IMG/VR virus record: IMGVR_UViG_3300032893_000067 | Location: 1-52,275 of that record | Reading direction: 5' to 3' (one strand) | Length of the DNA stretch: 52,275 nt | Source: a virus | Shown: positions 1 to 52,275 of the stretch, in pieces | Numbering within the stretch: the first letter of the stretch is position 1 | Layout: each line of letters opens with the position of its first letter | The notes under the pieces: generated by a model | What the model saw: only the letters and a program-made list of their open reading frames with translations | The model's database searches: none | Told to the model about the DNA's origin: nothing | Made by a program: the position numbers and the translations under genes

Positions 1-279
1 TTCAAATCTTACAAAATCGGGCATTTGTTCTGCTTGTGCAATGATCTTTTCTACTGTTTCTTCAGAAAGTTTTCCTTCTTCCAATGCCTTCTTTGCAGAT
101 TGAATCTTTGAAGCTTTATTCTCTAGGCTCAAAGTTGTTCCAGATTTTAATGTAATATCTTCTAGAACTACTACTTTACCATCTTCTCCTCGAACAGTGG
201 GACGAATCTTTACATAATCCAATCCACCATTTTGAGACTTAAGAACTGATCCAATTACAGTTTTTTTAAACTTTGCCAT
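1..279 (-). CDS. Hypothetical early protein, 3' end outside window (partial)
   Basis: An open frame reads leftward off the window edge and shows 93 residues beginning MAKFKKTVIG. The start lies just after the stop of the upstream gene and is preceded by GGAGAAATAA, a good ribosome binding site. The visible part is lysine-rich, with a charged helical stretch (KKALEEGKLSEETVEKIIAQ) that could be a coiled coil. I recognise no family. It is the last visible member of a tightly packed leftward gene string. Confidence 0.75.
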   Translation of the reverse strand, partial: MAKFKKTVIGSVLKSQNGGLDYVKIRPTVRGEDGKVVVLEDITLKSGTTLSLENKASKIQSAKKALEEGKLSEETVEKIIAQAEQMPDFVRFE

Positions 280-633
280 TTATTTCTCCTCATCTTTCAA
301 ATATTTTACAATTTCTTCTGCTTTTTTAGCAACATATTTTTTACCATTCTTAGTAATAATAAATCCATTTTCTGCCTTATCAACTGTTACATATCCATAA
401 ACTGGATATGTGTAGCTATAATATGATGGATATAAATATACCCAATTATAACCATTCCAATATCCTCCAGTAGTGGTACTAAATGTTGCGGTTCCAGAAG
501 CACTATTTGTTGCAGTAGTTGCAAATAAATCATTAGTTCCATTAATAACTGCAGAAGTTCCAGTTTCTAATTTATTCATTTCTTTCACTACGTTACTATC
601 TGTTAATTTTACTACATTGGTTTTATTACCCAT
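280..633 (-). CDS. Hypothetical protein, aromatic-rich centre
   Basis: This 117-residue protein begins MGNKTNVVKL. An ATG 27 nt further upstream is possible, but the chosen start has AAAGGAGAAACTA directly before it and overlaps the previous stop by 8 nt, which is typical of translational coupling here. Residues about 55 to 85 are unusually rich in Tyr, Trp and Gly, followed by a compact basic C-terminus. There is no signal peptide or membrane segment. Function unknown. Confidence 0.7.
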   Translation of the reverse strand: MGNKTNVVKLTDSNVVKEMNKLETGTSAVINGTNDLFATTATNSASGTATFSTTTGGYWNGYNWVYLYPSYYSYTYPVYGYVTVDKAENGFIITKNGKKYVAKKAEEIVKYLKDEEK

Positions 634-1081
634 TAGTTTCTCCTTTATTTTCATAACCAAGTTTTAATTCTTGAGCTTGAGAAACAAGAGTATCCATTGC
701 TTCTTCGCTTTTTTTAGCTTTCTTTTCTTCTTCCACTCTTGCTAATTCTTCACCAGCAGAATGAATGATCATAATATATTTGCTTGTAAGAATCTGATTT
801 AAAATATTAAATAATTCTTGTTCTTTCTTATCCAAAGGCTTTTTATCTGAATCTTCTATAGGAAACTTTGCTACAAGTTCTATAACTCTTTCAATGGCTT
901 TCTTATTAAGAACTTTTAGATATCGTCTCATTACAGGATAATACATGTGGCACATGGCAGCATGTGAATCCAATAAGCTTCCTTCTGAAGCCCCAGACTT
1001 TTCTTTTTCAAGCATTGCCTGTTCTAATTGTTCAGGTGTTAACTGGCTCAGATCCAGTTGCTGGTTGTTCTGTTCCGACAT
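626..1081 (-). CDS. Hypothetical charged helical protein
   Basis: This 151-residue protein has a Gln-rich N-terminus and a long Lys/Glu-rich C-terminal helix (residues about 100 to 140). It starts with MSEQNNQ inside the 3' end of the upstream gene and is translationally coupled to both neighbours. It lies in the same leftward string as the ERF recombinase, so a role in early DNA metabolism is possible, but nothing in its sequence shows this. Confidence 0.7.
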   Translation of the reverse strand: MSEQNNQQLDLSQLTPEQLEQAMLEKEKSGASEGSLLDSHAAMCHMYYPVMRRYLKVLNKKAIERVIELVAKFPIEDSDKKPLDKKEQELFNILNQILTSKYIMIIHSAGEELARVEEEKKAKKSEEAMDTLVSQAQELKLGYENKGETNG

Positions 1082-1310
1082 TTGCTTTTTCCTTTTCTAC
1101 TTCTTGTTCTTTTAACAAATCTTTCATAAATTTGACTACTTCTCTTAAAGTCATAGTCATTCTTACTTTTACTTTAACATCATTACCTGCTTTATTTTTT
1201 CTCAATTCTGTTACAAAGTCACCTTGTCGCATAAGTTTCTGCCATTTACAAGATGCTCCCAAAACTTTTTTGGATAGTGCGTTTAGTTTAAGTCTGTTAT
1301 CGCGTTTCAT
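1032..1310 (-). CDS. Hypothetical basic protein
   Basis: I place the start at the ATG giving MKRDNRLKLN (92 residues). An upstream ATG at 1415 would overlap the preceding small gene by 119 nt and lacks any gain in coding quality. The protein is basic in its N-terminal two thirds and ends in a Glu/Pro/Thr-rich tail. It overlaps the previous gene by 14 nt and the next by 50 nt. Family unknown. The start is uncertain because the ribosome binding site is weak. Confidence 0.55.
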   Translation of the reverse strand: MKRDNRLKLNALSKKVLGASCKWQKLMRQGDFVTELRKNKAGNDVKVKVRMTMTLREVVKFMKDLLKEQEVEKEKANVGTEQPATGSEPVNT

Positions 1311-1482
1311 AGATACATCCAATACTTGGTGAATATAGTCTAGCGCCTTTTTCTTTGCAGTAGTTATTATATTCTTTTGCAATTTCTTTTTCAGTCTTTG
1401 AATTTTTTTGATCACAAGCTCTAGTTGCCATCATAGTTCCAGCAAAAACTGAGATATATATTAGTGCAAGTAAAAATTTCAT
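1297..1482 (-). CDS. Small exported cysteine-containing protein
   Basis: This 61-residue protein opens with a clear signal-peptide-like segment (MKFLLALIYISVFAGT) followed by a short charged domain with three cysteines. It starts immediately after the stop of the ERF gene. It could be a small periplasmic or lipid-linked protein; the cysteine near position 23 is a possible but non-canonical lipobox. A longer frame overlaps its 3' half, so the boundary between the two genes is not certain. Confidence 0.6.
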   Translation of the reverse strand: MKFLLALIYISVFAGTMMATRACDQKNSKTEKEIAKEYNNYCKEKGARLYSPSIGCIYETR

Positions 1483-2073
1483 TTATTGCCAACCATTATC
1501 TTCTGTTGTTGTTTTCGGTTCTTCTTTCTTTGCTGATTTACGAAAGGTTGATTTAGTTCCATTGGCAGTTTGAGTAACATTTTCTGGGGTCTTTTGAGTT
1601 ACATCAGTTCCATTTGGAGTGTCAGTATTTAAAGTCGATGCTGAGATAGTTGAAACTTTTGTAGCTTTAGTTTGCCTATCGACTGCTGCTTCTCCATCAT
1701 CATCTTTAGCGCCAACATTTGCCATGGATTGTAGTCCATAACGTCGAGCATATGAAATGCCCGATCCTTCTGCTTGGGCGTCATTAGCTTTTGCTACTTT
1801 AATTTCTGTTAATGAACCAATGTATTCTCCAGATTCATGAAGTAGTAAAGTATTTACATAATTTTTACCATCAACAACAACTGTTGGTTGTAGTACAGCA
1901 ATTCCGTTTTTATTAAATGCAGGAAGAACTGCTTCTCTAATAGAATTCAAATCTGCAAAGGAGCTTTTAAAGAATGGATTTTTTGCTCCTTTCACCGCTT
2001 CACCCATTTCTTGTTGGGCTTTCAATAAAGCTGGTGCTAACTTTGTAATTGTTTCTGACATTGACATATTCAT
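1483..2073 (-). CDS. erf: ERF-family single-strand DNA annealing protein
   Basis: This is a recombinase that anneals complementary single strands in phage homologous recombination. The 196-residue length matches the P22 Erf class. The N-terminal ERF signature is visible: NPFFKSSFADLN at about residues 32 to 43, and further on SYARRYGL followed by the acidic DDDGEAA near residues 107 to 131. The last 60 residues are a Thr/Lys-rich linker tail. Start at AAGGAGATATGAAATG. It sits with a RecB/Cas4-like nuclease encoded 3 kb upstream, a usual pairing in phage recombination modules. Confidence 0.88.
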   Translation of the reverse strand: MNMSMSETITKLAPALLKAQQEMGEAVKGAKNPFFKSSFADLNSIREAVLPAFNKNGIAVLQPTVVVDGKNYVNTLLLHESGEYIGSLTEIKVAKANDAQAEGSGISYARRYGLQSMANVGAKDDDGEAAVDRQTKATKVSTISASTLNTDTPNGTDVTQKTPENVTQTANGTKSTFRKSAKKEEPKTTTEDNGWQ

Positions 2074-2084
2074 TTCATATCTCC

Positions 2085-2441
2085 TTACTTTGTAACTATT
2101 GCAATTCCTTCATTAAATCTTTGTTCATTAATAACTTCATAATTTAAAGATTCTAATTGATCTTTCTCAACTTCTAAAACTCCTTGGGGTAATACTAATT
2201 TATTATTAAACCATCCTGCAGTATAATTATATTTTACAACATAAGTAGAAATTTGATACTTACCATCTTTAATTTCCATAACTTGTGAATATTCAAAATC
2301 CTTACTCACATTATACTTATCTTGAATTAATCTCTTTAATCTATTTCCAGCTTCATATTTATAATTAACTTTTTTAAACTCAACTGGATTAAATTTATAA
2401 TAGATCTTTTCTGCAAGTTTGTCAATTACATTAAGAAACAT
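2085..2441 (-). CDS. Hypothetical protein
   Basis: This 118-residue soluble protein is rich in Lys, Tyr and Asn. It has a good ribosome binding site (AAGGAATAACAATG) that overlaps the last codons of the SPFH gene upstream. There are no cysteine motifs or membrane segments. Several alternating hydrophobic stretches suggest a mainly beta fold in the second half. No family recognised. Confidence 0.65.
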   Translation of the reverse strand: MFLNVIDKLAEKIYYKFNPVEFKKVNYKYEAGNRLKRLIQDKYNVSKDFEYSQVMEIKDGKYQISTYVVKYNYTAGWFNNKLVLPQGVLEVEKDQLESLNYEVINEQRFNEGIAIVTK

Positions 2442-2443
2442 TG

Positions 2444-3292
2444 TTATTCCTTAGATTGAGTTGTTTTAGTTGGAATATTGAATAACAGATTACTTCCGCT
2501 TCCCATAACTTGAGGCACAGTTCCATCCCATTTCTCAATAGCTTTGAGCATAAGAACTTTATCGGTAACTGTTTCTCTTAGAAGTTTTTGTGATTCTGCT
2601 TGTGCTTTTGCTTTTGTCAATGTTGCTTCGGCATCTCCTTTTGCTTCATTAACTTTTGCCTTTGCATCTGCAGTTGCTTTTTGTGCTGTATATTCGGCTT
2701 GTTGTGCTTGTTGATCAGCAATTTGCTTTTGTTCTACAGCATGATTAAATTCTGCGGTGAAATTAAGATTTACAATGGAAATACTTTTGACAAAGATACC
2801 ATAGTTTCCAAGACGTTCAATAAGAAGTTTATCAATATTGTCTTTAAGTTCCAAACGTTTTGTTAGAACTTCTTCGGCAGTCATTTTAGCTGTTGATGCT
2901 TTTAGAACTTCACTAACTGCTGGATCAATAACACGGTCTTTAACATCTTCTGTTCTTCCAATTGTTCTATAAATCTCTACAACTTTTGCAGGATCTAAAG
3001 TCCAGTTAAGTGCAACATCTGCTGTAACTTTTTGAAGATCTCTTGTAGCAGCTTCGCCAGTTGAATCTGTCTTTTGAATTTGAACAGATAATGTTTTAAT
3101 ACTAGAAAGAAAAGGAACTTTGAGATGAAATCCTTCTTCACGAATATCTTGTGAGACTTTACCAAGAAATACATAAACTCCTCGCTCGCCTGGGCTTACA
3201 ATCTTAAAGCTTCCAAATACTAATGGAAGTCCTACAAATACTCCTAGTGCAACTAATATTGCATTTCTAATACTTTTTATATCATTATTCAT
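2444..3292 (-). CDS. Prohibitin-like SPFH/band-7 membrane protein
   Basis: The 282-residue protein has one N-terminal membrane segment (about residues 10 to 28), then a band-7 domain (about 30 to 185, including the SPGERGVYVFLGKV start), then an Ala/Lys/Glu-rich coiled coil (about 185 to 240). The C-terminus (KWDGTVPQVMGSG) is like that of bacterial prohibitin homologues. Such proteins form ring assemblies in the inner membrane and in bacteria bind and control FtsH protease (HflK/HflC). That role for this phage protein is inference. It overlaps the next gene by ATGA and stands in a cluster of membrane and exported proteins. Confidence 0.9.
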   Translation of the reverse strand: MNNDIKSIRNAILVALGVFVGLPLVFGSFKIVSPGERGVYVFLGKVSQDIREEGFHLKVPFLSSIKTLSVQIQKTDSTGEAATRDLQKVTADVALNWTLDPAKVVEIYRTIGRTEDVKDRVIDPAVSEVLKASTAKMTAEEVLTKRLELKDNIDKLLIERLGNYGIFVKSISIVNLNFTAEFNHAVEQKQIADQQAQQAEYTAQKATADAKAKVNEAKGDAEATLTKAKAQAESQKLLRETVTDKVLMLKAIEKWDGTVPQVMGSGSNLLFNIPTKTTQSKE

Positions 3293-3465
3293 TGATTTAC
3301 TCCCATATAAATTAATTGTCTTGTTACAATTTGTACAAAAAATAATCCTAAAATTGCTAGAGCATGAAATGGAGAAATTCTAAATAAAAAGTCTCCGATA
3401 AAAAACCATACAAATACTGAAGCTATTACATTTAAAATTAAGGCAATTATTAATCCAATCTTCAT
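3289..3465 (-). CDS. Small two-helix membrane protein
   Basis: This 58-residue protein consists almost entirely of two hydrophobic helices (about 3 to 25 and 31 to 50). I use the ATG giving MKIGLIIAL, which follows GGTGGAATAAA and is 1 nt beyond the upstream stop; a longer in-frame start would run back through the neighbour gene. It ends in a 4-nt overlap with the SPFH gene, so the two are probably co-translated and could be membrane partners. Confidence 0.65.
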   Translation of the reverse strand: MKIGLIIALILNVIASVFVWFFIGDFLFRISPFHALAILGLFFVQIVTRQLIYMGVNQ

Positions 3466-3466
3466 T

Positions 3467-3766
3467 TTATTCCACCGTAAATAATCTATTACTTGCTTCA
3501 ATTCTAAAGCGTTCAAAAATGATATCTCTATCCAAATCACCAGATGTAATCTTTTCTGGCTTTGAGACAGCACCAGTTTCTAGATCAAATGTAATTTCAA
3601 CTACATACCACCAGCCATTTGCTTTATCTTTTGCAACTCCTAATGCTTTATTCTTTAAAGCAACTTGTGTGACTACTTGAAGTTCTTCTGGGGCACTGGG
3701 TTGTACGGGATTTGCTTGCATAGGCGTGGGCATTGTTGTTTCCTCAACTTTCTTTTTACGAGCCAT
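3467..3766 (-). CDS. Hypothetical soluble protein
   Basis: This 99-residue protein starts MARKKKVEETT after AAAAGGAGTAATAAAGAA. The N-terminal 30 residues are Pro/Gln/Met-rich and look disordered, followed by a compact domain with a WWYVVEITFD strand and basic ends. A start 21 codons upstream would add a short hydrophobic segment but has no ribosome binding site. Family unknown. It is separated by a 72-nt gap from the cytochrome-like gene upstream. Confidence 0.6.
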   Translation of the reverse strand: MARKKKVEETTMPTPMQANPVQPSAPEELQVVTQVALKNKALGVAKDKANGWWYVVEITFDLETGAVSKPEKITSGDLDRDIIFERFRIEASNRLFTVE

Positions 3767-3838
3767 TTCTTTATTACTCCTTTTGAATAGCTTTCTAATT
3801 AATAATATTATAGTCGCTAATATAGTCATTTGTCAACA

Positions 3839-4177
3839 TTATTCTTTCGAACCTTGATCAATCCAGTCTTTGATCATTTTTCGCTCATTTTCTGGCATAT
3901 CTTTTCCCAATGGCATACTTCTTATTTCCCAAATTCTATAACGAATTTGAACTCTTTTATCATAAGCTGTTTTATAATCTAGCCAACTTGGAAGATTATA
4001 TGGATTATTAAGATTATGACATGGAAGACAGTTCTTTTTAAAAATTGATCTTGCGTGTTTTGTATAAGTTAAAGTTTCAGTATTGGGCATTGTATCTATA
4101 TATTCTCTAGTTTTTATACCAAACTTATATCCTATAATGAAAAATACAATTAATATTGGAACTACTAATTGTTTCAC
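3839..4177 (-). CDS. Membrane-anchored c-type cytochrome-like heme protein
   Basis: This 112-residue protein has an N-terminal membrane anchor (about 3 to 17) and then a single C50-L-P-C53-H54 heme-attachment motif in an external domain. A Met at 88 or 94, in the segment SMPLGKDMPENER, is placed like the axial ligand of small c-type heme domains, and the ending (KMIKDWIDQG) matches those domains. Heme attachment would need the host cytochrome c maturation system in the periplasm. The start is GTG, overlapping the stop of the subtilase gene (GTGA). A phage-encoded c-heme protein is rare; function unknown. Confidence 0.72.
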   Translation of the reverse strand: MKQLVVPILIVFFIIGYKFGIKTREYIDTMPNTETLTYTKHARSIFKKNCLPCHNLNNPYNLPSWLDYKTAYDKRVQIRYRIWEIRSMPLGKDMPENERKMIKDWIDQGSKE

Positions 4178-4905
4178 TTTAAATTCTCACACATTTGTTT
4201 TAATAACATGTTGCTATAATTTGCAGCGGCTTGAGAAGTTCCTGACATGTATCCAAATAAGTTATTAGGAAATGTTGAATAAATTTCAGTACCTTGCATC
4301 CATTTCATATTATAAAGTCCATAATTGCTTGTAATATTTCTTCGGCCATCTTTTAATAGATTACCAATTGGAATAAGATTGACTATATGATATTTGGCTG
4401 GAAAGTAATCGTTACCTTTTTGAGATAGATCCATTCCATTATTCCCGGCGGCCACAACTATTTTAGTTCCAAGATCTGATATCTCTTTTAATACAACATA
4501 TTCTTCAATACTTGGTTCTATTCCTCCAGATGAATAATTAATAAGATCAAAGTGTTTCTTCAAAGCCAATTGAAAGCATTTGACACTATCTTTAATAGCT
4601 TCAGATTCTTTGTAATCTGGAATTCTTTTCTCTACATATCTACAGGATTGCATTATAACTTGATTACAGACGTCCTTTAGAATAAGGCCTGCGATGTGGG
4701 TGCCGTGGTACATAGAATCTTCGTAATTGTAGCCTGGGGAGTCTTTAACATGCTTTTTAATCTCAAGATGTGATAAGTCTACCCCTGTATCAACTATTAA
4801 TACATTAATTTCTTTCCCCTCACAACTATGCGGAAGTAAAAAGAATATAAAAGCCATTACAAATAATATAGCGCCTATAGATATTTGTCTTAAAAACTCA
4901 GTCAA
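4174..4905 (-). CDS. Exported or membrane-anchored subtilisin-like serine protease (S8)
   Basis: The 243-residue protein has an N-terminal hydrophobic segment (about 8 to 25) that is a signal or anchor. It carries a complete catalytic set: Asp39 in IVDTGVD, His67 in HGTHIAG, oxyanion Asn155 in AAGNNG, and Ser224 in SGTSQAA. It is shorter than typical subtilases (about 275 residues) and has no pro-domain that I can see. The start is TTG, preceded by AAGGAAGAAAGA and overlapping the nuclease gene stop. The target is unknown; the position next to the heme and SPFH proteins suggests envelope action. Confidence 0.88.
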   Translation of the reverse strand: MTEFLRQISIGAILFVMAFIFFLLPHSCEGKEINVLIVDTGVDLSHLEIKKHVKDSPGYNYEDSMYHGTHIAGLILKDVCNQVIMQSCRYVEKRIPDYKESEAIKDSVKCFQLALKKHFDLINYSSGGIEPSIEEYVVLKEISDLGTKIVVAAGNNGMDLSQKGNDYFPAKYHIVNLIPIGNLLKDGRRNITSNYGLYNMKWMQGTEIYSTFPNNLFGYMSGTSQAAANYSNMLLKQMCENLK

Positions 4906-6056
4906 TCTTTCTTCCTTTTATCTTCTAATTCAATTAAATCGTCATCAATTCCATACCAGCATTTATTATAATATGGGCAGCGATATTCTCCACTTCCACA
5001 AGCATTTAGATTAGGTCCAAAATGTTCATTAGTTATACCTTCATTGGCCTTATCAAATGTCTCTAATACTAGATTCTCCGCTGTTTCAGATACTTTGTCA
5101 AGAATAATGTCTATTTTACATTCAGGTGTAATAGTTTCATTCCATTCACCATTGCATCGTTCAAATCTTGGGACCCCGGCTGGGCTTGGTTCAGCAAGAC
5201 CTATTGCATTATTGCAGGTCTTGTGCCTTCCACCAGTTCCATCATATCCACATTTAGAGCATATCTTTATTCTATTCTTAACTATATTCTTATACATTAC
5301 AAAGAATGCAACGCCATCTAGCTTTAATTCTTCTTTCTCGGCATGATAATATCCAATAAGCTGTTGACTTTTAGATGCAGCATCTTCTTCATAGTCCCTA
5401 GCAGATGTCTTATTATCTCCAAGATATCGTTTATCATCTTCCCATAGAACAACTAAATCCAATATTCCATTTACTACATCACCATTATTGTTTTCTAGCT
5501 TAGTTCTTTTCTGGATTGCAATGACTTCTTTGATGCGGGGCAATACTTTTTCGGCGTAACTCTTTATCATTATATGGCCTTTTCGTCTTAATGATAACCA
5601 ATTAGCCATTGAATAAAGTTTCTTTTCTTCTATTGGAAGGTTTCTAAATCCTATAGTAGCTTTCATTTCTAATATAGTATCAAGTATTTCTTTTAAAGTT
5701 TTAGTCGATTGATAATTGAGTTTAGCTTTTAATTCTTCAAATTTTTCATAATCTTCTTTTAATAGGAGTTCTTCATCAAAATCAGTTTTTGCATAAACAA
5801 TCATAGTTGCTTCGGGTATATAAATGTCTTCTCCATTTACATCGTTATATCTGAATGACTTATCAAACTTTTGTATAGCCTCTTCTAAATTCTTTGTCTT
5901 TAATAAATGGTTTAAACCAAAGTCAATTGCAGATCCATAAAGAAAGAATGCTCGATACTCTTTTGGACGTAGGCGTTTCTTGTAATGATAAAAATATTTG
6001 CGAGGGCATTCTGTGTAAAGCCTGATTTGAGAATTTGAAAGCTTATTCTTTTTCAT
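4902..6056 (-). CDS. RecB/Cas4-like PD-(D/E)XK nuclease
   Basis: This 384-residue protein starts with the RecB-family lead-in (SNSQIRLYTECPRKYFYHY). It shows the PD-(D/E)XK core as GILDLVVLW followed by DNKT. Cys17 together with the C-terminal cluster CGSGEYRCPYYNKC is the arrangement that binds an iron-sulphur cluster in Cas4 and AddB nucleases. A second CxxC...C set around residues 265 to 300 could bind zinc. It probably acts as a 5' or 3' exonuclease with the ERF annealing protein. ATGA overlaps link it to both neighbours. Confidence 0.85.
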   Translation of the reverse strand: MKKNKLSNSQIRLYTECPRKYFYHYKKRLRPKEYRAFFLYGSAIDFGLNHLLKTKNLEEAIQKFDKSFRYNDVNGEDIYIPEATMIVYAKTDFDEELLLKEDYEKFEELKAKLNYQSTKTLKEILDTILEMKATIGFRNLPIEEKKLYSMANWLSLRRKGHIMIKSYAEKVLPRIKEVIAIQKRTKLENNNGDVVNGILDLVVLWEDDKRYLGDNKTSARDYEEDAASKSQQLIGYYHAEKEELKLDGVAFFVMYKNIVKNRIKICSKCGYDGTGGRHKTCNNAIGLAEPSPAGVPRFERCNGEWNETITPECKIDIILDKVSETAENLVLETFDKANEGITNEHFGPNLNACGSGEYRCPYYNKCWYGIDDDLIELEDKRKKD

Positions 6057-6412
6057 ATAATAGTCGATTTAAATCCATTATCATCTGTATAATAAACTTC
6101 TTTAATATCTAATGTCTTAAGCATTTGAAGACATGAAGAACATGGGAATGCTTTTGCCATTCTACCGCCGGGTGTTTCTCTAAAAATATAAATACTACAA
6201 TCTTTAAAGTTATCTAACTTTGAATTCAATATTGCATGGAATTCTGCATGAACCATTTTAAATTTATGCGGGGATCTTGTATGTGTTTTTAATTGATTAA
6301 CTCCAAAGCTAATAGGCTTGTTTTTATAAACTAATACACATCCCATTTTATGTTTGTGATGGTTTGAAAGTTTAGATATCTTTCTTGCCAAATCAAAAAA
6401 GTTCTTATTCAT
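6053..6412 (-). CDS. Cytidine/deoxycytidylate deaminase-family protein
   Basis: This 119-residue protein has the zinc-dependent deaminase signature: H55-A-E57 and P90-C91-S-S-C94, with the glutamate as proton shuttle. Phage members of this fold usually deaminate dCMP to supply dUMP for thymidylate synthesis, but the short length and lack of the usual dCMP-binding region leave the substrate open. It overlaps both neighbours by 4 nt in the leftward operon. Confidence 0.82.
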   Translation of the reverse strand: MNKNFFDLARKISKLSNHHKHKMGCVLVYKNKPISFGVNQLKTHTRSPHKFKMVHAEFHAILNSKLDNFKDCSIYIFRETPGGRMAKAFPCSSCLQMLKTLDIKEVYYTDDNGFKSTII

Positions 6413-6639
6413 CGTATCTTATTACCTAAATGTTTATAAGGAATTATTAAACTAAAGATTCGTTTATTAATAGTTATAGTTAATACTAATTTTCTTTTTC
6501 TATCTTTATTCAATTCATTCTTATTTTTTAATGTTGTAAAATAGAAATCATTATAAGTATAACAATTAAATGAGAATCTAAATGAATTAAGATCTTCTTT
6601 ATAATATTCTATTTGTATAGGACTTCTTAGTAGTTTCAT
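6409..6639 (-). CDS. Hypothetical basic protein
   Basis: This is a 76-residue protein with many aromatic residues and Lys/Arg, ending in a hydrophobic strand and HLGNKIR. It overlaps its neighbours by ATGA at both ends, which supports it as a real gene. No motif recognised. Confidence 0.6.
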   Translation of the reverse strand: MKLLRSPIQIEYYKEDLNSFRFSFNCYTYNDFYFTTLKNKNELNKDRKRKLVLTITINKRIFSLIIPYKHLGNKIR

Positions 6640-7208
6640 TTTCTTTCACCACATTTTTCACAATAGTCATATTCTTCCTGTAAACCTTGGTAATGTTTCC
6701 AGATATGAAAACAGATCGGTTCAGTTAAAACTTTAAATGTAGGATTACTAAAAATAGTTCCTAATGGGGCTTGTATTGGATAAAATGTTATGTCATTCCA
6801 ATTTGTTCCTTGATAAAATCCATAAGTATCACATGTAACCCAATTTGTTTCGAGAAAATTATCCGGTTCTGTTCCTTTTTCCCAAACTTTTATATAATCC
6901 TTTCTAAATTCGAAATAATAAGTTCCAGGAGATAGTATATCTGTTTTTTTGAGGAGAGACATTTGAGGTACTCTTGTATCTTTTTTCCATACATCTTCTA
7001 CGGATGGAATTAATTCATATTCTTTCATTTCTGGGAATTCTTTAGAAGCTACAAGAAGAGATGTTTCAATACCACAAATAAAACCAACTATTCTTGCATC
7101 TAATGGAAGATTTTCATCCATAAACTTTTTTATTTCAACGCTTGTTAATCCTGCTCTTCTATCTATTCCAGGAATAATAATACTAGCAAGTTTTCTATAA
7201 ATTTTCAT
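6636..7208 (-). CDS. Hypothetical protein with C-terminal zinc knuckle
   Basis: This 190-residue protein has a good ribosome binding site (TGAGGTAAAGAAATG). The body is unrecognised. The last 28 residues form a small module with His, Trp and a final YCEKCGERK, which probably binds one metal ion. Nearly the same tail ends the next gene upstream (7205..7432), so the two genes share a duplicated C-terminal module. A 4-nt overlap joins them. Confidence 0.65.
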   Translation of the reverse strand: MKIYRKLASIIIPGIDRRAGLTSVEIKKFMDENLPLDARIVGFICGIETSLLVASKEFPEMKEYELIPSVEDVWKKDTRVPQMSLLKKTDILSPGTYYFEFRKDYIKVWEKGTEPDNFLETNWVTCDTYGFYQGTNWNDITFYPIQAPLGTIFSNPTFKVLTEPICFHIWKHYQGLQEEYDYCEKCGERK

Positions 7209-7432
7209 TTCTTTACCTCATTACATTTTGTACAATAAGTATCTTTTTGATTCAATCCAATATATTCTTTCCAATCATGTTCACATTTTATGGCAGATTT
7301 TGTGAATTCTAATTGTTGTCGTGGAACTATTTTTCCTTGTTGTTCTAATTCATTCATTATAGCATCAATTTCTTCTTGTGAAAGATTCAACATTCTAACA
7401 TCTTTTGGATATAATAGATTTATTTCAATCAT
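7205..7432 (-). CDS. Small zinc-knuckle protein
   Basis: The 75-residue protein has an acidic helical N-terminal half (LSQEEIDAIMNELEQQGK) and a C-terminal CEHDW...YCTKCNEVKK module that resembles the tail of the following gene (His/Trp, Gly-Leu, then CxxC). It probably binds zinc. Its ATG lies 4 nt after the previous stop. The biological role is unknown. Confidence 0.62.
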   Translation of the reverse strand: MIEINLLYPKDVRMLNLSQEEIDAIMNELEQQGKIVPRQQLEFTKSAIKCEHDWKEYIGLNQKDTYCTKCNEVKK

Positions 7433-7435
7433 TTA

Positions 7436-7708
7436 TCACTCATTTCTATAAATAATCGGTTGTATTGTGCTTCCATATGGTATCTTTTTAGCTTTCTTAA
7501 AATTCTTATAACTATTTCCACATCGAAAACATCCTTCATAATCAACTATCATTGAAGGTTTATTTCCATAGAACTCTTTTCTCTGTTTCAATGGAAGAGT
7601 TTTAAAATATTCATTGAACTTTTTAACTTCAGATTCTGCGTGTTTTCTTGTAACACAAAAATGGACCCAATGACAATCGCGGCACTCGGCCATTTTATAC
7701 TTAAACAT
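7436..7708 (-). CDS. Small cysteine-rich (zinc-binding) protein
   Basis: This 90-residue protein has an N-terminal CRDCHWVHFC and a later CFRCG, giving two CxxC pairs about 45 residues apart, probably one split zinc site. The rest is basic. Start at AAAGGATATGAAAAATG, overlapping the upstream gene by 8 nt. No family recognised. Confidence 0.65.
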   Translation of the reverse strand: MFKYKMAECRDCHWVHFCVTRKHAESEVKKFNEYFKTLPLKQRKEFYGNKPSMIVDYEGCFRCGNSYKNFKKAKKIPYGSTIQPIIYRNE

Positions 7709-7952
7709 TTTTCATATCCTTTACCAATTGATCTAATACTTTTTTCATTTCAATTATAGCATTTCGCCTTTCATTCATCACCGGAAATGTTTCTAATCTT
7801 TTAATTTCTTCTTGTAATTTCTCATTATAAAACTCGTTAAAATATTGAAATGAATCCTCAAATCCTTTTACGTAAAGATTTAAATTATTATTGGCTGGGA
7901 CTTTAATACTTTTGAATCTATCCATAGCTATTGACAGAAGCTTTCTATTCAT
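7701..7952 (-). CDS. Hypothetical helical protein, possibly leaderless
   Basis: The preferred start gives MNRKLLSIAMDRFK (83 residues), a mainly helical charged protein. No Shine-Dalgarno sequence precedes it, but a sigma70-like promoter ends 7 nt upstream, so the mRNA may begin at the ATG. A later ATG (MDRFKSIKV, position 7925) is the alternative. This gene is the first of a new leftward unit that faces the divergent gene at 7967. Confidence 0.55.
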   Translation of the reverse strand: MNRKLLSIAMDRFKSIKVPANNNLNLYVKGFEDSFQYFNEFYNEKLQEEIKRLETFPVMNERRNAIIEMKKVLDQLVKDMKNV

Positions 7953-7959
7953 ATATAGT
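7931..7959 (+). promoter_or_regulatory. Sigma70-type promoter with leaderless start
   Basis: TTGACA, 17-nt spacer, TATAGT. The -10 box ends 7 nt before the ATG at 7967, so transcription should begin at or within a base of the start codon. No ribosome binding site is present. Confidence 0.6.
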
Positions 7960-7988
7960 ATAATACATGATATCAGAATTATTTGCAA
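7960..7988 (-). promoter_or_regulatory. Sigma70-type leftward promoter overlapping the divergent one
   Basis: Read leftward: TTGCAA, 17-nt spacer, TATTAT, then 7 nt to the ATG at 7952. This is the same leaderless geometry as the opposing promoter. The two spacers and -10 boxes interleave, so binding of RNA polymerase at one should exclude the other. Confidence 0.45.
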
Positions 7989-8314
7989 GTACTTGTTTAA
8001 TGTTTAATACTGTACCGGATGCTGCAAAATATACCCCAGCTTGTATAAGTGCTACTAATGCAGCTATAATTCAATCTAATGTCAAATCTGATTTAGATAA
8101 TATGGAAAATAGCTTCAATAGGATTGTAGATCGTGAGGCTAAGAAAGAAATAAGTGAGCCTGTCATGTGGGGTCTTGGCGCCGCTTATTATGTATATCAA
8201 CATAAAGATAATCCAGGACTTAGTCTTAATTTTGCTTTTAAACCTTATGTAGATAGTATGGGATTAAATGTATATAATAATACATTGGGTACTACTTTAA
8301 TTTGGTATTGGTAA
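7967..8314 (+). CDS. Lone rightward gene in the early region; possible outer-membrane-like protein
   Basis: This 115-residue protein is the only rightward gene with good support in the first 16 kb. Its N-terminus is weakly signal-like (MISELFASTCLMF). The C-terminal 50 residues alternate polar and aromatic residues (GLGAAYYVYQ..., ending LIWYW), as in outer-membrane beta strands. It has its own consensus promoter and no ribosome binding site. Its stop abuts, with no gap, the stop of the convergent gene at 8315. Independent expression of this kind is typical of moron-like genes that modify the host. Function unknown. Confidence 0.6.
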   Translation: MISELFASTCLMFNTVPDAAKYTPACISATNAAIIQSNVKSDLDNMENSFNRIVDREAKKEISEPVMWGLGAAYYVYQHKDNPGLSLNFAFKPYVDSMGLNVYNNTLGTTLIWYW

Positions 8315-8869
8315 TCAGGGATTTAGATCTATTCCTAAGGACAGCGTATGGTTTGTTAGGACTGGGGTTATAATGTTATTAAGCTTCAGGTATTTATTAC
8401 CGTCGAAATGAACTAGGAATATGTTAGCTTCAAGTCCCATTAAAGGGACAGCGGACCAACCGTGTTCATTATGAACTGAATAGGGTTCAATGCCAAGTTT
8501 GGTAAATTCATTATCATCTTGGAAATAAGTGCCTAATAAAAATCCTAAATACAATTGATTAGTTCTAAGACCGACTGAATAAGTTCCACCATAGATTTGT
8601 TTACCAATAGAATTACTTCCTTCAAATAGTCTAACAGTTTGATAAACTTCACTTTCATCAAAGTTATATTGTATTCCAAATAGTGGATTGAATATTAGTT
8701 TTCCATCTTGAGACCATTTAGTTTGATATTGGGAAGATGCTCCATCTGCAATTAAATGATAGGTAACTCCACCGCCAATAGTTTCAAAGCTATTTGCTCT
8801 AACTGTTTTATAAACAAATGTTATTAATAAAAATCCTATAAGAATTAAAAAGAAATCATTCTTGTTCAT
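8315..8869 (-). CDS. Exported beta-barrel-like protein
   Basis: The start used is MNKNDFFLIL (184 residues), preceded by GGGAGTCTGAAA. It has an N-terminal hydrophobic segment (about 5 to 20), then alternating amphipathic strands with many Gly, Tyr and Phe (for example QIYGGTYSVGLRTNQLYLGF), ending LTNHTLSLGIDLNP. This pattern suggests a small outer-membrane barrel. I considered the lipid A enzymes PagP and PagL but do not see their catalytic motifs. It is convergent with 7967..8314 and could work with it. Confidence 0.6.
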   Translation of the reverse strand: MNKNDFFLILIGFLLITFVYKTVRANSFETIGGGVTYHLIADGASSQYQTKWSQDGKLIFNPLFGIQYNFDESEVYQTVRLFEGSNSIGKQIYGGTYSVGLRTNQLYLGFLLGTYFQDDNEFTKLGIEPYSVHNEHGWSAVPLMGLEANIFLVHFDGNKYLKLNNIITPVLTNHTLSLGIDLNP

Positions 8870-9029
8870 TTTCAGACTCCCATATGAATAAGCTATTTCC
8901 ATAAACAGGAGGTAGCATTCCTTCTTTTTCTATAAGATCCAATAGTTCTTGGGCCATTACATCTGGATACTTAATATCATTTTGCCATAAATAATCTGCA
9001 ATTTTGTTTATCATTTCACTTCGTTTCAT
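8856..9029 (-). CDS. Small acidic hypothetical protein
   Basis: This is a 57-residue protein starting MKRSEMINKIADYLW after TTTTGGAGTCTAAAA. An ATG 12 codons earlier is in frame but lacks a ribosome binding site. It is predicted helical. It overlaps both neighbours by 14 nt. No family recognised. Confidence 0.62.
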   Translation of the reverse strand: MKRSEMINKIADYLWQNDIKYPDVMAQELLDLIEKEGMLPPVYGNSLFIWESENEQE

Positions 9030-9333
9030 TTTTAGACTCCAAAACTTTTTGTAAATTTGTTCCACATTTTGTCATGCTTATATAATCTAAATGTTCGGCA
9101 GTAAAGTTTTTTAGAATATCACGTGCTGCTTTGGTAAATTTCTTAATTTGACAATCTTGTTCAGATAAAGCAATTTCAATAAGATTCTCCATTATTGTTC
9201 TCATTTTCCATGCTTCATAAATCATAATTTCCTGATAATGTTCTTTTGGAAATGATGTTTCTACTACATCAATTGCAAGTTGTCTAGCTTTAATTTTTGG
9301 ATCAAATGCCCAATTTAAATTATTTGCTTTCAT
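9016..9333 (-). CDS. Hypothetical helical protein
   Basis: This 105-residue, mostly helical protein starts MKANNLNWAF. The start overlaps the small membrane protein gene upstream by 14 nt, with GGATGGTGTTAA before the ATG. It contains three cysteines without an obvious metal site. No family recognised. Confidence 0.62.
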   Translation of the reverse strand: MKANNLNWAFDPKIKARQLAIDVVETSFPKEHYQEIMIYEAWKMRTIMENLIEIALSEQDCQIKKFTKAARDILKNFTAEHLDYISMTKCGTNLQKVLESKNETK

Positions 9334-9460
9334 TTAACACCATCCTGCTAATTTCTCTTGCCATTAAATCAACTTGTGGCTTAATAACTTTTACATAGAA
9401 TATAATAAATAATAGATTAATTATGATTGATATAAATAATATTTTAAACGTCCTTAACAT
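9320..9460 (-). CDS. Very small single-pass membrane protein
   Basis: This 46-residue protein consists of a basic start (MLRTFK), a 20-residue hydrophobic helix and a short soluble tail. The start overlaps the end of the preceding gene by 17 nt and has GAGAGATTAAAAG before it; the end overlaps the next gene by 14 nt. Its place between coupled genes argues that it is real. Confidence 0.55.
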   Translation of the reverse strand: MLRTFKILFISIIINLLFIIFYVKVIKPQVDLMAREISRMVLNESK

Positions 9461-9647
9461 CTTTTAATCTCTCTTTTAAATCGTCGATATAACTTAATAC
9501 TTTATATCCTAATCCTTGATTAATAAAATCCATTGGACTTGCCAAATTAAAATGCATATGGGGAGTTGTAAGCCATGCTTTAATAACTTCTGAATCATAT
9601 CCTATATCAGTATTAAGTCTTTTAATGATCAATTCTAATTCAGTCAT
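9444..9647 (-). CDS. Solo MbcA/ParS/Xre-type (DUF2384) domain protein
   Basis: The 67-residue protein matches the C-terminal toxin-binding domain of Xre/MbcA/ParS antitoxins: WLTTPH, then SPMDFINQGLGYKVLSYI. In those systems the domain binds a RES-family NAD-degrading toxin. Here there is no DNA-binding domain and no RES toxin nearby, so it could act as a free-standing antitoxin mimic that neutralises a host system. That is inference. Start at AGGAAAAAGAAATG. Confidence 0.62.
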   Translation of the reverse strand: MTELELIIKRLNTDIGYDSEVIKAWLTTPHMHFNLASPMDFINQGLGYKVLSYIDDLKERLKDVKDV

Positions 9648-9793
9648 TTCTTTTTCCTAAGTCTCAATAGTTCAATATAAGCTTCAGTAATATACTTTGG
9701 ATCTTTAAATAAATTCTTTATAACGCGATTTTCGTACCACCACAAATTTAACCAAAGTGCAAATAGAATTAGTACCAATAAAAATATAATCAT
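9644..9793 (-). CDS. Very small single-pass membrane protein
   Basis: This 49-residue protein has an N-terminal hydrophobic helix (MIIFLLVLILFALWLNLWW) and a basic tail ending RLRKKK. Start at AAAGGAGTATCTGAAATG, overlapping the previous gene by ATGA. The stop overlaps the next start. Function unknown. Confidence 0.6.
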   Translation of the reverse strand: MIIFLLVLILFALWLNLWWYENRVIKNLFKDPKYITEAYIELLRLRKKK

Positions 9794-10053
9794 TTCAGAT
9801 ACTCCTTTAAAGACAAATCATCTAGAATTCCTTTAACAGTTTCAGGCTCACATTTAAATCTTTCACATATATCTTTTAACATAACTTGTTTACAATTGTC
9901 ATAGTAACTTTTATAAACGTCTATATGCAATACTGGATTCTCTTTATTCAATACATCTTGTAATTGATCTGTTAAATCTTTTGTAATAACTTTAAAGTGT
10001 TGCACATTGTGGATTAGGTCTCTAATCACCCATTCTTCTAATTCAATACTCAT
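9790..10053 (-). CDS. Hypothetical protein with possible helix-turn-helix end
   Basis: This is an 87-residue acidic helical protein. The last 30 residues (MLKDICERFKCEPETVKGIL) look like a degenerate helix-turn-helix, so a small regulatory role is possible. It starts 1 nt after the upstream stop, with GGTGAATTGAA before the ATG. Confidence 0.58.
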   Translation of the reverse strand: MSIELEEWVIRDLIHNVQHFKVITKDLTDQLQDVLNKENPVLHIDVYKSYYDNCKQVMLKDICERFKCEPETVKGILDDLSLKEYLK

Positions 10054-10054
10054 T

Positions 10055-10321
10055 TCAATTCACCGTTTCATTTCCAGAGCTATTAAAAGTATTCAATACA
10101 GATTCTTGAATTCTATCTGAAATAATTATAACCATATTAGTTGCGAAATAGTTATCCAATTCTTCTTTTGTTAGATTTTTTGCGAATTCTAGTCCTAGTT
10201 CTAAACAATCATCGGGCGCGAATTTTTCGCCGGTCAATATTTTTTCAGAGACGAGTTTCATAAACTTCATTTCAAGTTCATTTAATTTATTACCTAAATC
10301 TAAAGTCTTTTGTATTTTCAT
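10055..10321 (-). CDS. Hypothetical helical protein
   Basis: This is an 88-residue protein of predicted helices, with a good ribosome binding site (GAGGATTAATATATG). It contains no motif I recognise. Its codon use and its tight spacing to its neighbours fit an expressed early gene. Confidence 0.6.
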   Translation of the reverse strand: MKIQKTLDLGNKLNELEMKFMKLVSEKILTGEKFAPDDCLELGLEFAKNLTKEELDNYFATNMVIIISDRIQESVLNTFNSSGNETVN

Positions 10322-10324
10322 ATA

Positions 10325-10633
10325 TTAATCCTCAAAGTTTAATGATTCATAAAAATCATCGTCATTATCATCGTAATCATCTTCATCTTCAAATAGATTA
10401 TCTGAAACATAATTCTCAATATATTCAATATCTTTTTCTGTTAATTGTTTATTAACTACTTTATTATTTTCATCATAAGCAATATATTCTATATCTTTTA
10501 CAAAGCCTCTAATCTCTCCACGGTTTCCATCAATATCATCGCCGTATTTTTCTTTTGTAAAAGTTGCTTTTGCTTCTACAAATACATCGCCTAAATTTTC
10601 TGAACCAAATTCAAATTCGATTAATTGTTTCAT
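10325..10633 (-). CDS. Hypothetical protein with very acidic tail
   Basis: The start at MKQLIEFEFG (102 residues) follows TAGGAGTATTAAA; a far upstream start in this frame would run through the neighbouring gene. The first 70 residues look like a beta-rich domain. The last 25 are almost all Asp/Glu with aromatic residues, a DNA-mimic-like or protein-binding tail. Function unknown. Confidence 0.63.
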   Translation of the reverse strand: MKQLIEFEFGSENLGDVFVEAKATFTKEKYGDDIDGNRGEIRGFVKDIEYIAYDENNKVVNKQLTEKDIEYIENYVSDNLFEDEDDYDDNDDDFYESLNFED

Positions 10634-10643
10634 TTTAATACTC

Positions 10644-10844
10644 CTATAGTTTAGAAATATGACCTTTAATATTATTCCAAAAGTTCTTTGTACTTTCATC
10701 AACGGCGGACTTTGACATATGATCGGCTTTTGAAAGTGCTGTCTCTTTATTTCCGACACTTGCAACAAATCCTCTTGCAAAGTCTAAAGCATCTTGAACT
10801 TTAAGTTTCTTTGGTTGAACATCTTTTTTTCCAGCATTAGGCAT
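10644..10844 (-). CDS. Small basic hypothetical protein
   Basis: This 66-residue protein starts MPNAGKKDVQ after AAAGGAGATTCAA. It is Lys-rich and probably helical. It overlaps the previous gene by 8 nt. No family recognised. Confidence 0.62.
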   Translation of the reverse strand: MPNAGKKDVQPKKLKVQDALDFARGFVASVGNKETALSKADHMSKSAVDESTKNFWNNIKGHISKL

Positions 10845-11118
10845 TTGAATCTCCTTTCATTTCTTTTGGAAGTCTTGTACGAACTTCGTCTTGAAATTGA
10901 ACTCCAAGTTCTATAAGAGCTTTCTTAACTTGTTTCTTTGTTTCCGTTAAATGAATTCCTACGCCAAATTTTAATTCATTGCCGGGGTCTCTAACTTCTT
11001 CAATTTGCCATGCATTATTTGGATAAATAGTTACATAAACAAATTTATTAATAGCTAAAAGTCTTTTTGAATTTGTCAATGTTCCGTCTTCATTTCTCTT
11101 ATAAGTAACCCTAGTCAT
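10837..11118 (-). CDS. Hypothetical protein
   Basis: This 93-residue protein has a well-formed start (AAAGGAGATATTAAATG). It is basic, with a likely beta-strand N-terminal half and a helical C-terminal half. A 4-nt overlap joins it to the gene upstream. No family recognised. Confidence 0.62.
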   Translation of the reverse strand: MTRVTYKRNEDGTLTNSKRLLAINKFVYVTIYPNNAWQIEEVRDPGNELKFGVGIHLTETKKQVKKALIELGVQFQDEVRTRLPKEMKGDSNA

Positions 11119-11477
11119 TTAATATCTCCTTTATTATAAGACATTTTTCTATAAATTTCTAATGGATTTAAATGTTTATTTTTTATTCCAAATTTTACAC
11201 TTTTATTTTTTTCAATTAAAGTTTTAAATTGAATAAGCAATTCAGGATTTACGTTTTTATTTTTTAATACGGTTGATTTAAAAACTCTATATTTAAGATT
11301 TCCGGGATGTTTTTTATTAAATTTAATTGTTTTAATTTTACTTTTTTTCAGATATTCCCGGCGGCCAATTTTTTCACACCATTTATACCATTTTAAAGTT
11401 GCTTCAGAAATAATAGGTTTTATTGAATATTTTTGAACCCATTTAGATTTTGAATAGCGAGTATTTGGCATAGTCAT
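11115..11477 (-). CDS. Hypothetical strongly basic protein
   Basis: This 120-residue protein is about one quarter Lys/Arg. A start with TTTTAGGAGATGTAAA precedes MTMPNTRYSK. Its composition fits nucleic-acid binding, but I see no defined motif. It is followed by a 30-nt AT-only gap. Confidence 0.6.
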   Translation of the reverse strand: MTMPNTRYSKSKWVQKYSIKPIISEATLKWYKWCEKIGRREYLKKSKIKTIKFNKKHPGNLKYRVFKSTVLKNKNVNPELLIQFKTLIEKNKSVKFGIKNKHLNPLEIYRKMSYNKGDIK

Positions 11478-11507
11478 TTTACATCTCCTAAAATATTATA
11501 ATACAAT

Positions 11508-11747
11508 TTAAATTTTTTTGCTATAAATAAATGAACCTTTAAACTCTCCAAATTCTGCATAGTTATGATTATTTCTTTCTAATTCAACTACAGCAATTTC
11601 TAATTCATCTAAGTTTACATTGGTTAATTTCTTTTCCCATAATGCTCGGACCCAAACAAATAAGTCCTCAACTGTTGGGCAATATCTCGCGCCAGATACG
11701 TTATAAACAAAGATATATTCTTCTTCAGATACTTTAAAAAGTTTCAT
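11508..11747 (-). CDS. Hypothetical acidic protein
   Basis: This is a 79-residue protein with Trp and Tyr scattered through it and a mixed alpha/beta pattern. AAAGGAGCAAATAAATG gives a clear start directly after the stop of the hexapeptide-repeat gene. No family recognised. Confidence 0.62.
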   Translation of the reverse strand: MKLFKVSEEEYIFVYNVSGARYCPTVEDLFVWVRALWEKKLTNVNLDELEIAVVELERNNHNYAEFGEFKGSFIYSKKI

Positions 11748-12416
11748 TTATTTGCTCCTTTTGCTTTGTAAATGTTGAACTTTTCTTATAGCTTTCATGA
11801 GATTGTAATAAGCGTGACATTGATCTTCTGTCAATCCTTCTTTTTTACCTATTTCTAAATATTTCTCTTTCCATTCTTTCATTGAATAGAAATAACAACC
11901 AATTTGAACGCCTTTTGGAAGTGAAGTAAAAAGCCAATTTAAGTTTGTTATATTTGAGCATTGATGAAATTTCTGGACCCGTGCTTTGCCAGAGACCTGT
12001 GCTTTGCCAGAGACCTGTGCATCGCCAAAGACCCGTGCTTTGCCAAAGACCCATGCATTGCCAGAGACCTGTGCATCGCCAAAGACCCATGCATTGCCAA
12101 AGACCTGTGCATCGCCAAAGACCCGTGCTTTGCCAGAGACCCGTGCTTTGCCAGAGACCCGTGCATCGCCAAAGACCCATGCATTGCCAGAGACCTGTGC
12201 ATCGCCAAAGACCCGTGCTTTGCCAGAGACCTGTGCATCGTCAGAGACCCATGCATTACCACTTTGATTCAAATTACTTTCTTTTTCTATATATCCACCT
12301 AAATCACCTTTTGTTATATAAGAAAAAGATATTAATGCGCGGATTCTAAACATTTTAATACCAAAAAATGTTTTTTCTGTTTCTAATGCTAATTCAAATT
12401 TTTTAGAATTGTTCAT
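11748..12416 (-). CDS. Hexapeptide-repeat (left-handed beta-helix) protein
   Basis: The 222-residue protein has a 52-residue N-terminal cap, then 16 perfect-length hexapeptides (residues about 53 to 148; pattern G-[NDK]-A-[WRQ]-V-[SF]), then a 74-residue C-terminal domain. The repeat matches the left-handed parallel beta-helix of LpxA-type folds, with small Ala/Gly and Val at the corners. No acyltransferase His is visible in the repeat, so a structural or binding role is more likely than catalysis. The repeat DNA is a near-perfect 18-bp array whose copy number is likely to change. Confidence 0.75.
   Translation of the reverse strand: MNNSKKFELALETEKTFFGIKMFRIRALISFSYITKGDLGGYIEKESNLNQSGNAWVSDDAQVSGKARVFGDAQVSGNAWVFGDARVSGKARVSGKARVFGDAQVFGNAWVFGDAQVSGNAWVFGKARVFGDAQVSGKAQVSGKARVQKFHQCSNITNLNWLFTSLPKGVQIGCYFYSMKEWKEKYLEIGKKEGLTEDQCHAYYNLMKAIRKVQHLQSKRSK
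11973..12260 (-). repeat. Tandem array of sixteen 18-bp units
   Basis: Sixteen 18-nt units encode the hexapeptides above. Units differ mainly at three positions and recombine as blocks, so the array looks built by repeated unequal exchange. The base choice avoids stop codons in all six frames throughout the array. Confidence 0.9.
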
Positions 12417-12612
12417 CGTCTTGTCCTTCCCAAGTCACGCCAAGTAACTCGTCTATTAAGTAATTAAACATGTCATCAGCTTCTTCATAAGTTAAATCTG
12501 GTTTATAAATTGAACTATTGCCAGAAAGTCTTAAACATGTATAAGTTCTGGACTCTTGATCTCTCATTACAATTATTTCTGTGTGTAACAACTTGAACGC
12601 TTTGATTAACAT
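12403..12612 (-). CDS. Hypothetical protein
   Basis: This 69-residue protein starts MLIKAFKLLH after TTAAAAGGAAAGTAAA. It has a beta-strand N-terminal half and an acidic helical C-terminal half ending EGQDDEQF. It overlaps the hexapeptide-repeat gene by 14 nt. No family recognised. Confidence 0.6.
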   Translation of the reverse strand: MLIKAFKLLHTEIIVMRDQESRTYTCLRLSGNSSIYKPDLTYEEADDMFNYLIDELLGVTWEGQDDEQF

Positions 12613-12624
12613 TTTACTTTCCTT

Positions 12625-12822
12625 TTAATAAATATAATCAATTACAAAATAGCCTCTTTCAGTGTTAATATATGCTACTTTTATTTCTCTATTAATTTTA
12701 AAATAGTGAATTACTTCTTTTGGAACGGTGCAAAATACTTCATGTTTTTTAGTATTAGTTGTAGCAAAAAAATATCCAAGATCTTTATTTACTTTTGTAA
12801 TTTTAGCTTTATAAAATCTCAT
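12625..12822 (-). CDS. Small beta-rich protein, possibly OB-fold
   Basis: This 65-residue basic protein has alternating strands (KITKVNKDLGYFFATT ... EVFCTVPKEVI ... GYFVIDYIY) reminiscent of the cold-shock/OB fold, though the RNP motifs are not exact. Its start follows GAGAGGTGATTT, part of a leader box repeated elsewhere in the leftward region. Confidence 0.58.
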   Translation of the reverse strand: MRFYKAKITKVNKDLGYFFATTNTKKHEVFCTVPKEVIHYFKINREIKVAYINTERGYFVIDYIY

Positions 12823-12846
12823 AAATCACCTCTCAATATATTATTC
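12823..12846 (-). promoter_or_regulatory. Repeated leftward leader box (copy 1)
   Basis: Read leftward this is CCGAATAATATATT followed by GAGAGGTGATTTATG. It is almost identical to the box ahead of the gene at 15536. It includes the ribosome binding site and probably the -10 region, and it overlaps the last codons of the transglycosylase gene. Confidence 0.45.
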
Positions 12847-13305
12847 GGCTTTTACGTATAAAACTTTAGATAATTTTTCAATATATTTATTTTTATGCTT
12901 TAAAGTCTTGGAATGGTACCTGCCAATCCAATTTGAATCTTTTTTAGACCATTTGGATCTTATTTCATTTAAAAGCTTCGCGGCGCAGTATGCCGATCCT
13001 TCGGGTGTCTTTAAATCAAATCCAATACATTTAGATCTATTAACACTATTGATTTGAAATATTCCTGAATCTGTGGTGCCATTTTTATTAACTCGGGTTT
13101 GAAACTTTAGACCGGATTCAACCATGCCAATAGATTCTAATAGCAATGGATCTATATGATAAGTCTGTGATGCCTGTAAAATTGCCTCTACAACTCTCTG
13201 TGAAGGCTTGTAGCCGTTTCTTTGGGCCAAATCATACATTGCATCGGTTATTTCCGAAGCGCGGCTCATAGACGATATTAAGAAGCAAATTATTAACTTA
13301 AACAT
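12841..13305 (-). CDS. Exported lytic transglycosylase (SLT family)
   Basis: This 154-residue enzyme cleaves the glycan strands of peptidoglycan. It has a signal peptide (MFKLIICFLISSMSRAS), the catalytic Glu63 in GMVESG, and the family motif GIFQINS about 20 residues later. One domain only; no cell-wall-binding module. Because it is exported by its own signal and lies in the early region, it may help local wall opening or inhibit entry of other phages rather than serve as the main endolysin (the M15 peptidase at 21.5 kb fits that role). Start at GGTGAAAAATG. Confidence 0.85.
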   Translation of the reverse strand: MFKLIICFLISSMSRASEITDAMYDLAQRNGYKPSQRVVEAILQASQTYHIDPLLLESIGMVESGLKFQTRVNKNGTTDSGIFQINSVNRSKCIGFDLKTPEGSAYCAAKLLNEIRSKWSKKDSNWIGRYHSKTLKHKNKYIEKLSKVLYVKAE

Positions 13306-13495
13306 TTTTCACCAACTTTAGACATTTTTTACAGGTTACATTTAAATCTGGTCGATCACTCCATTGTATAGCAGGAACTTCGCCACATAATGATTTATAG
13401 GCATAGGAATTTTCATCCGGAACTAAATGAACTATTTTGCCTTTTCCTCTTTCAGCGCCGTTAGCTAATTTTCCAGCTTTTACCATTGTCTTCAT
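13298..13495 (-). CDS. Small zinc-finger protein
   Basis: This 65-residue basic protein has the pattern HLV...LCGE...W...TCKKCLKL, a His-Cys-Cys-Cys metal site that recurs in many small phage proteins of unknown role. No ribosome binding site precedes the ATG; the promoter-like TTGGCA...TGCATTA box lies just upstream, so the transcript leader must be very short. An internal ATG at codon 4 is an alternative start. Confidence 0.62.
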   Translation of the reverse strand: MKTMVKAGKLANGAERGKGKIVHLVPDENSYAYKSLCGEVPAIQWSDRPDLNVTCKKCLKLVKNV

Positions 13496-13504
13496 ATAAA
13501 TATC

Positions 13505-13525
13505 TAATGCAAAGTGAATGCCAAT
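13505..13525 (-). promoter_or_regulatory. TTGGYA/TGCA box upstream of 13495
   Basis: Read leftward: ATTGGCATTCACTTTGCATT, close to the boxes at 16.18 and 17.02 kb. It ends about 10 nt from the start codon and is a candidate early promoter or operator. The 100 nt further upstream (13526..13628) are AT-rich with no gene. Confidence 0.45.
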
Positions 13526-13628
13526 ATTAAGTTAAATATATTAGATTTGGGCGGTTATTTATTGTAGAATTTATAAACAATATTTGTAAATTATATAAAT
13601 TATTAGTTATTTCTTAGACATGTTTAAA

Positions 13629-13736
13629 TTATTTACGTTTCCAATACTTATGGAATAGATATAGGATTGTAATAGGAATAGCTCCAGGAATTATTAAAAG
13701 GCCTAAAATAAATAATATAGTAGCCAAAAAGTTCAT
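13629..13736 (-). CDS. Very small membrane protein
   Basis: The 35-residue protein (MNFLATILFILGLL..., ending HKYWKRK) is one hydrophobic helix with a basic tail. It overlaps the upstream small gene by ATGA, supporting translation as a pair. Confidence 0.55.
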   Translation of the reverse strand: MNFLATILFILGLLIIPGAIPITILYLFHKYWKRK

Positions 13737-13837
13737 TTTAAAATCAATACAATTGCCATTACAGCAAATATAAAGGTTATAAATAAATTCAATTTTTGTT
13801 CACATCGCTCATGATGTTGTTTACTTGTCATTCGCAT
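13733..13837 (-). CDS. Very small membrane protein
   Basis: This 34-residue protein has a polar, His-rich N-terminus and a C-terminal hydrophobic helix. The start follows TTGAGGTAATTT. It is paired by ATGA with 13629..13736, and the two opposite-topology helices may form a two-component membrane unit. Confidence 0.52.
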   Translation of the reverse strand: MRMTSKQHHERCEQKLNLFITFIFAVMAIVLILK

Positions 13838-13840
13838 AAA

Positions 13841-14104
13841 TTACCTCAATGTTTCTTTTTTTTTGTATTTTTGTTTTTCTTTTTCATTTTTTAGCTTCCA
13901 TTTATCATAGAACTTCCCTGACATATAACGCTCTATCATAACTTCATTTGGGTTATGATTCATAAAATGAGTCTCAAACTCTTTTACGCGATTGCATATA
14001 AAAGTAGACTTTTGTTCACATAAAGGGCATACAAGACAAGCGAATGTTCTCTTAAAACAAGGATGAGTTGATAAGATTGCCATTCCAATATAACTATTTC
14101 CCAT
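13841..14104 (-). CDS. Small zinc-finger protein
   Basis: This 87-residue protein contains CLVCPLCEQ followed by FETHFMNH, an arrangement like a loose C2H2 finger, and a very basic Lys-rich end. The start follows GTAGGTGATTT. It may bind nucleic acid; family unknown. Confidence 0.6.
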   Translation of the reverse strand: MGNSYIGMAILSTHPCFKRTFACLVCPLCEQKSTFICNRVKEFETHFMNHNPNEVMIERYMSGKFYDKWKLKNEKEKQKYKKKETLR

Positions 14105-14107
14105 AAA

Positions 14108-14386
14108 TCACCTACATTTCACACAAAAACCATCGCCTGGACTTCCCCAGGCATCGCATAACTCTTGTCCGCATTCACAATAGTTATTTTCGTAACAAGT
14201 CTGACAAAGTGTTTCGCCTAAATCGGTTTCGCTATTGCACTCATTGCAAGTATTTTCAACTCCAAATAAAATACTAAGTTTCCACCATACCAAATGTGAA
14301 TAATGTTTATATCTGTGCAATTTGAAATGAGTTATAGGTTGTAAACTATTAAATTCAATTAAGAATTTATGGTTTAATACTTTCAT
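14108..14386 (-). CDS. Cysteine-rich zinc-binding protein
   Basis: I use the ATG at MKVLNHKFLI (92 residues), preceded by AAAGGTGCTTAAA; an earlier ATG has no ribosome binding site. The C-terminal 45 residues hold nine cysteines in CxxC-type pairs (CNEC, CQTC, CECG, CVKC), probably two zinc sites in a RING- or ribbon-like fold. Function unknown. Confidence 0.63.
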   Translation of the reverse strand: MKVLNHKFLIEFNSLQPITHFKLHRYKHYSHLVWWKLSILFGVENTCNECNSETDLGETLCQTCYENNYCECGQELCDAWGSPGDGFCVKCR

Positions 14387-14387
14387 T

Positions 14388-14594
14388 TTAAGCACCTTTC
14401 TTAAATTTAGTCCTATAATCATCTAGATTGTAAACCTTTGCATTTGGTTTCAAATCATAAAAACCCATACGCTTTTTAAGTTCACTAGATTCTTTAATAA
14501 AATTAGTTACATAAAGTGCCCAATCTTTATAACCATCTAATTCATATTGGTTAGTAATTTCTTTTTGAGTATGTAATCCAATTACTTTTCCCAT
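14388..14594 (-). CDS. Hypothetical protein
   Basis: This is a 68-residue basic protein with a central helix and a short conserved-looking ending (VYNLDDYRTKFKKGA). It lies 1 nt from the next gene. AGGAATAGGTATTTTT precedes the ATG. No family recognised. Confidence 0.58.
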   Translation of the reverse strand: MGKVIGLHTQKEITNQYELDGYKDWALYVTNFIKESSELKKRMGFYDLKPNAKVYNLDDYRTKFKKGA

Positions 14595-14602
14595 AAAAAT
14601 AC

Positions 14603-14872
14603 CTATTCCTTTCTTAACTTTAACATTTCTTTATTAGAATCAATTAGTATCTTTTTAAGTTCATTCATATATTTTATTTTTGTATTGACTAATCGTTTTT
14701 GTAATTCAGTTCTAACACTTTCAGTTTCAGGCATCCAAAACCCACCATCACCAAACAAATCAGTAAATGTTTTTGCTCTAATTTCAGATTCTTTAAAGTC
14801 TAATGCTTTTTCAATTCTTTCTATAAGAAGTTCATTTTCTGCTAACATTTTATAAATTTCTGCTTTAGTCAT
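14603..14872 (-). CDS. Helical coiled-coil protein
   Basis: This 89-residue protein is nearly all charged helix (heptad-like Leu/Ile spacing) apart from a GDGGFWMPETES break in the middle. It is the first gene after a 57-nt gap that contains a repeated leader box. No family recognised. Confidence 0.6.
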   Translation of the reverse strand: MTKAEIYKMLAENELLIERIEKALDFKESEIRAKTFTDLFGDGGFWMPETESVRTELQKRLVNTKIKYMNELKKILIDSNKEMLKLRKE

Positions 14873-14929
14873 AATTACCTCACTTTCAATATGCTAATCG
14901 GTATTATTCTTTAAATACTTTAGCACTTT
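14873..14929 (-). promoter_or_regulatory. Repeated leftward leader element (copy 2)
   Basis: Read leftward the gap holds TGCTAAAGTATTT, then ATACCGATTAGCATATT, then GTGAGGTAATTATG. The same order of blocks occurs in 15537..15586. It is a likely internal promoter of the leftward region. Confidence 0.5.
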
Positions 14930-15163
14930 TTATCCGTTCATCCAACTTTCATCGTCAATGACCTTTGGGCCAACTTTTGGGGCCGTAGTTCCATGTTTCA
15001 TGACAAAGTGACTCATTTTAGCATCAACTTTGAATGCATAATATCCACAACCATGACACTGACCTCGCTTATTTACAGTGGTTGGTTTAGGACTGTTAGC
15101 CTTTGTATCGTCGTATCGACCATCAAAGTCACATTCACATACATAAACATATTGTTTTTTCAT
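14930..15163 (-). CDS. Small zinc-binding protein
   Basis: This 77-residue protein has N-terminal CECDFDG and central CHGCGYYAF, with later His residues, so a single zinc site is likely. AAAGGAAAGTTAAATG gives a strong start. No family recognised. Confidence 0.63.
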   Translation of the reverse strand: MKKQYVYVCECDFDGRYDDTKANSPKPTTVNKRGQCHGCGYYAFKVDAKMSHFVMKHGTTAPKVGPKVIDDESWMNG

Positions 15164-15177
15164 TTAACTTTCCTTTC

Positions 15178-15357
15178 CTAATCAATATCACCAGTTGCTT
15201 GGAAGCTATTCTTTGAGTTATTTGGAATAGCCCGATGCCAGCCGACAAGCTTAAGGTCTGAATGTTCCCGACCGGAATGTCTAACAGTGCCTTTCACAAA
15301 GAGCATTTCGCCTATTTTTGCACCATGATCGGCAATGTTAGGTCGATTGTTTCCCAT
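15178..15357 (-). CDS. Hypothetical small protein
   Basis: This 59-residue protein (MGNNRPNIADHG...) contains a basic, Gly/His-rich centre. It starts 2 nt after the stop of the gene upstream, with no separate ribosome binding site, so it is probably translated by coupling. It ends in TAG, an uncommon stop in this window. Base composition is a little more GC-rich than its neighbours. Confidence 0.55.
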   Translation of the reverse strand: MGNNRPNIADHGAKIGEMLFVKGTVRHSGREHSDLKLVGWHRAIPNNSKNSFQATGDID

Positions 15358-15359
15358 TG

Positions 15360-15536
15360 TTAATTGGAAACGTCGATCGTTTTTTGTTCTGTATATTCAA
15401 CGTCAAAAATAGTTACGTGTGGTTTAAAATTCTTAATAAATAAGTCCATGTCACTAGAATGAACATGCCACATTAATTCGCCATTATAATAAATCTCATA
15501 TTCATTTTGTTTTTCAATATAATAAGCTTCCCACAT
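15360..15536 (-). CDS. Hypothetical small acidic protein
   Basis: This 58-residue protein (MWEAYYIEKQNEYEIYY...) is rich in Tyr, Trp and acidic residues and predicted beta then helix. It starts after TTGAGAGGTGATTT, part of a repeated leader box. The downstream gene is translationally coupled to it. Confidence 0.58.
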   Translation of the reverse strand: MWEAYYIEKQNEYEIYYNGELMWHVHSSDMDLFIKNFKPHVTIFDVEYTEQKTIDVSN

Positions 15537-15586
15537 AAATCACCTCTCAAATATACTATTCGGTATACTTTCAAAAAACTTTAGCA
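15537..15586 (-). promoter_or_regulatory. Repeated leftward leader element (copy 3)
   Basis: Read leftward the gap holds TGCTAAAGTTTTTTGAAAG, then ATACCGAATAGTATATT, then GAGAGGTGATTTATG. It matches copy 2 along its length and copy 1 in its last 30 bases. Probably an internal leftward promoter plus ribosome binding site. Confidence 0.5.
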
Positions 15587-15751
15587 TTATTTTACTAATT
15601 TCAATTTTTGTCCAAATTTAAGCACTTTCCAAATTTCTGACTCTAAGGCCAACATATGTGGAATATCTCTGTATCGGACTGTTAGTACAAGTCTGTGACC
15701 TTTGTAGACCCTAATTTTCTGTTCTTTGCATCGTAACACAGTAAACATCAT
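15587..15751 (-). CDS. Hypothetical small basic protein
   Basis: The 54-residue protein (MMFTVLRCKEQK...) may begin at either of two adjacent ATGs; AAAGGGGAATA precedes them. It is basic, with alternating strands then a helix. It overlaps the upstream small membrane gene by 1 nt. No family recognised. Confidence 0.55.
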   Translation of the reverse strand: MMFTVLRCKEQKIRVYKGHRLVLTVRYRDIPHMLALESEIWKVLKFGQKLKLVK

Positions 15752-15840
15752 TATTCCCCTTTCACATAATCATCGGCCAATTTAACCAAATAGTTTACAA
15801 TTGATGTAATAAACAATATAGAAGTTATAGCAAGTAACAT
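15751..15840 (-). CDS. Tiny membrane peptide
   Basis: This is a 29-residue peptide (MLLAITSILFITSIVNYLV...) forming one hydrophobic helix with a short charged end. AAGAGGTGATGCT precedes the ATG, and its stop is coupled to the next start. Short length makes it less certain than its neighbours. Confidence 0.48.
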   Translation of the reverse strand: MLLAITSILFITSIVNYLVKLADDYVKGE

Positions 15841-15844
15841 AGCA

Positions 15845-15973
15845 TCACCTCTTAAAAAAATTTCGGGCATCTGTAACAATACTGACAATGATAATATAAC
15901 TAATACTAAATAAGCTAAGTAATATAAACAATCCTATGTATCCAAATATAAGTCCTAAAGCTAAGTTAATCAT
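15845..15973 (-). CDS. Small membrane protein
   Basis: This 42-residue protein starts MINLALGLIFGY after CAGGAGTCTAAAA, the same initiation box as at 9029 and 8869. It is one long hydrophobic stretch (possibly two helices) with a basic C-terminus. A longer in-frame start lies inside the upstream gene and is rejected. It overlaps the upstream gene by 8 nt. Confidence 0.55.
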   Translation of the reverse strand: MINLALGLIFGYIGLFILLSLFSISYIIIVSIVTDARNFFKR

Positions 15974-16151
15974 TTTTAGACTCCTGTTTATTTTTATATT
16001 CTCTTTTAAAGCAATAATCATCTGCGTCTTTCTCATATGCAAAACTAACATAATCAGCACCAGATTCTGCACCTTTTACGACAAATAACTCTAGTTCCTC
16101 ATCATATTGATAATATATTTCTTCATTGGGTATCTTTTTAGGCTTATACAT
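15966..16151 (-). CDS. Hypothetical small acidic protein
   Basis: This 61-residue protein (MYKPKKIPNEEIYYQYDEE...) follows CAAGAGGTGGTT. It is Tyr- and Glu-rich with a basic end. It is the first gene after one of the TTGGTAC/TGCA boxes, so it probably opens a transcription unit. Confidence 0.58.
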   Translation of the reverse strand: MYKPKKIPNEEIYYQYDEELELFVVKGAESGADYVSFAYEKDADDYCFKREYKNKQESKND

Positions 16152-16157
16152 AACCAC

Positions 16158-16200
16158 CTCTTGACTTAATACTATTGCATGAATTGTACCAAGTAATTAT
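16158..16200 (-). promoter_or_regulatory. Leftward promoter/operator with TTGGTAC...TGCA box
   Basis: Read leftward: CTTGGTACAATTCATGCAAT, then AGTATTAAG, then the ribosome binding site of the gene at 16151. TTGGTA and TATTAA at 15-nt spacing could serve as -35 and -10. The same arrangement occurs at 13.5 and 17.0 kb. Confidence 0.5.
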
Positions 16201-16266
16201 AAACGTCAATAGAACTATTGTATTGGTTTATAGGTATAAGTAATATAAGAATAGGTGATAACTAAT

Positions 16267-16479
16267 ATGACTGATTTAACTCAATTTAAACATTTTAAGG
16301 GCAATTCAAAACCCTTCTTTTTTGTATATCTTTTAAACACAAACGTCTATCTAGCTTATTTTACTAGTTATTTCTTAAACATAGATAAAACTTATACAAT
16401 CCAAAAGAAGAGAAAGACAGGCTTTTTTATTATTACACTACGGACAGTGGCGTTACAAACACAGTCCTTTATGTTGTAA
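16267..16479 (+). CDS. Possible small divergent basic protein
   Basis: A 70-residue frame (MTDLTQFKHFKG...) begins after AATAGGTGATAACTAAT, with TTGTAT/TAATAT at 17-nt spacing upstream. It is basic and aromatic-rich. It would be transcribed away from the leftward genes, the place where a phage regulator is often found, but I see no DNA-binding motif. The end of the frame runs into a hairpin. Could be non-coding. Confidence 0.35.
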   Translation: MTDLTQFKHFKGNSKPFFFVYLLNTNVYLAYFTSYFLNIDKTYTIQKKRKTGFFIITLRTVALQTQSFML

Positions 16480-16512
16480 CGATTGTTGAGGTTAACTGTT
16501 CGAAACAATTGT
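16452..16512. other. Two consecutive inverted repeats
   Basis: GTTACAAACA...TGTTGTAAC at 16452..16480 forms a 9-bp stem with one bulge. It is followed by TTAACTGTT-CGA-AACA...GTTAA around 16490..16512. They stand at the junction between the rightward frame and the leftward genes and could be terminators or protein-binding sites. Confidence 0.5.
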
Positions 16513-16702
16513 TAATTTCTTTATTATAACACATTTTAAATTAAAAGTCAAGCAAATAATTCACATAGTTATATTAAGTTTATAGGGTTATAGTTGAATT
16601 TGTGTATAAGTAAAGGGGAAAGCCCCAGGTCAAGCGGGGGATGCTCAACCTTGGGGCTATTAGAGGGTTTGCGGGGCATTTAAATAAGGACTAGAGGGAC
16701 TA
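16513..16702. other. Non-coding stretch with GC-rich hairpin
   Basis: I see no convincing gene in this 190-nt stretch. At 16621..16658 AGCCCCAGGT pairs with ACCTTGGGGCT around a GC-rich loop, which stands out in AT-rich DNA. It lies just downstream of the leftward gene ending at 16703, so it may be that unit's terminator, although no T-run follows, or part of a small structured RNA. Confidence 0.45.
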
Positions 16703-16828
16703 TCAGTGGACAGGGACAATCTTAAAACCGGCATTCTCCAATCTTTGGACTGAGCCAAGCTTAGTGACAATGTCTTTAAGAGTCATTGGACCTGTTATTC
16801 TATAACCGTTCTCAACTACATAGTACAT
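16703..16828 (-). CDS. Very small hypothetical protein
   Basis: This 41-residue protein begins MYYVVENGYRI after GAGGTGATT and ends in TGA. It has a short beta-strand start and a helix. It is 7 nt from the upstream gene and is more GC-rich than its neighbours. No family recognised. Confidence 0.55.
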   Translation of the reverse strand: MYYVVENGYRITGPMTLKDIVTKLGSVQRLENAGFKIVPVH

Positions 16829-16835
16829 AATCACC

Positions 16836-16991
16836 TCATTTCAGACCACAAATATATTTATAATCAGCATTAAAAATTGTAACATCTTTGTAGCAACCAA
16901 ATCTAATGGCTTCCCAAAGAGTTACAAAGTAAGCAATTTCAATACCTTTTTCTACTACAATATAATTATAATTTATAAGATCGAATTCCAT
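16836..16991 (-). CDS. Very small hypothetical protein
   Basis: This 51-residue protein (MEFDLINYNYIVVEKG...) is preceded by AAGAGGTATTT, and its upstream region carries a TTGGTAC/TGCA box. It is the first gene of the leftward early region. Its N-terminal pattern (YIVVEKG) resembles the start of the next gene (YYVVENG), so the two may be distant duplicates. Function unknown. Confidence 0.55.
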   Translation of the reverse strand: MEFDLINYNYIVVEKGIEIAYFVTLWEAIRFGCYKDVTIFNADYKYICGLK

Positions 16992-17012
16992 AAATACCTC
17001 TTATATATATAT

Positions 17013-17230
17013 TAATGCAAAGTATGTACCAACAATGATATCAACTACTTAGCTATATCAAAAATGTATAACTTATATACAAAAATAAATATTATTAATC
17101 AATTCACATAGTTATAAATTATACACTGTATAATTGGTACACTTATTGCAAGAAGAATCTATTGGTATAAATATTGTATAATAATGCAAATACTATACCA
17201 TAATTATTGGTACATATATTGCTATTGCAA
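17013..17230. repeat. Cluster of TTGGTAC/TTGCA boxes in the control region
   Basis: Boxes built from TTGGTAC or TTGGTAT and TGCAA lie at 17013..17036, 17133..17152, 17161..17189, 17183..17200 and 17206..17230. They occur in both orientations. The first is positioned as the promoter of the gene at 16991. They could be operators, early promoters or origin iterons. Confidence 0.55.
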
Positions 17231-17489
17231 GAATCATGCCACACATATAGAGTATAGGCAGCCAGGGGTAGGGGGGGGGGGGTAGACTTGGGGGTTTAAA
17301 ATAACTTTACTAGTCAACACGACCATTTTTAAAATATCGACTCTAGTAACATCCCTTTTACCCCGTATTACTAAGAAATCCTATAAATAACGTTTTTGAC
17401 CTTAAATATTATCATGTATCCTATTGATTCTATTAGATCGAATATATGAGACTGAGTATATAATAAATATGTAGACAATATAGTAACAC
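17231..17489. other. Non-coding control region with G-tract
   Basis: This is a gene-free interval between the divergent halves of the genome. It contains GGGG-TA-G12-TAGACTT-GGGGG at 17265..17294, a strong G-quadruplex candidate, in otherwise AT-rich DNA, and a single TATAAATA at 17392. A replication origin or control site would fit here. The exact length of the G-run may be a sequencing artefact. Confidence 0.5.
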
Positions 17490-17505
17490 TTAACAACTAG
17501 TATTA
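17490..17505 (+). promoter_or_regulatory. Late-type motif 1 (divergent copy)
   Basis: TTAACAACTAGTATTA, ending 1 nt before the ATG at 17507. It differs from the consensus only in the AT-rich second half. Confidence 0.5.
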
Positions 17506-17506
17506 A

Positions 17507-18043
17507 ATGGTCTCTTTACAAGAATTAAAGTCATTACCTGATTGTTGCATCTATGGGCTAATAAATAAGGCCGATAAAAAGATCTATATTGGGTATTCCT
17601 ATGACATTCTTTCCGCCTTATCTAGAAACATTAAAGACTTCAAATATAGTAACCACCCTGCAAAGGCTGACTTTGATAAGTTGGAGTTTATAATTCTAGA
17701 AACAGTTAAAGATAGGAGTAGTATAAGATTTAGATATGCCTATTGGTATGAATCCTACAAGTCTATGGGATATAGTTTCTATAGAGATTATAAGGGCAGT
17801 AAATTTAGAGTTAAAATTGACGTAGGGATGGATTTTAGGTCTGAGGGTGGGACAACCTATCTTGTATATGTGAAGTTGGTTAATAGCCGCTATAAGGAGT
17901 TTATAGTGGGTGTTTTTAGTGGTATTCAGGGGGCTAAGGAATTTGTACGTAATAAGTACCAGGATAAGAATATAGTAACAAGTATTGAATATGCCAGTAA
18001 TGATCTTACTAGGTTATATGTGAAAAGGAATTCTGATGAATAA
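17507..18043 (+). CDS. GIY-YIG-like protein
   Basis: This 178-residue protein starts with CIYGLINKADKKIYIGYS, a clear GIY-YIG pair with the usual spacing. An Arg and a YWYESY segment follow where the catalytic Arg and Glu are expected. The C-terminal 80 residues do not resemble the NUMOD modules of homing enzymes, so it may be a dedicated nuclease rather than a mobile one. It opens the rightward region directly after a late-type motif, with no ribosome binding site seen. Confidence 0.65.
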   Translation: MVSLQELKSLPDCCIYGLINKADKKIYIGYSYDILSALSRNIKDFKYSNHPAKADFDKLEFIILETVKDRSSIRFRYAYWYESYKSMGYSFYRDYKGSKFRVKIDVGMDFRSEGGTTYLVYVKLVNSRYKEFIVGVFSGIQGAKEFVRNKYQDKNIVTSIEYASNDLTRLYVKRNSDE

Positions 18044-18233
18044 GGCTGATATAGGAGATTGGATCTCTGTTTTAATAGGTGGATTAGTATTTGGTGGTAT
18101 TATATTTGGTGCCATTGGACTTATAATCATTAATACTTTCAGGATGATATTGAGAAGAAAAGATAGGGTTTATGAGTTAGAAGCCCCTAAAAAGAAGAGA
18201 CATTTAAGGCTTATAAGGGGAAAGAAAGAGTAA
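18036..18233 (+). CDS. Small membrane protein
   Basis: This is a 65-residue protein with one long hydrophobic segment (about residues 8 to 36, Gly-rich, perhaps a tight hairpin) and a strongly basic tail. It overlaps the GIY-YIG gene by 8 nt and the next small gene by 1 nt. Holin-like topology is possible but unproven. Confidence 0.6.
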   Translation: MNKADIGDWISVLIGGLVFGGIIFGAIGLIIINTFRMILRRKDRVYELEAPKKKRHLRLIRGKKE

Positions 18234-18409
18234 TGGACTGGTTTATAGTGCTAATATTTGGATTTACATTTCTGTTTGGACTGGATCTTGTAAATAGGCT
18301 TTATTTTTATAAGAACCAATGCGACGGACTCCATAAATGGCATTATGATGACAAAGGAGATATGCGCTGTAAAACATGTAAAATAAAAGCAGCGGATAAT
18401 TTAGATTGA
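18233..18409 (+). CDS. Small membrane protein with zinc site
   Basis: This 58-residue protein has an N-terminal membrane helix (MDWFIVLIFGFTFLFG) and a cytoplasmic C-terminal CDGLHKWHY...CKTCK, probably one zinc site. GGGGAAAGAAAGAGTA precedes the ATG. The His-x-Trp...CxxC order recalls the tails of the genes at 6.6 and 7.2 kb. Confidence 0.58.
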   Translation: MDWFIVLIFGFTFLFGLDLVNRLYFYKNQCDGLHKWHYDDKGDMRCKTCKIKAADNLD

Positions 18410-18450
18410 AATTTATAAACAAACTTCGTAACTTAATAGAGAGGTTATTA

Positions 18451-18636
18451 ATGAAATACGATAAATGTACTCATTGTGGTCGAATACTTCATAAGGATCT
18501 TAGAGAAAATGACGTAGAGTTTTATAGGATCAATTATGAACCATATTGTTCATTAAATTGTTTTAATGACGAATCTGAAAAGAGAAAAAAGAAGCCGAGG
18601 AAGAAAAATGGAAGAAATAAATCTAAAACTTTGTAA
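18451..18636 (+). CDS. Small zinc-finger protein
   Basis: The ATG at MKYDKCTHCGRI (61 residues) is preceded by AGAGAGGTTATTA; a TTG at 18406 would add 15 residues and overlap the upstream gene. CTHC and CSLNC give a four-cysteine site, followed by a Lys/Arg-rich tail. Probably nucleic-acid or protein binding. Confidence 0.6.
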   Translation: MKYDKCTHCGRILHKDLRENDVEFYRINYEPYCSLNCFNDESEKRKKKPRKKNGRNKSKTL

Positions 18637-18805
18637 AGTCTGTGGGCTATTAAAGAAGAGAATATTAGCCGGTAAATGGGGTAAGGACAAGAAATGGATT
18701 GATGAAGAGGGTAAGCTTTGGAATGGAAAGCAATGCCCTACGTGTAATCAAGCTAGAGCTAAAGATAGCATGAAAAGGATGAGAAATGTTGCAAGGAATA
18801 CTTAG
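18608..18805 (+). CDS. Small zinc-ribbon protein
   Basis: The 65-residue protein (start MEEINLKLCK, after CGAGGAAGAAAA) has CKVCG and CPTCN flanking a KWIDEEGKLWNGK segment, a four-cysteine ribbon common among small phage proteins. It overlaps both neighbours. Function unknown. Confidence 0.65.
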   Translation: MEEINLKLCKVCGLLKKRILAGKWGKDKKWIDEEGKLWNGKQCPTCNQARAKDSMKRMRNVARNT

Positions 18806-19226
18806 AACAATACTGCTTAGTTTAATATTATTTATGATGATCCCAATACAACATGTTACACCAGATCTTAAACCATACCATGATCCTATTATTAAATATG
18901 TAGAGGAGCATTGTTCTCAACATCATTATTTTCATCCTCTTAAAACGTTTATTAGATTTAATAAACTGCCTTCTCCTATAATTGGATTGTGCCGTGTGGC
19001 CCCATTAGAGTATATAATCGATATAGATCCTCAATATTGGAATAATACCTCAGAAGACTTGAGATGGGAGCTAATGCTACATGAAATGTCCCATTGTATA
19101 TTTAGATTAGACCATACTGATGATCCAGATAATTATATGTATCCTGAATTAGTTGACATGAAAAAAGAAAAAGCTTGGCAACAGTTTGAAAATAATGTAA
19201 GCTACTTATGTGAAGGAGATAAATAA
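18786..19226 (+). CDS. Exported zincin-type metalloprotease
   Basis: The 146-residue protein has a signal peptide (about 1 to 22) and a zinc-protease site H99-E100-M-S-H103, with H110 six residues further on and a Met-turn-like NYMYP at 116 to 120. This resembles the matrixin/archaemetzincin site, but metzincins have five residues, not six, before the third His. So it is best called zincin-like. It would act in the periplasm on unknown proteins. Start at GGATGAGAAATG, overlapping the previous gene. Confidence 0.72.
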   Translation: MLQGILRTILLSLILFMMIPIQHVTPDLKPYHDPIIKYVEEHCSQHHYFHPLKTFIRFNKLPSPIIGLCRVAPLEYIIDIDPQYWNNTSEDLRWELMLHEMSHCIFRLDHTDDPDNYMYPELVDMKKEKAWQQFENNVSYLCEGDK

Positions 19227-19459
19227 TGAAAGATTTATTGATGATTGGCGAAGATTTAAATAAAGCCCTAGCAACCGCTCATCCTGCCGACAGGGAATTA
19301 GGTAGTATGGCCCCACATTTTGCTCAAACAGATGAATATTTACGTAAACTTCTTATGGCTTGGCACGATCAAACAGATGAACATATGAAAGTTGACTTAT
19401 TAAATGAAATTCTAGATTATATTTATGAGGTTACAAGACGTGCAAATAATCGAGAATGA
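19226..19459 (+). CDS. Hypothetical helical protein
   Basis: This is a 77-residue acidic helical protein with a perfect AAGGAGATAAATAATG start that overlaps the metalloprotease stop by 1 nt. No motif recognised. Possibly co-expressed with the protease. Confidence 0.62.
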   Translation: MKDLLMIGEDLNKALATAHPADRELGSMAPHFAQTDEYLRKLLMAWHDQTDEHMKVDLLNEILDYIYEVTRRANNRE

Positions 19460-19793
19460 ACAAGTAATATTCGTTGATTGCGATGATACTTTGGTCATGT
19501 GGGATGATACATTTAGACAACCTGGAGACAATAAAATAGAAGTATTTGATCCAAATGATAGTAGTAATAATTACTTAACTCCCAATGAAAAGCATATAGA
19601 CCTCGTAAAAAAACACAAAGGAAGAGGTTATTTTGTTGTGGTGTGGAGTGCTGCTGGATATGCTTGGGCAAATTCTGTAGTCAATGCAGTAAAACTTAAT
19701 GATTACGTAGATATAGTTATGTCTAAGCCTGTTAAGTATATGGATGATCTTACGGCCAATGAAATTTTGGGCACTAGAGTCTATTTAAAATAA
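19440..19793 (+). CDS. HAD-superfamily phosphatase
   Basis: This is a short HAD hydrolase of about 117 residues with motif I DCDDTL (nucleophile Asp about residue 13), motif II VWSAAG, a Lys-Pro pair and a terminal YMDD segment. No large cap domain is present, so a small substrate or protein phosphate is likely. I prefer the GTG at 19440, which has GAGG 9 nt upstream; an ATG at 19425 lacks a ribosome binding site. Confidence 0.72.
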   Translation: MQIIENEQVIFVDCDDTLVMWDDTFRQPGDNKIEVFDPNDSSNNYLTPNEKHIDLVKKHKGRGYFVVVWSAAGYAWANSVVNAVKLNDYVDIVMSKPVKYMDDLTANEILGTRVYLK

Positions 19794-19804
19794 CAACTAT
19801 TTAC
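19790..19804 (+). promoter_or_regulatory. Late-type motif 2
   Basis: ATAACAACTATTTAC runs straight into the ATG at 19805. It would start a transcript for the HNH and VTC genes independently of the genes upstream. Confidence 0.55.
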
Positions 19805-20263
19805 ATGAAAGCTATATTTTATAAAGAACATGTTATTAATAAAAATCATTATATTGAATATGAACTAAAAATTTGTCATAAATGCAACAAAACCAAATCT
19901 TGGAAAGACTTTAGTAGGAAGATAAAAGGTATTTTTGGTCTTCAACCTAATTGTAAAGAATGTTCTAAAAAATGGTGGTCTGAAGATCCTATTCGTCAAA
20001 AAAAGATTCAAAAAAATTCAAAGTTAAAAGCAAAATTTAATTTAACATTAGATCAATATAATGAAATTTTGACTCATCAAAATGGGAAATGTGCTATATG
20101 TCACAAAGTACAAAATAATGTTTCATTAGCTGTAGATCATTGTCATAAAACTGGAAAAATTCGTGGTCTATTATGTGGACCATGTAATCAATCCATTGGT
20201 CTTCTTAAAGAGGACTTACAAATTATTGAAAATTTAAAAGATTATTTAGAGAAATATAAATGA
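19805..20263 (+). CDS. HNH endonuclease, endonuclease VII type
   Basis: The 152-residue protein has two parts. An N-terminal zinc module has C24, C27, C50 and C53. A C-terminal recombination endonuclease VII core has CAIC at 96 to 99, VDHCH at 110 to 114, and LLCGPCN at 122 to 128. Free-standing phage enzymes of this type are usually homing endonucleases; a junction-resolving role is possible. It lies immediately after a late-type motif and overlaps the VTC gene by ATGA. Confidence 0.85.
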   Translation: MKAIFYKEHVINKNHYIEYELKICHKCNKTKSWKDFSRKIKGIFGLQPNCKECSKKWWSEDPIRQKKIQKNSKLKAKFNLTLDQYNEILTHQNGKCAICHKVQNNVSLAVDHCHKTGKIRGLLCGPCNQSIGLLKEDLQIIENLKDYLEKYK

Positions 20264-21078
20264 ATAATAAACTTGAAAATAACGAAATTGATCTAAAAAG
20301 AACCGAAGATAAGTATATTCTAGATAAATCCCAATTACAAATAGTAAAACATAAAATTGAAACCTACCTACCACCTTATTATCCAGATAAAGGTGTTATT
20401 TATTGTATTAATAAATCAATTTATTTTGATTCTCCAGACCTAACTTTCCTTAAACAACATCTAAATAAAGTCGATGATAGACGTAAGATTCGTATAAGAA
20501 CCTATGCTCCTAATGGCAAATGGAACAATATTTATTTTATTGAAATCAAGTCTAAATCAGATGGAAAAAGTATTAAAACAAGAATTGAACTTACTCCAAA
20601 AGCATTTCAAGAAGTAATGAGAACAAATCAAATTCCAATTGATGCAGATCTCATAGAGCTTAATAAAGATGTCCCAAAAGACCAGCTATTACAGCGTGCA
20701 AAACTTATAAATTACACAATGTTAATTAATAAAGTTAGTCCTGTATGTGAAGTTACTTATAAGAGGTATGCCTACCAAGAACACGAATCATTACGTGTCA
20801 CTATTGATTCAGAAATAAAAGTTCGACCACTTAAAATGATCAAATTTAATGTTATAGAAGATTTAAAGAACCAAGATCTTTGGGATGAACTAAAAGAATA
20901 TGGTGAGAAGTTCTATAATCAAGACAATTTTCTTCTAGAAGTTAAACATGAAAAGAATAATATTCCACAATGGCTAGAAGATTTAATTGAAAAATTTGAT
21001 GGTGAATGCCAGGGCTTTTCAAAATATGTCTGGGGCATGTTTCAAATAATGAGTAATACTCTTAAACTTTTAAAATAA
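20260..21078 (+). CDS. VTC-domain protein (polyphosphate polymerase type)
   Basis: This 272-residue protein matches the VTC/CYTH-like tunnel fold that makes polyphosphate from ATP. Visible markers are EDKYIL near residue 16, KSIYFDSPDLTFL near 51, RRKIRIRTY near 77, FIEIKSKSDGK near 94, CEVTYKRYAY near 165, LLEVKHE near 227 and FSKYVWGM near 256. These are the Lys/Arg- and Glu-rich strands that line the tunnel. Bacterial relatives act at the membrane, but no membrane segment is present. Polymerase versus triphosphatase activity cannot be settled from sequence. It is rare in phages. Confidence 0.8.
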   Translation: MNNKLENNEIDLKRTEDKYILDKSQLQIVKHKIETYLPPYYPDKGVIYCINKSIYFDSPDLTFLKQHLNKVDDRRKIRIRTYAPNGKWNNIYFIEIKSKSDGKSIKTRIELTPKAFQEVMRTNQIPIDADLIELNKDVPKDQLLQRAKLINYTMLINKVSPVCEVTYKRYAYQEHESLRVTIDSEIKVRPLKMIKFNVIEDLKNQDLWDELKEYGEKFYNQDNFLLEVKHEKNNIPQWLEDLIEKFDGECQGFSKYVWGMFQIMSNTLKLLK

Positions 21079-21248
21079 ACGTGCCTACTTACGAGAGTGT
21101 GGGCGGGTGTCACATACCTGGGCGAGCATAAACGGGCGAAACTTTCAAATCTATCGTAACGTATGCAACGTACTTATCTTAGTTTTATAGATTTTGCACA
21201 TGATTAGAATAGGTAATTAGTTGAAGTTGTGAGACTGGCAGGCTGCTG
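21079..21248. other. Non-coding convergent junction with GC-rich hairpins
   Basis: This is 170 nt between convergent genes. GCCTAC...GTGGGC and GGTGTCACATACC can form adjacent hairpins at about 21084..21118, followed by the direct repeat AACGTATGCAACGTA near 21158. The hairpin part is clearly GC-richer than its surroundings. No T-run terminator is visible. It may be a terminator region or a small RNA. Confidence 0.4.
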
Positions 21249-21500
21249 CTATTTCTTTTCCCATGGTCTTATAGATCCTTCGGCATCCCACAGCGAGCAG
21301 CACATTCGACTTGAAACAGGTTGTAAAACCTTTTTATTCATACAATAGCCAACTTTTTTCTTAGGATCAATAATTTCATTGAACTTACAATTAAAGCAGT
21401 TTGTACCTTGGACATCTTCTGGAAGAGTTATTAGATCAGCGGCCTCTGCTTTTTTTAAACTTTCTTCATTTTGTGGATCAATTCCGCCTTTTTTATTCAT
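21249..21500 (-). CDS. Four/five-cysteine small phage protein
   Basis: This 83-residue protein has CFNCKFN, then GYCMNKKV, then MCCSLWDAEG. This cysteine pattern recurs in small phage proteins and could hold zinc or an iron-sulphur centre. It overlaps the endolysin gene by 4 nt, so it belongs to the lysis cluster. Its role there is unknown. Confidence 0.68.
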   Translation of the reverse strand: MNKKGGIDPQNEESLKKAEAADLITLPEDVQGTNCFNCKFNEIIDPKKKVGYCMNKKVLQPVSSRMCCSLWDAEGSIRPWEKK

Positions 21501-21931
21501 GGTCTAAAGCTCCTTATAGGACGATCTGTGCGTTGGCCACAATCTAGATGGCACCAGTTTGTATTCTTTCCACGAGTAGAATCCTTATCTTCCACCCATA
21601 ATCCATATTTTCTTAATAAATCAGATTTATTTGGCACTAATTTAGCTAAAGATTGATCTTTATCATCTAGGATATCAACGGCCAAACCCATCATATGTAG
21701 ACTTCTTTTAGCACTATTTGGAGTGTTTGCATTAACTGAAGGTGGTCGCCAGCCAGATGTAACTTGTGCTGATTCTATACCCAATTCATTTAAAAAAGCA
21801 TTAACTTTAGCTAGTAATTTAACTGCATTATCCTGGATTTGTTGATTAAAATCATTAGGATATTGTTTTCTACGATCTTTTTTACTAATAAAATCAGTAA
21901 AGTATGCGTCTAATGTGATTAATTCTTGCAT
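21497..21931 (-). CDS. M15-family peptidase, probable endolysin
   Basis: This 144-residue zinc peptidase cleaves peptide links in peptidoglycan (D-Ala-D-Ala or L-Ala-D-Glu bonds). Motifs: TSGWRPPSVN at 58 to 67, His79 and Asp86 in SLHMMGLAVD, and His128 in WCHLD, together the metal site. No signal peptide, so a holin is needed for release. The start is well formed (AAGAGGAAAAAATG). Leftward expression comes from late-type motif 3. Confidence 0.87.
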   Translation of the reverse strand: MQELITLDAYFTDFISKKDRRKQYPNDFNQQIQDNAVKLLAKVNAFLNELGIESAQVTSGWRPPSVNANTPNSAKRSLHMMGLAVDILDDKDQSLAKLVPNKSDLLRKYGLWVEDKDSTRGKNTNWCHLDCGQRTDRPIRSFRP

Positions 21932-22071
21932 TTTTTCCTCTTATATTTAATTATGCGCTTAACAACCTTTTTCATGAAGCCACAAGATGGGCATTTTAGC
22001 CACATGTCATTCTTCACATACTGCATGTAAGATCCACACTCACTGCAGACCTGTGATTGTTTGTTATCCAT
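21919..22071 (-). CDS. Small zinc-ribbon protein
   Basis: The 50-residue protein has CSEC and CPSC 14 residues apart, a simple zinc ribbon, and a very basic end. It overlaps the endolysin gene by 13 nt and is the first gene after the leftward late-type motif, with no ribosome binding site, so it may be leaderless or nearly so. Confidence 0.6.
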   Translation of the reverse strand: MDNKQSQVCSECGSYMQYVKNDMWLKCPSCGFMKKVVKRIIKYKRKKCKN

Positions 22072-22072
22072 T

Positions 22073-22090
22073 CATTAAATAGTTGTTAAC
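22073..22090 (-). promoter_or_regulatory. Late-type motif 3 (leftward copy)
   Basis: Read leftward: GTTAACAACTATTTAATG. It ends within a few bases of the ATG at 22071. It is the only copy on this strand and drives the endolysin cluster. Confidence 0.6.
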
Positions 22091-22148
22091 ACTATATTAT
22101 TTAAAAATTTCAAATGAAAGACTTTAAGGAAATTAGCTAGTTCTAGCA

Positions 22149-22165
22149 TTAACAACTATATATAG
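22149..22165 (+). promoter_or_regulatory. Late-type motif 4
   Basis: TTAACAACTATATATAG, an exact consensus match. It lies ahead of the terminase/portal operon and 58 bp from the divergent copy 3. Confidence 0.7.
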
Positions 22166-22188
22166 ATACGTTCAGGCAATACTGATAG

Positions 22189-22217
22189 CCGCTAGTGCGG
22201 TAATTGGCCCTAGGCCA
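22189..22217 (+). other. Leader hairpins of the terminase operon
   Basis: CCGC-TAGT-GCGG (22189..22200) and TGGCC-CTA-GGCCA (22205..22217) form two short GC stems in the leader, before the ribosome binding site TTTAGGAG. They may protect the mRNA 5' end. Confidence 0.5.
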
Positions 22218-22284
22218 GAAAAAAGAGCAGTTTACGCCTTTGAGACTATCATTTTTTACAATTTATGTTATTTAGGAGTTAAAG

Positions 22285-22569
22285 ATGGAATTGAGAAAAA
22301 GCGCACCATTGATACTGTTTTGTCTCTATTTTGCTAAACTTGCTCTTTTAGCACCAACTTATACAGATGCAGCTATTTTATTAATTTTAGGTGCAACTGC
22401 GGGTTTATTTGAATTTAAATCAAATGAAAAGAAAATAAAAGATCTTGAGCAACTTTTAGTAAATCAACAAAAAGAATTAAGTAAAACAACTGAAGAAATT
22501 TTAGCAATTAAATCTCATGTTGCTAGTATTAAACTTGCAACAAATATTAAATCAACTTCATTTAGATAA
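22285..22569 (+). CDS. Small membrane protein with coiled coil; holin candidate
   Basis: This 94-residue protein has two hydrophobic helices (about 7 to 24 and 28 to 43) followed by a coiled coil (about 48 to 75). It starts after TTTAGGAGTTAAAG. Two membrane helices plus a cytoplasmic charged tail fit class II holins, and the endolysin is only 350 bp away on the other strand. The position ahead of terminase genes would equally fit an unrelated membrane role. Confidence 0.6.
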   Translation: MELRKSAPLILFCLYFAKLALLAPTYTDAAILLILGATAGLFEFKSNEKKIKDLEQLLVNQQKELSKTTEEILAIKSHVASIKLATNIKSTSFR

Positions 22570-22571
22570 TT

Positions 22572-23147
22572 ATGAAAAAACAATGTATTAAATGTAATAA
22601 AAATAAAGAACTAATAGATTTTCATAAAAATAAATCTAAAAAAGATGGGTTTAATAGTGAATGTAAAAATTGTTATAGTGAGTATTCAAAAAAATATAGA
22701 CAAATTAATAAAAAGAAAATTGCACAAAAAAGAAAAGAATTCTATAAAAATAATGCAGATGAAATGAAAAGAAGAGTTCAATACTATCGAGATAATACAT
22801 CTTATTCAAATTATAATGAACTTTGGAAACAAGAAAATAAAGAATATATCAGTCAGTATAATAAGAATTATTTAATTAATAACAGAGGAAAATGTAACGC
22901 TAAGGCAGTTAAAAGACAAATAGAAAAATTACAGGCAACTCCTAAATGGTTAACAAAAGATCAATTAAAACAAATTGAAGAATTTTATATATTAGCTAAA
23001 GAATTAGAATGGTTAAGTAAAGAAAAATTACATGTTGATCATATAATGCCGCTGCATGGTAAAAATTCTTGTGGATTACATGTACCTTGGAATTTACAAA
23101 TATTACCAGCATCATTAAATATTAAAAAGAGAAATAAAATTTTATGA
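22572..23147 (+). CDS. HNH homing-type endonuclease
   Basis: The 191-residue protein begins with a zinc module (CIKCNKNKELIDF ... CKNC) and a long Lys-rich linker. It ends with an HNH core: HVDHIMPLHG, then HVPWNLQILP, then a final NIKKRNK. It sits between a membrane protein gene and the terminase genes and overlaps the next gene by ATGA, a usual site for a free-standing homing endonuclease. Confidence 0.83.
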   Translation: MKKQCIKCNKNKELIDFHKNKSKKDGFNSECKNCYSEYSKKYRQINKKKIAQKRKEFYKNNADEMKRRVQYYRDNTSYSNYNELWKQENKEYISQYNKNYLINNRGKCNAKAVKRQIEKLQATPKWLTKDQLKQIEEFYILAKELEWLSKEKLHVDHIMPLHGKNSCGLHVPWNLQILPASLNIKKRNKIL

Positions 23148-23554
23148 GTCAAATTTTGCAGCATATTTTACAAATCAAAGAAATGAATGACCTTAGAGAA
23201 TATGCTCAAGCTCAATATAATACAATAATGCAGTTGAATAAAAAAGTTCAACGATTAGAAGAAGAGCGAGATCATTTAAAATCTTTATTAGAACAAACTG
23301 TTCCTGTAATTAAACCAGATCAACAAATTATTGAAGCAGATACTGATCAAGAATTAATTTGTAAATTAGAATTACAAAAGCTTCGTGAAATTTCTTCTAT
23401 TCGTGAATTAACTTATGAAGAATGTAAGAAAGTAGAAATTTATTCAAAGATTCTAGGCCAAAAAATTGATAAAAAAAATGAAAGAGAAGTTGAAAAAATT
23501 GATACAAAAGACTTACTAAAGCTTGTTGAAAAAATTGATGATAATGGAAAATGA
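23144..23554 (+). CDS. Probable terminase small subunit (by position)
   Basis: This 136-residue protein has a coiled coil at about residues 25 to 50, an acidic linker and a helical C-terminal half rich in Lys/Glu. It lies directly before and overlaps the terminase large subunit gene by 11 nt. Small terminase subunits are variable helical proteins in this position that bind packaging sites. I see no certain DNA-binding motif, so the call rests on context. Confidence 0.5.
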   Translation: MSQILQHILQIKEMNDLREYAQAQYNTIMQLNKKVQRLEEERDHLKSLLEQTVPVIKPDQQIIEADTDQELICKLELQKLREISSIRELTYEECKKVEIYSKILGQKIDKKNEREVEKIDTKDLLKLVEKIDDNGK

Positions 23555-25004
23555 GAAAAAACTAGATAAGAATTACGCTAAAGAAGAACTTTGGAAGCGT
23601 GGTGAATTATCTTGGAAGCTTGATACAACACAAAAAGAATTATATGAATTATTCTATAATTCTAAACATAAGATTATGACATGGCTATTATCAAGACGAC
23701 AAGGAAAAACTTATACACTTTGTATTCTTGCTTTAGAACAATGTATTCGTCAACCAAATAGTATTGTTAAATTTGTTTCACCAACTAAATTACAAGTAAA
23801 TAATAACGTAAGACCTATTTTAAGACAGATCTTAGAAGACTGCCCAACAAAAATAAAGCCGGAATTCAGAAATAAAGATTATATTTATTATTTTCCAAAT
23901 GGATCTGAGATTCAATTAGCCGGAACAGATGGTGGACATGCCGAGAAATTACGGGGGGGTGACTCACATATATGGTTCGTTGATGAAGCCGGCACATGTG
24001 CAGACCTTCATAACGTTGTAAAAAGTATCCTTCTCCCCACAACTCTTATTACAAAAGGTAAAGGAGTTTTAGCCAGCACACCTCCAAAAGAACCCGATCA
24101 TGAATTCTTAGATTATATTGAAGAAGCAGAAGTAAAGGGAAGTTTAAGAGTTAAAACTGTTGATGACAATCCCCGTATTACAAAAGAACAAAAAGAAGAA
24201 TTGATACAGGAATTAGGCGGAATTGATTCTGACGAAGCTCAAAGAGAACTATATTGTAAGATTATAAAAGACTCTAAGACTTCAGTTATTCCAGAATTTA
24301 CACCACAATTAGAATTAAAAATTGTAAAAGATTGGCCCAGACCACCATTTTTTGATTCATATGTGTCAATGGATATCGGATTTAAAGATTTAACAGTTGT
24401 TTTATTTGCTTATTATGATTTTAGAGCAGATAAAGTTATTATTGAAGATGAATTAGTTATAAATTTTCAAAATCCCGACAATAATTTAGAAACATTATCA
24501 AAACAAATCTTAGAAAAAGAAACAAAACTATTTACAAATCCTTTAACATTAGAAGTTAAAAAGCCATATATAAGAGTTAGTGATATTAATTATATTGTTA
24601 TTCAAGAAATTGTTAAGCATAGTAATAAACAATTAACTTTTCAAATGGCTGAGAAATATGACAGTGATTCTGCATTAAATAATCTAAGATTAATGCTTGG
24701 AAATGAAAAAATTATTATAAATCCAAGATGTGTAACACTTATTAGACATTTAAAGAATGTAAGATGGCAGGCAAATAAAAAAGTTTTTGCACGATCTGCA
24801 GATGATGGACATTATGATGCAGTTGATGCCGCTAAATATTTAGTAAGAACTATACAATATAATAAAAATCCATATCCTGCTCATTATAATTTAAATATGA
24901 AAGATCTATTTGTTAGAAATCCTGATAAATTTATCTTTGGTAATAATAATCAGATAGAAACTTTTAAAAAACTATTCAATATTAAACCTAAGAAAAGGTT
25001 TTAA
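23544..25004 (+). CDS. terL: Terminase large subunit (packaging ATPase and nuclease)
   Basis: This 486-residue motor pumps DNA into the procapsid and cuts it. The ATPase has Walker A S50-RRQGK-T56, Walker B IWFVDE with D147 and E148, and a coupling motif STP at 178 to 180. The RNase H-like nuclease has Asp277 in SMDIGF, and the ending DDGHYDAVDAAKYL carries further metal ligands. The start used is MENEKKLDK, overlapping the previous gene; ATGs 2 and 7 codons earlier are possible. No strong ribosome binding site is visible, so coupling is likely. Confidence 0.93.
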   Translation: MENEKKLDKNYAKEELWKRGELSWKLDTTQKELYELFYNSKHKIMTWLLSRRQGKTYTLCILALEQCIRQPNSIVKFVSPTKLQVNNNVRPILRQILEDCPTKIKPEFRNKDYIYYFPNGSEIQLAGTDGGHAEKLRGGDSHIWFVDEAGTCADLHNVVKSILLPTTLITKGKGVLASTPPKEPDHEFLDYIEEAEVKGSLRVKTVDDNPRITKEQKEELIQELGGIDSDEAQRELYCKIIKDSKTSVIPEFTPQLELKIVKDWPRPPFFDSYVSMDIGFKDLTVVLFAYYDFRADKVIIEDELVINFQNPDNNLETLSKQILEKETKLFTNPLTLEVKKPYIRVSDINYIVIQEIVKHSNKQLTFQMAEKYDSDSALNNLRLMLGNEKIIINPRCVTLIRHLKNVRWQANKKVFARSADDGHYDAVDAAKYLVRTIQYNKNPYPAHYNLNMKDLFVRNPDKFIFGNNNQIETFKKLFNIKPKKRF

Positions 25005-25013
25005 GGAAAAATT

Positions 25014-27122
25014 ATGGCCGGACATACATATTCAATGGAAACACAGTTTAGAAATCCAGATGAAAAATACTTTGCATCTAAACCAGCAAATGATTGTGCA
25101 TCGATTCTTCTAGACAAGTCAATGACATTCTATAATGTATTAAGATCTAATGCATATTTAGATAAACTTGCTAGTATGTGGCGTGCTTATTATGGTGCTT
25201 ATAGTAATGACTATGTAAGTTTTAACCATAAAATCAATTTTACTGGAGAACAAGGTGAATTAGTTCAACTTCCTGTCAATCATTTTAGAAATCTTGCACA
25301 ACATATCTATGTAATGATCACTTCTAATAGATTATCTTTAGATTGCCGCGCTGTCAATAGTGATTATAAGTCCTATGCTCAAACAATTCTTGCAAATGGT
25401 ATCCTAGAATATTACATGCGAGAAAAGAAACTTGAAGATGCTATTAAAAAAGCAACAGAGATGTCAATTGTTCTTGGTTCTAGCTTTGTTAAGCTTGCTT
25501 GGAATGCAACTGCTGGTGATATTTATGAAATTGATCCAGATACAAATGAGCCAATTAGAGATGGTGAATTAGAATTTAGTGTTCTTAGCCCATTTGATAT
25601 TGTTATTGATGGAACAAAAGAAAACTGGGACCCCGAATGGGTTTTAGCTCGTACATTTAAGAATCGCTATGACCTCATGGCTAAATATCCAGAACTTGCT
25701 GATAAAATTCATTCACTTCCACCTAAAACAGAGACAACTGTATATCGTTTGGCTATGTGGTCTAATGATAGTACTGATGATATCCCTGTTTATGAATTTT
25801 TCCATAAACAATCTGAGGCACTTCCCGAAGGCCGCTACATGTTATTCTTAAGTGCAGATTGTACATTGCTTGATACAAAGATGCCTTATAGACAAATACC
25901 TGTTTTTAGAATTGCACCAAATGATATTCTTGGAACACCATATGGATATACTCCAATGTTTGATATTTTCCCAATCCAAGAAGCAATCAATGCAAGTTAT
26001 AGCGCAATTATGACTAACCAAAATGCATTCGCTGTTCAAAATATCTTCGTACCTCGTGGTGCAGATATTACTTTTAATAATCTTGAAGGTGCATTGAATA
26101 TTGTTGAAGCTAATGCTAAACCAGAAGCACTTAATCTTACTCAAACACCTGCCGAAGTTTTTAAATATCTAGAAGAATTGATTCAGGCGGCAGAGACAAT
26201 CTCTGGAGTTAATAGTGTTGCTCGTGGTAATCCAGAAGCTTCACTAAAGTCTGGAACTGCTCTTGCTCTTGTTCAATCACAAGCATTACAGTTTATTTCT
26301 GGTCTACAACAAAGCTATGTTAAGATCAATGAAGATGTTGGAACAGCAGTTATTGAGATTCTCAAAGACTTTTCAACAAGTCCTAAGCTTATTACACTTG
26401 TTGGTAAGAATCGTAGAACATTATTAAAAGAATTTACTGGTGATAAGATCTCTGAAATTAAGAGAGTTATTGCAGATGTCGGTAATCCATTAGCAAGAAC
26501 CATTGCAGGTCGTGTTCAAATGGCTGAACAAATGATGCAGATGAAGATTATTTCTAATCCTCAACAATACTTCCAAGTTATTGAAACAGGGCGCATTGAA
26601 AATATGTATGAAGGAGAAATGGATGAACTTCTTTTAATTAAACGAGAGAATGAAGAACTTCTTGAAGCCGAGAATCCAATTGTTTCTCCATTAGATAAAC
26701 ACAGTATTCATATTAAAGAACATACAGTTGTTCTAGCAGATCCCGAATTAAGAAAAGATCCTACTCTTGTTAAGATTGTTATGGACCATATTGAAGCTCA
26801 TGTTAATGCTTTAAGAAATACCGATCCATCTCTATTACAGATGATCGGAGAAACTCCACTTCCTCCAATTCAACCAACTAATCAAAATCCTCCCGGTGGA
26901 CAGCCTAATCAACCACCTCCTCAACAACCACCTATGGGAGCACTACAGGGATCTCCTGCTGCACCAATGATGTCACCAATGGCGGGACAAACAGTAGCAC
27001 AAGCACAGGGAATGCAAGGCCCTGGAATTCAGAATGTTAATCCTGCACAACCGGCACAAGTACCTGCTGGTCTTTTAGCAAATCCTGGATTACAACAGGC
27101 AGCGATGGGCAATGTTAAGTAA
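25014..27122 (+). CDS. Portal protein (P22-like)
   Basis: This 702-residue protein forms the ring at the capsid vertex through which DNA passes. The length, the motif around FDIVIDGTKENWDPEWVLAR (about residues 195 to 215) and the helical C-terminal half match portals of P22-like short-tailed phages. The last 100 residues are Pro/Gln/Gly-rich and disordered. It starts 9 nt after the terminase gene. The C-terminal part may be the barrel plus a flexible tail. Confidence 0.88.
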   Translation: MAGHTYSMETQFRNPDEKYFASKPANDCASILLDKSMTFYNVLRSNAYLDKLASMWRAYYGAYSNDYVSFNHKINFTGEQGELVQLPVNHFRNLAQHIYVMITSNRLSLDCRAVNSDYKSYAQTILANGILEYYMREKKLEDAIKKATEMSIVLGSSFVKLAWNATAGDIYEIDPDTNEPIRDGELEFSVLSPFDIVIDGTKENWDPEWVLARTFKNRYDLMAKYPELADKIHSLPPKTETTVYRLAMWSNDSTDDIPVYEFFHKQSEALPEGRYMLFLSADCTLLDTKMPYRQIPVFRIAPNDILGTPYGYTPMFDIFPIQEAINASYSAIMTNQNAFAVQNIFVPRGADITFNNLEGALNIVEANAKPEALNLTQTPAEVFKYLEELIQAAETISGVNSVARGNPEASLKSGTALALVQSQALQFISGLQQSYVKINEDVGTAVIEILKDFSTSPKLITLVGKNRRTLLKEFTGDKISEIKRVIADVGNPLARTIAGRVQMAEQMMQMKIISNPQQYFQVIETGRIENMYEGEMDELLLIKRENEELLEAENPIVSPLDKHSIHIKEHTVVLADPELRKDPTLVKIVMDHIEAHVNALRNTDPSLLQMIGETPLPPIQPTNQNPPGGQPNQPPPQQPPMGALQGSPAAPMMSPMAGQTVAQAQGMQGPGIQNVNPAQPAQVPAGLLANPGLQQAAMGNVK

Positions 27123-27955
27123 TGGCGACTAATTTAGACTTCTCACAAGTATTACAAAGAGCCTTTGATGAATCTACTGATAGATTGAAAGTAGATACAC
27201 AAGCAACAATTAATGTTGAAGGCGGTATTGTAGAAGTTGCAGTTGATCAAACTACAGATTCTATTAAAATTGGTGATGGAACTAATTTAGTCGGTACTAC
27301 AAATGATTCTGGAACACGAGGATTTAATTCTCATTTAACAAATACATCTTTACCATTGCCTACTGGAGCTTCTACATCTGCTTTACAGACTACTGGAAAT
27401 TCTTTATTATCTTCAATAGATAGTAAAATTCCTGCAAATTTAACAGTTGAAAATAATCGTTTATTAGTAGACCCAGATTTTGATGTTATGTGGTTTGTAG
27501 TTCCATTATTAAATAGTGGTTCTAAAAATATGAATGTTGATGGGTCCTCTACCCCTGTTAATTTTTCTTTTAGTCCGAGTAGTGGAAAAGTTTATGTTAA
27601 AGAAGTTAGCTTTTTTATAGCTGATAGTGGAACAACTTCACCTAATAAATTTGGTAAAGTAGCTGCCCTTACTAATGGTGTTCAATTACAAATACAATCT
27701 AAAGGAATTATTTATAATGTAGCTAATATTAAAGATAATTCTGATATAATTAACACATTTGCAGATGATCCATTAATTCCATCAGCTTCTGCTGGTTTTT
27801 TAGATACAAATGATGCATATAGTGGAAATTTAATATACGATCGTTCTATTGTATTAGATAATGCTACATCTGACTATATTCAATTTATTATACAAGATGA
27901 TGTATCTGGTATAGATTTTTTACAAGCCAATATTAAATATAGGATAAATACATAA
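27122..27955 (+). CDS. Virion structural protein, probably head-tail or fibre related
   Basis: The 277-residue protein is rich in Ser, Thr, Asn and Gly, as expected for beta-structured virion proteins. It opens with MATNLDFSQVLQRAFDES, a beginning seen in phage structural proteins. It starts in a 1-nt overlap with the portal stop. Specific role unknown. Confidence 0.6.
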   Translation: MATNLDFSQVLQRAFDESTDRLKVDTQATINVEGGIVEVAVDQTTDSIKIGDGTNLVGTTNDSGTRGFNSHLTNTSLPLPTGASTSALQTTGNSLLSSIDSKIPANLTVENNRLLVDPDFDVMWFVVPLLNSGSKNMNVDGSSTPVNFSFSPSSGKVYVKEVSFFIADSGTTSPNKFGKVAALTNGVQLQIQSKGIIYNVANIKDNSDIINTFADDPLIPSASAGFLDTNDAYSGNLIYDRSIVLDNATSDYIQFIIQDDVSGIDFLQANIKYRINT

Positions 27956-28101
27956 TGGCTCATTTAGTTGTAAGAAAACCAGGTGAGAATAAACTAACAA
28001 AAGTAAGATCTCTTAAGAGACATAAACTATATTTAACAATATCAATAATTTTCAATATTTTACAGTTATATCTTATAGTTAGAAACTACAAATTGTTTTA
28101 A
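27955..28101 (+). CDS. Very small basic membrane protein
   Basis: This 48-residue protein has a basic N-terminal half and a C-terminal hydrophobic helix (LYLTISIIFNILQLYLIV). AGGATAAATACATA precedes the ATG. The first residues (MAHLVV) resemble those of the gene at the right window edge (MAYLVI). Its stop lies inside the next late-type motif. Confidence 0.5.
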   Translation: MAHLVVRKPGENKLTKVRSLKRHKLYLTISIIFNILQLYLIVRNYKLF

Positions 28102-28113
28102 CAACTATAATAT
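28098..28113 (+). promoter_or_regulatory. Late-type motif 5
   Basis: TTAACAACTATAATAT, followed by GAGGATAATAAG and the ATG at 28126. It begins inside the stop of the small membrane gene. Confidence 0.6.
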
Positions 28114-28125
28114 GAGGATAATAAG

Positions 28126-28482
28126 ATGGCAAATGATCTACCAATACACTTAAGAAAAGTCACATTATTTTCGGCACTTCCTATCTCAACATCTCCCGGT
28201 CTTTATCATTCAAGTCAACAAGATGTAGAAGATACAATAAGTTACGCCGTTCAAGTTTCTTGGTCAAATGGGGCCATATTAGATGGTCAAATATATTTAG
28301 AAGCTTCAAATGATGGTTCTAATTGGGTTCAAATTCAACAAAGCTTACTTTCTATAGCCAATGCTTCTGGAAGTCATATGATTAATGTTGAAAAACCTGC
28401 TTATTCATTTTTTCGTTTATCTGTTTCTGTATTTGCCGGAACAGCTACAATTGATGCTTTATTTAACGCAAAAAGGCAATAA
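28126..28482 (+). CDS. Virion structural protein
   Basis: This 118-residue all-beta protein contains YAVQVSWSNG and YLEASNDGSNWVQI, a pattern common in phage proteins located near fibres or head decoration. It has its own late-type motif and a good ribosome binding site. Not assigned to a specific virion part. Confidence 0.6.
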   Translation: MANDLPIHLRKVTLFSALPISTSPGLYHSSQQDVEDTISYAVQVSWSNGAILDGQIYLEASNDGSNWVQIQQSLLSIANASGSHMINVEKPAYSFFRLSVSVFAGTATIDALFNAKRQ

Positions 28483-28485
28483 ATC

Positions 28486-30075
28486 ATGTCTTTTATAAAT
28501 ATTCCTGATGCGATAAGTCCTTTTCAAACCTGGCAAGACCCAGTATTAACATTTGCTGATTTACCATTAGTAGGTAATACAATTGGCGATGCAAGAATTA
28601 CTCAAGATACAGCATTCGTTTATGTTTGGAATGGAACATCGTGGGTTCCTAGAGGTACAACTGGTAGTGGTACCGTAGTAGGTCCCTCATCTTCTGTATT
28701 TGGTGAAATTGCAATATATGAAGATACATCTGGACAAAATATTGGTCGTTCATCTGGAACAGGTGTTGCACATTTAACTTCTGGTGTATTATCAGTTTCT
28801 AATGTAGTTCTAACTTCTGAAGTTTCTGGTATACTTCCAATAGCTAATGGCGGTACTAATAGTTCTACTGCTCTAAATAATAAACGTATAATGGTTAGTC
28901 TTGGCGGATCTATTGTAGAAGCCGCTGCATTGACTAATGGCCAATTATTAATTGGTTCGACTGGTAATTCTCCAGTTGCTGCAAATATTTCTGGAACAGC
29001 CAATCAAGTTAGTGTTGCAAATGGTGCCGGAACAATTACATTATCTACCCCTCAAGATATAGCACCTGCTTCTAGTCCAACATTTAATTCATTAACACTT
29101 ACAAATCCCCTTACAGTTCCAAATGGTGGAACTGGAGCAATATCCTGGACCTCAAATGGTATTCTATATGGCAATGGATCTTCGACATTACAAATAACTG
29201 CTGCCGGATTAGCAAATCAAGTATTTAGAGTTCCAAATGCGGGAAATCCACCAGCCTTTGGATCTATCGATTTATCTCAACTTGCAACAGTTGGGGCTTC
29301 TATTTTAGGTGTAGCAAATGGTGGAACAGGACTTTCTAGTTTAGGAACAGCTAATCAATTTTTAAGAGTTAATAATGCTGGTACTGCAAATATTTATGTT
29401 AGTCTTTTAGGTACTACAAATCAAATTACAGTAACAGAGAATGCTACCGATGCTACTCTTTCATTACCTCAAGATATTGCAACAACTTCAAGTCCTACTT
29501 TTGCCGCATTAAATACAACAGGAACTGCTGGTAGTGGATATTTGAGCGTTGTAAATCAGTTATCTGCACCATCTACTCCTGGTTCTGGATTTAGATTATA
29601 TGCAGATAGTTCTAATAGATTTTCATGGAAAGGTACAAATGGCTTTGTAAGAACATTTGATGGGACGGCCAATACTGCAGACAGGGCATACACACTTCCT
29701 AATTTTTCAGGAACATTTATATTAGATCAAGGACAGCAATCAATAAATGGCGGAAAAACTTTTGTTCCAGTTGCTTTAGTTGATGCGGCTAATATAGCAA
29801 CAGATGCCTCATTGGGTAATATTTTTACAGTTACATTGGGTGGAAATAGAAATCTTTCAGCACCCACAAATCCAACAAATGGTCAAAAAGTTGTATGGAT
29901 TTTTAAACAAGATGCAACTGGTAATAGAACATTAACATTTGACGCTGTTTTTAATTTTGGCGTATTTCCAACTTTATCATTATCAAGTGGAGCTAATAAA
30001 AAAGATTACATGGGTGCTATATATAATTCTGGAACAACTACCTGGGATGTTGTTGCATATAGTGTAGGATTTTAA
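28486..30075 (+). CDS. Tail-fibre-like protein
   Basis: The 529-residue protein has several repeats of the type LPIANGGTN...LNN.RIMV, the signature of trimeric phage fibre shafts, and a Gly/Ser/Asn-rich beta-structured C-terminus. The repeats are shared with 46863..49289. It probably takes part in host binding. AAAGGCAATAAATC precedes the start. Confidence 0.78.
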   Translation: MSFINIPDAISPFQTWQDPVLTFADLPLVGNTIGDARITQDTAFVYVWNGTSWVPRGTTGSGTVVGPSSSVFGEIAIYEDTSGQNIGRSSGTGVAHLTSGVLSVSNVVLTSEVSGILPIANGGTNSSTALNNKRIMVSLGGSIVEAAALTNGQLLIGSTGNSPVAANISGTANQVSVANGAGTITLSTPQDIAPASSPTFNSLTLTNPLTVPNGGTGAISWTSNGILYGNGSSTLQITAAGLANQVFRVPNAGNPPAFGSIDLSQLATVGASILGVANGGTGLSSLGTANQFLRVNNAGTANIYVSLLGTTNQITVTENATDATLSLPQDIATTSSPTFAALNTTGTAGSGYLSVVNQLSAPSTPGSGFRLYADSSNRFSWKGTNGFVRTFDGTANTADRAYTLPNFSGTFILDQGQQSINGGKTFVPVALVDAANIATDASLGNIFTVTLGGNRNLSAPTNPTNGQKVVWIFKQDATGNRTLTFDAVFNFGVFPTLSLSSGANKKDYMGAIYNSGTTTWDVVAYSVGF

Positions 30076-30294
30076 ATGGCTTATACTTATACATACATTA
30101 ATGAATTAAACCAATTTGGCTATACTTCATATACTTTAGTTCTTACTGATTCTGATGGTATTATGCCAGAAATTAGAAACGATAAATATTTTTCACAAAG
30201 TAAATTTCCAAATTTAAATCAGAGTGATTTAGATAGTGAAGCTCAAAAAGATATTAATTATTATACTCAAGTTTATTTGGACGAAAATTCTTAA
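30076..30294 (+). CDS. Hypothetical small acidic protein
   Basis: This 72-residue protein begins MAYTYTYINELNQFG and is Tyr-, Asn- and Asp-rich. It starts directly after the fibre gene stop with GTAGGATTTTAA. It may be a fibre assembly or connector protein by position; unproven. Confidence 0.58.
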   Translation: MAYTYTYINELNQFGYTSYTLVLTDSDGIMPEIRNDKYFSQSKFPNLNQSDLDSEAQKDINYYTQVYLDENS

Positions 30295-30310
30295 AAATAA
30301 GGAGATAGAA

Positions 30311-30673
30311 ATGGCCCAAACACTAAGTGGATTAGCAGAGCAAGCAAAAAGTAAGCTAACAGATGCCTTTAATCAAGATCCAAAAGCCGATAAAGCAGTA
30401 ATGGTTGGTAATATTTTAAGTGATCTTTCTCCAACTGATGTATCCTCAATTCTTCAACTAGCATCTTTAAATCCTGAACTATTAGATCAACCAGTTATTG
30501 ATGCTATAAATAGTAATGTTCATATAATTATAAAAAATGCATTAACTGACCAATTAGCAGTATTACAAGCTGATTTAGATGCTAAACAAGCAGAAATTGA
30601 TGCACAACAAGCCGATTTAGATTCACAAAAATCAGATTTAAATGATTTAGGTCAAGCAATTAATGGTATTTAA
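30311..30673 (+). CDS. Hypothetical protein with C-terminal coiled coil
   Basis: The 120-residue protein (MAQTLSGLAEQ...) follows AATAAGGAGATAGAA; an upstream start in the same frame overlaps the previous gene and is rejected. The last 40 residues form a heptad-like series of Gln/Asp/Leu (ADLDAKQAEIDAQQADLDSQ), a three-fold near-repeat typical of trimeric coiled coils. Confidence 0.62.
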   Translation: MAQTLSGLAEQAKSKLTDAFNQDPKADKAVMVGNILSDLSPTDVSSILQLASLNPELLDQPVIDAINSNVHIIIKNALTDQLAVLQADLDAKQAEIDAQQADLDSQKSDLNDLGQAINGI

Positions 30674-30685
30674 TAGAGAAAATTA

Positions 30686-33163
30686 ATGGCAACATTATCA
30701 AATAATTCATCTGGAAATTTTACTGCCGCAGGTACTTGGAGTTTAATAGATGCAACTTCTCTGTTAAATTCTGAAACTAATAGTACGGCAACTACTGCCG
30801 CATTCGTTAGCAGTTCATCTTTTGTTCCTGGTGCAATTACTATAGATGGCATTGCTGTAAAATTATTATCAAGAAGTGCTGCACCTACTGGTACATTTTC
30901 TTGGAGACTGTTTGATGTTACAACGGCATCTGCTGTTGCTGGCACTACAACTACTATTAATGTGACTGATATTCCATCCGTTAATGGTTCAACAAATGTA
31001 GGCTGGGTATTTGGTAAATTTGCTGCTCCAGTTCTATTATCTGGTACAGATTCATATGCAGTTCAAGTAACTTCATCAACTGCTGGTCAAGTAACTGTTT
31101 ATAGGAATGCAACTGCAGGTAATTGGTCTAGATTTTTAAGAACAACTACAACTCAAGCTCCTGCTGCTGCAGATGAATTATATGTTTGTGGCGAATTTAC
31201 AGGTGCTGCTGCAAATAGTACATTTACAGTTACAATGAATAGCACAAGTGCTGCTACTGTATATGGTGCTATACAAATTTCTACAAAAGGTATATTAGAT
31301 TATGGAACTTCAGCGGCAACTAATTATAATTTAAAAATTGCCGGAAATATGAGCATATATACAGATGGAAAATTACAAATAGGTACATCTGGAACTCCTA
31401 TACCATCTACTAGTACAGCTATATTACAATTCTCAAATTCAGTTAACGTAGATTTTGGCACAGAAGCAAGAGTTGGTTCAACTTTTACTACTTTTGGTAA
31501 TGCAATAACAAATTCTGCTTTATTAGCTGCAGATGCGGCAGCGGCTGCAACTTCTTTAACAACAAATGTATCTACTGGATGGAAGAGTGGAGATGTCATT
31601 GCATTAGCATCTACTACACGTACTAGAACAGAGGCAGAAAGTAAGGCTCTTACTGCAGATGCAGTTGGTACAACTTTAACTATTACTGCTTTAACAAATG
31701 CTCATTCTGGCACAAGTCCTACACAAGCAGAACTTATAAATCTTACCCGCAATGTACAAATTTTTGGAACAAGTACAGCTCTTCAAACATATATAAATAT
31801 TGCTTCTACATCTATTGTTAGTTTAAATAATACTGAATTCTATAATATGGGATCAGCTACAGCAAATAAACGTGGTATTGATGTTGGAACAACTACAGGT
31901 TCATGTACAATAGATGGTTGTTCAATGCATGACTTTACTGTTACTAGTTCTTTAGGAATATTTGCTAATGCTGCGGCAGGAAATAATTATACATTTTCAA
32001 ATTGTGTATTATATGCAATAGCATCTAACGGAGTAACAATTTCTGCAACAACAGGAACTTCTTATACACTTAATAATATTATAGTAATTGCTGCGGGTCA
32101 AGCTGCTGCTGCTACAGGATTTAGTATATCAGATTTAACTGGAACATTTACAAATTTAACTGGTACTAGTTGTCAAGGATCTGGTATGTCTCTAGCAGAT
32201 AATAATGCTACAGCTACAGAAGTATTTGGTACAATTAATGGGTTGATCGGGCATTCAAATTCAACTAGTGGTATTATCCTTGCAAATATAACAGGTGTTA
32301 CTAATAATCCAATGGGAACATTTAGTAATTTAACATCTTGGAGAAATAATACAATAGGAATTAATGCATCCAATAGCTTTACGATAATAATTGATACAGT
32401 AACAGTTTTTGGTAATACATCTGCCAATATAACAATTGGTGCAACAGAATGTGATCAATTATATTTTAAAACCGTTACATCAAATGCCGGAACAACATTA
32501 ACATGTCCAATTGGAGTAAATATCACTTCAGATTGTCATGAAATATATTTTGATAATTCAACATTTGGTTCTACAACTACTCATTCAACTGGCGATGTTA
32601 ATATATCCTCAACTAACTTCTTTCCAAGATTAATCTTTAGAAATTGTACTCTCAGTTCAGCAACTCCAGTAGCAACTCCTGGTAATATGACTGAAGGTGG
32701 ATTTGTTAGACTTGCTAAGTTTCAACAAACTGCAGGAAATCATAAGACATTCTTTAAATATGGAACAGTTACATCAGATACTACTATATATAATAGTGGG
32801 CCAGTTAGTACAAGACTAACACCTAATAATTCTGCTGCAACTAATAAATTACAAAGTGCTGTTAAAAAAATAGCCGTTCCAAGTGGACAAACAGCAACAA
32901 TTAAATTATTTTTAAGAAAATCAGTTGCGGGTGATGGTTCTGCATATAATGGTAATCAACCTAGATTAATGTTAAAAGCAGATGCAGCAGCAGGGGTAAG
33001 TAGCGATACAGTATTGGCAACAGCAGATAATACATATGATGGAGTTTTTAAAGCATTGACTGCAACAACACCAGCAATTACAGATAATGCAGTATTTCAA
33101 GTTTATATAGATTGCGATGGAACTGTTGGATGGATTAATACTGATGACTGGAGTGTTTCATAA
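30686..33163 (+). CDS. Large tail-spike-like protein, beta-helix
   Basis: This 825-residue protein is very rich in Thr, Ser, Asn and Ala. Its middle (about residues 350 to 680) shows short repeating strands with Asn and Gly at turns (NIIVIAAG, NLTGTSCQG, NTIGINAS), as in right-handed parallel beta-helix spikes. No lyase or glycosidase site is evident. It probably binds a host surface polymer. It has only a weak ribosome binding site (AGAGAAAATTAATG). Confidence 0.72.
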   Translation: MATLSNNSSGNFTAAGTWSLIDATSLLNSETNSTATTAAFVSSSSFVPGAITIDGIAVKLLSRSAAPTGTFSWRLFDVTTASAVAGTTTTINVTDIPSVNGSTNVGWVFGKFAAPVLLSGTDSYAVQVTSSTAGQVTVYRNATAGNWSRFLRTTTTQAPAAADELYVCGEFTGAAANSTFTVTMNSTSAATVYGAIQISTKGILDYGTSAATNYNLKIAGNMSIYTDGKLQIGTSGTPIPSTSTAILQFSNSVNVDFGTEARVGSTFTTFGNAITNSALLAADAAAAATSLTTNVSTGWKSGDVIALASTTRTRTEAESKALTADAVGTTLTITALTNAHSGTSPTQAELINLTRNVQIFGTSTALQTYINIASTSIVSLNNTEFYNMGSATANKRGIDVGTTTGSCTIDGCSMHDFTVTSSLGIFANAAAGNNYTFSNCVLYAIASNGVTISATTGTSYTLNNIIVIAAGQAAAATGFSISDLTGTFTNLTGTSCQGSGMSLADNNATATEVFGTINGLIGHSNSTSGIILANITGVTNNPMGTFSNLTSWRNNTIGINASNSFTIIIDTVTVFGNTSANITIGATECDQLYFKTVTSNAGTTLTCPIGVNITSDCHEIYFDNSTFGSTTTHSTGDVNISSTNFFPRLIFRNCTLSSATPVATPGNMTEGGFVRLAKFQQTAGNHKTFFKYGTVTSDTTIYNSGPVSTRLTPNNSAATNKLQSAVKKIAVPSGQTATIKLFLRKSVAGDGSAYNGNQPRLMLKADAAAGVSSDTVLATADNTYDGVFKALTATTPAITDNAVFQVYIDCDGTVGWINTDDWSVS

Positions 33164-33363
33164 TGGCTAGAATAGTGAGTGAAGAAGATTTAAAAAGATT
33201 TGAGGCATTAGAAAGAGCTGCTCATGAAGAACTTTTAGAAAAAAGAGTTACACGTTGTATAGCAATTATAGATCAATGTCATAAAATTTCTATTTGGCAT
33301 AAAATAAAAGAAAAATTATTTGGAAAATGTAAGATCTGTAAAGAACTTGAAGGATTAAGATAA
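33163..33363 (+). CDS. Hypothetical small protein with CxxC
   Basis: This is a 66-residue helical, charged protein ending KCKICKELEGLR. It overlaps the spike stop and the next start by 1 nt each. Function unknown. Confidence 0.58.
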   Translation: MARIVSEEDLKRFEALERAAHEELLEKRVTRCIAIIDQCHKISIWHKIKEKLFGKCKICKELEGLR

Positions 33364-33545
33364 TGCAGCAGCCAGTTAATACGGGCGATGAAACATATTG
33401 GTTAAATGGTCTCTCAGATGAGGGTCTAAGAAATTTTGTAACAAATCCAGGAAGAGAAAAATATTGGTTTGAAGGGGTATCAGAAGAGAATTTATTCCTT
33501 CTTACAAATGCTGATACTGGTAAATTCTTTTTATTATTTGAGTGA
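33363..33545 (+). CDS. Small protein with internal duplication
   Basis: In this 60-residue protein two copies of a roughly 23-residue unit stand head to tail: YWLNGLSDEGLRNFVTNPGR and YWFEGVSEENLFLLTNADTG. Shared positions are YW, G, S, E, L and TN. The remainder is short. Role unknown. Confidence 0.6.
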   Translation: MQQPVNTGDETYWLNGLSDEGLRNFVTNPGREKYWFEGVSEENLFLLTNADTGKFFLLFE

Positions 33546-33547
33546 TT

Positions 33548-33727
33548 ATGAAACAAAGATTTTCTAAAATAAAAGAATTATTAAAGTGTATGCCTTATAC
33601 AGAGTTAATTGATGAACATGAAAGACTTGTTAAAGATTTAAAAGAACACGGCTCCAAAGAAGAATTAGAAGAACAGTCTAAAGAATTAGCTCAATATAAA
33701 AAAGAATTTAAAAGGCGCCAAAAATGA
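33548..33727 (+). CDS. Small helical basic protein
   Basis: This is a 59-residue protein (MKQRFSKIKELLK...) of charged helix, probably a coiled coil. A GTG 6 nt upstream is another possible start. It overlaps the next gene by 4 nt. Confidence 0.58.
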   Translation: MKQRFSKIKELLKCMPYTELIDEHERLVKDLKEHGSKEELEEQSKELAQYKKEFKRRQK

Positions 33728-33939
33728 GCGCATCTAATACATTCAATTCATTAAAACCTGATTTAAAAGAAGCCTATTCAGATAATAAAAAGAAAAAAGA
33801 ACGTTTTAAACGAACAAAATCTCTTTTACAACCACCAGGTAAAGCAACTGCTGAACGCGATGCTTCAAAAAATCCAATGAAGTATCTAGAAGAACATAAA
33901 AATATGAATATAAAGGGCTTAAAAGGTATAGCCTTTTAA
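33724..33939 (+). CDS. Small basic structural-region protein
   Basis: This 71-residue Lys-rich protein (MSASNTFNSLKPDLK...) lies just ahead of the scaffold gene. Its Lys/Arg content fits DNA or scaffold contact inside the head, but this is a guess from composition and place. Confidence 0.58.
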   Translation: MSASNTFNSLKPDLKEAYSDNKKKKERFKRTKSLLQPPGKATAERDASKNPMKYLEEHKNMNIKGLKGIAF

Positions 33940-33941
33940 TA

Positions 33942-33958
33942 TTAACAACTATTTATAG
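33942..33958 (+). promoter_or_regulatory. Late-type motif 6
   Basis: TTAACAACTATTTATAG, exact consensus. It drives the scaffold gene at 34019. Confidence 0.7.
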
Positions 33959-33983
33959 ACGTATCCATGGTGGACCGTCTTAC

Positions 33984-34006
33984 TTTCCTTATCATATGAC
34001 AGGAAA
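33984..34006 (+). other. Leader hairpin ahead of the scaffold gene
   Basis: TTTCCT (33984..33989) can pair with AGGAAA (34001..34006), whose 3' side touches the ribosome binding site AAAAGGAG. A further AGACG...CGTCT pair lies just upstream. The hairpin could tune translation of the scaffold. Confidence 0.4.
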
Positions 34007-34018
34007 AGGAGTTATAAA

Positions 34019-35029
34019 ATGTCTGAACAAGTTACTAATGCCCAAACTGCCGTTTCTGATGCAGTAGAATCAATTCAACCCTCTCAAGAACAAACTCAGG
34101 ATACAACAGAACAAGCCGAAGGTCAAGAAGTTTCTTCTGCTGCTCCAGATCAAGCCAAAGCTCAATTAGAAGCCCTTGCTAAAGATCCTAAAGCCTCTAA
34201 AGCAGAGAAGAAAGCCGCTAAAAATCTTCTTAAAAAGCTTACTTTGAAGGTAGATGGCGAAGAATTTGAAGAGGAACTTCCCTTTGAAATCCCTAATGAT
34301 CCTAAAGCTATAGAATATATGAAGCGCGAGCTTCAATTAGCTAAAATGGGTCAAAAAAGGGCTCAAACTGCTGCTAATTTAGAGAGAGAAGTACTTCAAT
34401 TCGTTGAAGATTTAAGAAAGAACCCTCGTAAAGCTCTTTCAGATCCAGCAATTGGCTTGGATCTTAAGAAATTAGCTGCTCAAATCATTGAAGAAGAAAT
34501 TGAAAACTCTAAAAAATCTCCAGAACAGCTTAAAGCAGAGCAATTAGAAGCTGAACTTAAGGCTATGAAAGAAGACCGAGAAAGAGAAAAGCAAACTCGT
34601 GAACAACAAGAGTTTGAAAGGCTTAAAGAACAAGAATATGAGCGTATTGATATGCTTATGTCTCAAGCCCTTGAAAAGAGTGATCTTCCTAAGACTCCTG
34701 CTGTTGTTAGAAAAATGGCAGAATATATGTCAATTGGCCTACAAGCCGGTAAAGATGTATCTCCTGCAGATGTTCTACCAATTGTTCGAGAAGAAATCAT
34801 CAATGATTATCAACAGTTATTGAATTCTCTTCCCGATGAAGAAGTTGAAAAGTTCATTGGTAAAGATAGAATTAATAGTATTCGTAAGAAGAGTATTGCA
34901 AAGGCAAAACAAGCCGCTGCTAATCCAGCTTTAAAGGCACCTTCGAAGGCAACTGATACTGGTAAAGTAACAAAAGAACAAAAAGAAGCTGAGAAAAAGC
35001 AAAGTTTTAAAGATTACTTCAAATTTTAG
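34019..35029 (+). CDS. Capsid scaffolding protein
   Basis: This 336-residue, highly charged helical protein stands directly before the decoration and coat genes, as scaffolds do. It has a Gln/Ala-rich flexible N-terminus (1 to 60), a long coiled coil (about 110 to 230, Glu/Lys/Gln-rich) and a short basic C-terminal region (about 285 to 336) of the kind that binds coat protein. No protease motif is visible. Strong ribosome binding site AAAAGGAGTTATAAA. Confidence 0.82.
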   Translation: MSEQVTNAQTAVSDAVESIQPSQEQTQDTTEQAEGQEVSSAAPDQAKAQLEALAKDPKASKAEKKAAKNLLKKLTLKVDGEEFEEELPFEIPNDPKAIEYMKRELQLAKMGQKRAQTAANLEREVLQFVEDLRKNPRKALSDPAIGLDLKKLAAQIIEEEIENSKKSPEQLKAEQLEAELKAMKEDREREKQTREQQEFERLKEQEYERIDMLMSQALEKSDLPKTPAVVRKMAEYMSIGLQAGKDVSPADVLPIVREEIINDYQQLLNSLPDEEVEKFIGKDRINSIRKKSIAKAKQAAANPALKAPSKATDTGKVTKEQKEAEKKQSFKDYFKF

Positions 35030-35057
35030 AAGTAATTTCAATAGTTTAGTGTTTTAG

Positions 35058-35077
35058 CAATCAATTTTGATTGTTTT
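35058..35077 (+). terminator. Short intrinsic terminator after the scaffold gene
   Basis: CAATCA-ATTT-TGATTG followed by TTTT. The T-run leads straight into late-type motif 7, so one unit ends where the next begins. Confidence 0.55.
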
Positions 35078-35093
35078 AACAACTATATAATAG
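35076..35093 (+). promoter_or_regulatory. Late-type motif 7
   Basis: TTAACAACTATATAATAG. It drives the decoration and coat genes through a 135-nt leader. Confidence 0.68.
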
Positions 35094-35124
35094 AGATTAA
35101 ACAAACTGATAATCTCCTTAAGAC

Positions 35125-35153
35125 TTCCTATAACCTGTAAGACAGAGTAGGAA
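35125..35153 (+). other. Two-step hairpin in the coat-operon leader
   Basis: TTCCTA pairs with TAGGAA, and inside it CTGT pairs with ACAG across a 3-nt loop. CTTCC at 35124 and GGAAG further on offer an alternative pairing. Such leaders can stabilise abundant virion mRNAs. Confidence 0.5.
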
Positions 35154-35227
35154 CATCAGCCGGAAGAAAGTTAGACTGTTTATGATCTGTTGAATAATTA
35201 AACTAATTATAAAAGGAGAATAGTAAA

Positions 35228-35680
35228 ATGTCAACTTATTACGCAAAAAGTTCTCTAGCAATGGATCGTCAACTTAAAGTCCAAAGGCTAGTGATCCCGC
35301 TCAAAGTCGTTCACAATGCGACACCCGCATCTGTATCACTTCAAAACGACGAGCCCAGCGTACTATTTTTGCAAAGCCAAGGTATTAACCAAATTGATGC
35401 ATCTGATGCAGCCCAATTTGCTAATACTAGCCCTTCTGATGCTTCAGGACAACTTAACCTTTTGGTTAACGTTGGAGAATCAGTAGCAAAAGTTATGCGA
35501 TGTGCCCTTCGTGGTCGATTTAGTGGAACCGATTATGCTGCTCATTTAGATACTGGTAGTACACAAGGTGTTTCTACTAATGGAAATATCATGTTATCAG
35601 TTTCTACTAGTGTGAACTTTAGTACAACCGATTTGGACGCTTGCCTCGATGTCGAATATAGCGTTTCCGATGGAAATTAA
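35228..35680 (+). CDS. Head decoration (capsid-stabilising) protein
   Basis: This 150-residue, mainly beta protein lies between scaffold and coat genes, with a perfect AAAAGGAGAATAGTAAA start. Low Lys/Glu and high Ser/Ala/Val fit a capsid surface protein. Base composition is richer in C and G than in the neighbouring genes, as in the coat gene, which suggests codon selection for strong expression. Confidence 0.65.
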   Translation: MSTYYAKSSLAMDRQLKVQRLVIPLKVVHNATPASVSLQNDEPSVLFLQSQGINQIDASDAAQFANTSPSDASGQLNLLVNVGESVAKVMRCALRGRFSGTDYAAHLDTGSTQGVSTNGNIMLSVSTSVNFSTTDLDACLDVEYSVSDGN

Positions 35681-35696
35681 TTTAAGGAGATAAAAA

Positions 35697-36947
35697 ATGG
35701 CAACTACAAATACGTTTGGAACTCCGAATAATTCAGTAGGTACGCTAAACGGTTTCTTCAAAGAAACCTATGCTGACAAGCTTGGCGAACTTATTCCTGA
35801 TGGAGTAAAGATTCTAAACAAAATTAAATTCATGTCAAAAGAAAAACAACCTGGAAACCTCTACCACCAACCCGTTATTCTCGGTTTGGAGCATGGTGTT
35901 ACCTTTGCTGCTAGTGATGAAGATGCTTTCAATTTGCAAGCTCCCGTTGCTGGTCAGATTAAGGACGCCCAAGTTCGTGGTAACCCAGTAGTTCTCCGAT
36001 CATTACTCGGATATGCTGCTGCTAGCCGTGCTGCTCTTGGTGGCCAAAAGGCTTTCATGGATGCAACAAAGTTTCTAGTAGCTAATATGCTACGATCTAT
36101 GGCTAAAAAGCTTGAAATCGAAATGCTCTATGGTCAAATTGGCTATGGAACAATCGGTTCTGCTGCTTCTGCCCCCACCTATACAATTACCACGTCCGAA
36201 TGGGCTCCTGGTATTTGGGCTGGTGCTGAAGGAATGCCAATCGAAATTCGTGATTCTTCAGGCGCAATCAGCCGAGGTACTTCAGTAGTATCTTCAGTTG
36301 ATATGACAGCTAGAACAATTACCCTTCAGTCTTCAATCCCAGGTGTTGTCGCAACCGACGTTATCTGGCATAAAGGCGCTTATGGTAATGAGTTCCCCGG
36401 AATTCACAGAATTCTAACCATCTCAAGTGGTATCCTTTTCAATATCGATGTTGGTCAGTTCAACCTCTTCAGAGGCAACCAATACGACGCTCAATCTGGC
36501 GCACTCAGCTTTACCAAACTAGGTCAAGCAGTCGCAAGAGCAGTTGAAAAAGGGTTGGATGGACGAGTGCTTTCACTTGTTAATCCACGTGCATGGCAGA
36601 ATATTAACTCTGACCAAGCCGCACTACGTAAGTACGATTCAAGTTATAAAAAGGATCGCGCTGAGAACGGTTCAGAATCCCTTCTATTCCATTCACAAAA
36701 CGGTGAAATCGAAATCGAACCTTCAATCTACGTTAAAGAAGGTTACGCTTACGTTATTTCTCTCGATGAATGGATGAGAGTTGGATCAACAGATATGACC
36801 TTCCGTAGACCTGGTCAAGGCGAAGAATTTTTCAGAGATTTAGAGAACGCTGCTGCTTATGAACTCAGACTCTACAGTGATCAAGCTGTGTTCTGTATGG
36901 CTCCCGGTCGAAACACAATTATAATCAACGTAGTAAATTCTAACTAA
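35697..36947 (+). CDS. Major capsid protein (HK97-fold coat)
   Basis: The 416-residue protein is the probable coat subunit by size, place after scaffold and decoration genes, and strong expression signals (AAGGAGATAAAA ahead of the ATG, favoured codons). Sequence features such as the N-terminal helix region (LNGFFKETYADKL), the conserved-looking HQPVILGLEHGVTF strand and a C-terminal MAPGRNTIIINV agree with P22-type or N4-type coats. The gene is followed at once by an intrinsic terminator, so it ends its unit. Confidence 0.85.
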   Translation: MATTNTFGTPNNSVGTLNGFFKETYADKLGELIPDGVKILNKIKFMSKEKQPGNLYHQPVILGLEHGVTFAASDEDAFNLQAPVAGQIKDAQVRGNPVVLRSLLGYAAASRAALGGQKAFMDATKFLVANMLRSMAKKLEIEMLYGQIGYGTIGSAASAPTYTITTSEWAPGIWAGAEGMPIEIRDSSGAISRGTSVVSSVDMTARTITLQSSIPGVVATDVIWHKGAYGNEFPGIHRILTISSGILFNIDVGQFNLFRGNQYDAQSGALSFTKLGQAVARAVEKGLDGRVLSLVNPRAWQNINSDQAALRKYDSSYKKDRAENGSESLLFHSQNGEIEIEPSIYVKEGYAYVISLDEWMRVGSTDMTFRRPGQGEEFFRDLENAAAYELRLYSDQAVFCMAPGRNTIIINVVNSN

Positions 36948-36967
36948 GCTACGTTTGTTTAAAGATT

Positions 36968-36999
36968 TGGGACAAGTTTTTAATTTGTCCCATTTTTTT
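36968..36999 (+). terminator. Strong intrinsic terminator after the coat gene
   Basis: An 8-bp stem TGGGACAA...TTGTCCCA, with a 9-nt AT loop, is followed by seven T. This is a textbook factor-independent terminator. Confidence 0.9.
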
Positions 37000-37002
37000 A
37001 TC

Positions 37003-37030
37003 TTGATTTTTTGTATGAGTATGGTATAAT
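37003..37030 (+). promoter_or_regulatory. Sigma70-type promoter of the HNH gene, leaderless geometry
   Basis: TTGATT, 16-nt spacer, TATAAT, then 6 nt to the ATG at 37037. No ribosome binding site follows. Confidence 0.6.
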
Positions 37031-37036
37031 TATAAT

Positions 37037-37654
37037 ATGAAGACTTGCAAAATATGCAAATTTACAAAGCCACTAACAGAATTTAATCCTGCCAGTAAAT
37101 ATAAGGATAAGGTCTATTATCGTGGTGAATGTAAAGAATGTAATCTAAAACAACAATCTTCAAATCAAGCTGCTCAAATAAAATACCGCAATTCTGAAAA
37201 AGGACGAAAAGCTAAATCAGACTATAAGAAGACAGAGAAATATAAAGAATATCAAAGAGAATATGATAAAACCAGAGTAGGAGATCCTAAACGAAAAGAA
37301 AGTCAATATGCTTATTTAAAAAGACGTTTAAAAGAAGACCCATTTTTTCGTTTAAGATTAAATGTAAGAAATCGTTTAAGAAATATGATGAAAGTAAAAA
37401 ATTGGCATAAAGATAATACTTTTAAAAATTATATAGGATGTGAATTAGATGCTCTTAAAATGCATATAGAAAAACAATTTACAGAAGGTATGACATGGGA
37501 TAATTATGGTCATGGAGAAAAATGTTGGACATTAGATCATATTTATCCATTATCATTGGCAAAAACCGAAGAAGAGATGTATAAACTTTGTCACTATACA
37601 AATCTACAACCCCTATGGCGCCTAGATAATATCAAGAAGTCCAATAAAATCTAA
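37037..37654 (+). CDS. HNH homing-type endonuclease with its own promoter
   Basis: This 205-residue protein has an N-terminal zinc module (CKICKFTKPLTEF ... CKEC), a Lys/Arg-rich linker and a C-terminal HNH-type core with WTLDHIYPLSLA and YTNLQPLW. It is inserted after the coat terminator, carries its own sigma70-type promoter, and its last 23 nt overlap the convergent gene 37632..37865. These are signs of a recently arrived mobile gene. Confidence 0.83.
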   Translation: MKTCKICKFTKPLTEFNPASKYKDKVYYRGECKECNLKQQSSNQAAQIKYRNSEKGRKAKSDYKKTEKYKEYQREYDKTRVGDPKRKESQYAYLKRRLKEDPFFRLRLNVRNRLRNMMKVKNWHKDNTFKNYIGCELDALKMHIEKQFTEGMTWDNYGHGEKCWTLDHIYPLSLAKTEEEMYKLCHYTNLQPLWRLDNIKKSNKI

Positions 37655-37865
37655 CAGTTCCATATTTACAATGATAGTCAATAAATAACGGCATTTCTAT
37701 AGGGTTTAAATATTCTTTTCTATGCTGATCTCCAGTTCCAAGCCATATATCAGTCATTGCAGCATTGCTATATCCATTACTATCAAATTGCCTATTAATA
37801 TTAAGTTTCTTGTATAACTTCTCATATTGTTCTTTTGTCAGTCGCCAAAGTTTCATTTTATTCAT
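37632..37865 (-). CDS. Hypothetical protein
   Basis: This 77-residue protein (MNKMKLWRLTKEQYEKLYKK...) is last in the leftward RNA-repair operon. It is basic at the start and has a beta-rich end. It overlaps the HNH gene tail-to-tail by 23 nt and the upstream gene by 8 nt. Either of two nearby ATGs may be the start. Confidence 0.6.
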   Translation of the reverse strand: MNKMKLWRLTKEQYEKLYKKLNINRQFDSNGYSNAAMTDIWLGTGDQHRKEYLNPIEMPLFIDYHCKYGTVRFYWTS

Positions 37866-38088
37866 CTTTCTTTACCTTCAATAACGGTTTACTCATTTCA
37901 GTCTGTAATCTAGTTATTTCCAAGAATACTCTATCTAATTCTTTTCGTGCTTCTTCTGGGCTCATGTTCTCATATTTCTTCTTCTGTTCTTCTGTCAATT
38001 CTGGTATCCCACATAATTTTTCTAGGCCATCCCAGAATGCTTTATTGATTCTCTTAGCAAATGTTGGGTGTATTATTAATTTACCCAT
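37858..38088 (-). CDS. Hypothetical helical protein
   Basis: This 76-residue charged helical protein has a likely coiled coil in its second half (PEEARKELDRVFLEITRLQ). It overlaps both neighbours by 8 nt. No family recognised. Confidence 0.6.
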   Translation of the reverse strand: MGKLIIHPTFAKRINKAFWDGLEKLCGIPELTEEQKKKYENMSPEEARKELDRVFLEITRLQTEMSKPLLKVKKDE

Positions 38089-38329
38089 TCTTTTTTCTCT
38101 TTTTGGTCTTTTTTAAATCTAATGGTTTTATATTATTTAGAAGACTTCCCATAACCCAATTTTCCATACCATCTGTGTTTTGTAAACTCATCTTAATATA
38201 TGCAGTTCCATAAATAATAGCATCTCTATTAATTTCTTCCCATATTTTAGGATCAAGTGGATTATTGTAGCTTAATTCATGAATTTTAGGTCCGGGCATA
38301 CATCCACCGCCGCAGCATTTTTTCTTCAT
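38081..38329 (-). CDS. Hypothetical protein with N-terminal cysteine cluster
   Basis: This 82-residue protein begins MKKKCCGGGCMPG, an unusual Cys/Gly-rich start that may bind metal or be modified. The end is strongly basic (DLKKTKKRKKNG). A 4-nt overlap links it to the gene upstream. Function unknown. Confidence 0.6.
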   Translation of the reverse strand: MKKKCCGGGCMPGPKIHELSYNNPLDPKIWEEINRDAIIYGTAYIKMSLQNTDGMENWVMGSLLNNIKPLDLKKTKKRKKNG

Positions 38330-38673
38330 TTAATTTCCTTTTTTAATTTTTCTATTTCTTTAAGAGCATAATCAACTTCATGTTCATCGTGTCTCATCGC
38401 TACTTCATAATCTTGTAAATTCCAATTATCTCTAGATTCGCCATTATTATAAATTGCTTCTAAAGCAACTATTGCAATATTAAGCATTTCTATTGCTTTC
38501 CAATACTTTATAGCTACTTCATTTAAATCATCTAATTTAATAATTGGATTTTCATCAGACCATTTGGTTCCGGCATAAAATCCACATGCTCTTAAATCAT
38601 CAGAATCTTTCATATCATTTTTTAATTTTAGATATTCTTCTATAGCCTTATCTATTTGTTCTTTTCTTGTCAT
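38326..38673 (-). CDS. Hypothetical helical phage protein
   Basis: This 115-residue, mostly helical protein with GFYAGTKWSDEN near residue 31 is of a kind seen in other phages and lacks a known role. A 4-nt overlap joins it to the PagL-like gene. Confidence 0.6.
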   Translation of the reverse strand: MTRKEQIDKAIEEYLKLKNDMKDSDDLRACGFYAGTKWSDENPIIKLDDLNEVAIKYWKAIEMLNIAIVALEAIYNNGESRDNWNLQDYEVAMRHDEHEVDYALKEIEKLKKEIK

Positions 38674-39179
38674 AAATTAAACCCCACATTAAATAGAAAG
38701 AAATCTCTTCCCTTATTAATCTGGCTCATTCCGGCATTACTAAAATGTCTATATTCAAATCCGCACCATTTACCTTTATTATCTTTAATACCAAATCCTA
38801 ACTCTTCTGTAAATTCAAATTGTGTTCCAAGTTGTGAATCTACTTGAGTAATATAAGATGCACCAAAATAAGTTTCGCCATAAAAATAACCCGGCTCCAC
38901 TCTAATACCCAAAGAATCACTTACAAATCCTGAGCTACGTTTTAATTTATCGGCATCTAAAGAATCAAACCATGCCCCAAGATCAAACTTATTATTAAAT
39001 ATTCTGCTAATAGGATTTATATAGCCAAGTGATATATATTTGGTTTCAGCCACACCATCTTGATTTGGCTGGTCAAATCCAAGGCCATACTTAAAAGTAA
39101 TATCTCCGGCATATAGATTTGTCATATATAACTGTCCAAAAAGCATGATTATGGTCATGTATATATAACATTTTTTCAT
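38670..39179 (-). CDS. PagL-like lipid A 3-O-deacylase (acyloxyacyl hydrolase family)
   Basis: This 169-residue predicted outer-membrane barrel has a signal peptide (about 1 to 24, ending YAG). The signature EYRHFSNAG near the C-terminus contains His145 and Ser147 of the PagL catalytic triad; Asp159 stands where PagL has Glu. PagL enzymes remove the 3-O acyl chain from lipid A. The phage may remodel the host surface to hinder rival phages or host immune signals. The start is the ATG overlapping the RNA ligase stop (TGATG) with GGAG upstream. Confidence 0.7.
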   Translation of the reverse strand: MKKCYIYMTIIMLFGQLYMTNLYAGDITFKYGLGFDQPNQDGVAETKYISLGYINPISRIFNNKFDLGAWFDSLDADKLKRSSGFVSDSLGIRVEPGYFYGETYFGASYITQVDSQLGTQFEFTEELGFGIKDNKGKWCGFEYRHFSNAGMSQINKGRDFFLFNVGFNL

Positions 39180-40288
39180 CAATGAAACTCCGATTGTTCT
39201 TTAGACAAATATTCTTCACTTATAAGTTTTAATAGTTTTCTACCAATAGAACATTCTGTTTCTATTAGCGGTTTTATTACAACACCTTCTCTAACTTTCT
39301 GTTCTGGAACAAATACAGAATCACCTTTTGTTAAGGTTTTTGCTGCTTCTTTATTAAATGGTCCTCTATAAAATTCTGGAACTATATCAAATCCTCTTTC
39401 TTTTGCAATTGTTTGAAATTCATCAACATTTGCATAATGTGATTCAGTTTCATTCTGATATTTAAGATCAAATACAACTAATTTGTGTTCACCATTTTTA
39501 CATCCATATGTATAATTTTTTTGAATACCATCTCCATAAAGCTCGCCATACCAAATTTCACCAGGCTTTACTTTATTTTTGGCATCATATTTTTCAAGTA
39601 CTTTTCCATAGACATCTTCACCATAAAACCCTGTATAATTCCATCGTTGTTGTAATTGGACATTATTAGATCCATATACCCATTCAAATTTGGGCGATAG
39701 CCCAAGCCATTTTAATAGCTTTCTCCATGGATTATTAGCTACATATGGAACCATTCCAAATCTAATATTACTTCCATGTACTTTTTCTGTAATGGATACT
39801 TGTTCGCCTTCTTCAAATAAGTCTGGATACCATTTAAAGTTATCAATGCCGCCATATTTATGGAAGAATGGATTCTCTTTTGGTTTATCTCTTTTTTTAA
39901 CAGCAGCTTGTTGATAATTAGCTTGTGGAGGTTCATATTTAGTTATTCCAAGAACTTCTGCTAGATCTGTTTCTAGTTCATAGTTTAATGGGGTATCAAG
40001 TAACTCTGGATCAACTATTAGGCCCTGAGAATATTCTCCTCTAATCTTAATTTGTCTTACACGATGTTTATTAAGTTTAATTTTTGAATCTGCACCAAAT
40101 AGTTTATTCTCAATATTTTGAGGAAGGATAGAATCAATTGGCACATAAACTACTTTATCACCGGGAGTATATCGTCCTTTAGAAACAATTACATTAAAAT
40201 CATATACTTTAACAAATTCTAAAGCAGTTGCATTATTATGGGGTAATATTTCCTTAATTGTTGTTAGAGGAATTTTATATTCAGACAT
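39179..40288 (-). CDS. RNA ligase, Rnl5/DraRnl-like with N-terminal OB domain
   Basis: This 369-residue enzyme joins RNA ends using ATP. The N-terminal 115 residues form an extra OB-like domain (VKVYDFNVIVSKGRYTPGDK), as in the Deinococcus ligase type. The nucleotidyltransferase domain has motif I EKVHGSN with Lys169 as the AMP site, a GELYGDG motif, motif IV EGVVIKP, and a C-terminal KLLKLISEEY for motif V. It follows the polynucleotide kinase gene, so the pair can repair cut RNA, most likely host tRNA cleaved by anticodon nucleases. Confidence 0.88.
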   Translation of the reverse strand: MSEYKIPLTTIKEILPHNNATALEFVKVYDFNVIVSKGRYTPGDKVVYVPIDSILPQNIENKLFGADSKIKLNKHRVRQIKIRGEYSQGLIVDPELLDTPLNYELETDLAEVLGITKYEPPQANYQQAAVKKRDKPKENPFFHKYGGIDNFKWYPDLFEEGEQVSITEKVHGSNIRFGMVPYVANNPWRKLLKWLGLSPKFEWVYGSNNVQLQQRWNYTGFYGEDVYGKVLEKYDAKNKVKPGEIWYGELYGDGIQKNYTYGCKNGEHKLVVFDLKYQNETESHYANVDEFQTIAKERGFDIVPEFYRGPFNKEAAKTLTKGDSVFVPEQKVREGVVIKPLIETECSIGRKLLKLISEEYLSKEQSEFH

Positions 40289-41143
40289 TTAAAATTCTCC
40301 ATCTGTGCATTGTAAACATGTGAATCCTCTTTTCCGCCACATATCTACAACTTGCTTTCTATCATCTATTATAAAATAAGGTGTATAATTTGTCAAGATT
40401 TCAAAGTCTAAAAGTATCTCTTTTGCTATATTATCCTGTCTATAATCTCCTTCATAACGCATGAATAGATCAAATCTCATATCATGAGGTAAATAATCAT
40501 ATAGCCAGCTTAGAGTTAAATTTCTATAATTTGAGGGCCTTCCAGAACAAAATAAAATAATATTAGATTTTAAAGCAGTAAGCATCTCCAAACACCACAT
40601 ATTAGCCTGATCATTTATTAATTGCTCAAAAAATGACATCCAATCCTTTTTACCTTCTTTTTTGACATAATGAAGTCTATGGTCTAAATTACATAAAGTT
40701 CCATCTAAATCGCATATAATAGCCAATGGCTTTTCACCTTCGGGCCATATTCTAATAACTTCATCAGCTTCACTATCTTCAACTCGTTCATATTTAGAAA
40801 AGAAAAAATTTAATACTTTTTTAGCCGTTTTCTCATCTTTAATTGTCAAATGTTCTCTATTTTTACAGCGTTGTAGACAAGTATTATAGGATTCATGTAA
40901 TACAACGATCTTTGTCTTATAGGTTCCTACCGCATTTAAATAGCGACTTCTTTGTTCTTTAGAGAAGTTCATCCTATCTACAATAATATCTTTTTGAGCG
41001 ATAACTGCCTCTGTAAATAGTTGAAAATGTTCAGTTTTTCCTTGTAAATCTTGATTAATATAAGTATATCCTTGATCTATGTATTGTTTGGCATATGTGG
41101 ATTTTCCACTTCCAGGAGGACCAACTAACAGTATTAATTCCAT
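40289..41143 (-). CDS. pnk: Polynucleotide kinase-phosphatase
   Basis: The 284-residue protein has a T4-like two-domain layout. The N-terminal P-loop kinase has GPPGSGKST at 8 to 16 and a DRMNF motif that prepares the 5' end. The C-terminal HAD phosphatase has DLDGTLCN near residue 145, SGRPSNYR near 201, and IDDRKQVVDMW, and removes 3' phosphates or 2',3' cyclic phosphates. Start at TTAAGGAGTTTTAATG. It is the first gene of the RNA-repair operon, 12 nt downstream of the 3' end of a structured RNA. Confidence 0.92.
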   Translation of the reverse strand: MELILLVGPPGSGKSTYAKQYIDQGYTYINQDLQGKTEHFQLFTEAVIAQKDIIVDRMNFSKEQRSRYLNAVGTYKTKIVVLHESYNTCLQRCKNREHLTIKDEKTAKKVLNFFFSKYERVEDSEADEVIRIWPEGEKPLAIICDLDGTLCNLDHRLHYVKKEGKKDWMSFFEQLINDQANMWCLEMLTALKSNIILFCSGRPSNYRNLTLSWLYDYLPHDMRFDLFMRYEGDYRQDNIAKEILLDFEILTNYTPYFIIDDRKQVVDMWRKRGFTCLQCTDGEF

Positions 41144-41154
41144 TAAAACTCCTT

Positions 41155-41361
41155 AAAAAACAGTGAAGAGGCCAGACGCGACTCTGACTACCGGGATAAA
41201 TAATCGACGCTTCTCCCATTTAAGGGTACTGCTCCGGACCAGCGAGCAGGTGCGTGTCTCCAGAAGGGCTTTGGTCACGTCTACACCAATGTGGCCACTG
41301 GCTCGACTAATTACGGTTCTCTTAGGAACGCCCACCTTCAGCTTTCCACGCCGCTCTTCAC
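41155..41361 (-). ncRNA. Predicted ~207-nt structured RNA upstream of the RNA-repair operon
   Basis: The predicted transcript starts at 41361, 7 nt from a consensus -10 box, and ends in six U at 41160..41155. Its very 5' end GUGAAGAG (41361..41354) pairs perfectly with CUCUUCAC (41170..41163), next to the U-run, so one helix closes the whole RNA and acts as a terminator. Further possible helices are CUGCUC/GAGCAG, UUGGU/ACCAA, CAGA/UCUG and a bulged GGUG-CGU/ACGCACC. The region is far more GC-rich than its surroundings. The size and closed ends resemble 6S RNA, but I cannot assign a family. Confidence 0.65.
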
Positions 41362-41367
41362 ATACCT

Positions 41368-41396
41368 ATTATCTCCAATATATCCATAGAAGTCAA
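41368..41396 (-). promoter_or_regulatory. Sigma70-type promoter for the structured RNA and RNA-repair operon
   Basis: Read leftward: TTGACT, 17-nt spacer, GATAAT. It predicts a start at the first base of the closing helix. No late-type motif is present, so host polymerase is expected to use it. Confidence 0.7.
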
Positions 41397-41465
41397 TAAA
41401 ATTTTTCTATAGTAATATTAAGTACTTATAGAATGAATGATGTGAATATTTTAGATTTATTTAAG

Positions 41466-41482
41466 TTAACAACTATATATAG
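41466..41482 (+). promoter_or_regulatory. Late-type motif 8
   Basis: TTAACAACTATATATAG, exact consensus, 31 nt before the ATG at 41513. It heads the tail-fibre region. Confidence 0.7.
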
Positions 41483-41512
41483 AGTTATTCTACAATTCTT
41501 ATAAGGATCTAA

Positions 41513-42262
41513 ATGTCCGAATTTATCGTTTATGGCTTAATTGATCCAGATACATTTGATATAAGGTATATTGGTAAATCTATAACTGGATTAAAAAGGG
41601 CTAATGAGCACCGAAAGCCTGCTTCATTAAAAAATGATGGAAATACACCTAAAGCAAATTGGATAAGAAAATTAAAGAATAATGGTAAGGATTATTTTAC
41701 AACTATTTTATATAACTTAGGAAATTGTCAATTTGATAAAACTACAATAAACGATATTTTATACAAAAAAGAGCAGGAATTAATAAATTATTATAATATC
41801 CTTGGTTATAATTTGACAAATAGACAAGATGGTGGACCTGGTAGTCCGGGGCGAATTTTATCAGAAGAATCAAAGAAAAAAATGTCTTTAAGTGCTAAAA
41901 AACGAGAAATGCCAAAGGCATTAAAAGATAATCAGAAGTCTAAATATAATGATCCTGAAGGTAAAAGAATTTGCTCAAAATGTGAAGAGACTAAAGAATT
42001 AGATAGTTTTGGTAAATATAAAGAAAAATTTTATAGAGTTTGTAGATCATGTTTTAATAAAAATAGACCAAAAAGAAGAGTAAAAGATCCGTATAAATCT
42101 ACAAAAATACCAGTTATTGCTAAAAATGAAAAAGAAATTATTAAATTTAATGGATTAAAAGAGGCAGCAAGATTAATTGGTGGAAAATGTAATAAAACCG
42201 GAATTAATCTGGCTATAAAAAATAATAGATCTTATTATGGATACTTTTGGAGTTTAATTTGA
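41513..42262 (+). CDS. GIY-YIG homing endonuclease with NUMOD and zinc modules
   Basis: This 249-residue protein carries four modules in order. The GIY-YIG nuclease has VYGLID, RYIGKS, and Arg in GLKRANEH. Next is a NUMOD3-like SEESKKKMSLSAKKR helix. Then comes a four-cysteine zinc module (ICSKCEETKELDSF ... CRSC). Last is a NUMOD1-like FNGLKEAARLIGG DNA-reading segment. It is a full homing endonuclease, placed between a late-type motif and the fibre genes, with AAGGATCTAA before the start. Confidence 0.88.
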   Translation: MSEFIVYGLIDPDTFDIRYIGKSITGLKRANEHRKPASLKNDGNTPKANWIRKLKNNGKDYFTTILYNLGNCQFDKTTINDILYKKEQELINYYNILGYNLTNRQDGGPGSPGRILSEESKKKMSLSAKKREMPKALKDNQKSKYNDPEGKRICSKCEETKELDSFGKYKEKFYRVCRSCFNKNRPKRRVKDPYKSTKIPVIAKNEKEIIKFNGLKEAARLIGGKCNKTGINLAIKNNRSYYGYFWSLI

Positions 42263-42741
42263 GCATACCCATAAATATCTCTGGAACAATAATTGAATTC
42301 CCAAGCAGCGGCCAGGACCCCAACTGGTCGAATGCAGTAATACAATTTGCAGAAGCAGTAGCCGCTGCATTATCTATTGTTGCAGGTCCCTTTGATGTTG
42401 CTCCACAGATTTATACAATGACATCTAATGTCAATACAAATGTTAATATTCCAAATCTAGCATTTCCGACAAGTAATGTTAGAGGTGCTTTTATTCGTTA
42501 TACAGTATTTCGTCAAACAACTACAGATACTGTTTCAGAAGCAGGTAATATAATTATTGTATATAATCCAGCAAATCCTGTTAGTCAGAAATGGGAAATT
42601 GTTAGAGATTATGATGAAGATGCTTTAATGACTTTTACTATTACAGATACTGGTCAAGTACAATTTTCTAGTGCATTACTTGCTGGTGCTAATCATGTAG
42701 GAACAATAACTTTTGCCGCACAAGCCTTATTAAATGCTTAA
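42259..42741 (+). CDS. Structural protein with fibre-tip-like C-terminal domain
   Basis: This 160-residue protein starts at TTG (GGAG 7 nt upstream), overlapping the homing endonuclease stop. The C-terminal half (WEIVRDYDEDALMTFTITDTG...) resembles the C-terminal half of the protein at 51177..51737 (WEMSQNYTGDDTGLVFSITTGG). This suggests a shared beta-sandwich tip domain. Confidence 0.62.
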   Translation: MSIPINISGTIIEFPSSGQDPNWSNAVIQFAEAVAAALSIVAGPFDVAPQIYTMTSNVNTNVNIPNLAFPTSNVRGAFIRYTVFRQTTTDTVSEAGNIIIVYNPANPVSQKWEIVRDYDEDALMTFTITDTGQVQFSSALLAGANHVGTITFAAQALLNA

Positions 42742-42756
42742 GATGGAGATAATCTA

Positions 42757-45700
42757 ATGGCCTTTTCGTTTAGAAAATTTTTTCAGGGAATTAATATCGT
42801 CCCAAAGACTGCATCAACCGCAAGCTCTGCGGGAGATTTAGATTTTGATACTACTAATAATAAATTAAATCTTAATAATGGATCAAGTTCTTCACCAGTC
42901 GTTACAGAGACGCACGCCGACCAAGGTACTCACAGACTTCAAAATAAAGATCTTGACGATTCTACAACTGCTGTAGTTGATTCTTCTGATACCACAAAGC
43001 AATTAAAATTTGATGCAGCAGGTACTACAGGAACTTCTACAACTCTTGCTACTTCTCAAACAGCTAATCGAGTTGCAACACTTCCAGATCAAACTGGTAC
43101 TATTCAAGTAAATACAGTTCCTGGTTTAATTCAAAATACTAATCTTGACGATACTACAGTTTTCTTTGTTGATCCAGCAGATCAAACTAAAAAGATTGGA
43201 TTTGATGAGTCTGGCGCAACAACTGGAACAAAGACAACTCTTATTTCTTCTCAAACCGCTAATAGGCAGCTAACTCTTCCAGATACTACAGATACACTAG
43301 TTGCAAGAAATACTAGTGATCTTCTTACCAATAAAGAATTAGTTGATAACTCAATAGCAATTGTTGATAATTCTGATTCTTCAATTCAAATTAAATTTGA
43401 CGCTGCCGGTGCTGTCAGTACTTCAACTACTTTGTTATCTTCTCAAACAACTAATAAAACTTTAACTCTTCCTGATGCAACAGATACCCTTGTTGGTAAA
43501 AATACAACCGATCTTTTAACAAATAAGAGTTTAGTTGATAGTTCTACTGCAATTGTTGATAATGCAGATAATACAAAGCAGATTAAATTTGATGCGGCAG
43601 GAACAACTGGAACTTCTATTACATTGCTTTCTTCACAAACAACTAACAAAGTGCTCACCCTTCCAGATGCTACTGATACTCTTATTGCTCGTAATACTAC
43701 TGATACAATTACAAATAAAACTCCAGCACAAGACTGGATTGCAGATGCTAATACACGTAATATAGGATCTTCAGCTACTCCTTGGAATAATGAATTTATT
43801 GAAGGATACGATGATAGGGGTCAGATTGCAACTCCATCAAATCCATCTGCTTCAAGAAATCGTTTTTATTTTAAATCTGATAATAATCTTTATAGTTTAG
43901 ATTCTTCTGGTAATGAGAAATTAATTGGTTCTGGAAGTTCTCTTTCACAAAACTTTATAGTTCTAAATTCTTCTTGGCAGCCTGTTAATACAAATAATGC
44001 TGATGCAGAGACTTCAGTTGGTAACTGGGCGGCATTTGCTGATCCGGCACAATCAACTCCAACAGATATGACTGGTGGATCTCCCACAGTTACAATTTCT
44101 CGTACAACTACTGGTGGTGAAGTATTAAATGGTGCAGCCAGCTTTAAAGTAATAAAAGATGCTGCAAATAGACAAGGTGAAGGAGCAAGTTGTATTGCTT
44201 ATGTTCCTCTTGCTTATCGCGGTGTAGTTAATTCAATTAAAATTCCATTTAAAATTATTTCTGGTTCAATTATTCAAGGTGATTTAAAGTTTTATGTATA
44301 TGATGTAATAAATAGTGCATTAATTACACCAAGTAATAATGATGTTATAGGATCATCTGGTGTTATTGAATGTACTTTTTCTACTCTTTCTACAACTGCT
44401 CAAATTAGAGTTGGATTTTTCTTTGCTTCTACTTCAACAACTGCTGTAACATTTAGTTTTGATGATGTATTTGTTGGCCCAGATGAGACAGTTCTTGGTC
44501 CAGTTATTAATGATTGGCAGTCATATACTCCAACATTTACTGGTTTTGGAACAGTAAGTGGGGTTTCTGCTTTTTGGAGGCGAATTGGGGATAGTATTGA
44601 GGTACAGGGATTGTTTACATCAGGATCTTCTACGGCCACATCTGCGACAATAAGTCTTCCATCTGGATTATCTCTGGATACATCAAAAATTACAACACCA
44701 TCACAAACTAATACATTTGGTTTTTTTACTAGAGCGGCAAATGCATCATTAAATAGCATACCATCAACAGGATATGGCCCTTGGGTTATTACAGATGGTG
44801 TTGGAATAACAACAGATAATGTCTATATTGCAGTATCGACTACTACTAGCTCAAATATTTATCCATTAGCAAATGGTTCTGCCGTATTAGCTAGTGGCGA
44901 TTCGGGTTCATTTACATTTAAAGTTCCAATTGCAGGGTGGTCTGCTGGAATTGTTCAAGCAAATTCTTCTGTATTTAAAATTAGTAATTTCTTAGCTAAT
45001 GGAACACGTGTAACAGGAACTAATCCTGCTACATTGGGTGAATACAGGACACAATTGAGAAATGCCGGGGCTAATACATATACAGATACTAATGGGGCAC
45101 CAACAATTTCACCAAGTGTAGCAAATGGTATGGCTGCATACCAAGGTAATGCATATAGTGCTGCAGATACTAATAATAATCCAACTAGATATGATATCTT
45201 TATTGGTCTTAATAAAAACTATACAATGCAATGGTATAGTTCTACAGGAAGAACTGGTAATATAGATGTAACATCTAGTTATGATTCTGCAAATACTTCA
45301 GATGTTGGATTTGCAGATATGTATGACCCAACAACTGGTATTCTAACAATTAACCGATTAACATACGCCGGTAGTGCTACTGGTCATATTTTAGCAATTT
45401 CGGCTGATGGTACAAGTGTAAGTAGTCCTGTTTATTTTGATGTCATAGTATCAGATAATCCACTTGCAGTACAAGCATCAAATTCTCAATTTAATGCTTA
45501 TTCATTATCTATTACAGCAACAACAACAGATCCAACAATAGGTACAATTACTACAAATATTGCATCATATAATATTATTGGAAAAATGATGTATATTATG
45601 TATAATCTTGTAACTTCTAGTGCTGGTACTAATGGATCTGGTACTTTTAAATTTAGTATTCCTTCTGGATATACAATTGATACAAATTATATTTTTCCTG

Positions 45701-45921
45701 GCGCGGCGAATGTTCCATACCAGGGAATTTGTGGTTCTGCTGCAGAATTTGCGGGTGGTGCTCAAAGATTAGGTGTTGTAAGAGTATTTGATTCTACTCA
45801 TTTAGCTCTAGGTTTTAATGATGGAACTAGTAATCTTGAGGATTTTAATTCAGCAAATTTTGCATTTTTTGATCAATCCGGTATTAATTTATCTTTTACG
45901 GCAATGATACCAATAGTTTAA
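42757..45921 (+). CDS. Very large tail-fibre protein with tandem repeats
   Basis: The 1054-residue protein has, in residues about 60 to 330, at least five repeats of roughly 60 residues of the form LPDxTDTLVARNTxDLLTNK followed by LVDxSxAIVDNxDxxKQIKFDAAG. The rest is beta-rich (Ser/Thr/Asn), with a C-terminal region that may form one or two globular receptor-binding domains. AATCTAATGG precedes the start with GGAG 8 nt upstream. Probably the main long fibre. Confidence 0.8.
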   Translation: MAFSFRKFFQGINIVPKTASTASSAGDLDFDTTNNKLNLNNGSSSSPVVTETHADQGTHRLQNKDLDDSTTAVVDSSDTTKQLKFDAAGTTGTSTTLATSQTANRVATLPDQTGTIQVNTVPGLIQNTNLDDTTVFFVDPADQTKKIGFDESGATTGTKTTLISSQTANRQLTLPDTTDTLVARNTSDLLTNKELVDNSIAIVDNSDSSIQIKFDAAGAVSTSTTLLSSQTTNKTLTLPDATDTLVGKNTTDLLTNKSLVDSSTAIVDNADNTKQIKFDAAGTTGTSITLLSSQTTNKVLTLPDATDTLIARNTTDTITNKTPAQDWIADANTRNIGSSATPWNNEFIEGYDDRGQIATPSNPSASRNRFYFKSDNNLYSLDSSGNEKLIGSGSSLSQNFIVLNSSWQPVNTNNADAETSVGNWAAFADPAQSTPTDMTGGSPTVTISRTTTGGEVLNGAASFKVIKDAANRQGEGASCIAYVPLAYRGVVNSIKIPFKIISGSIIQGDLKFYVYDVINSALITPSNNDVIGSSGVIECTFSTLSTTAQIRVGFFFASTSTTAVTFSFDDVFVGPDETVLGPVINDWQSYTPTFTGFGTVSGVSAFWRRIGDSIEVQGLFTSGSSTATSATISLPSGLSLDTSKITTPSQTNTFGFFTRAANASLNSIPSTGYGPWVITDGVGITTDNVYIAVSTTTSSNIYPLANGSAVLASGDSGSFTFKVPIAGWSAGIVQANSSVFKISNFLANGTRVTGTNPATLGEYRTQLRNAGANTYTDTNGAPTISPSVANGMAAYQGNAYSAADTNNNPTRYDIFIGLNKNYTMQWYSSTGRTGNIDVTSSYDSANTSDVGFADMYDPTTGILTINRLTYAGSATGHILAISADGTSVSSPVYFDVIVSDNPLAVQASNSQFNAYSLSITATTTDPTIGTITTNIASYNIIGKMMYIMYNLVTSSAGTNGSGTFKFSIPSGYTIDTNYIFPGAANVPYQGICGSAAEFAGGAQRLGVVRVFDSTHLALGFNDGTSNLEDFNSANFAFFDQSGINLSFTAMIPIV

Positions 45922-45929
45922 GGATATTT

Positions 45930-46088
45930 ATGAAAGCAAAATTAGGAACAGGTACAAGATTTAAAAGACTTAAAGAAGTGCTTGCTAAAAAGGGTGCAAA
46001 AGATCCTGCTGCAGTTGCCGCTGCAATAGGTCGTAAAAAATATGGAAAAGAGCGCTTTCAAAAATTAGCACAAAAAGGAAAGAAATAA
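45930..46088 (+). CDS. Very small basic protein
   Basis: This 52-residue Lys/Arg-rich protein (MKAKLGTGTRFKRLKEVLA...) is predicted helical. TTTAAGGATATTT precedes the ATG. It belongs to a pair of small basic proteins (with 46090..46275) of a type frequent in phage virion regions. Confidence 0.6.
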   Translation: MKAKLGTGTRFKRLKEVLAKKGAKDPAAVAAAIGRKKYGKERFQKLAQKGKK

Positions 46089-46089
46089 T

Positions 46090-46275
46090 ATGCCATATAA
46101 ATCAGATGCACAAAGACGTTATTTTCATGCTGCAGCAGAAAGAGGAGATATTCCTAAGAAAACTGTTGAGGAATATGATAAGGCATCAAAAGGTAAAAAA
46201 TTACCAGAATATGTTAAAGGATCAAAAAAACGTTTTAGTCGACTTAAGAAAATGTGGTCAGGTGGGAGTTATTAA
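46090..46275 (+). CDS. Small basic phage protein (MPYKSDAQRRYF type)
   Basis: This is a 61-residue protein whose opening is common among small phage proteins. It is basic and helical. It starts right after the previous stop and overlaps the next gene by 1 nt. Its function is not known. Confidence 0.65.
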   Translation: MPYKSDAQRRYFHAAAERGDIPKKTVEEYDKASKGKKLPEYVKGSKKRFSRLKKMWSGGSY

Positions 46276-46574
46276 TGGCTTTTAAAAGTGGAAAACAACG
46301 CGGCTGGTTCTTTGAACAACAAAAACAACAAGGTAAACCAAGTATGGCTCAGCCACAACAGCCAAAACCAATGGGACAACCACAAGCAATAAAACCAATA
46401 GCACCTCCATCTTTTCAGCCACAGACTTTACAGAATAAAATCAATTTAAATCATCCAGATTTAGTACATATACATAAAATGCCTGGGATGGGACAAATAA
46501 AGCTAACTCCATCACCGAGTTTACCACAAATACCCAAAGTTCAATTTCCAAAGATAAAGAAACTTATTAAATAG
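46275..46574 (+). CDS. Small Gln/Pro-rich protein
   Basis: The 99-residue protein begins MAFKSGKQRGWFFEQQKQQG and is largely disordered, Gln/Pro/Lys-rich (QPQQPKPMGQPQ). It resembles flexible phage internal or assembly proteins. GGTGGGAGTTATTA precedes the ATG. Confidence 0.62.
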   Translation: MAFKSGKQRGWFFEQQKQQGKPSMAQPQQPKPMGQPQAIKPIAPPSFQPQTLQNKINLNHPDLVHIHKMPGMGQIKLTPSPSLPQIPKVQFPKIKKLIK

Positions 46575-46583
46575 GATTATAAG

Positions 46584-46853
46584 ATGCCAAATACAACAAA
46601 ACCAGCCTCAGATTTAGATAGCGGCCAAACTTTACAAAATAGTTTTAATGATGTTAATAGTACAATTAGTACAGATGGTTTTTTAGTTGGTAAAGTTGGA
46701 CGAAGATTTGATCTAGCAATAAGTACGACAAATGTTTCAAATGATACAGAGACTTATTCATTTTCTGAAAGTGGAACAACGCTATATGTAATTCAAATAG
46801 TTTACACCGATGGATCACGTAATACGCCACTTTATGGCTCAAGAATTTCTTAA
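46584..46853 (+). CDS. Structural-region hypothetical protein
   Basis: This is an 89-residue beta-rich protein (MPNTTKPASDLDSGQTLQNS...). Its N-terminal 30 residues look like a fibre-attachment segment and the rest a small sandwich domain. Role unknown. Confidence 0.6.
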   Translation: MPNTTKPASDLDSGQTLQNSFNDVNSTISTDGFLVGKVGRRFDLAISTTNVSNDTETYSFSESGTTLYVIQIVYTDGSRNTPLYGSRIS

Positions 46854-46862
46854 AGGTATATA

Positions 46863-49289
46863 ATGGGTATTAAATTTAATCCCCTTCTACAAAGTGGTTT
46901 CGATAATACTGGGTCCGGTGGTGGTGGAAGTGGTGTAAACTCCTTAACAAACGTTGGCTCTGCTCCAAATGCCCAAGCCGGTACAATATCTGGTACACTT
47001 TTAACATTACAACCCGCCGATGGAACAAATCCTGGTGCTCTTACTGCCATAGCACAAAATATTGGCGGTAATAAAACATTTCTTGGCGATATAATCATAA
47101 ATGGTTCAACAACATTAAATAGCTCTTTAAATGGACCAATAAGAGCATCTTCTGGATTAATTTCTACAGGTTCAATAAGTCTTATAACAGAAGTATCTGG
47201 CATTCTTCCAATAATTAATGGCGGAACAAATAGTTCTTCTGCTTTAAATAATAATAGATTTATAATTTCAAGTGGTGGGGCAATAGTTGAACAATCTGCT
47301 TTGACTGCAAATCGTGCTGTACAAACAGATGGTTCAGGACTTCCTGCGGTTTCTACAACAACTTCAACTGAATTAGGATACGTCTCAGGTGTAACATCTG
47401 CAATTCAAACACAAATTGATGGTAAAGTAAGTAAATCTGGCGATACAATGACCGGATTTCTCATTCTTAATGCCAATCCAGTTAGTGCTCTTGGCGCTGC
47501 CACAAAGCAATATGTTGACGGTGTTGCATCTGGATTGTCTATTAAATCTCCCGTATTGGTAGCAACTACTGCAGATATTACATTATCGGGTGAACAAACT
47601 ATTGATGGAGTATTAACTTCATCTAGTAGAGTTTTAGTAAAAAATCAAGCAACAGCTTCAGAAAATGGTATTTATGTATCGGCAGCAGGTCCATGGTCTA
47701 GAAGCTCTGATGCAAACACTGGTCCATTATTAGAAGAAGCCTTTGTATTTGTTGAAGAAGGTTCTACACAAGCTGATACTGGATGGGTAAATATAACAAA
47801 TCCTCCCATAACTATTGGTGTTACAGATATTAATTTTGTCCAATTCTCTGGTGCTGGAACATATACAGCCGATGGACAAGGTGTTAAATTAAGTGGTACA
47901 CAATTCTTCTTAAGTCTAGATGGTACTACATTATCTCAATCGGCTTCTGGTGTTAAAGTTGCAACTGGTGGTATTACAAATAATGAAGTTGCTGCTGCCG
48001 CAGCCATTGCTCGCTCTAAAATAGCTAATGGTACTGCAAATCAAGTAGTAGTTAATGATTCATTGGGTGCATTATCCAGTGAAGCTCAATTAGCTATTAG
48101 CCGTGGTGGTACAAATAGTGGTGCTGCTTTAAATAACAATAGATTAATGGTTTCATCTGGTGGTGCAATTGTTGAAGAAGCAGCTATTACAGTAAATAGG
48201 GCTCTTGCATCAAATACTTCTGGATTACCAATTGCTTCTGCTACTACAGATACTGAACTTGGATATTTAAGTGGTGTTACATCTTCAGTTCAAACTCAAT
48301 TAAATAATAAAGCAAATATTGCATTAGATAATCTATCATCCGTCGCAATTAATACAAGCCTTCTTCCTGGATCTGATAATTCTATTAATTTAGGTAGTGC
48401 TTCTTTTAGATGGGCTAATAATCATGCATTAAATCAATTATTATATGGATCAACTTCTGGAGCTATTACATTAAAGGCAGCAGATACAACAACTTCATAT
48501 TCTATAAAATTTCCTAGTTCACAGGGTACAGCAAATGCTGTTTTAACCAATGATGGATCTGGTAATTTAACATGGATAGTTCCTTCTGGAACAGTTTCAA
48601 GTGTTGCTTTTTCAGCAGATCCAATATTTACAGTTTCCGGTTCTCCAATAACAACATCTGGTACTATAACATTAGGACTGGCTAATGAGAATGCCAATAC
48701 TGTTTGGGCCGGTCCTGCTACTGGTTCTCCTGCAACACCAACATTTAGATCATTAGTTAGTGCAGATATACCATTAATTAGTTTAACTAGTGGAGTTAGT
48801 GGAGTATTACCAATAGCAAATGGTGGTACTAATTCCTCTACATCTTTAAATAATAATAGAATAATGGTAAGTTCTGGAGGAGCAGTTGTTGAAGAAGCCG
48901 CGATTACAGCTAATAGAGCATTGGCTTCAAATTCAAATGGTCTTCCTGTAGCATCTGCTACAACTGATACTGAATTAGGATATGTTAGTGGAGTAACTTC
49001 ATCTATACAAACTCAATTAAATGGAAAAATGGCATCATTTAATTGGAATAAAGAAGATATAACATTAAGTGGAACAGATATAACTAATCAATATGTGGAT
49101 TTAGCATTTTTAACTAAATCATATTCTTTATTTCTTTTTGTGGATGGAGTTTCACAAGTTGAAGGTGATGATTATTTATTAAGTAATCCAGGAGCAGTAA
49201 CAAGATTAACTTTTAATAATGGTTTAGCAACTGGTGGAGTATCAGAATTAGTTGCTGGTGATATTTTACATTTAGAATATAGTTATTAA
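46863..49289 (+). CDS. Tail-fibre protein
   Basis: This 808-residue fibre has repeated LPIxNGGTNSSxxLNNNR blocks near residues 115, 415 and 655 and a common phage tail domain (SIKSPVLVATTADITLSGEQ, about 222 to 345). The C-terminal segment LSGTDITNQYVDLAF...LATGGVSELVAGD closely matches the end of the next fibre (49305..51152), so the two share a terminal domain. Probably a trimeric host-binding fibre. Confidence 0.8.
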   Translation: MGIKFNPLLQSGFDNTGSGGGGSGVNSLTNVGSAPNAQAGTISGTLLTLQPADGTNPGALTAIAQNIGGNKTFLGDIIINGSTTLNSSLNGPIRASSGLISTGSISLITEVSGILPIINGGTNSSSALNNNRFIISSGGAIVEQSALTANRAVQTDGSGLPAVSTTTSTELGYVSGVTSAIQTQIDGKVSKSGDTMTGFLILNANPVSALGAATKQYVDGVASGLSIKSPVLVATTADITLSGEQTIDGVLTSSSRVLVKNQATASENGIYVSAAGPWSRSSDANTGPLLEEAFVFVEEGSTQADTGWVNITNPPITIGVTDINFVQFSGAGTYTADGQGVKLSGTQFFLSLDGTTLSQSASGVKVATGGITNNEVAAAAAIARSKIANGTANQVVVNDSLGALSSEAQLAISRGGTNSGAALNNNRLMVSSGGAIVEEAAITVNRALASNTSGLPIASATTDTELGYLSGVTSSVQTQLNNKANIALDNLSSVAINTSLLPGSDNSINLGSASFRWANNHALNQLLYGSTSGAITLKAADTTTSYSIKFPSSQGTANAVLTNDGSGNLTWIVPSGTVSSVAFSADPIFTVSGSPITTSGTITLGLANENANTVWAGPATGSPATPTFRSLVSADIPLISLTSGVSGVLPIANGGTNSSTSLNNNRIMVSSGGAVVEEAAITANRALASNSNGLPVASATTDTELGYVSGVTSSIQTQLNGKMASFNWNKEDITLSGTDITNQYVDLAFLTKSYSLFLFVDGVSQVEGDDYLLSNPGAVTRLTFNNGLATGGVSELVAGDILHLEYSY

Positions 49290-49304
49290 TTTAAGGAGAT
49301 AAAA

Positions 49305-51152
49305 ATGGCACAGATTAAGAAAAAATTTATTGGCAATAATCAAGTAGATGATACCAAAATTAGATTATCTAATAATGGACCATTAAAAGCAAGAAATGCT
49401 GCTGATAGTGGTGATGTTAATATTGTTAAAGTTAATACCAGTGATCAAGTCGATTTTCTTGGTAACCAACTTAAAAATCTAGCAGATCCAACTTTAGCAC
49501 AAGATGCGGCAACAAAGGCATATGTTGATTCTGCTTCAGGATCAGGGGCAAATACTTCATTAAGTAATCTTACAACTACTTCTATAAATCAAGATTTACT
49601 TCCTGATACAACAGATACAAGATCACTTGGATCTTCTAGTGATTCTTGGTTGAATACTTACACAAAAAATATTTCTTCTACGTCAACTGATGCTCTATCA
49701 CTTCAAAGTTTAAATCAAACTGGGTCTACTTCATCTGCTGCAGCTTCTCTTAAAACTGGTACTACGGTAAATGGAGCTAGTGGTCAGGTAACAATTGCAT
49801 CAGGAACTCCATCAGGAACTGGGGCATCTGGTAATATTTCAGCCATTACTGGCGGTATAAATCAAGCTAGTAGTGCAAATACCGGAAACGTATCAATTGG
49901 TTCTGGTGGACAGAATAATGCTAGTGCTATTGGTAATACTGGACAAGTATCACTATTTTCTGGAAGTATGTCTTCTGGTTCTACAGGAAATACAGGACAA
50001 GTTAATATAGCAACTGGAGTATCGCATACCGGAAATTCTGGGTACATTTTTATTCAATCTGGTCAATCAGATTCAGGTGGAACAACTGGCGATATCAATA
50101 TCTTAACAGGAATTACATCAGGTACTCAAGGTAAAATATCTCTCAATGGTGCTTATACAGATAATAATAGTAAACAGATTAAGAATGTAGCTGATCCTAC
50201 ATCAGCTCAAGATGCTGCTACAAAGAATTATGTAGATACTCTTTCACAAAGTCTTACATGGAAAAATGCAGTAAGATCAGCAACAACTGGGGCACTTCCA
50301 GCTTATATATATGCTAATGGTGCTAGTGGTGTTGGAGCAACTATTACAGCAAATGCAAATGGTGCATTACCTGCTCAAGATGGTGTTACACTAGTTTTAA
50401 ATGATAGATTACTTGTTAAAAATGAAACTGCTGGCAATCAGCCATATAATGGTATCTATACTGTAACACAAGTTGGAGATGGATCTAATCCATTTATTCT
50501 AACTCGTGCAACAGATATGGATCTTTCAAGTGAATTCTTCTCTGCGGCATGTCAAGTTGGACCAGAAGCTTCAACACAAGCTGGTTATGGATTTAGACAA
50601 AATACTGCAAACCCAATTACTGTTGGAACTACAAATATTACATTTATTAATTTTGTAATTGGTACTTCTTATACATTTAATAATGGTCTAACACTTTCTG
50701 GAAGTACAGTAAATGTTGTTCCTGGTGATGCTTCATTATCTGCTTCTCCCGGAAGTTTATCGGTTCAAGAAGATCCTGCTGGTGCAATTGTAACTAGTGG
50801 ATCTGGTATTAAAGTACAAGTAGAATCTTCAACACAAAAGATTAATGGTTCTAATCAAATTGAAGGTCTAAAAGATAATCAAGAACAAATTACTCTTTCT
50901 GGAACTGATATTACTAATCAATATGTAGATCTTGCTCATGCTGTTTATGGTACCTCAGCATCTGTTAATTCAATTACATTATCTGTAATTGGTGGATTAA
51001 TTCAACAAAAAACAGTTGATTATACAGTTTCATTAACTGGTGGTAGTGGTGGTGTTACAAGAATAACATTTGCTGGAGATTTAGCTACTGGTGGTGCAGC
51101 AGAATTAGTTGCTGGTGACATACTTGTAATAGAGTACAGTTATTTGACATAA
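49305..51152 (+). CDS. Tail-fibre protein
   Basis: In this 615-residue fibre the first 75 residues (IKKKFIGNNQVDDTKIRLSN...) match the start of the next gene and are probably the anchor to the virion. The middle contains a Gly/Ser/Thr-rich shaft (about 140 to 280) and the common tail domain near 310 to 460. The C-terminal 70 residues match 46863..49289. AAGGAGATAAAA gives a strong start. Confidence 0.8.
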   Translation: MAQIKKKFIGNNQVDDTKIRLSNNGPLKARNAADSGDVNIVKVNTSDQVDFLGNQLKNLADPTLAQDAATKAYVDSASGSGANTSLSNLTTTSINQDLLPDTTDTRSLGSSSDSWLNTYTKNISSTSTDALSLQSLNQTGSTSSAAASLKTGTTVNGASGQVTIASGTPSGTGASGNISAITGGINQASSANTGNVSIGSGGQNNASAIGNTGQVSLFSGSMSSGSTGNTGQVNIATGVSHTGNSGYIFIQSGQSDSGGTTGDINILTGITSGTQGKISLNGAYTDNNSKQIKNVADPTSAQDAATKNYVDTLSQSLTWKNAVRSATTGALPAYIYANGASGVGATITANANGALPAQDGVTLVLNDRLLVKNETAGNQPYNGIYTVTQVGDGSNPFILTRATDMDLSSEFFSAACQVGPEASTQAGYGFRQNTANPITVGTTNITFINFVIGTSYTFNNGLTLSGSTVNVVPGDASLSASPGSLSVQEDPAGAIVTSGSGIKVQVESSTQKINGSNQIEGLKDNQEQITLSGTDITNQYVDLAHAVYGTSASVNSITLSVIGGLIQQKTVDYTVSLTGGSGGVTRITFAGDLATGGAAELVAGDILVIEYSYLT

Positions 51153-51176
51153 AAGTAGTACTTAAAGGATATAAAA

Positions 51177-51737
51177 ATGAGTCAATTAACTAAAAAGAAT
51201 ATTGGGGCCAATCAAGTAGATAATACAAAAATCCGTTTATCTAATAACGGATCTTTGAAATCTAGAAATAATTCTGATAGTGCAGATATCAATATTCTAA
51301 AAGTTAATAGTTCAGATTTAGTTGATTTTAATGCAAATAGATTAACTAATTTATCTGATCCATCTAGTGCTCAGGATGCAGCGACTAAAAATTATGTAGA
51401 TACTACTGTTAATTTTACTCCAGGTGATATCTCACAGACATCTTTCACTGCTGCGGATAATCAATCTTCACCTGCAAATGTTACAGGTCTTGCCTTTGCA
51501 AATGGATCTGTTAGAAGTTTCTTTACACAATTAAGTATAGTGCGTAATTCTACATATGCTATTTATAGACTAGAGGGTATCCAAAAAGGGTCTTCTTGGG
51601 AAATGTCACAAAATTATACAGGGGATGATACAGGATTGGTATTTAGTATAACTACTGGCGGCCAGATTCAGTATACGAGTTCTAATACGGGTTTTACAGC
51701 TACCTTAAAATTTAGAGCCCAGGTGACTTCGGTATAA
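51177..51737 (+). CDS. Short fibre protein with shared anchor
   Basis: The 186-residue protein pairs the anchor of 49305..51152 (KKNIGANQVDNTKIRLSN...) with a C-terminal domain like that of 42259..42741. It has almost no shaft, so it would place that domain close to the virion. AAAGGATATAAAA precedes the ATG. Confidence 0.75.
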   Translation: MSQLTKKNIGANQVDNTKIRLSNNGSLKSRNNSDSADINILKVNSSDLVDFNANRLTNLSDPSSAQDAATKNYVDTTVNFTPGDISQTSFTAADNQSSPANVTGLAFANGSVRSFFTQLSIVRNSTYAIYRLEGIQKGSSWEMSQNYTGDDTGLVFSITTGGQIQYTSSNTGFTATLKFRAQVTSV

Positions 51738-51739
51738 TA

Positions 51740-51757
51740 TTAACAACTATATATGAG
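51740..51757 (+). promoter_or_regulatory. Late-type motif 9
   Basis: TTAACAACTATATATGAG, ending 5 nt before the ATG at 51763. Confidence 0.62.
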
Positions 51758-51762
51758 TAATT

Positions 51763-52245
51763 ATGCAAGAAAATAGAGAAATAACAACATTAGATGCAGA
51801 TCAGGTTATAAAGCGTCAATATGATGCCGCTAGTGATGCTCAACGTGTAGTTTTAGTAGGCGGTGGTAATATCGATCTAAGTATTGATAATGCTGGACTT
51901 ATAAACGCTATTAGAGAGGGTTTAAAAGATATTCAACCAGTAATTAATTGGCAAGAACAAAATTATCCTGGATATAGACAGGAGCCTCAACAAGAAATTC
52001 AAACTGTTGAAAAGACTGTATTTATTCCAAAAGTAGAGATTAGAGAGATAGAAAAACAAGTAATTGTTCCTCAGATTGAATATAGAACAATTGAGATAGA
52101 AAAACCTGTTATTGTAAAAGAAACAGTTTATAAGGAAATTAGTACTAATAATTCTAATAATAGCGAGTCAAAGTGGTTAAAGATTATGATTGCCATTCAA
52201 TCTTTAACTATTTTATGTTTAATAGTTAAACTTTTTATAAAGTAA
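51763..52245 (+). CDS. C-terminally membrane-anchored protein with EKxVxVPxVE repeats
   Basis: This 160-residue protein has an N-terminal globular part (about 1 to 65), then a rigid-looking run of Glu/Lys/Ile/Val repeats (VEKTVFIPKVEIREIEKQVIV and similar, about 80 to 125), then a C-terminal membrane helix (about 140 to 158). It starts without a ribosome binding site after a late-type motif. The design is of a tethered rod. Its function is unknown; possibly a spanin-like or membrane contact protein. Confidence 0.62.
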   Translation: MQENREITTLDADQVIKRQYDAASDAQRVVLVGGGNIDLSIDNAGLINAIREGLKDIQPVINWQEQNYPGYRQEPQQEIQTVEKTVFIPKVEIREIEKQVIVPQIEYRTIEIEKPVIVKETVYKEISTNNSNNSESKWLKIMIAIQSLTILCLIVKLFIK

Positions 52246-52256
52246 AGGAGAAAACG

Positions 52257-52275
52257 ATGGCATATTTAGTTATTG
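52257..52275 (+). CDS. Start of a gene cut by the window edge
   Basis: Only six codons (MAYLVI) are visible, after a strong AAAGGAGAAAACG ribosome binding site. The opening recalls the small membrane protein at 27955 (MAHLVV). Confidence 0.6.

Follow-up and report, generated by a model that had tools for sequence, protein, structure and literature searches.

Predicted exported c-type cytochromes in a phage lineage and the variable cargo of its recombination cassette

That phages alter the energy metabolism of their hosts is well established where photosynthesis is concerned, but few reports deal with respiration. Cyanophages carry the plastocyanin gene petE, and cytochrome c oxidase has been proposed to accept electrons from its product (PMC10452541). 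Within the open-licence literature, phage soxD is the closest precedent that we found for a c-type cytochrome. The sulfur-oxidation genes soxC and soxD occur on phage contigs, where SoxD, itself a c-type cytochrome, is rare and cytochrome motifs are missing in both phage copies (PMC8190135). Marine viral fractions have yielded viral sequences for subunits of cbb3 oxidase (PMC3474794), and a study of nitrogen-cycle phage genes observed no cytochromes in its phages (PMC8115048).

Here we describe c-type cytochrome genes with predicted exported products in an IMG/VR virus record of 52,275 bases, a phage genome fragment analysed over its whole length (the window), and in five related viral contigs (G030, G043, G045, G054 and G055). 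Like plastocyanin and other photosynthetic electron-transport genes of cyanophages, these genes would encode single-electron carriers whose predicted effect is to maintain electron flow or divert it. Plastocyanin is however a copper protein in cyanobacteria, whereas the proteins described here are predicted to carry heme c, are apparently respiratory and occur in phages of which a Silvanigrella phage is a distant relative. Phage SoxD is an enzyme subunit of a sulfur pathway; in contrast, the present cytochromes are predicted stand-alone carriers with intact motifs, found on six contigs. With a small, intact cytochrome that recurs in a defined lineage, the idea that a phage equips its respiring host with an electron carrier can be put to a simple test.

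The cytochrome gene of the window

The window cytochrome gene (3839-4177, minus strand) has a GTG start and specifies 112 aa, with a hydrophobic helix at residues ~4-20, CLPCH at residues 50-54 and a proposed distal Met88. The initial annotation had read the product as a membrane-anchored c-type heme protein, and our results agree: by homology it is a single-heme c-type cytochrome, and its N-terminal hydrophobicity predicts the anchor. Searched by itself, the protein remained under the Pfam cut-offs (PF13442, E=0.0038; PF14376, E=0.016; 18 bits vs 27). A genome scan returned 15 bacterial cytochrome domains (L006-L020), mostly from Verrucomicrobiota, that match it at 32-38% identity and keep the CxxCH, an Arg, the distal Met-Pro and a C-terminal W..G, so that the match is well beyond chance. 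These domains were picked by short exact peptides, apparently WLDYKTAY mostly, and the taxonomy of the matches is therefore biased, although the remaining conserved positions are independent of that choice. The window protein, which contains the WLDYKTAY peptide, has the CxxCH, the proposed distal Met-Pro and the C-terminal helix in common with these Verrucomicrobiota/Planctomycetota domains. The bacterial domain is, however, mostly the first part of a protein of ~270-300 aa with a further C-terminal part, and in one case is fused within a 1077-aa protein, whereas the phage version is a single domain with its own anchor.

The CxxCH was invariant in 17 sequences of the window cytochrome's family (family A) and in a second family (family B, below). 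The proposed distal Met88-Pro89 was likewise invariant in the family A alignment (A6) and the MP is kept in family B. The predicted structure of the window cytochrome was of moderate quality, with a pLDDT of 74, and the only solved chains with a Z of 2 or more against this model were 3a9f, 7o38 and 2dge, all of them c-type cytochromes and all weak matches (Z of 2.9 or less).

A zinc-ribbon reading of the CxxCH protein was rejected, as it has no second CxxC pair, is predicted to be exported and shows cytochrome homology. Among the CxxCH ORFs of the window, of the Silvanigrella phage record and of 22 relatives, only four, the window's included, resembled exported cytochromes; nearly all the others were HNH/zinc-ribbon-like or spurious short ORFs. 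A search for family A in 145 genomes of the phylum to which L006 belongs gave 8 matches, and a clear donor was not found among them since seven were weak. A plasmid search gave marginal matches only, on two Bacteroidota plasmids.

Cytochromes across the phage lineage

No nucleotide match for the first 25 kb of the window was found among 50,697 phage records. IMG/VR single-protein pattern scans with the cytochrome, the subtilase and the SPFH protein of the window also returned no relatives, nor did the first cytochrome alignment scan. The lineage was revealed only by alignment of the portal protein, which identified a large IMG/VR group with portal identities of about 44-77%. This phage lineage is widespread. 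Its longest members reach about 74-88 kb, from which we conclude that the window is a fragment. The relatives are mostly fragments as well; G016, G044 and G050 were covered to 80 kb, and all counts given here refer to the sequence so covered. The nearest isolate found was the Silvanigrella aquatica phage CP017838 (terminase 32% and capsid 29% identity), a weak hint that makes a Bdellovibrionota host plausible for the lineage. In one relative (L002, IMGVR_UViG_3300025121_000002), the terminase gene (9824-11806) has an apparent in-frame intein-like insertion, its product being 660 aa long vs 493 aa in the window.

In a search of 50 related records, the G030 cytochrome was about 40-41% identical to that of the window and occupied the same slot. 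In G030 the exonuclease gene is followed by a 206-aa gene and then, in order, by the genes for the cytochrome, the soluble protein, the annealing protein, a homologue of the window gene at 626-1081, the primase/helicase and the DNA polymerase. Family B, which is more clearly class I, was recovered from G043 and G045 by an ORF scan, and a viral scan added G054 and G055. Both family B proteins tested were over the cut-off for Pfam Cytochrom_C (PF00034; E=1.6e-8 and 5e-8), and all four have Sec-like signals. The lineage portal gene was present in G043, G045 and G055 at 48-51% identity. In G054 (36 kb) no portal was detected, and the 183-aa gene next to its cytochrome gene is common to G043 and G045. 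All six phage cytochromes have an N-terminal hydrophobic segment by hydropathy, which predicts export, and all six have the CxxCH and a downstream Met-Pro.

PF13442 finds a cytochrome in 5 of the 50 related records; with so few carriers, one of them (G054) lacking a detected portal, the gene is optional in the lineage. This optional occurrence would fit a captured host gene without benefit, or assembly contamination. We consider such an origin highly improbable. The gene is intact and has phage genes on both sides in the window, G030, G043, G045 and G055, and it holds an orthologous slot in G030 at 40% identity. Furthermore, dN among the cytochromes was 0.31-0.68 against a dS of 1.7 or more, which is saturated or nearly so (0.58 and 1.95 for the window-G030 pair), and by this comparison the phage cytochromes are under purifying selection. 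An intact gene with phage neighbours and such selection has the sequence features of a phage auxiliary metabolic gene. No match to the window, G043 or G055 cytochromes was found by tblastn in 50,697 annotated phage genomes, and PHROGs holds no family that matches them.

A recombination cassette with variable cargo

The initial annotation had described five leftward and mostly overlapping genes at 2444-4905 (SPFH, two-helix, soluble, cytochrome and subtilase), adjoining early nucleic-acid genes. All five are present on the minus strand, and the ORF coordinates confirm overlaps of 4 nt at three places (4902/4905, 4174/4177 and 3289/3292). The ORF map and the Pfam families bear out the early setting of the cytochrome, SPFH and subtilase genes. 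The subtilase gene is preceded by a gene for a PD-(D/E)XK (Cas4/exonuclease-like) nuclease (4902-6056, minus strand; PF12705, E=4.7e-11), and the next gene of the early block encodes a dCMP/cytidine deaminase (6053-6412, minus strand; PF00383, E=2.2e-15). On the other side of the SPFH gene are an ORF for a 118-aa protein (2085-2441, minus strand), with no family in Pfam or PHROG searches, and then the gene for an Erf-like ssDNA-annealing protein (1483-2073, minus strand; Pfam ERF, E=4e-22; phrog_2324, E=2.8e-40). Downstream of the latter lies a conserved gene of the recombination cassette (626-1081, minus strand) with relatives in 7 near-complete genomes.

These five genes had been proposed to form a single envelope module acting on protease control, respiration or superinfection exclusion. 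Their tight spacing on a common strand is in keeping with this proposal, as is an effect of SPFH complexes on E. coli respiration (PMC12005517). Co-occurrence was tested by profile searches of fetched records, which included 13 near-complete relatives. All 13 have the exonuclease and seven have the soluble protein, whereas the subtilase was found in four (G016, G031, G033 and G055), the SPFH protein in two (G031 and G038) and the cytochrome in two (G030 and G055). G031 combines the subtilase with SPFH, and G055 the subtilase with a family B cytochrome; none of the 13 has cytochrome, SPFH and subtilase together. The initial annotation had itself named lack of co-occurrence as evidence against the module, and this is largely what the relatives show. 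The other loss that it had named, that of CxxCH or catalytic residues in homologues, is not seen in the alignments, where both are kept.

The soluble protein also has a different affiliation. Its gene (3467-3766, minus strand; 99 aa) was listed as an ORF at 3467-3829, but the ATG at 3766 is preceded by AGGAG and is the likely start. The N-terminus is disordered and the C-terminal part is beta-beta-alpha, with a model pLDDT of ~90 in the C-terminal half. In seven relatives (G019, G016, G031, G033, G030, G037 and G038) the gene lies between those of the exonuclease and the annealing protein, a position that assigns it to a recombination cassette and not to an envelope cluster. The small two-helix membrane protein (3289-3462, minus strand; 57 aa from a likely ATG at 3462 within a listed ORF at 3289-3573) forms a repeated pair with SPFH, seen in one relative, G031, between the soluble and annealing proteins as in the window. 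Such pairing would suit a joint module, but the absence of the cytochrome-SPFH-subtilase set from every relative and the cassette position of the soluble gene make a five-protein module quite unlikely. From these gene distributions, the region is a conserved recombination cassette (exonuclease, soluble protein and annealing protein) with variable cargo, and the module idea is corrected by separating the two. A known defence system was discarded as an explanation, as padloc gave weak matches only.

SPFH and subtilase are, by the same distributions, separate cargo that is independently distributed among the relatives. Both are known phage genes, with 568 of 50,697 annotated phage records containing an SPFH gene and 26, mostly from Bacillus phages, a subtilase gene. 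The SPFH assignment of the prohibitin-like membrane protein (2444-3292, minus strand; 282 aa) is secure (Pfam Band_7, E=8e-37, 127 bits vs a cut-off of 23.6; phrog_200, E=1.1e-56). A true HflC or HflK was rejected, the scores being under the equivalog cut-offs (hflC 53.7 vs 134.4 bits, hflK 46.1 vs 159.4). In Burkholderia phage CSP3, orf75 of the SPFH/Band 7 family has been described as a moron gene alongside pagP (PMC10269572). The window protein is of the same family as phrog_200 and CSP3 orf75, and differs by its pairing with the small two-helix gene inside a recombination cassette. It probably modulates membrane proteases or membrane order in an HflK/C-like manner. A joint effect with the cytochrome is possible given the respiratory link in E. 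coli, although the gene distribution does not require one.

The subtilisin with an intact triad that had been proposed for 4174-4905 (minus strand; TTG start behind AAGGAAGAAAG) is likewise secure as an S8 family member (Peptidase_S8, E=1.3e-18, 67.7 bits vs 21.8). It aligns to subtilisin BPN' (E=1.7e-14), and comparison with three lineage relatives showed no change at the catalytic D/H/S positions or at the oxyanion Asn. It belongs to the same peptidase family and size class as other phage subtilases (phrog_3677; Bacillus phages such as Goe3), but differs from those of Bacillus phages by an N-terminal membrane segment, from which it is predicted to be exported or anchored. It is probably a protease of envelope proteins. 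In G033 (22294-23172, minus strand) and G016 (79244-79966, minus strand), a predicted exported, trypsin-like S1-type serine protease gene adjoins the subtilase gene, giving two secreted protease types.

Proposed role of the cytochrome and other genes of the window

The cytochrome genes of the six contigs point to a phage contribution to the host respiratory chain. Respiration, one of the targets named by the initial annotation, is a sensible one. By analogy with the cyanophage carriers, we think it fairly likely that the cytochrome is an exported, host-matured electron carrier that supports or reroutes respiration in the infected cell; its export, heme loading, redox role and benefit are what we infer from the conserved features described above. 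As cargo of an early recombination/replication cassette, the window cytochrome would be produced alongside the early replication genes and exported via the host Sec pathway. Its N-terminal helix would keep it anchored at the periplasmic face of the inner membrane, and the host cytochrome c maturation system would attach heme c. Small periplasmic or membrane-anchored class I cytochromes are one-electron carriers. The phage protein could accordingly carry electrons singly from one host respiratory complex to another, or deliver them to an acceptor in the periplasm, and respiration and ATP or reducing power would be sustained or redirected while the phage replicates. Among the window genes, none was recognised as a respiratory partner.

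The same protein might instead act as an inhibitor or electron sink, binding the docking sites of the bc-complex or the oxidase and slowing respiration, which would weaken host defence or exclude co-infecting phages that need membrane potential. The membrane anchor of the window protein and its place next to the envelope cargo SPFH and subtilase would fit such a role, and the genome encodes a PagL lipid A deacylase at another site, which suggests an interest in envelope and receptor control. The conserved CxxCH and proposed distal Met however argue for a redox-active protein, and family B has no obvious retained anchor and resembles ordinary soluble class I cytochromes. We therefore regard inhibition as unlikely. 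Small periplasmic class I cytochromes also serve cytochrome c peroxidase partners, and the phage protein could in principle pass electrons to a host peroxidase and shield infected cells from oxidative damage. A peroxidase gene was not recognised in the window, and this use of the cytochrome seems rather improbable.

For the preferred reading, that of a respiratory electron carrier, the two families would mean that the lineage gained exported c-type cytochromes at least twice. Only tentatively do we extend this to a widespread lineage, perhaps in Bdellovibrionota, that repeatedly acquired such cytochromes to take over host respiratory electron flow. If true, this would be a respiratory counterpart to the cyanophage photosynthesis genes.

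Several other genes were noted. The PagL-type lipid A 3-O-deacylase of the window (38670-39182, minus strand; E=1.1e-12) has relatives in G035 and G037 and no match in annotated phages, and may change the host surface so as to hinder other phages. A protein resembling an outer-membrane beta-barrel (8315-8902, minus strand) has a hydrophobic segment at its N-terminus, no Pfam family and a weak relative in G040. A VTC domain protein of the polyphosphate-polymerase kind (20260-21078, plus strand; PF09359, E=1.4e-39) matched 1 of 50,697 phage records, at 29% identity, and no convincing PHROGs family. A protein built on a short-period repeat (VSGNAWVFGDAQ...; 11748-12416, minus strand) matches the YdcK beta-solenoid, and the repeat opens long frames in several other frames. 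Finally, G055 has many small tandem paralogues with a common terminal motif, FDxELEELL..., around 57500-63300 and 80000-83000, which represent an expanded family.

Follow-up and report, generated by a model that had tools for sequence, protein, structure and literature searches.

A new family of structured non-coding RNAs encoded by diverse phages, found upstream of RNA-repair genes in a viral record

The window analysed here is the whole stretch of viral DNA, 52,275 nucleotides long. On its minus strand lies a gene for a non-coding RNA, followed by the genes for a polynucleotide kinase/phosphatase (PNKP) and an RNA ligase (Table 1). An earlier note on this DNA had described a promoter, perfectly paired ends and a position before the kinase and RNA ligase genes, and all three were present. 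The -35 box TTGACT occupies 41396-41391 and the -10 box GATAAT 41373-41368, with 17 nt between them. GTGAAGAG (41361-41354) pairs perfectly with CTCTTCAC (41170-41163) in an 8-bp terminal pairing, also on the minus strand. The kinase start codon, which follows AAGGAG behind the U-run, lies 19 nt past the structured part of the RNA. The six U were also found, but not directly after the pairing as had been claimed, because a two-base UG spacer stands between them. The stretch was correctly described as GC-rich and non-coding: the GC content is 0.55 for the RNA and ~0.49 per 200 nt at the locus, against ~0.30 in the surroundings. Only short ORFs occur there, and both that cross the RNA had no match in PHROGs, where a protein match to a crossing frame had been named as possible counter-evidence. 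Since these frames match no PHROGs family and the compensatory changes fall in helices, the protein-coding reading was rejected.

Table 1. Coordinates of the RNA gene, its structural elements and the flanking genes in the window
Feature	Position	Strand	Basis or remark
Non-coding RNA gene	41155..41361	(-)	Start predicted at 41361; structured part to 41163; U-run to 41155; R1 match and alignment A1
Sigma70-type promoter TTGACT-17-GATAAT	41368..41396	(-)	10/12 consensus matches
P1 5' strand GUGAAGAG	41354..41361	(-)	7/7 tested pairs covary
P2 5' strand GCGUG, linked to P1 by a nearly invariant CG (41352-41353)	41347..41351	(-)	Alignment and covariation
Internal loop, 5' side GAAAGCU	41340..41346	(-)	AAAGCU 42/42, first G 41/42, in the pattern-selected set
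P3 helix (base GAAGG/CCUUC) with variable multi-hairpin top	41263..41339	(-)	All five basal pairs covary
Internal loop, 3' side UGGAGA	41257..41262	(-)	42/42 in the pattern-selected set
P2 3' strand CACGC	41252..41256	(-)	Alignment and covariation
P5 hairpin GUCAG-AGUCGCGU-CUGGC, conserved loop UMGCG, abuts P1	41171..41188	(-)	Alignment and covariation
P1 3' strand CUCUUCAC	41163..41170	(-)	Covariation and fixed-offset pairing test
U-run, terminator-like tail, six U after the UG spacer behind P1	41155..41160	(-)	Read from sequence
PNKP gene	40289..41143	(-)	Flanking, outside the conserved unit
RNA ligase gene	39179..40288	(-)	Flanking, outside the conserved unit

Judged singly, the promoter, the repeat and the fold of the window RNA do not beat chance. 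Promoter-like sites were no commoner in the region than in shuffled sequences (43 vs 42.4), 8-nt inverted repeats are common there so that the terminal pairing alone was not above chance, and the single-sequence MFE z-score of -0.6 is uninformative alone. We accepted the RNA as real because unrelated phages have RNAs of the same build, whose helices covary.

Several other genes of the window were recorded. Homing-endonuclease-like genes lie at 41513-42262 and 37037-37654, both on the plus strand; the types seen are a GIY-YIG-like start with a PHROGs homing endonuclease match and an HNH/endonuclease VII type. Similar-looking endonuclease genes occur near other RNA copies (L139, L172, L097, L188). 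Right behind the ligase gene there is a PagL-like lipid A deacylase gene (38670-39182, minus strand), which suggests a Gram-negative host. The major capsid protein (35697-36947, plus strand) has a sole isolate-phage relative, from a Silvanigrella phage at 28.8% identity, and the host may therefore be related to Bdellovibrionota.

Starting from the kinase, the ligase and the major capsid protein, we collected relatives and then compared the RNA with their whole records by weak BLAST. This gave collinear short matches in several phages, and the same core was read at those places. The weak matches seeded core pattern scans, and a covariance model, R1, was then built from 44 aligned copies. Pattern scans and R1 found more than 90 distinct copies on diverse phage contigs of 4 to 177 kb, with a locus GC of 0.32-0.69. 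About 20 loci that matched the first patterns but had no P1 and P5 were discarded as chance, and GC-rich islands in the relatives were coding. BLASTN searches of phage and plasmid records gave only chance-level matches for the window and for one member, and none for a core written out from the alignment to resemble the consensus. R1 scored the window locus (41163-41361), a copy from its own training set, at 99 bits (E 3.7e-24), and this was its sole match in the window.

By comparative evidence, the RNA is real and its fold is backed by evolution. The compensatory changes that the earlier note had proposed to look for were found: among 42 core sequences 18 of 22 pairs had changed on both sides, and 96.6% of the cells were paired, against 71.4% when shuffled. 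Double-change cells numbered 241 vs 64 in the shuffles, and sliding the partners by 1-3 columns reduced pairing to 30-43%. RNAalifold recovered the same fold. For P1 we used an offset test in which P5 was located by its loop motif alone, without any search for pairing; at the fixed offset, 6.68 of 7 P1 pairs formed, vs 3.67 with swapped partners (34 members). Thirty-five further loci, picked up solely through a P2/internal-loop pattern, each gave a full-length R1 match, with P1 pairing averaging 6.84 of 7, in an alignment by covariance model that itself favours pairing.

The family fold consists of P1 (mostly 7-14 bp), a CG, P2, an internal loop, P3, whose top varies, a middle that also varies, and P5. 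The latter is a 3' hairpin of 5 bp, with a loop usually of 8 containing UMGCG, and stands directly against P1 across the family. The internal loop GAAAGCU/UGGAGA is asymmetric and, among the copies selected by pattern, nearly invariant, in part a consequence of patterns that required this core. Diverged copies found by R1 vary in this loop (GGGAAGCU/UAGAGA and others) and largely keep P1, P2 and P5. The P3 top may be a short hairpin in one copy and a tRNA-like fold in another, and some copies have T-arm-like hairpins in their variable parts. In one member (L117:5900-6104) the P3 top resembles a tRNA without the anticodon loop, having a D-like arm, a tetraloop arm and the T-arm GUGGG-UUCGAGU-CCCAC. 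tRNA identity was rejected, as ARAGORN found no tRNA in the window and, in the member loci scanned, none that overlaps the RNA. Long conserved stretches occur within the otherwise variable middle domain of the subfamilies L113, L142, L178, L195 and L121, L171, L177, which, as read from their sequences, have further conserved peripheral elements outside the R1 model. Pairing of the CG linker with the P5 loop in a pseudoknot was dismissed by eye because the exceptions fail to covary, and a K-turn reading of the internal loop because of sequence misfit.

Of 67 copies, 12 had a promoter with at least 9 of 12 consensus matches that ended 3-10 nt before P1, while mononucleotide shuffles gave an expectation of 1.1. 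Likewise, 28 of 66 copies had a T-run of at least four in the 14 nt behind P1 (5.8 when shuffled). This placement indicates that a subset of the family is built as discrete transcripts that start and end at P1. Together with the recurrent anatomy and the covarying helices, the family promoters at P1 strongly support the original proposal of a structured RNA with its own promoter. The remaining copies may be processed from longer transcripts or use other promoters.

At most 5 of 57 locus groups shared any one gene family as a neighbour of the RNA. The commonest neighbour is a terminase-like gene, from related phages. The others include genes for dNMP kinase, helicases, primase-helicases, UvsX, single-strand binding protein, Cas4 exonuclease, RusA, NMN adenylyltransferase/NUDIX-like protein, GroEL and terminase; replication and nucleotide-metabolism genes are frequent in these raw counts. 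Since the flanking genes differ among copies, the RNA-repair operon is an incidental neighbour in the window. This bears on the suggestion that the neighbouring RNA kinase and ligase have the RNA as their substrate, decoy or regulator, which would suit the 19 nt between RNA and kinase gene in the window and a contig (L003 and L221) that has both PNKP and ligase relatives and an RNA copy. The L003 and L221 stretches do not overlap, however, so this copy is not directly beside those genes. The other PNKP/ligase loci collected did not adjoin an RNA, and most copies lie beside many other genes with no such gene nearby. A decoy or substrate of the repair enzymes, one of the roles offered before, thus found no backing, and we regard any such tie as highly unlikely.

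The main rival reading is a cis-acting leader, a riboswitch or attenuator, in which a ligand-dependent P1 would act through a terminator with the U-run or would free or hide the ribosome-binding site of the next gene. The RNA resembles such leaders in an aptamer-like layout, with P1 as closing helix, an internal loop that is conserved and a periphery that varies. It also resembles them in the promoter at P1, and some copies are followed by a U-run and a ribosome-binding site. A start codon follows P1 by 11-31 nt in 17 of 24 co-directional cases, the annotated genes downstream tend to serve DNA replication and nucleotide metabolism, and copies stand in tandem like some riboswitches. A leader should always be co-directional with and upstream of the regulated gene, but of 29 clear cases 5 had a convergent gene (ORF of at least 90 aa) immediately downstream, two of them with PHROGs matches. 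Downstream genes were scarcely more co-oriented with the RNA (24/29) than upstream ones (31/41). The copies L108 (terminase) and L109 cannot lead the annotated gene downstream of them, because it is convergent. Moreover, the downstream genes belong to diverse pathways (PNKP, dNMP kinase, GroEL, primase-helicase, UvsX, Cas4 exonuclease) with no evident common regulon, no shared alternative pairing was seen on inspection, and Rfam gave no match. The attenuating leader of the earlier note is conceivable where the U-run and ribosome-binding site follow P1, fails at the annotated convergent genes and gains little from the co-orientation counts; we consider a cis-acting leader possible but rather unlikely.

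An element of the nascent transcript that modifies RNA polymerase, as in put-like antitermination, would act on any downstream sequence and need no particular neighbour. The put RNA of HK022, of ~70 nt with two stem-loops, modifies RNA polymerase in this way without a dedicated protein (PMC9378689). It resembles our RNA in being a structured phage RNA made from phage promoters with no neighbouring-gene specificity, and the start at a promoter in a subset, the frequent location in replication regions and the spread across phyla would agree with such a role. On the other hand, some copies have convergent genes downstream, the U-runs right behind P1 would end the transcript, and put is a ~70-nt RNA of two stem-loops. 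Homology to put was rejected because R1 had no match, up to E 10, in HK022 1-40000, and a put-like mode of action appears very improbable.

The covariance-model search that had been proposed (6S, RNase P, Rfam) was run on Rfam 15, whose families also cover tmRNA, riboswitches and known ribozymes, and gave no gathering-level match for the window or eight member loci, and only chance-level matches at permissive E-values. Literature searches, including the core sequence, found no description, in sources that cover preprints and many subscription journals little. On these searches the RNA family appears to be new; structured phage RNAs of still-undefined function have precedents. 6S RNA is a rod-like hairpin whose large central bubble mimics open promoter DNA. 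Our RNA shares with it the size of ~200 nt, the non-coding character and the paired ends. It differs in lacking an Rfam match even permissively and in its closed, branched multi-helix junction, where covariation supports P1, a P2/P3 arm and a separate P5 in place of a long hairpin with a central bubble, and the 6S-like identity considered earlier was abandoned.

The T4 RNAs rnaC and rnaD (species 1 and 2 RNA) are likewise phage-encoded small stable RNAs, in tandem and beside tRNA genes, and the genes near them at the T4 locus include those for a GIY-YIG homing endonuclease, dNMP kinase and an RNA ligase; the function of the two RNAs is stated as unknown (PMC9697503). With default filters R1 had no match in the T4, PG7, KM16 and JS10 regions, and with filters off its best score on T4 rnaC/rnaD was 7.5 bits, which is not significant. 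T4 rnaC (L196:2909-3172) has AGUAGCG twice and a T-arm hairpin. The first AGUAGCG alone is conserved in aligned relatives, without a P5-like context, and the second is not conserved. Homology, prompted by these AGUAGCG loops, was ruled out by the covariance model and the poor conservation. A group I or II intron was also rejected, with no Rfam match and with P1 ends that differ in sequence among members. A ribozyme or self-processing RNA would be expected to show a conserved core and variable periphery, as do the internal loop, nearly invariant in the pattern-selected set, and the highly variable peripheral domains, under a strong pairing constraint across distant phages. Yet no Rfam ribozyme matched, the ends are not conserved and there are no exon-like flanks, and we judge this reading improbable.

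Bacterial and archaeal genomes were scanned in a collection of 85 thousand species genomes. The first pattern (gap 44-74) had zero matches there and a short-gap pattern had four, all with P1 and P5, in an Armatimonadota MAG, a Gammaproteobacteria MAG, Paludibacterium purpuratum and Cerasicoccus frondis. R1 found exactly one match in each of these assemblies, whose bacteria fall in different phyla. The latter two carriers are isolates, and their copies probably lie in prophages. Tandem copies, ~16-35 nt apart, are frequent in the family and some genomes have several copies; one phage contig has three within ~1.1 kb (L223:3788-4920). The L187 copy has four tRNA genes upstream, the nearest of which ends 9 nt before the RNA, and upstream of the L180 copy a tRNA gene ends 47 nt before it.

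The explanation that we favour, with roughly even confidence, is that the gene encodes a discrete, standalone phage non-coding RNA that works in trans. Its directly supported steps are the fold, the family, the transcript architecture in a subset and the lack of a conserved neighbour. Action in trans is suggested because the patterns of cis control are lacking, namely in the convergent downstream genes and in a downstream co-orientation little above that upstream. For a standalone RNA we also counted the covariation, the positions of promoters and U-runs, the tandem and multiple copies, the tRNA genes upstream of L187 and L180 and the hosts of different phyla. Against it we counted the many copies that stand, leader-like, 11-31 nt before a start codon, and the recognisable sigma70 promoter at P1 in only 12 of 67 copies. 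The RNA would be made from an early or middle gene region and would act as RNA or as an RNA-protein particle. The internal loop and the P5 loop may form a recognition surface for a widely conserved partner, for which host RNA polymerase, the ribosome, an RNA-processing enzyme or a common phage replication protein are candidates, and the RNA could be a decoy or a scaffold while the phage takes over its host.

A highly conserved core, found mainly in phages whose hosts belong to several phyla, points to a basic, undescribed step of infection or host takeover. With the alignment and the covariance model the family becomes searchable, and the P. purpuratum and C. frondis isolates make it accessible at the bench. 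The family bears on the old question of the function of phage stable RNAs such as T4 rnaC and rnaD, though without homology to them. A bolder reading, which we regard as tentative and unlikely, is that of a new RNA class serving a general step of phage infection in hosts of different bacterial phyla. Such an RNA would act either as a ribozyme or by capturing a host machine of universal conservation, and would be encoded by phages and not by an ordinary cellular gene.
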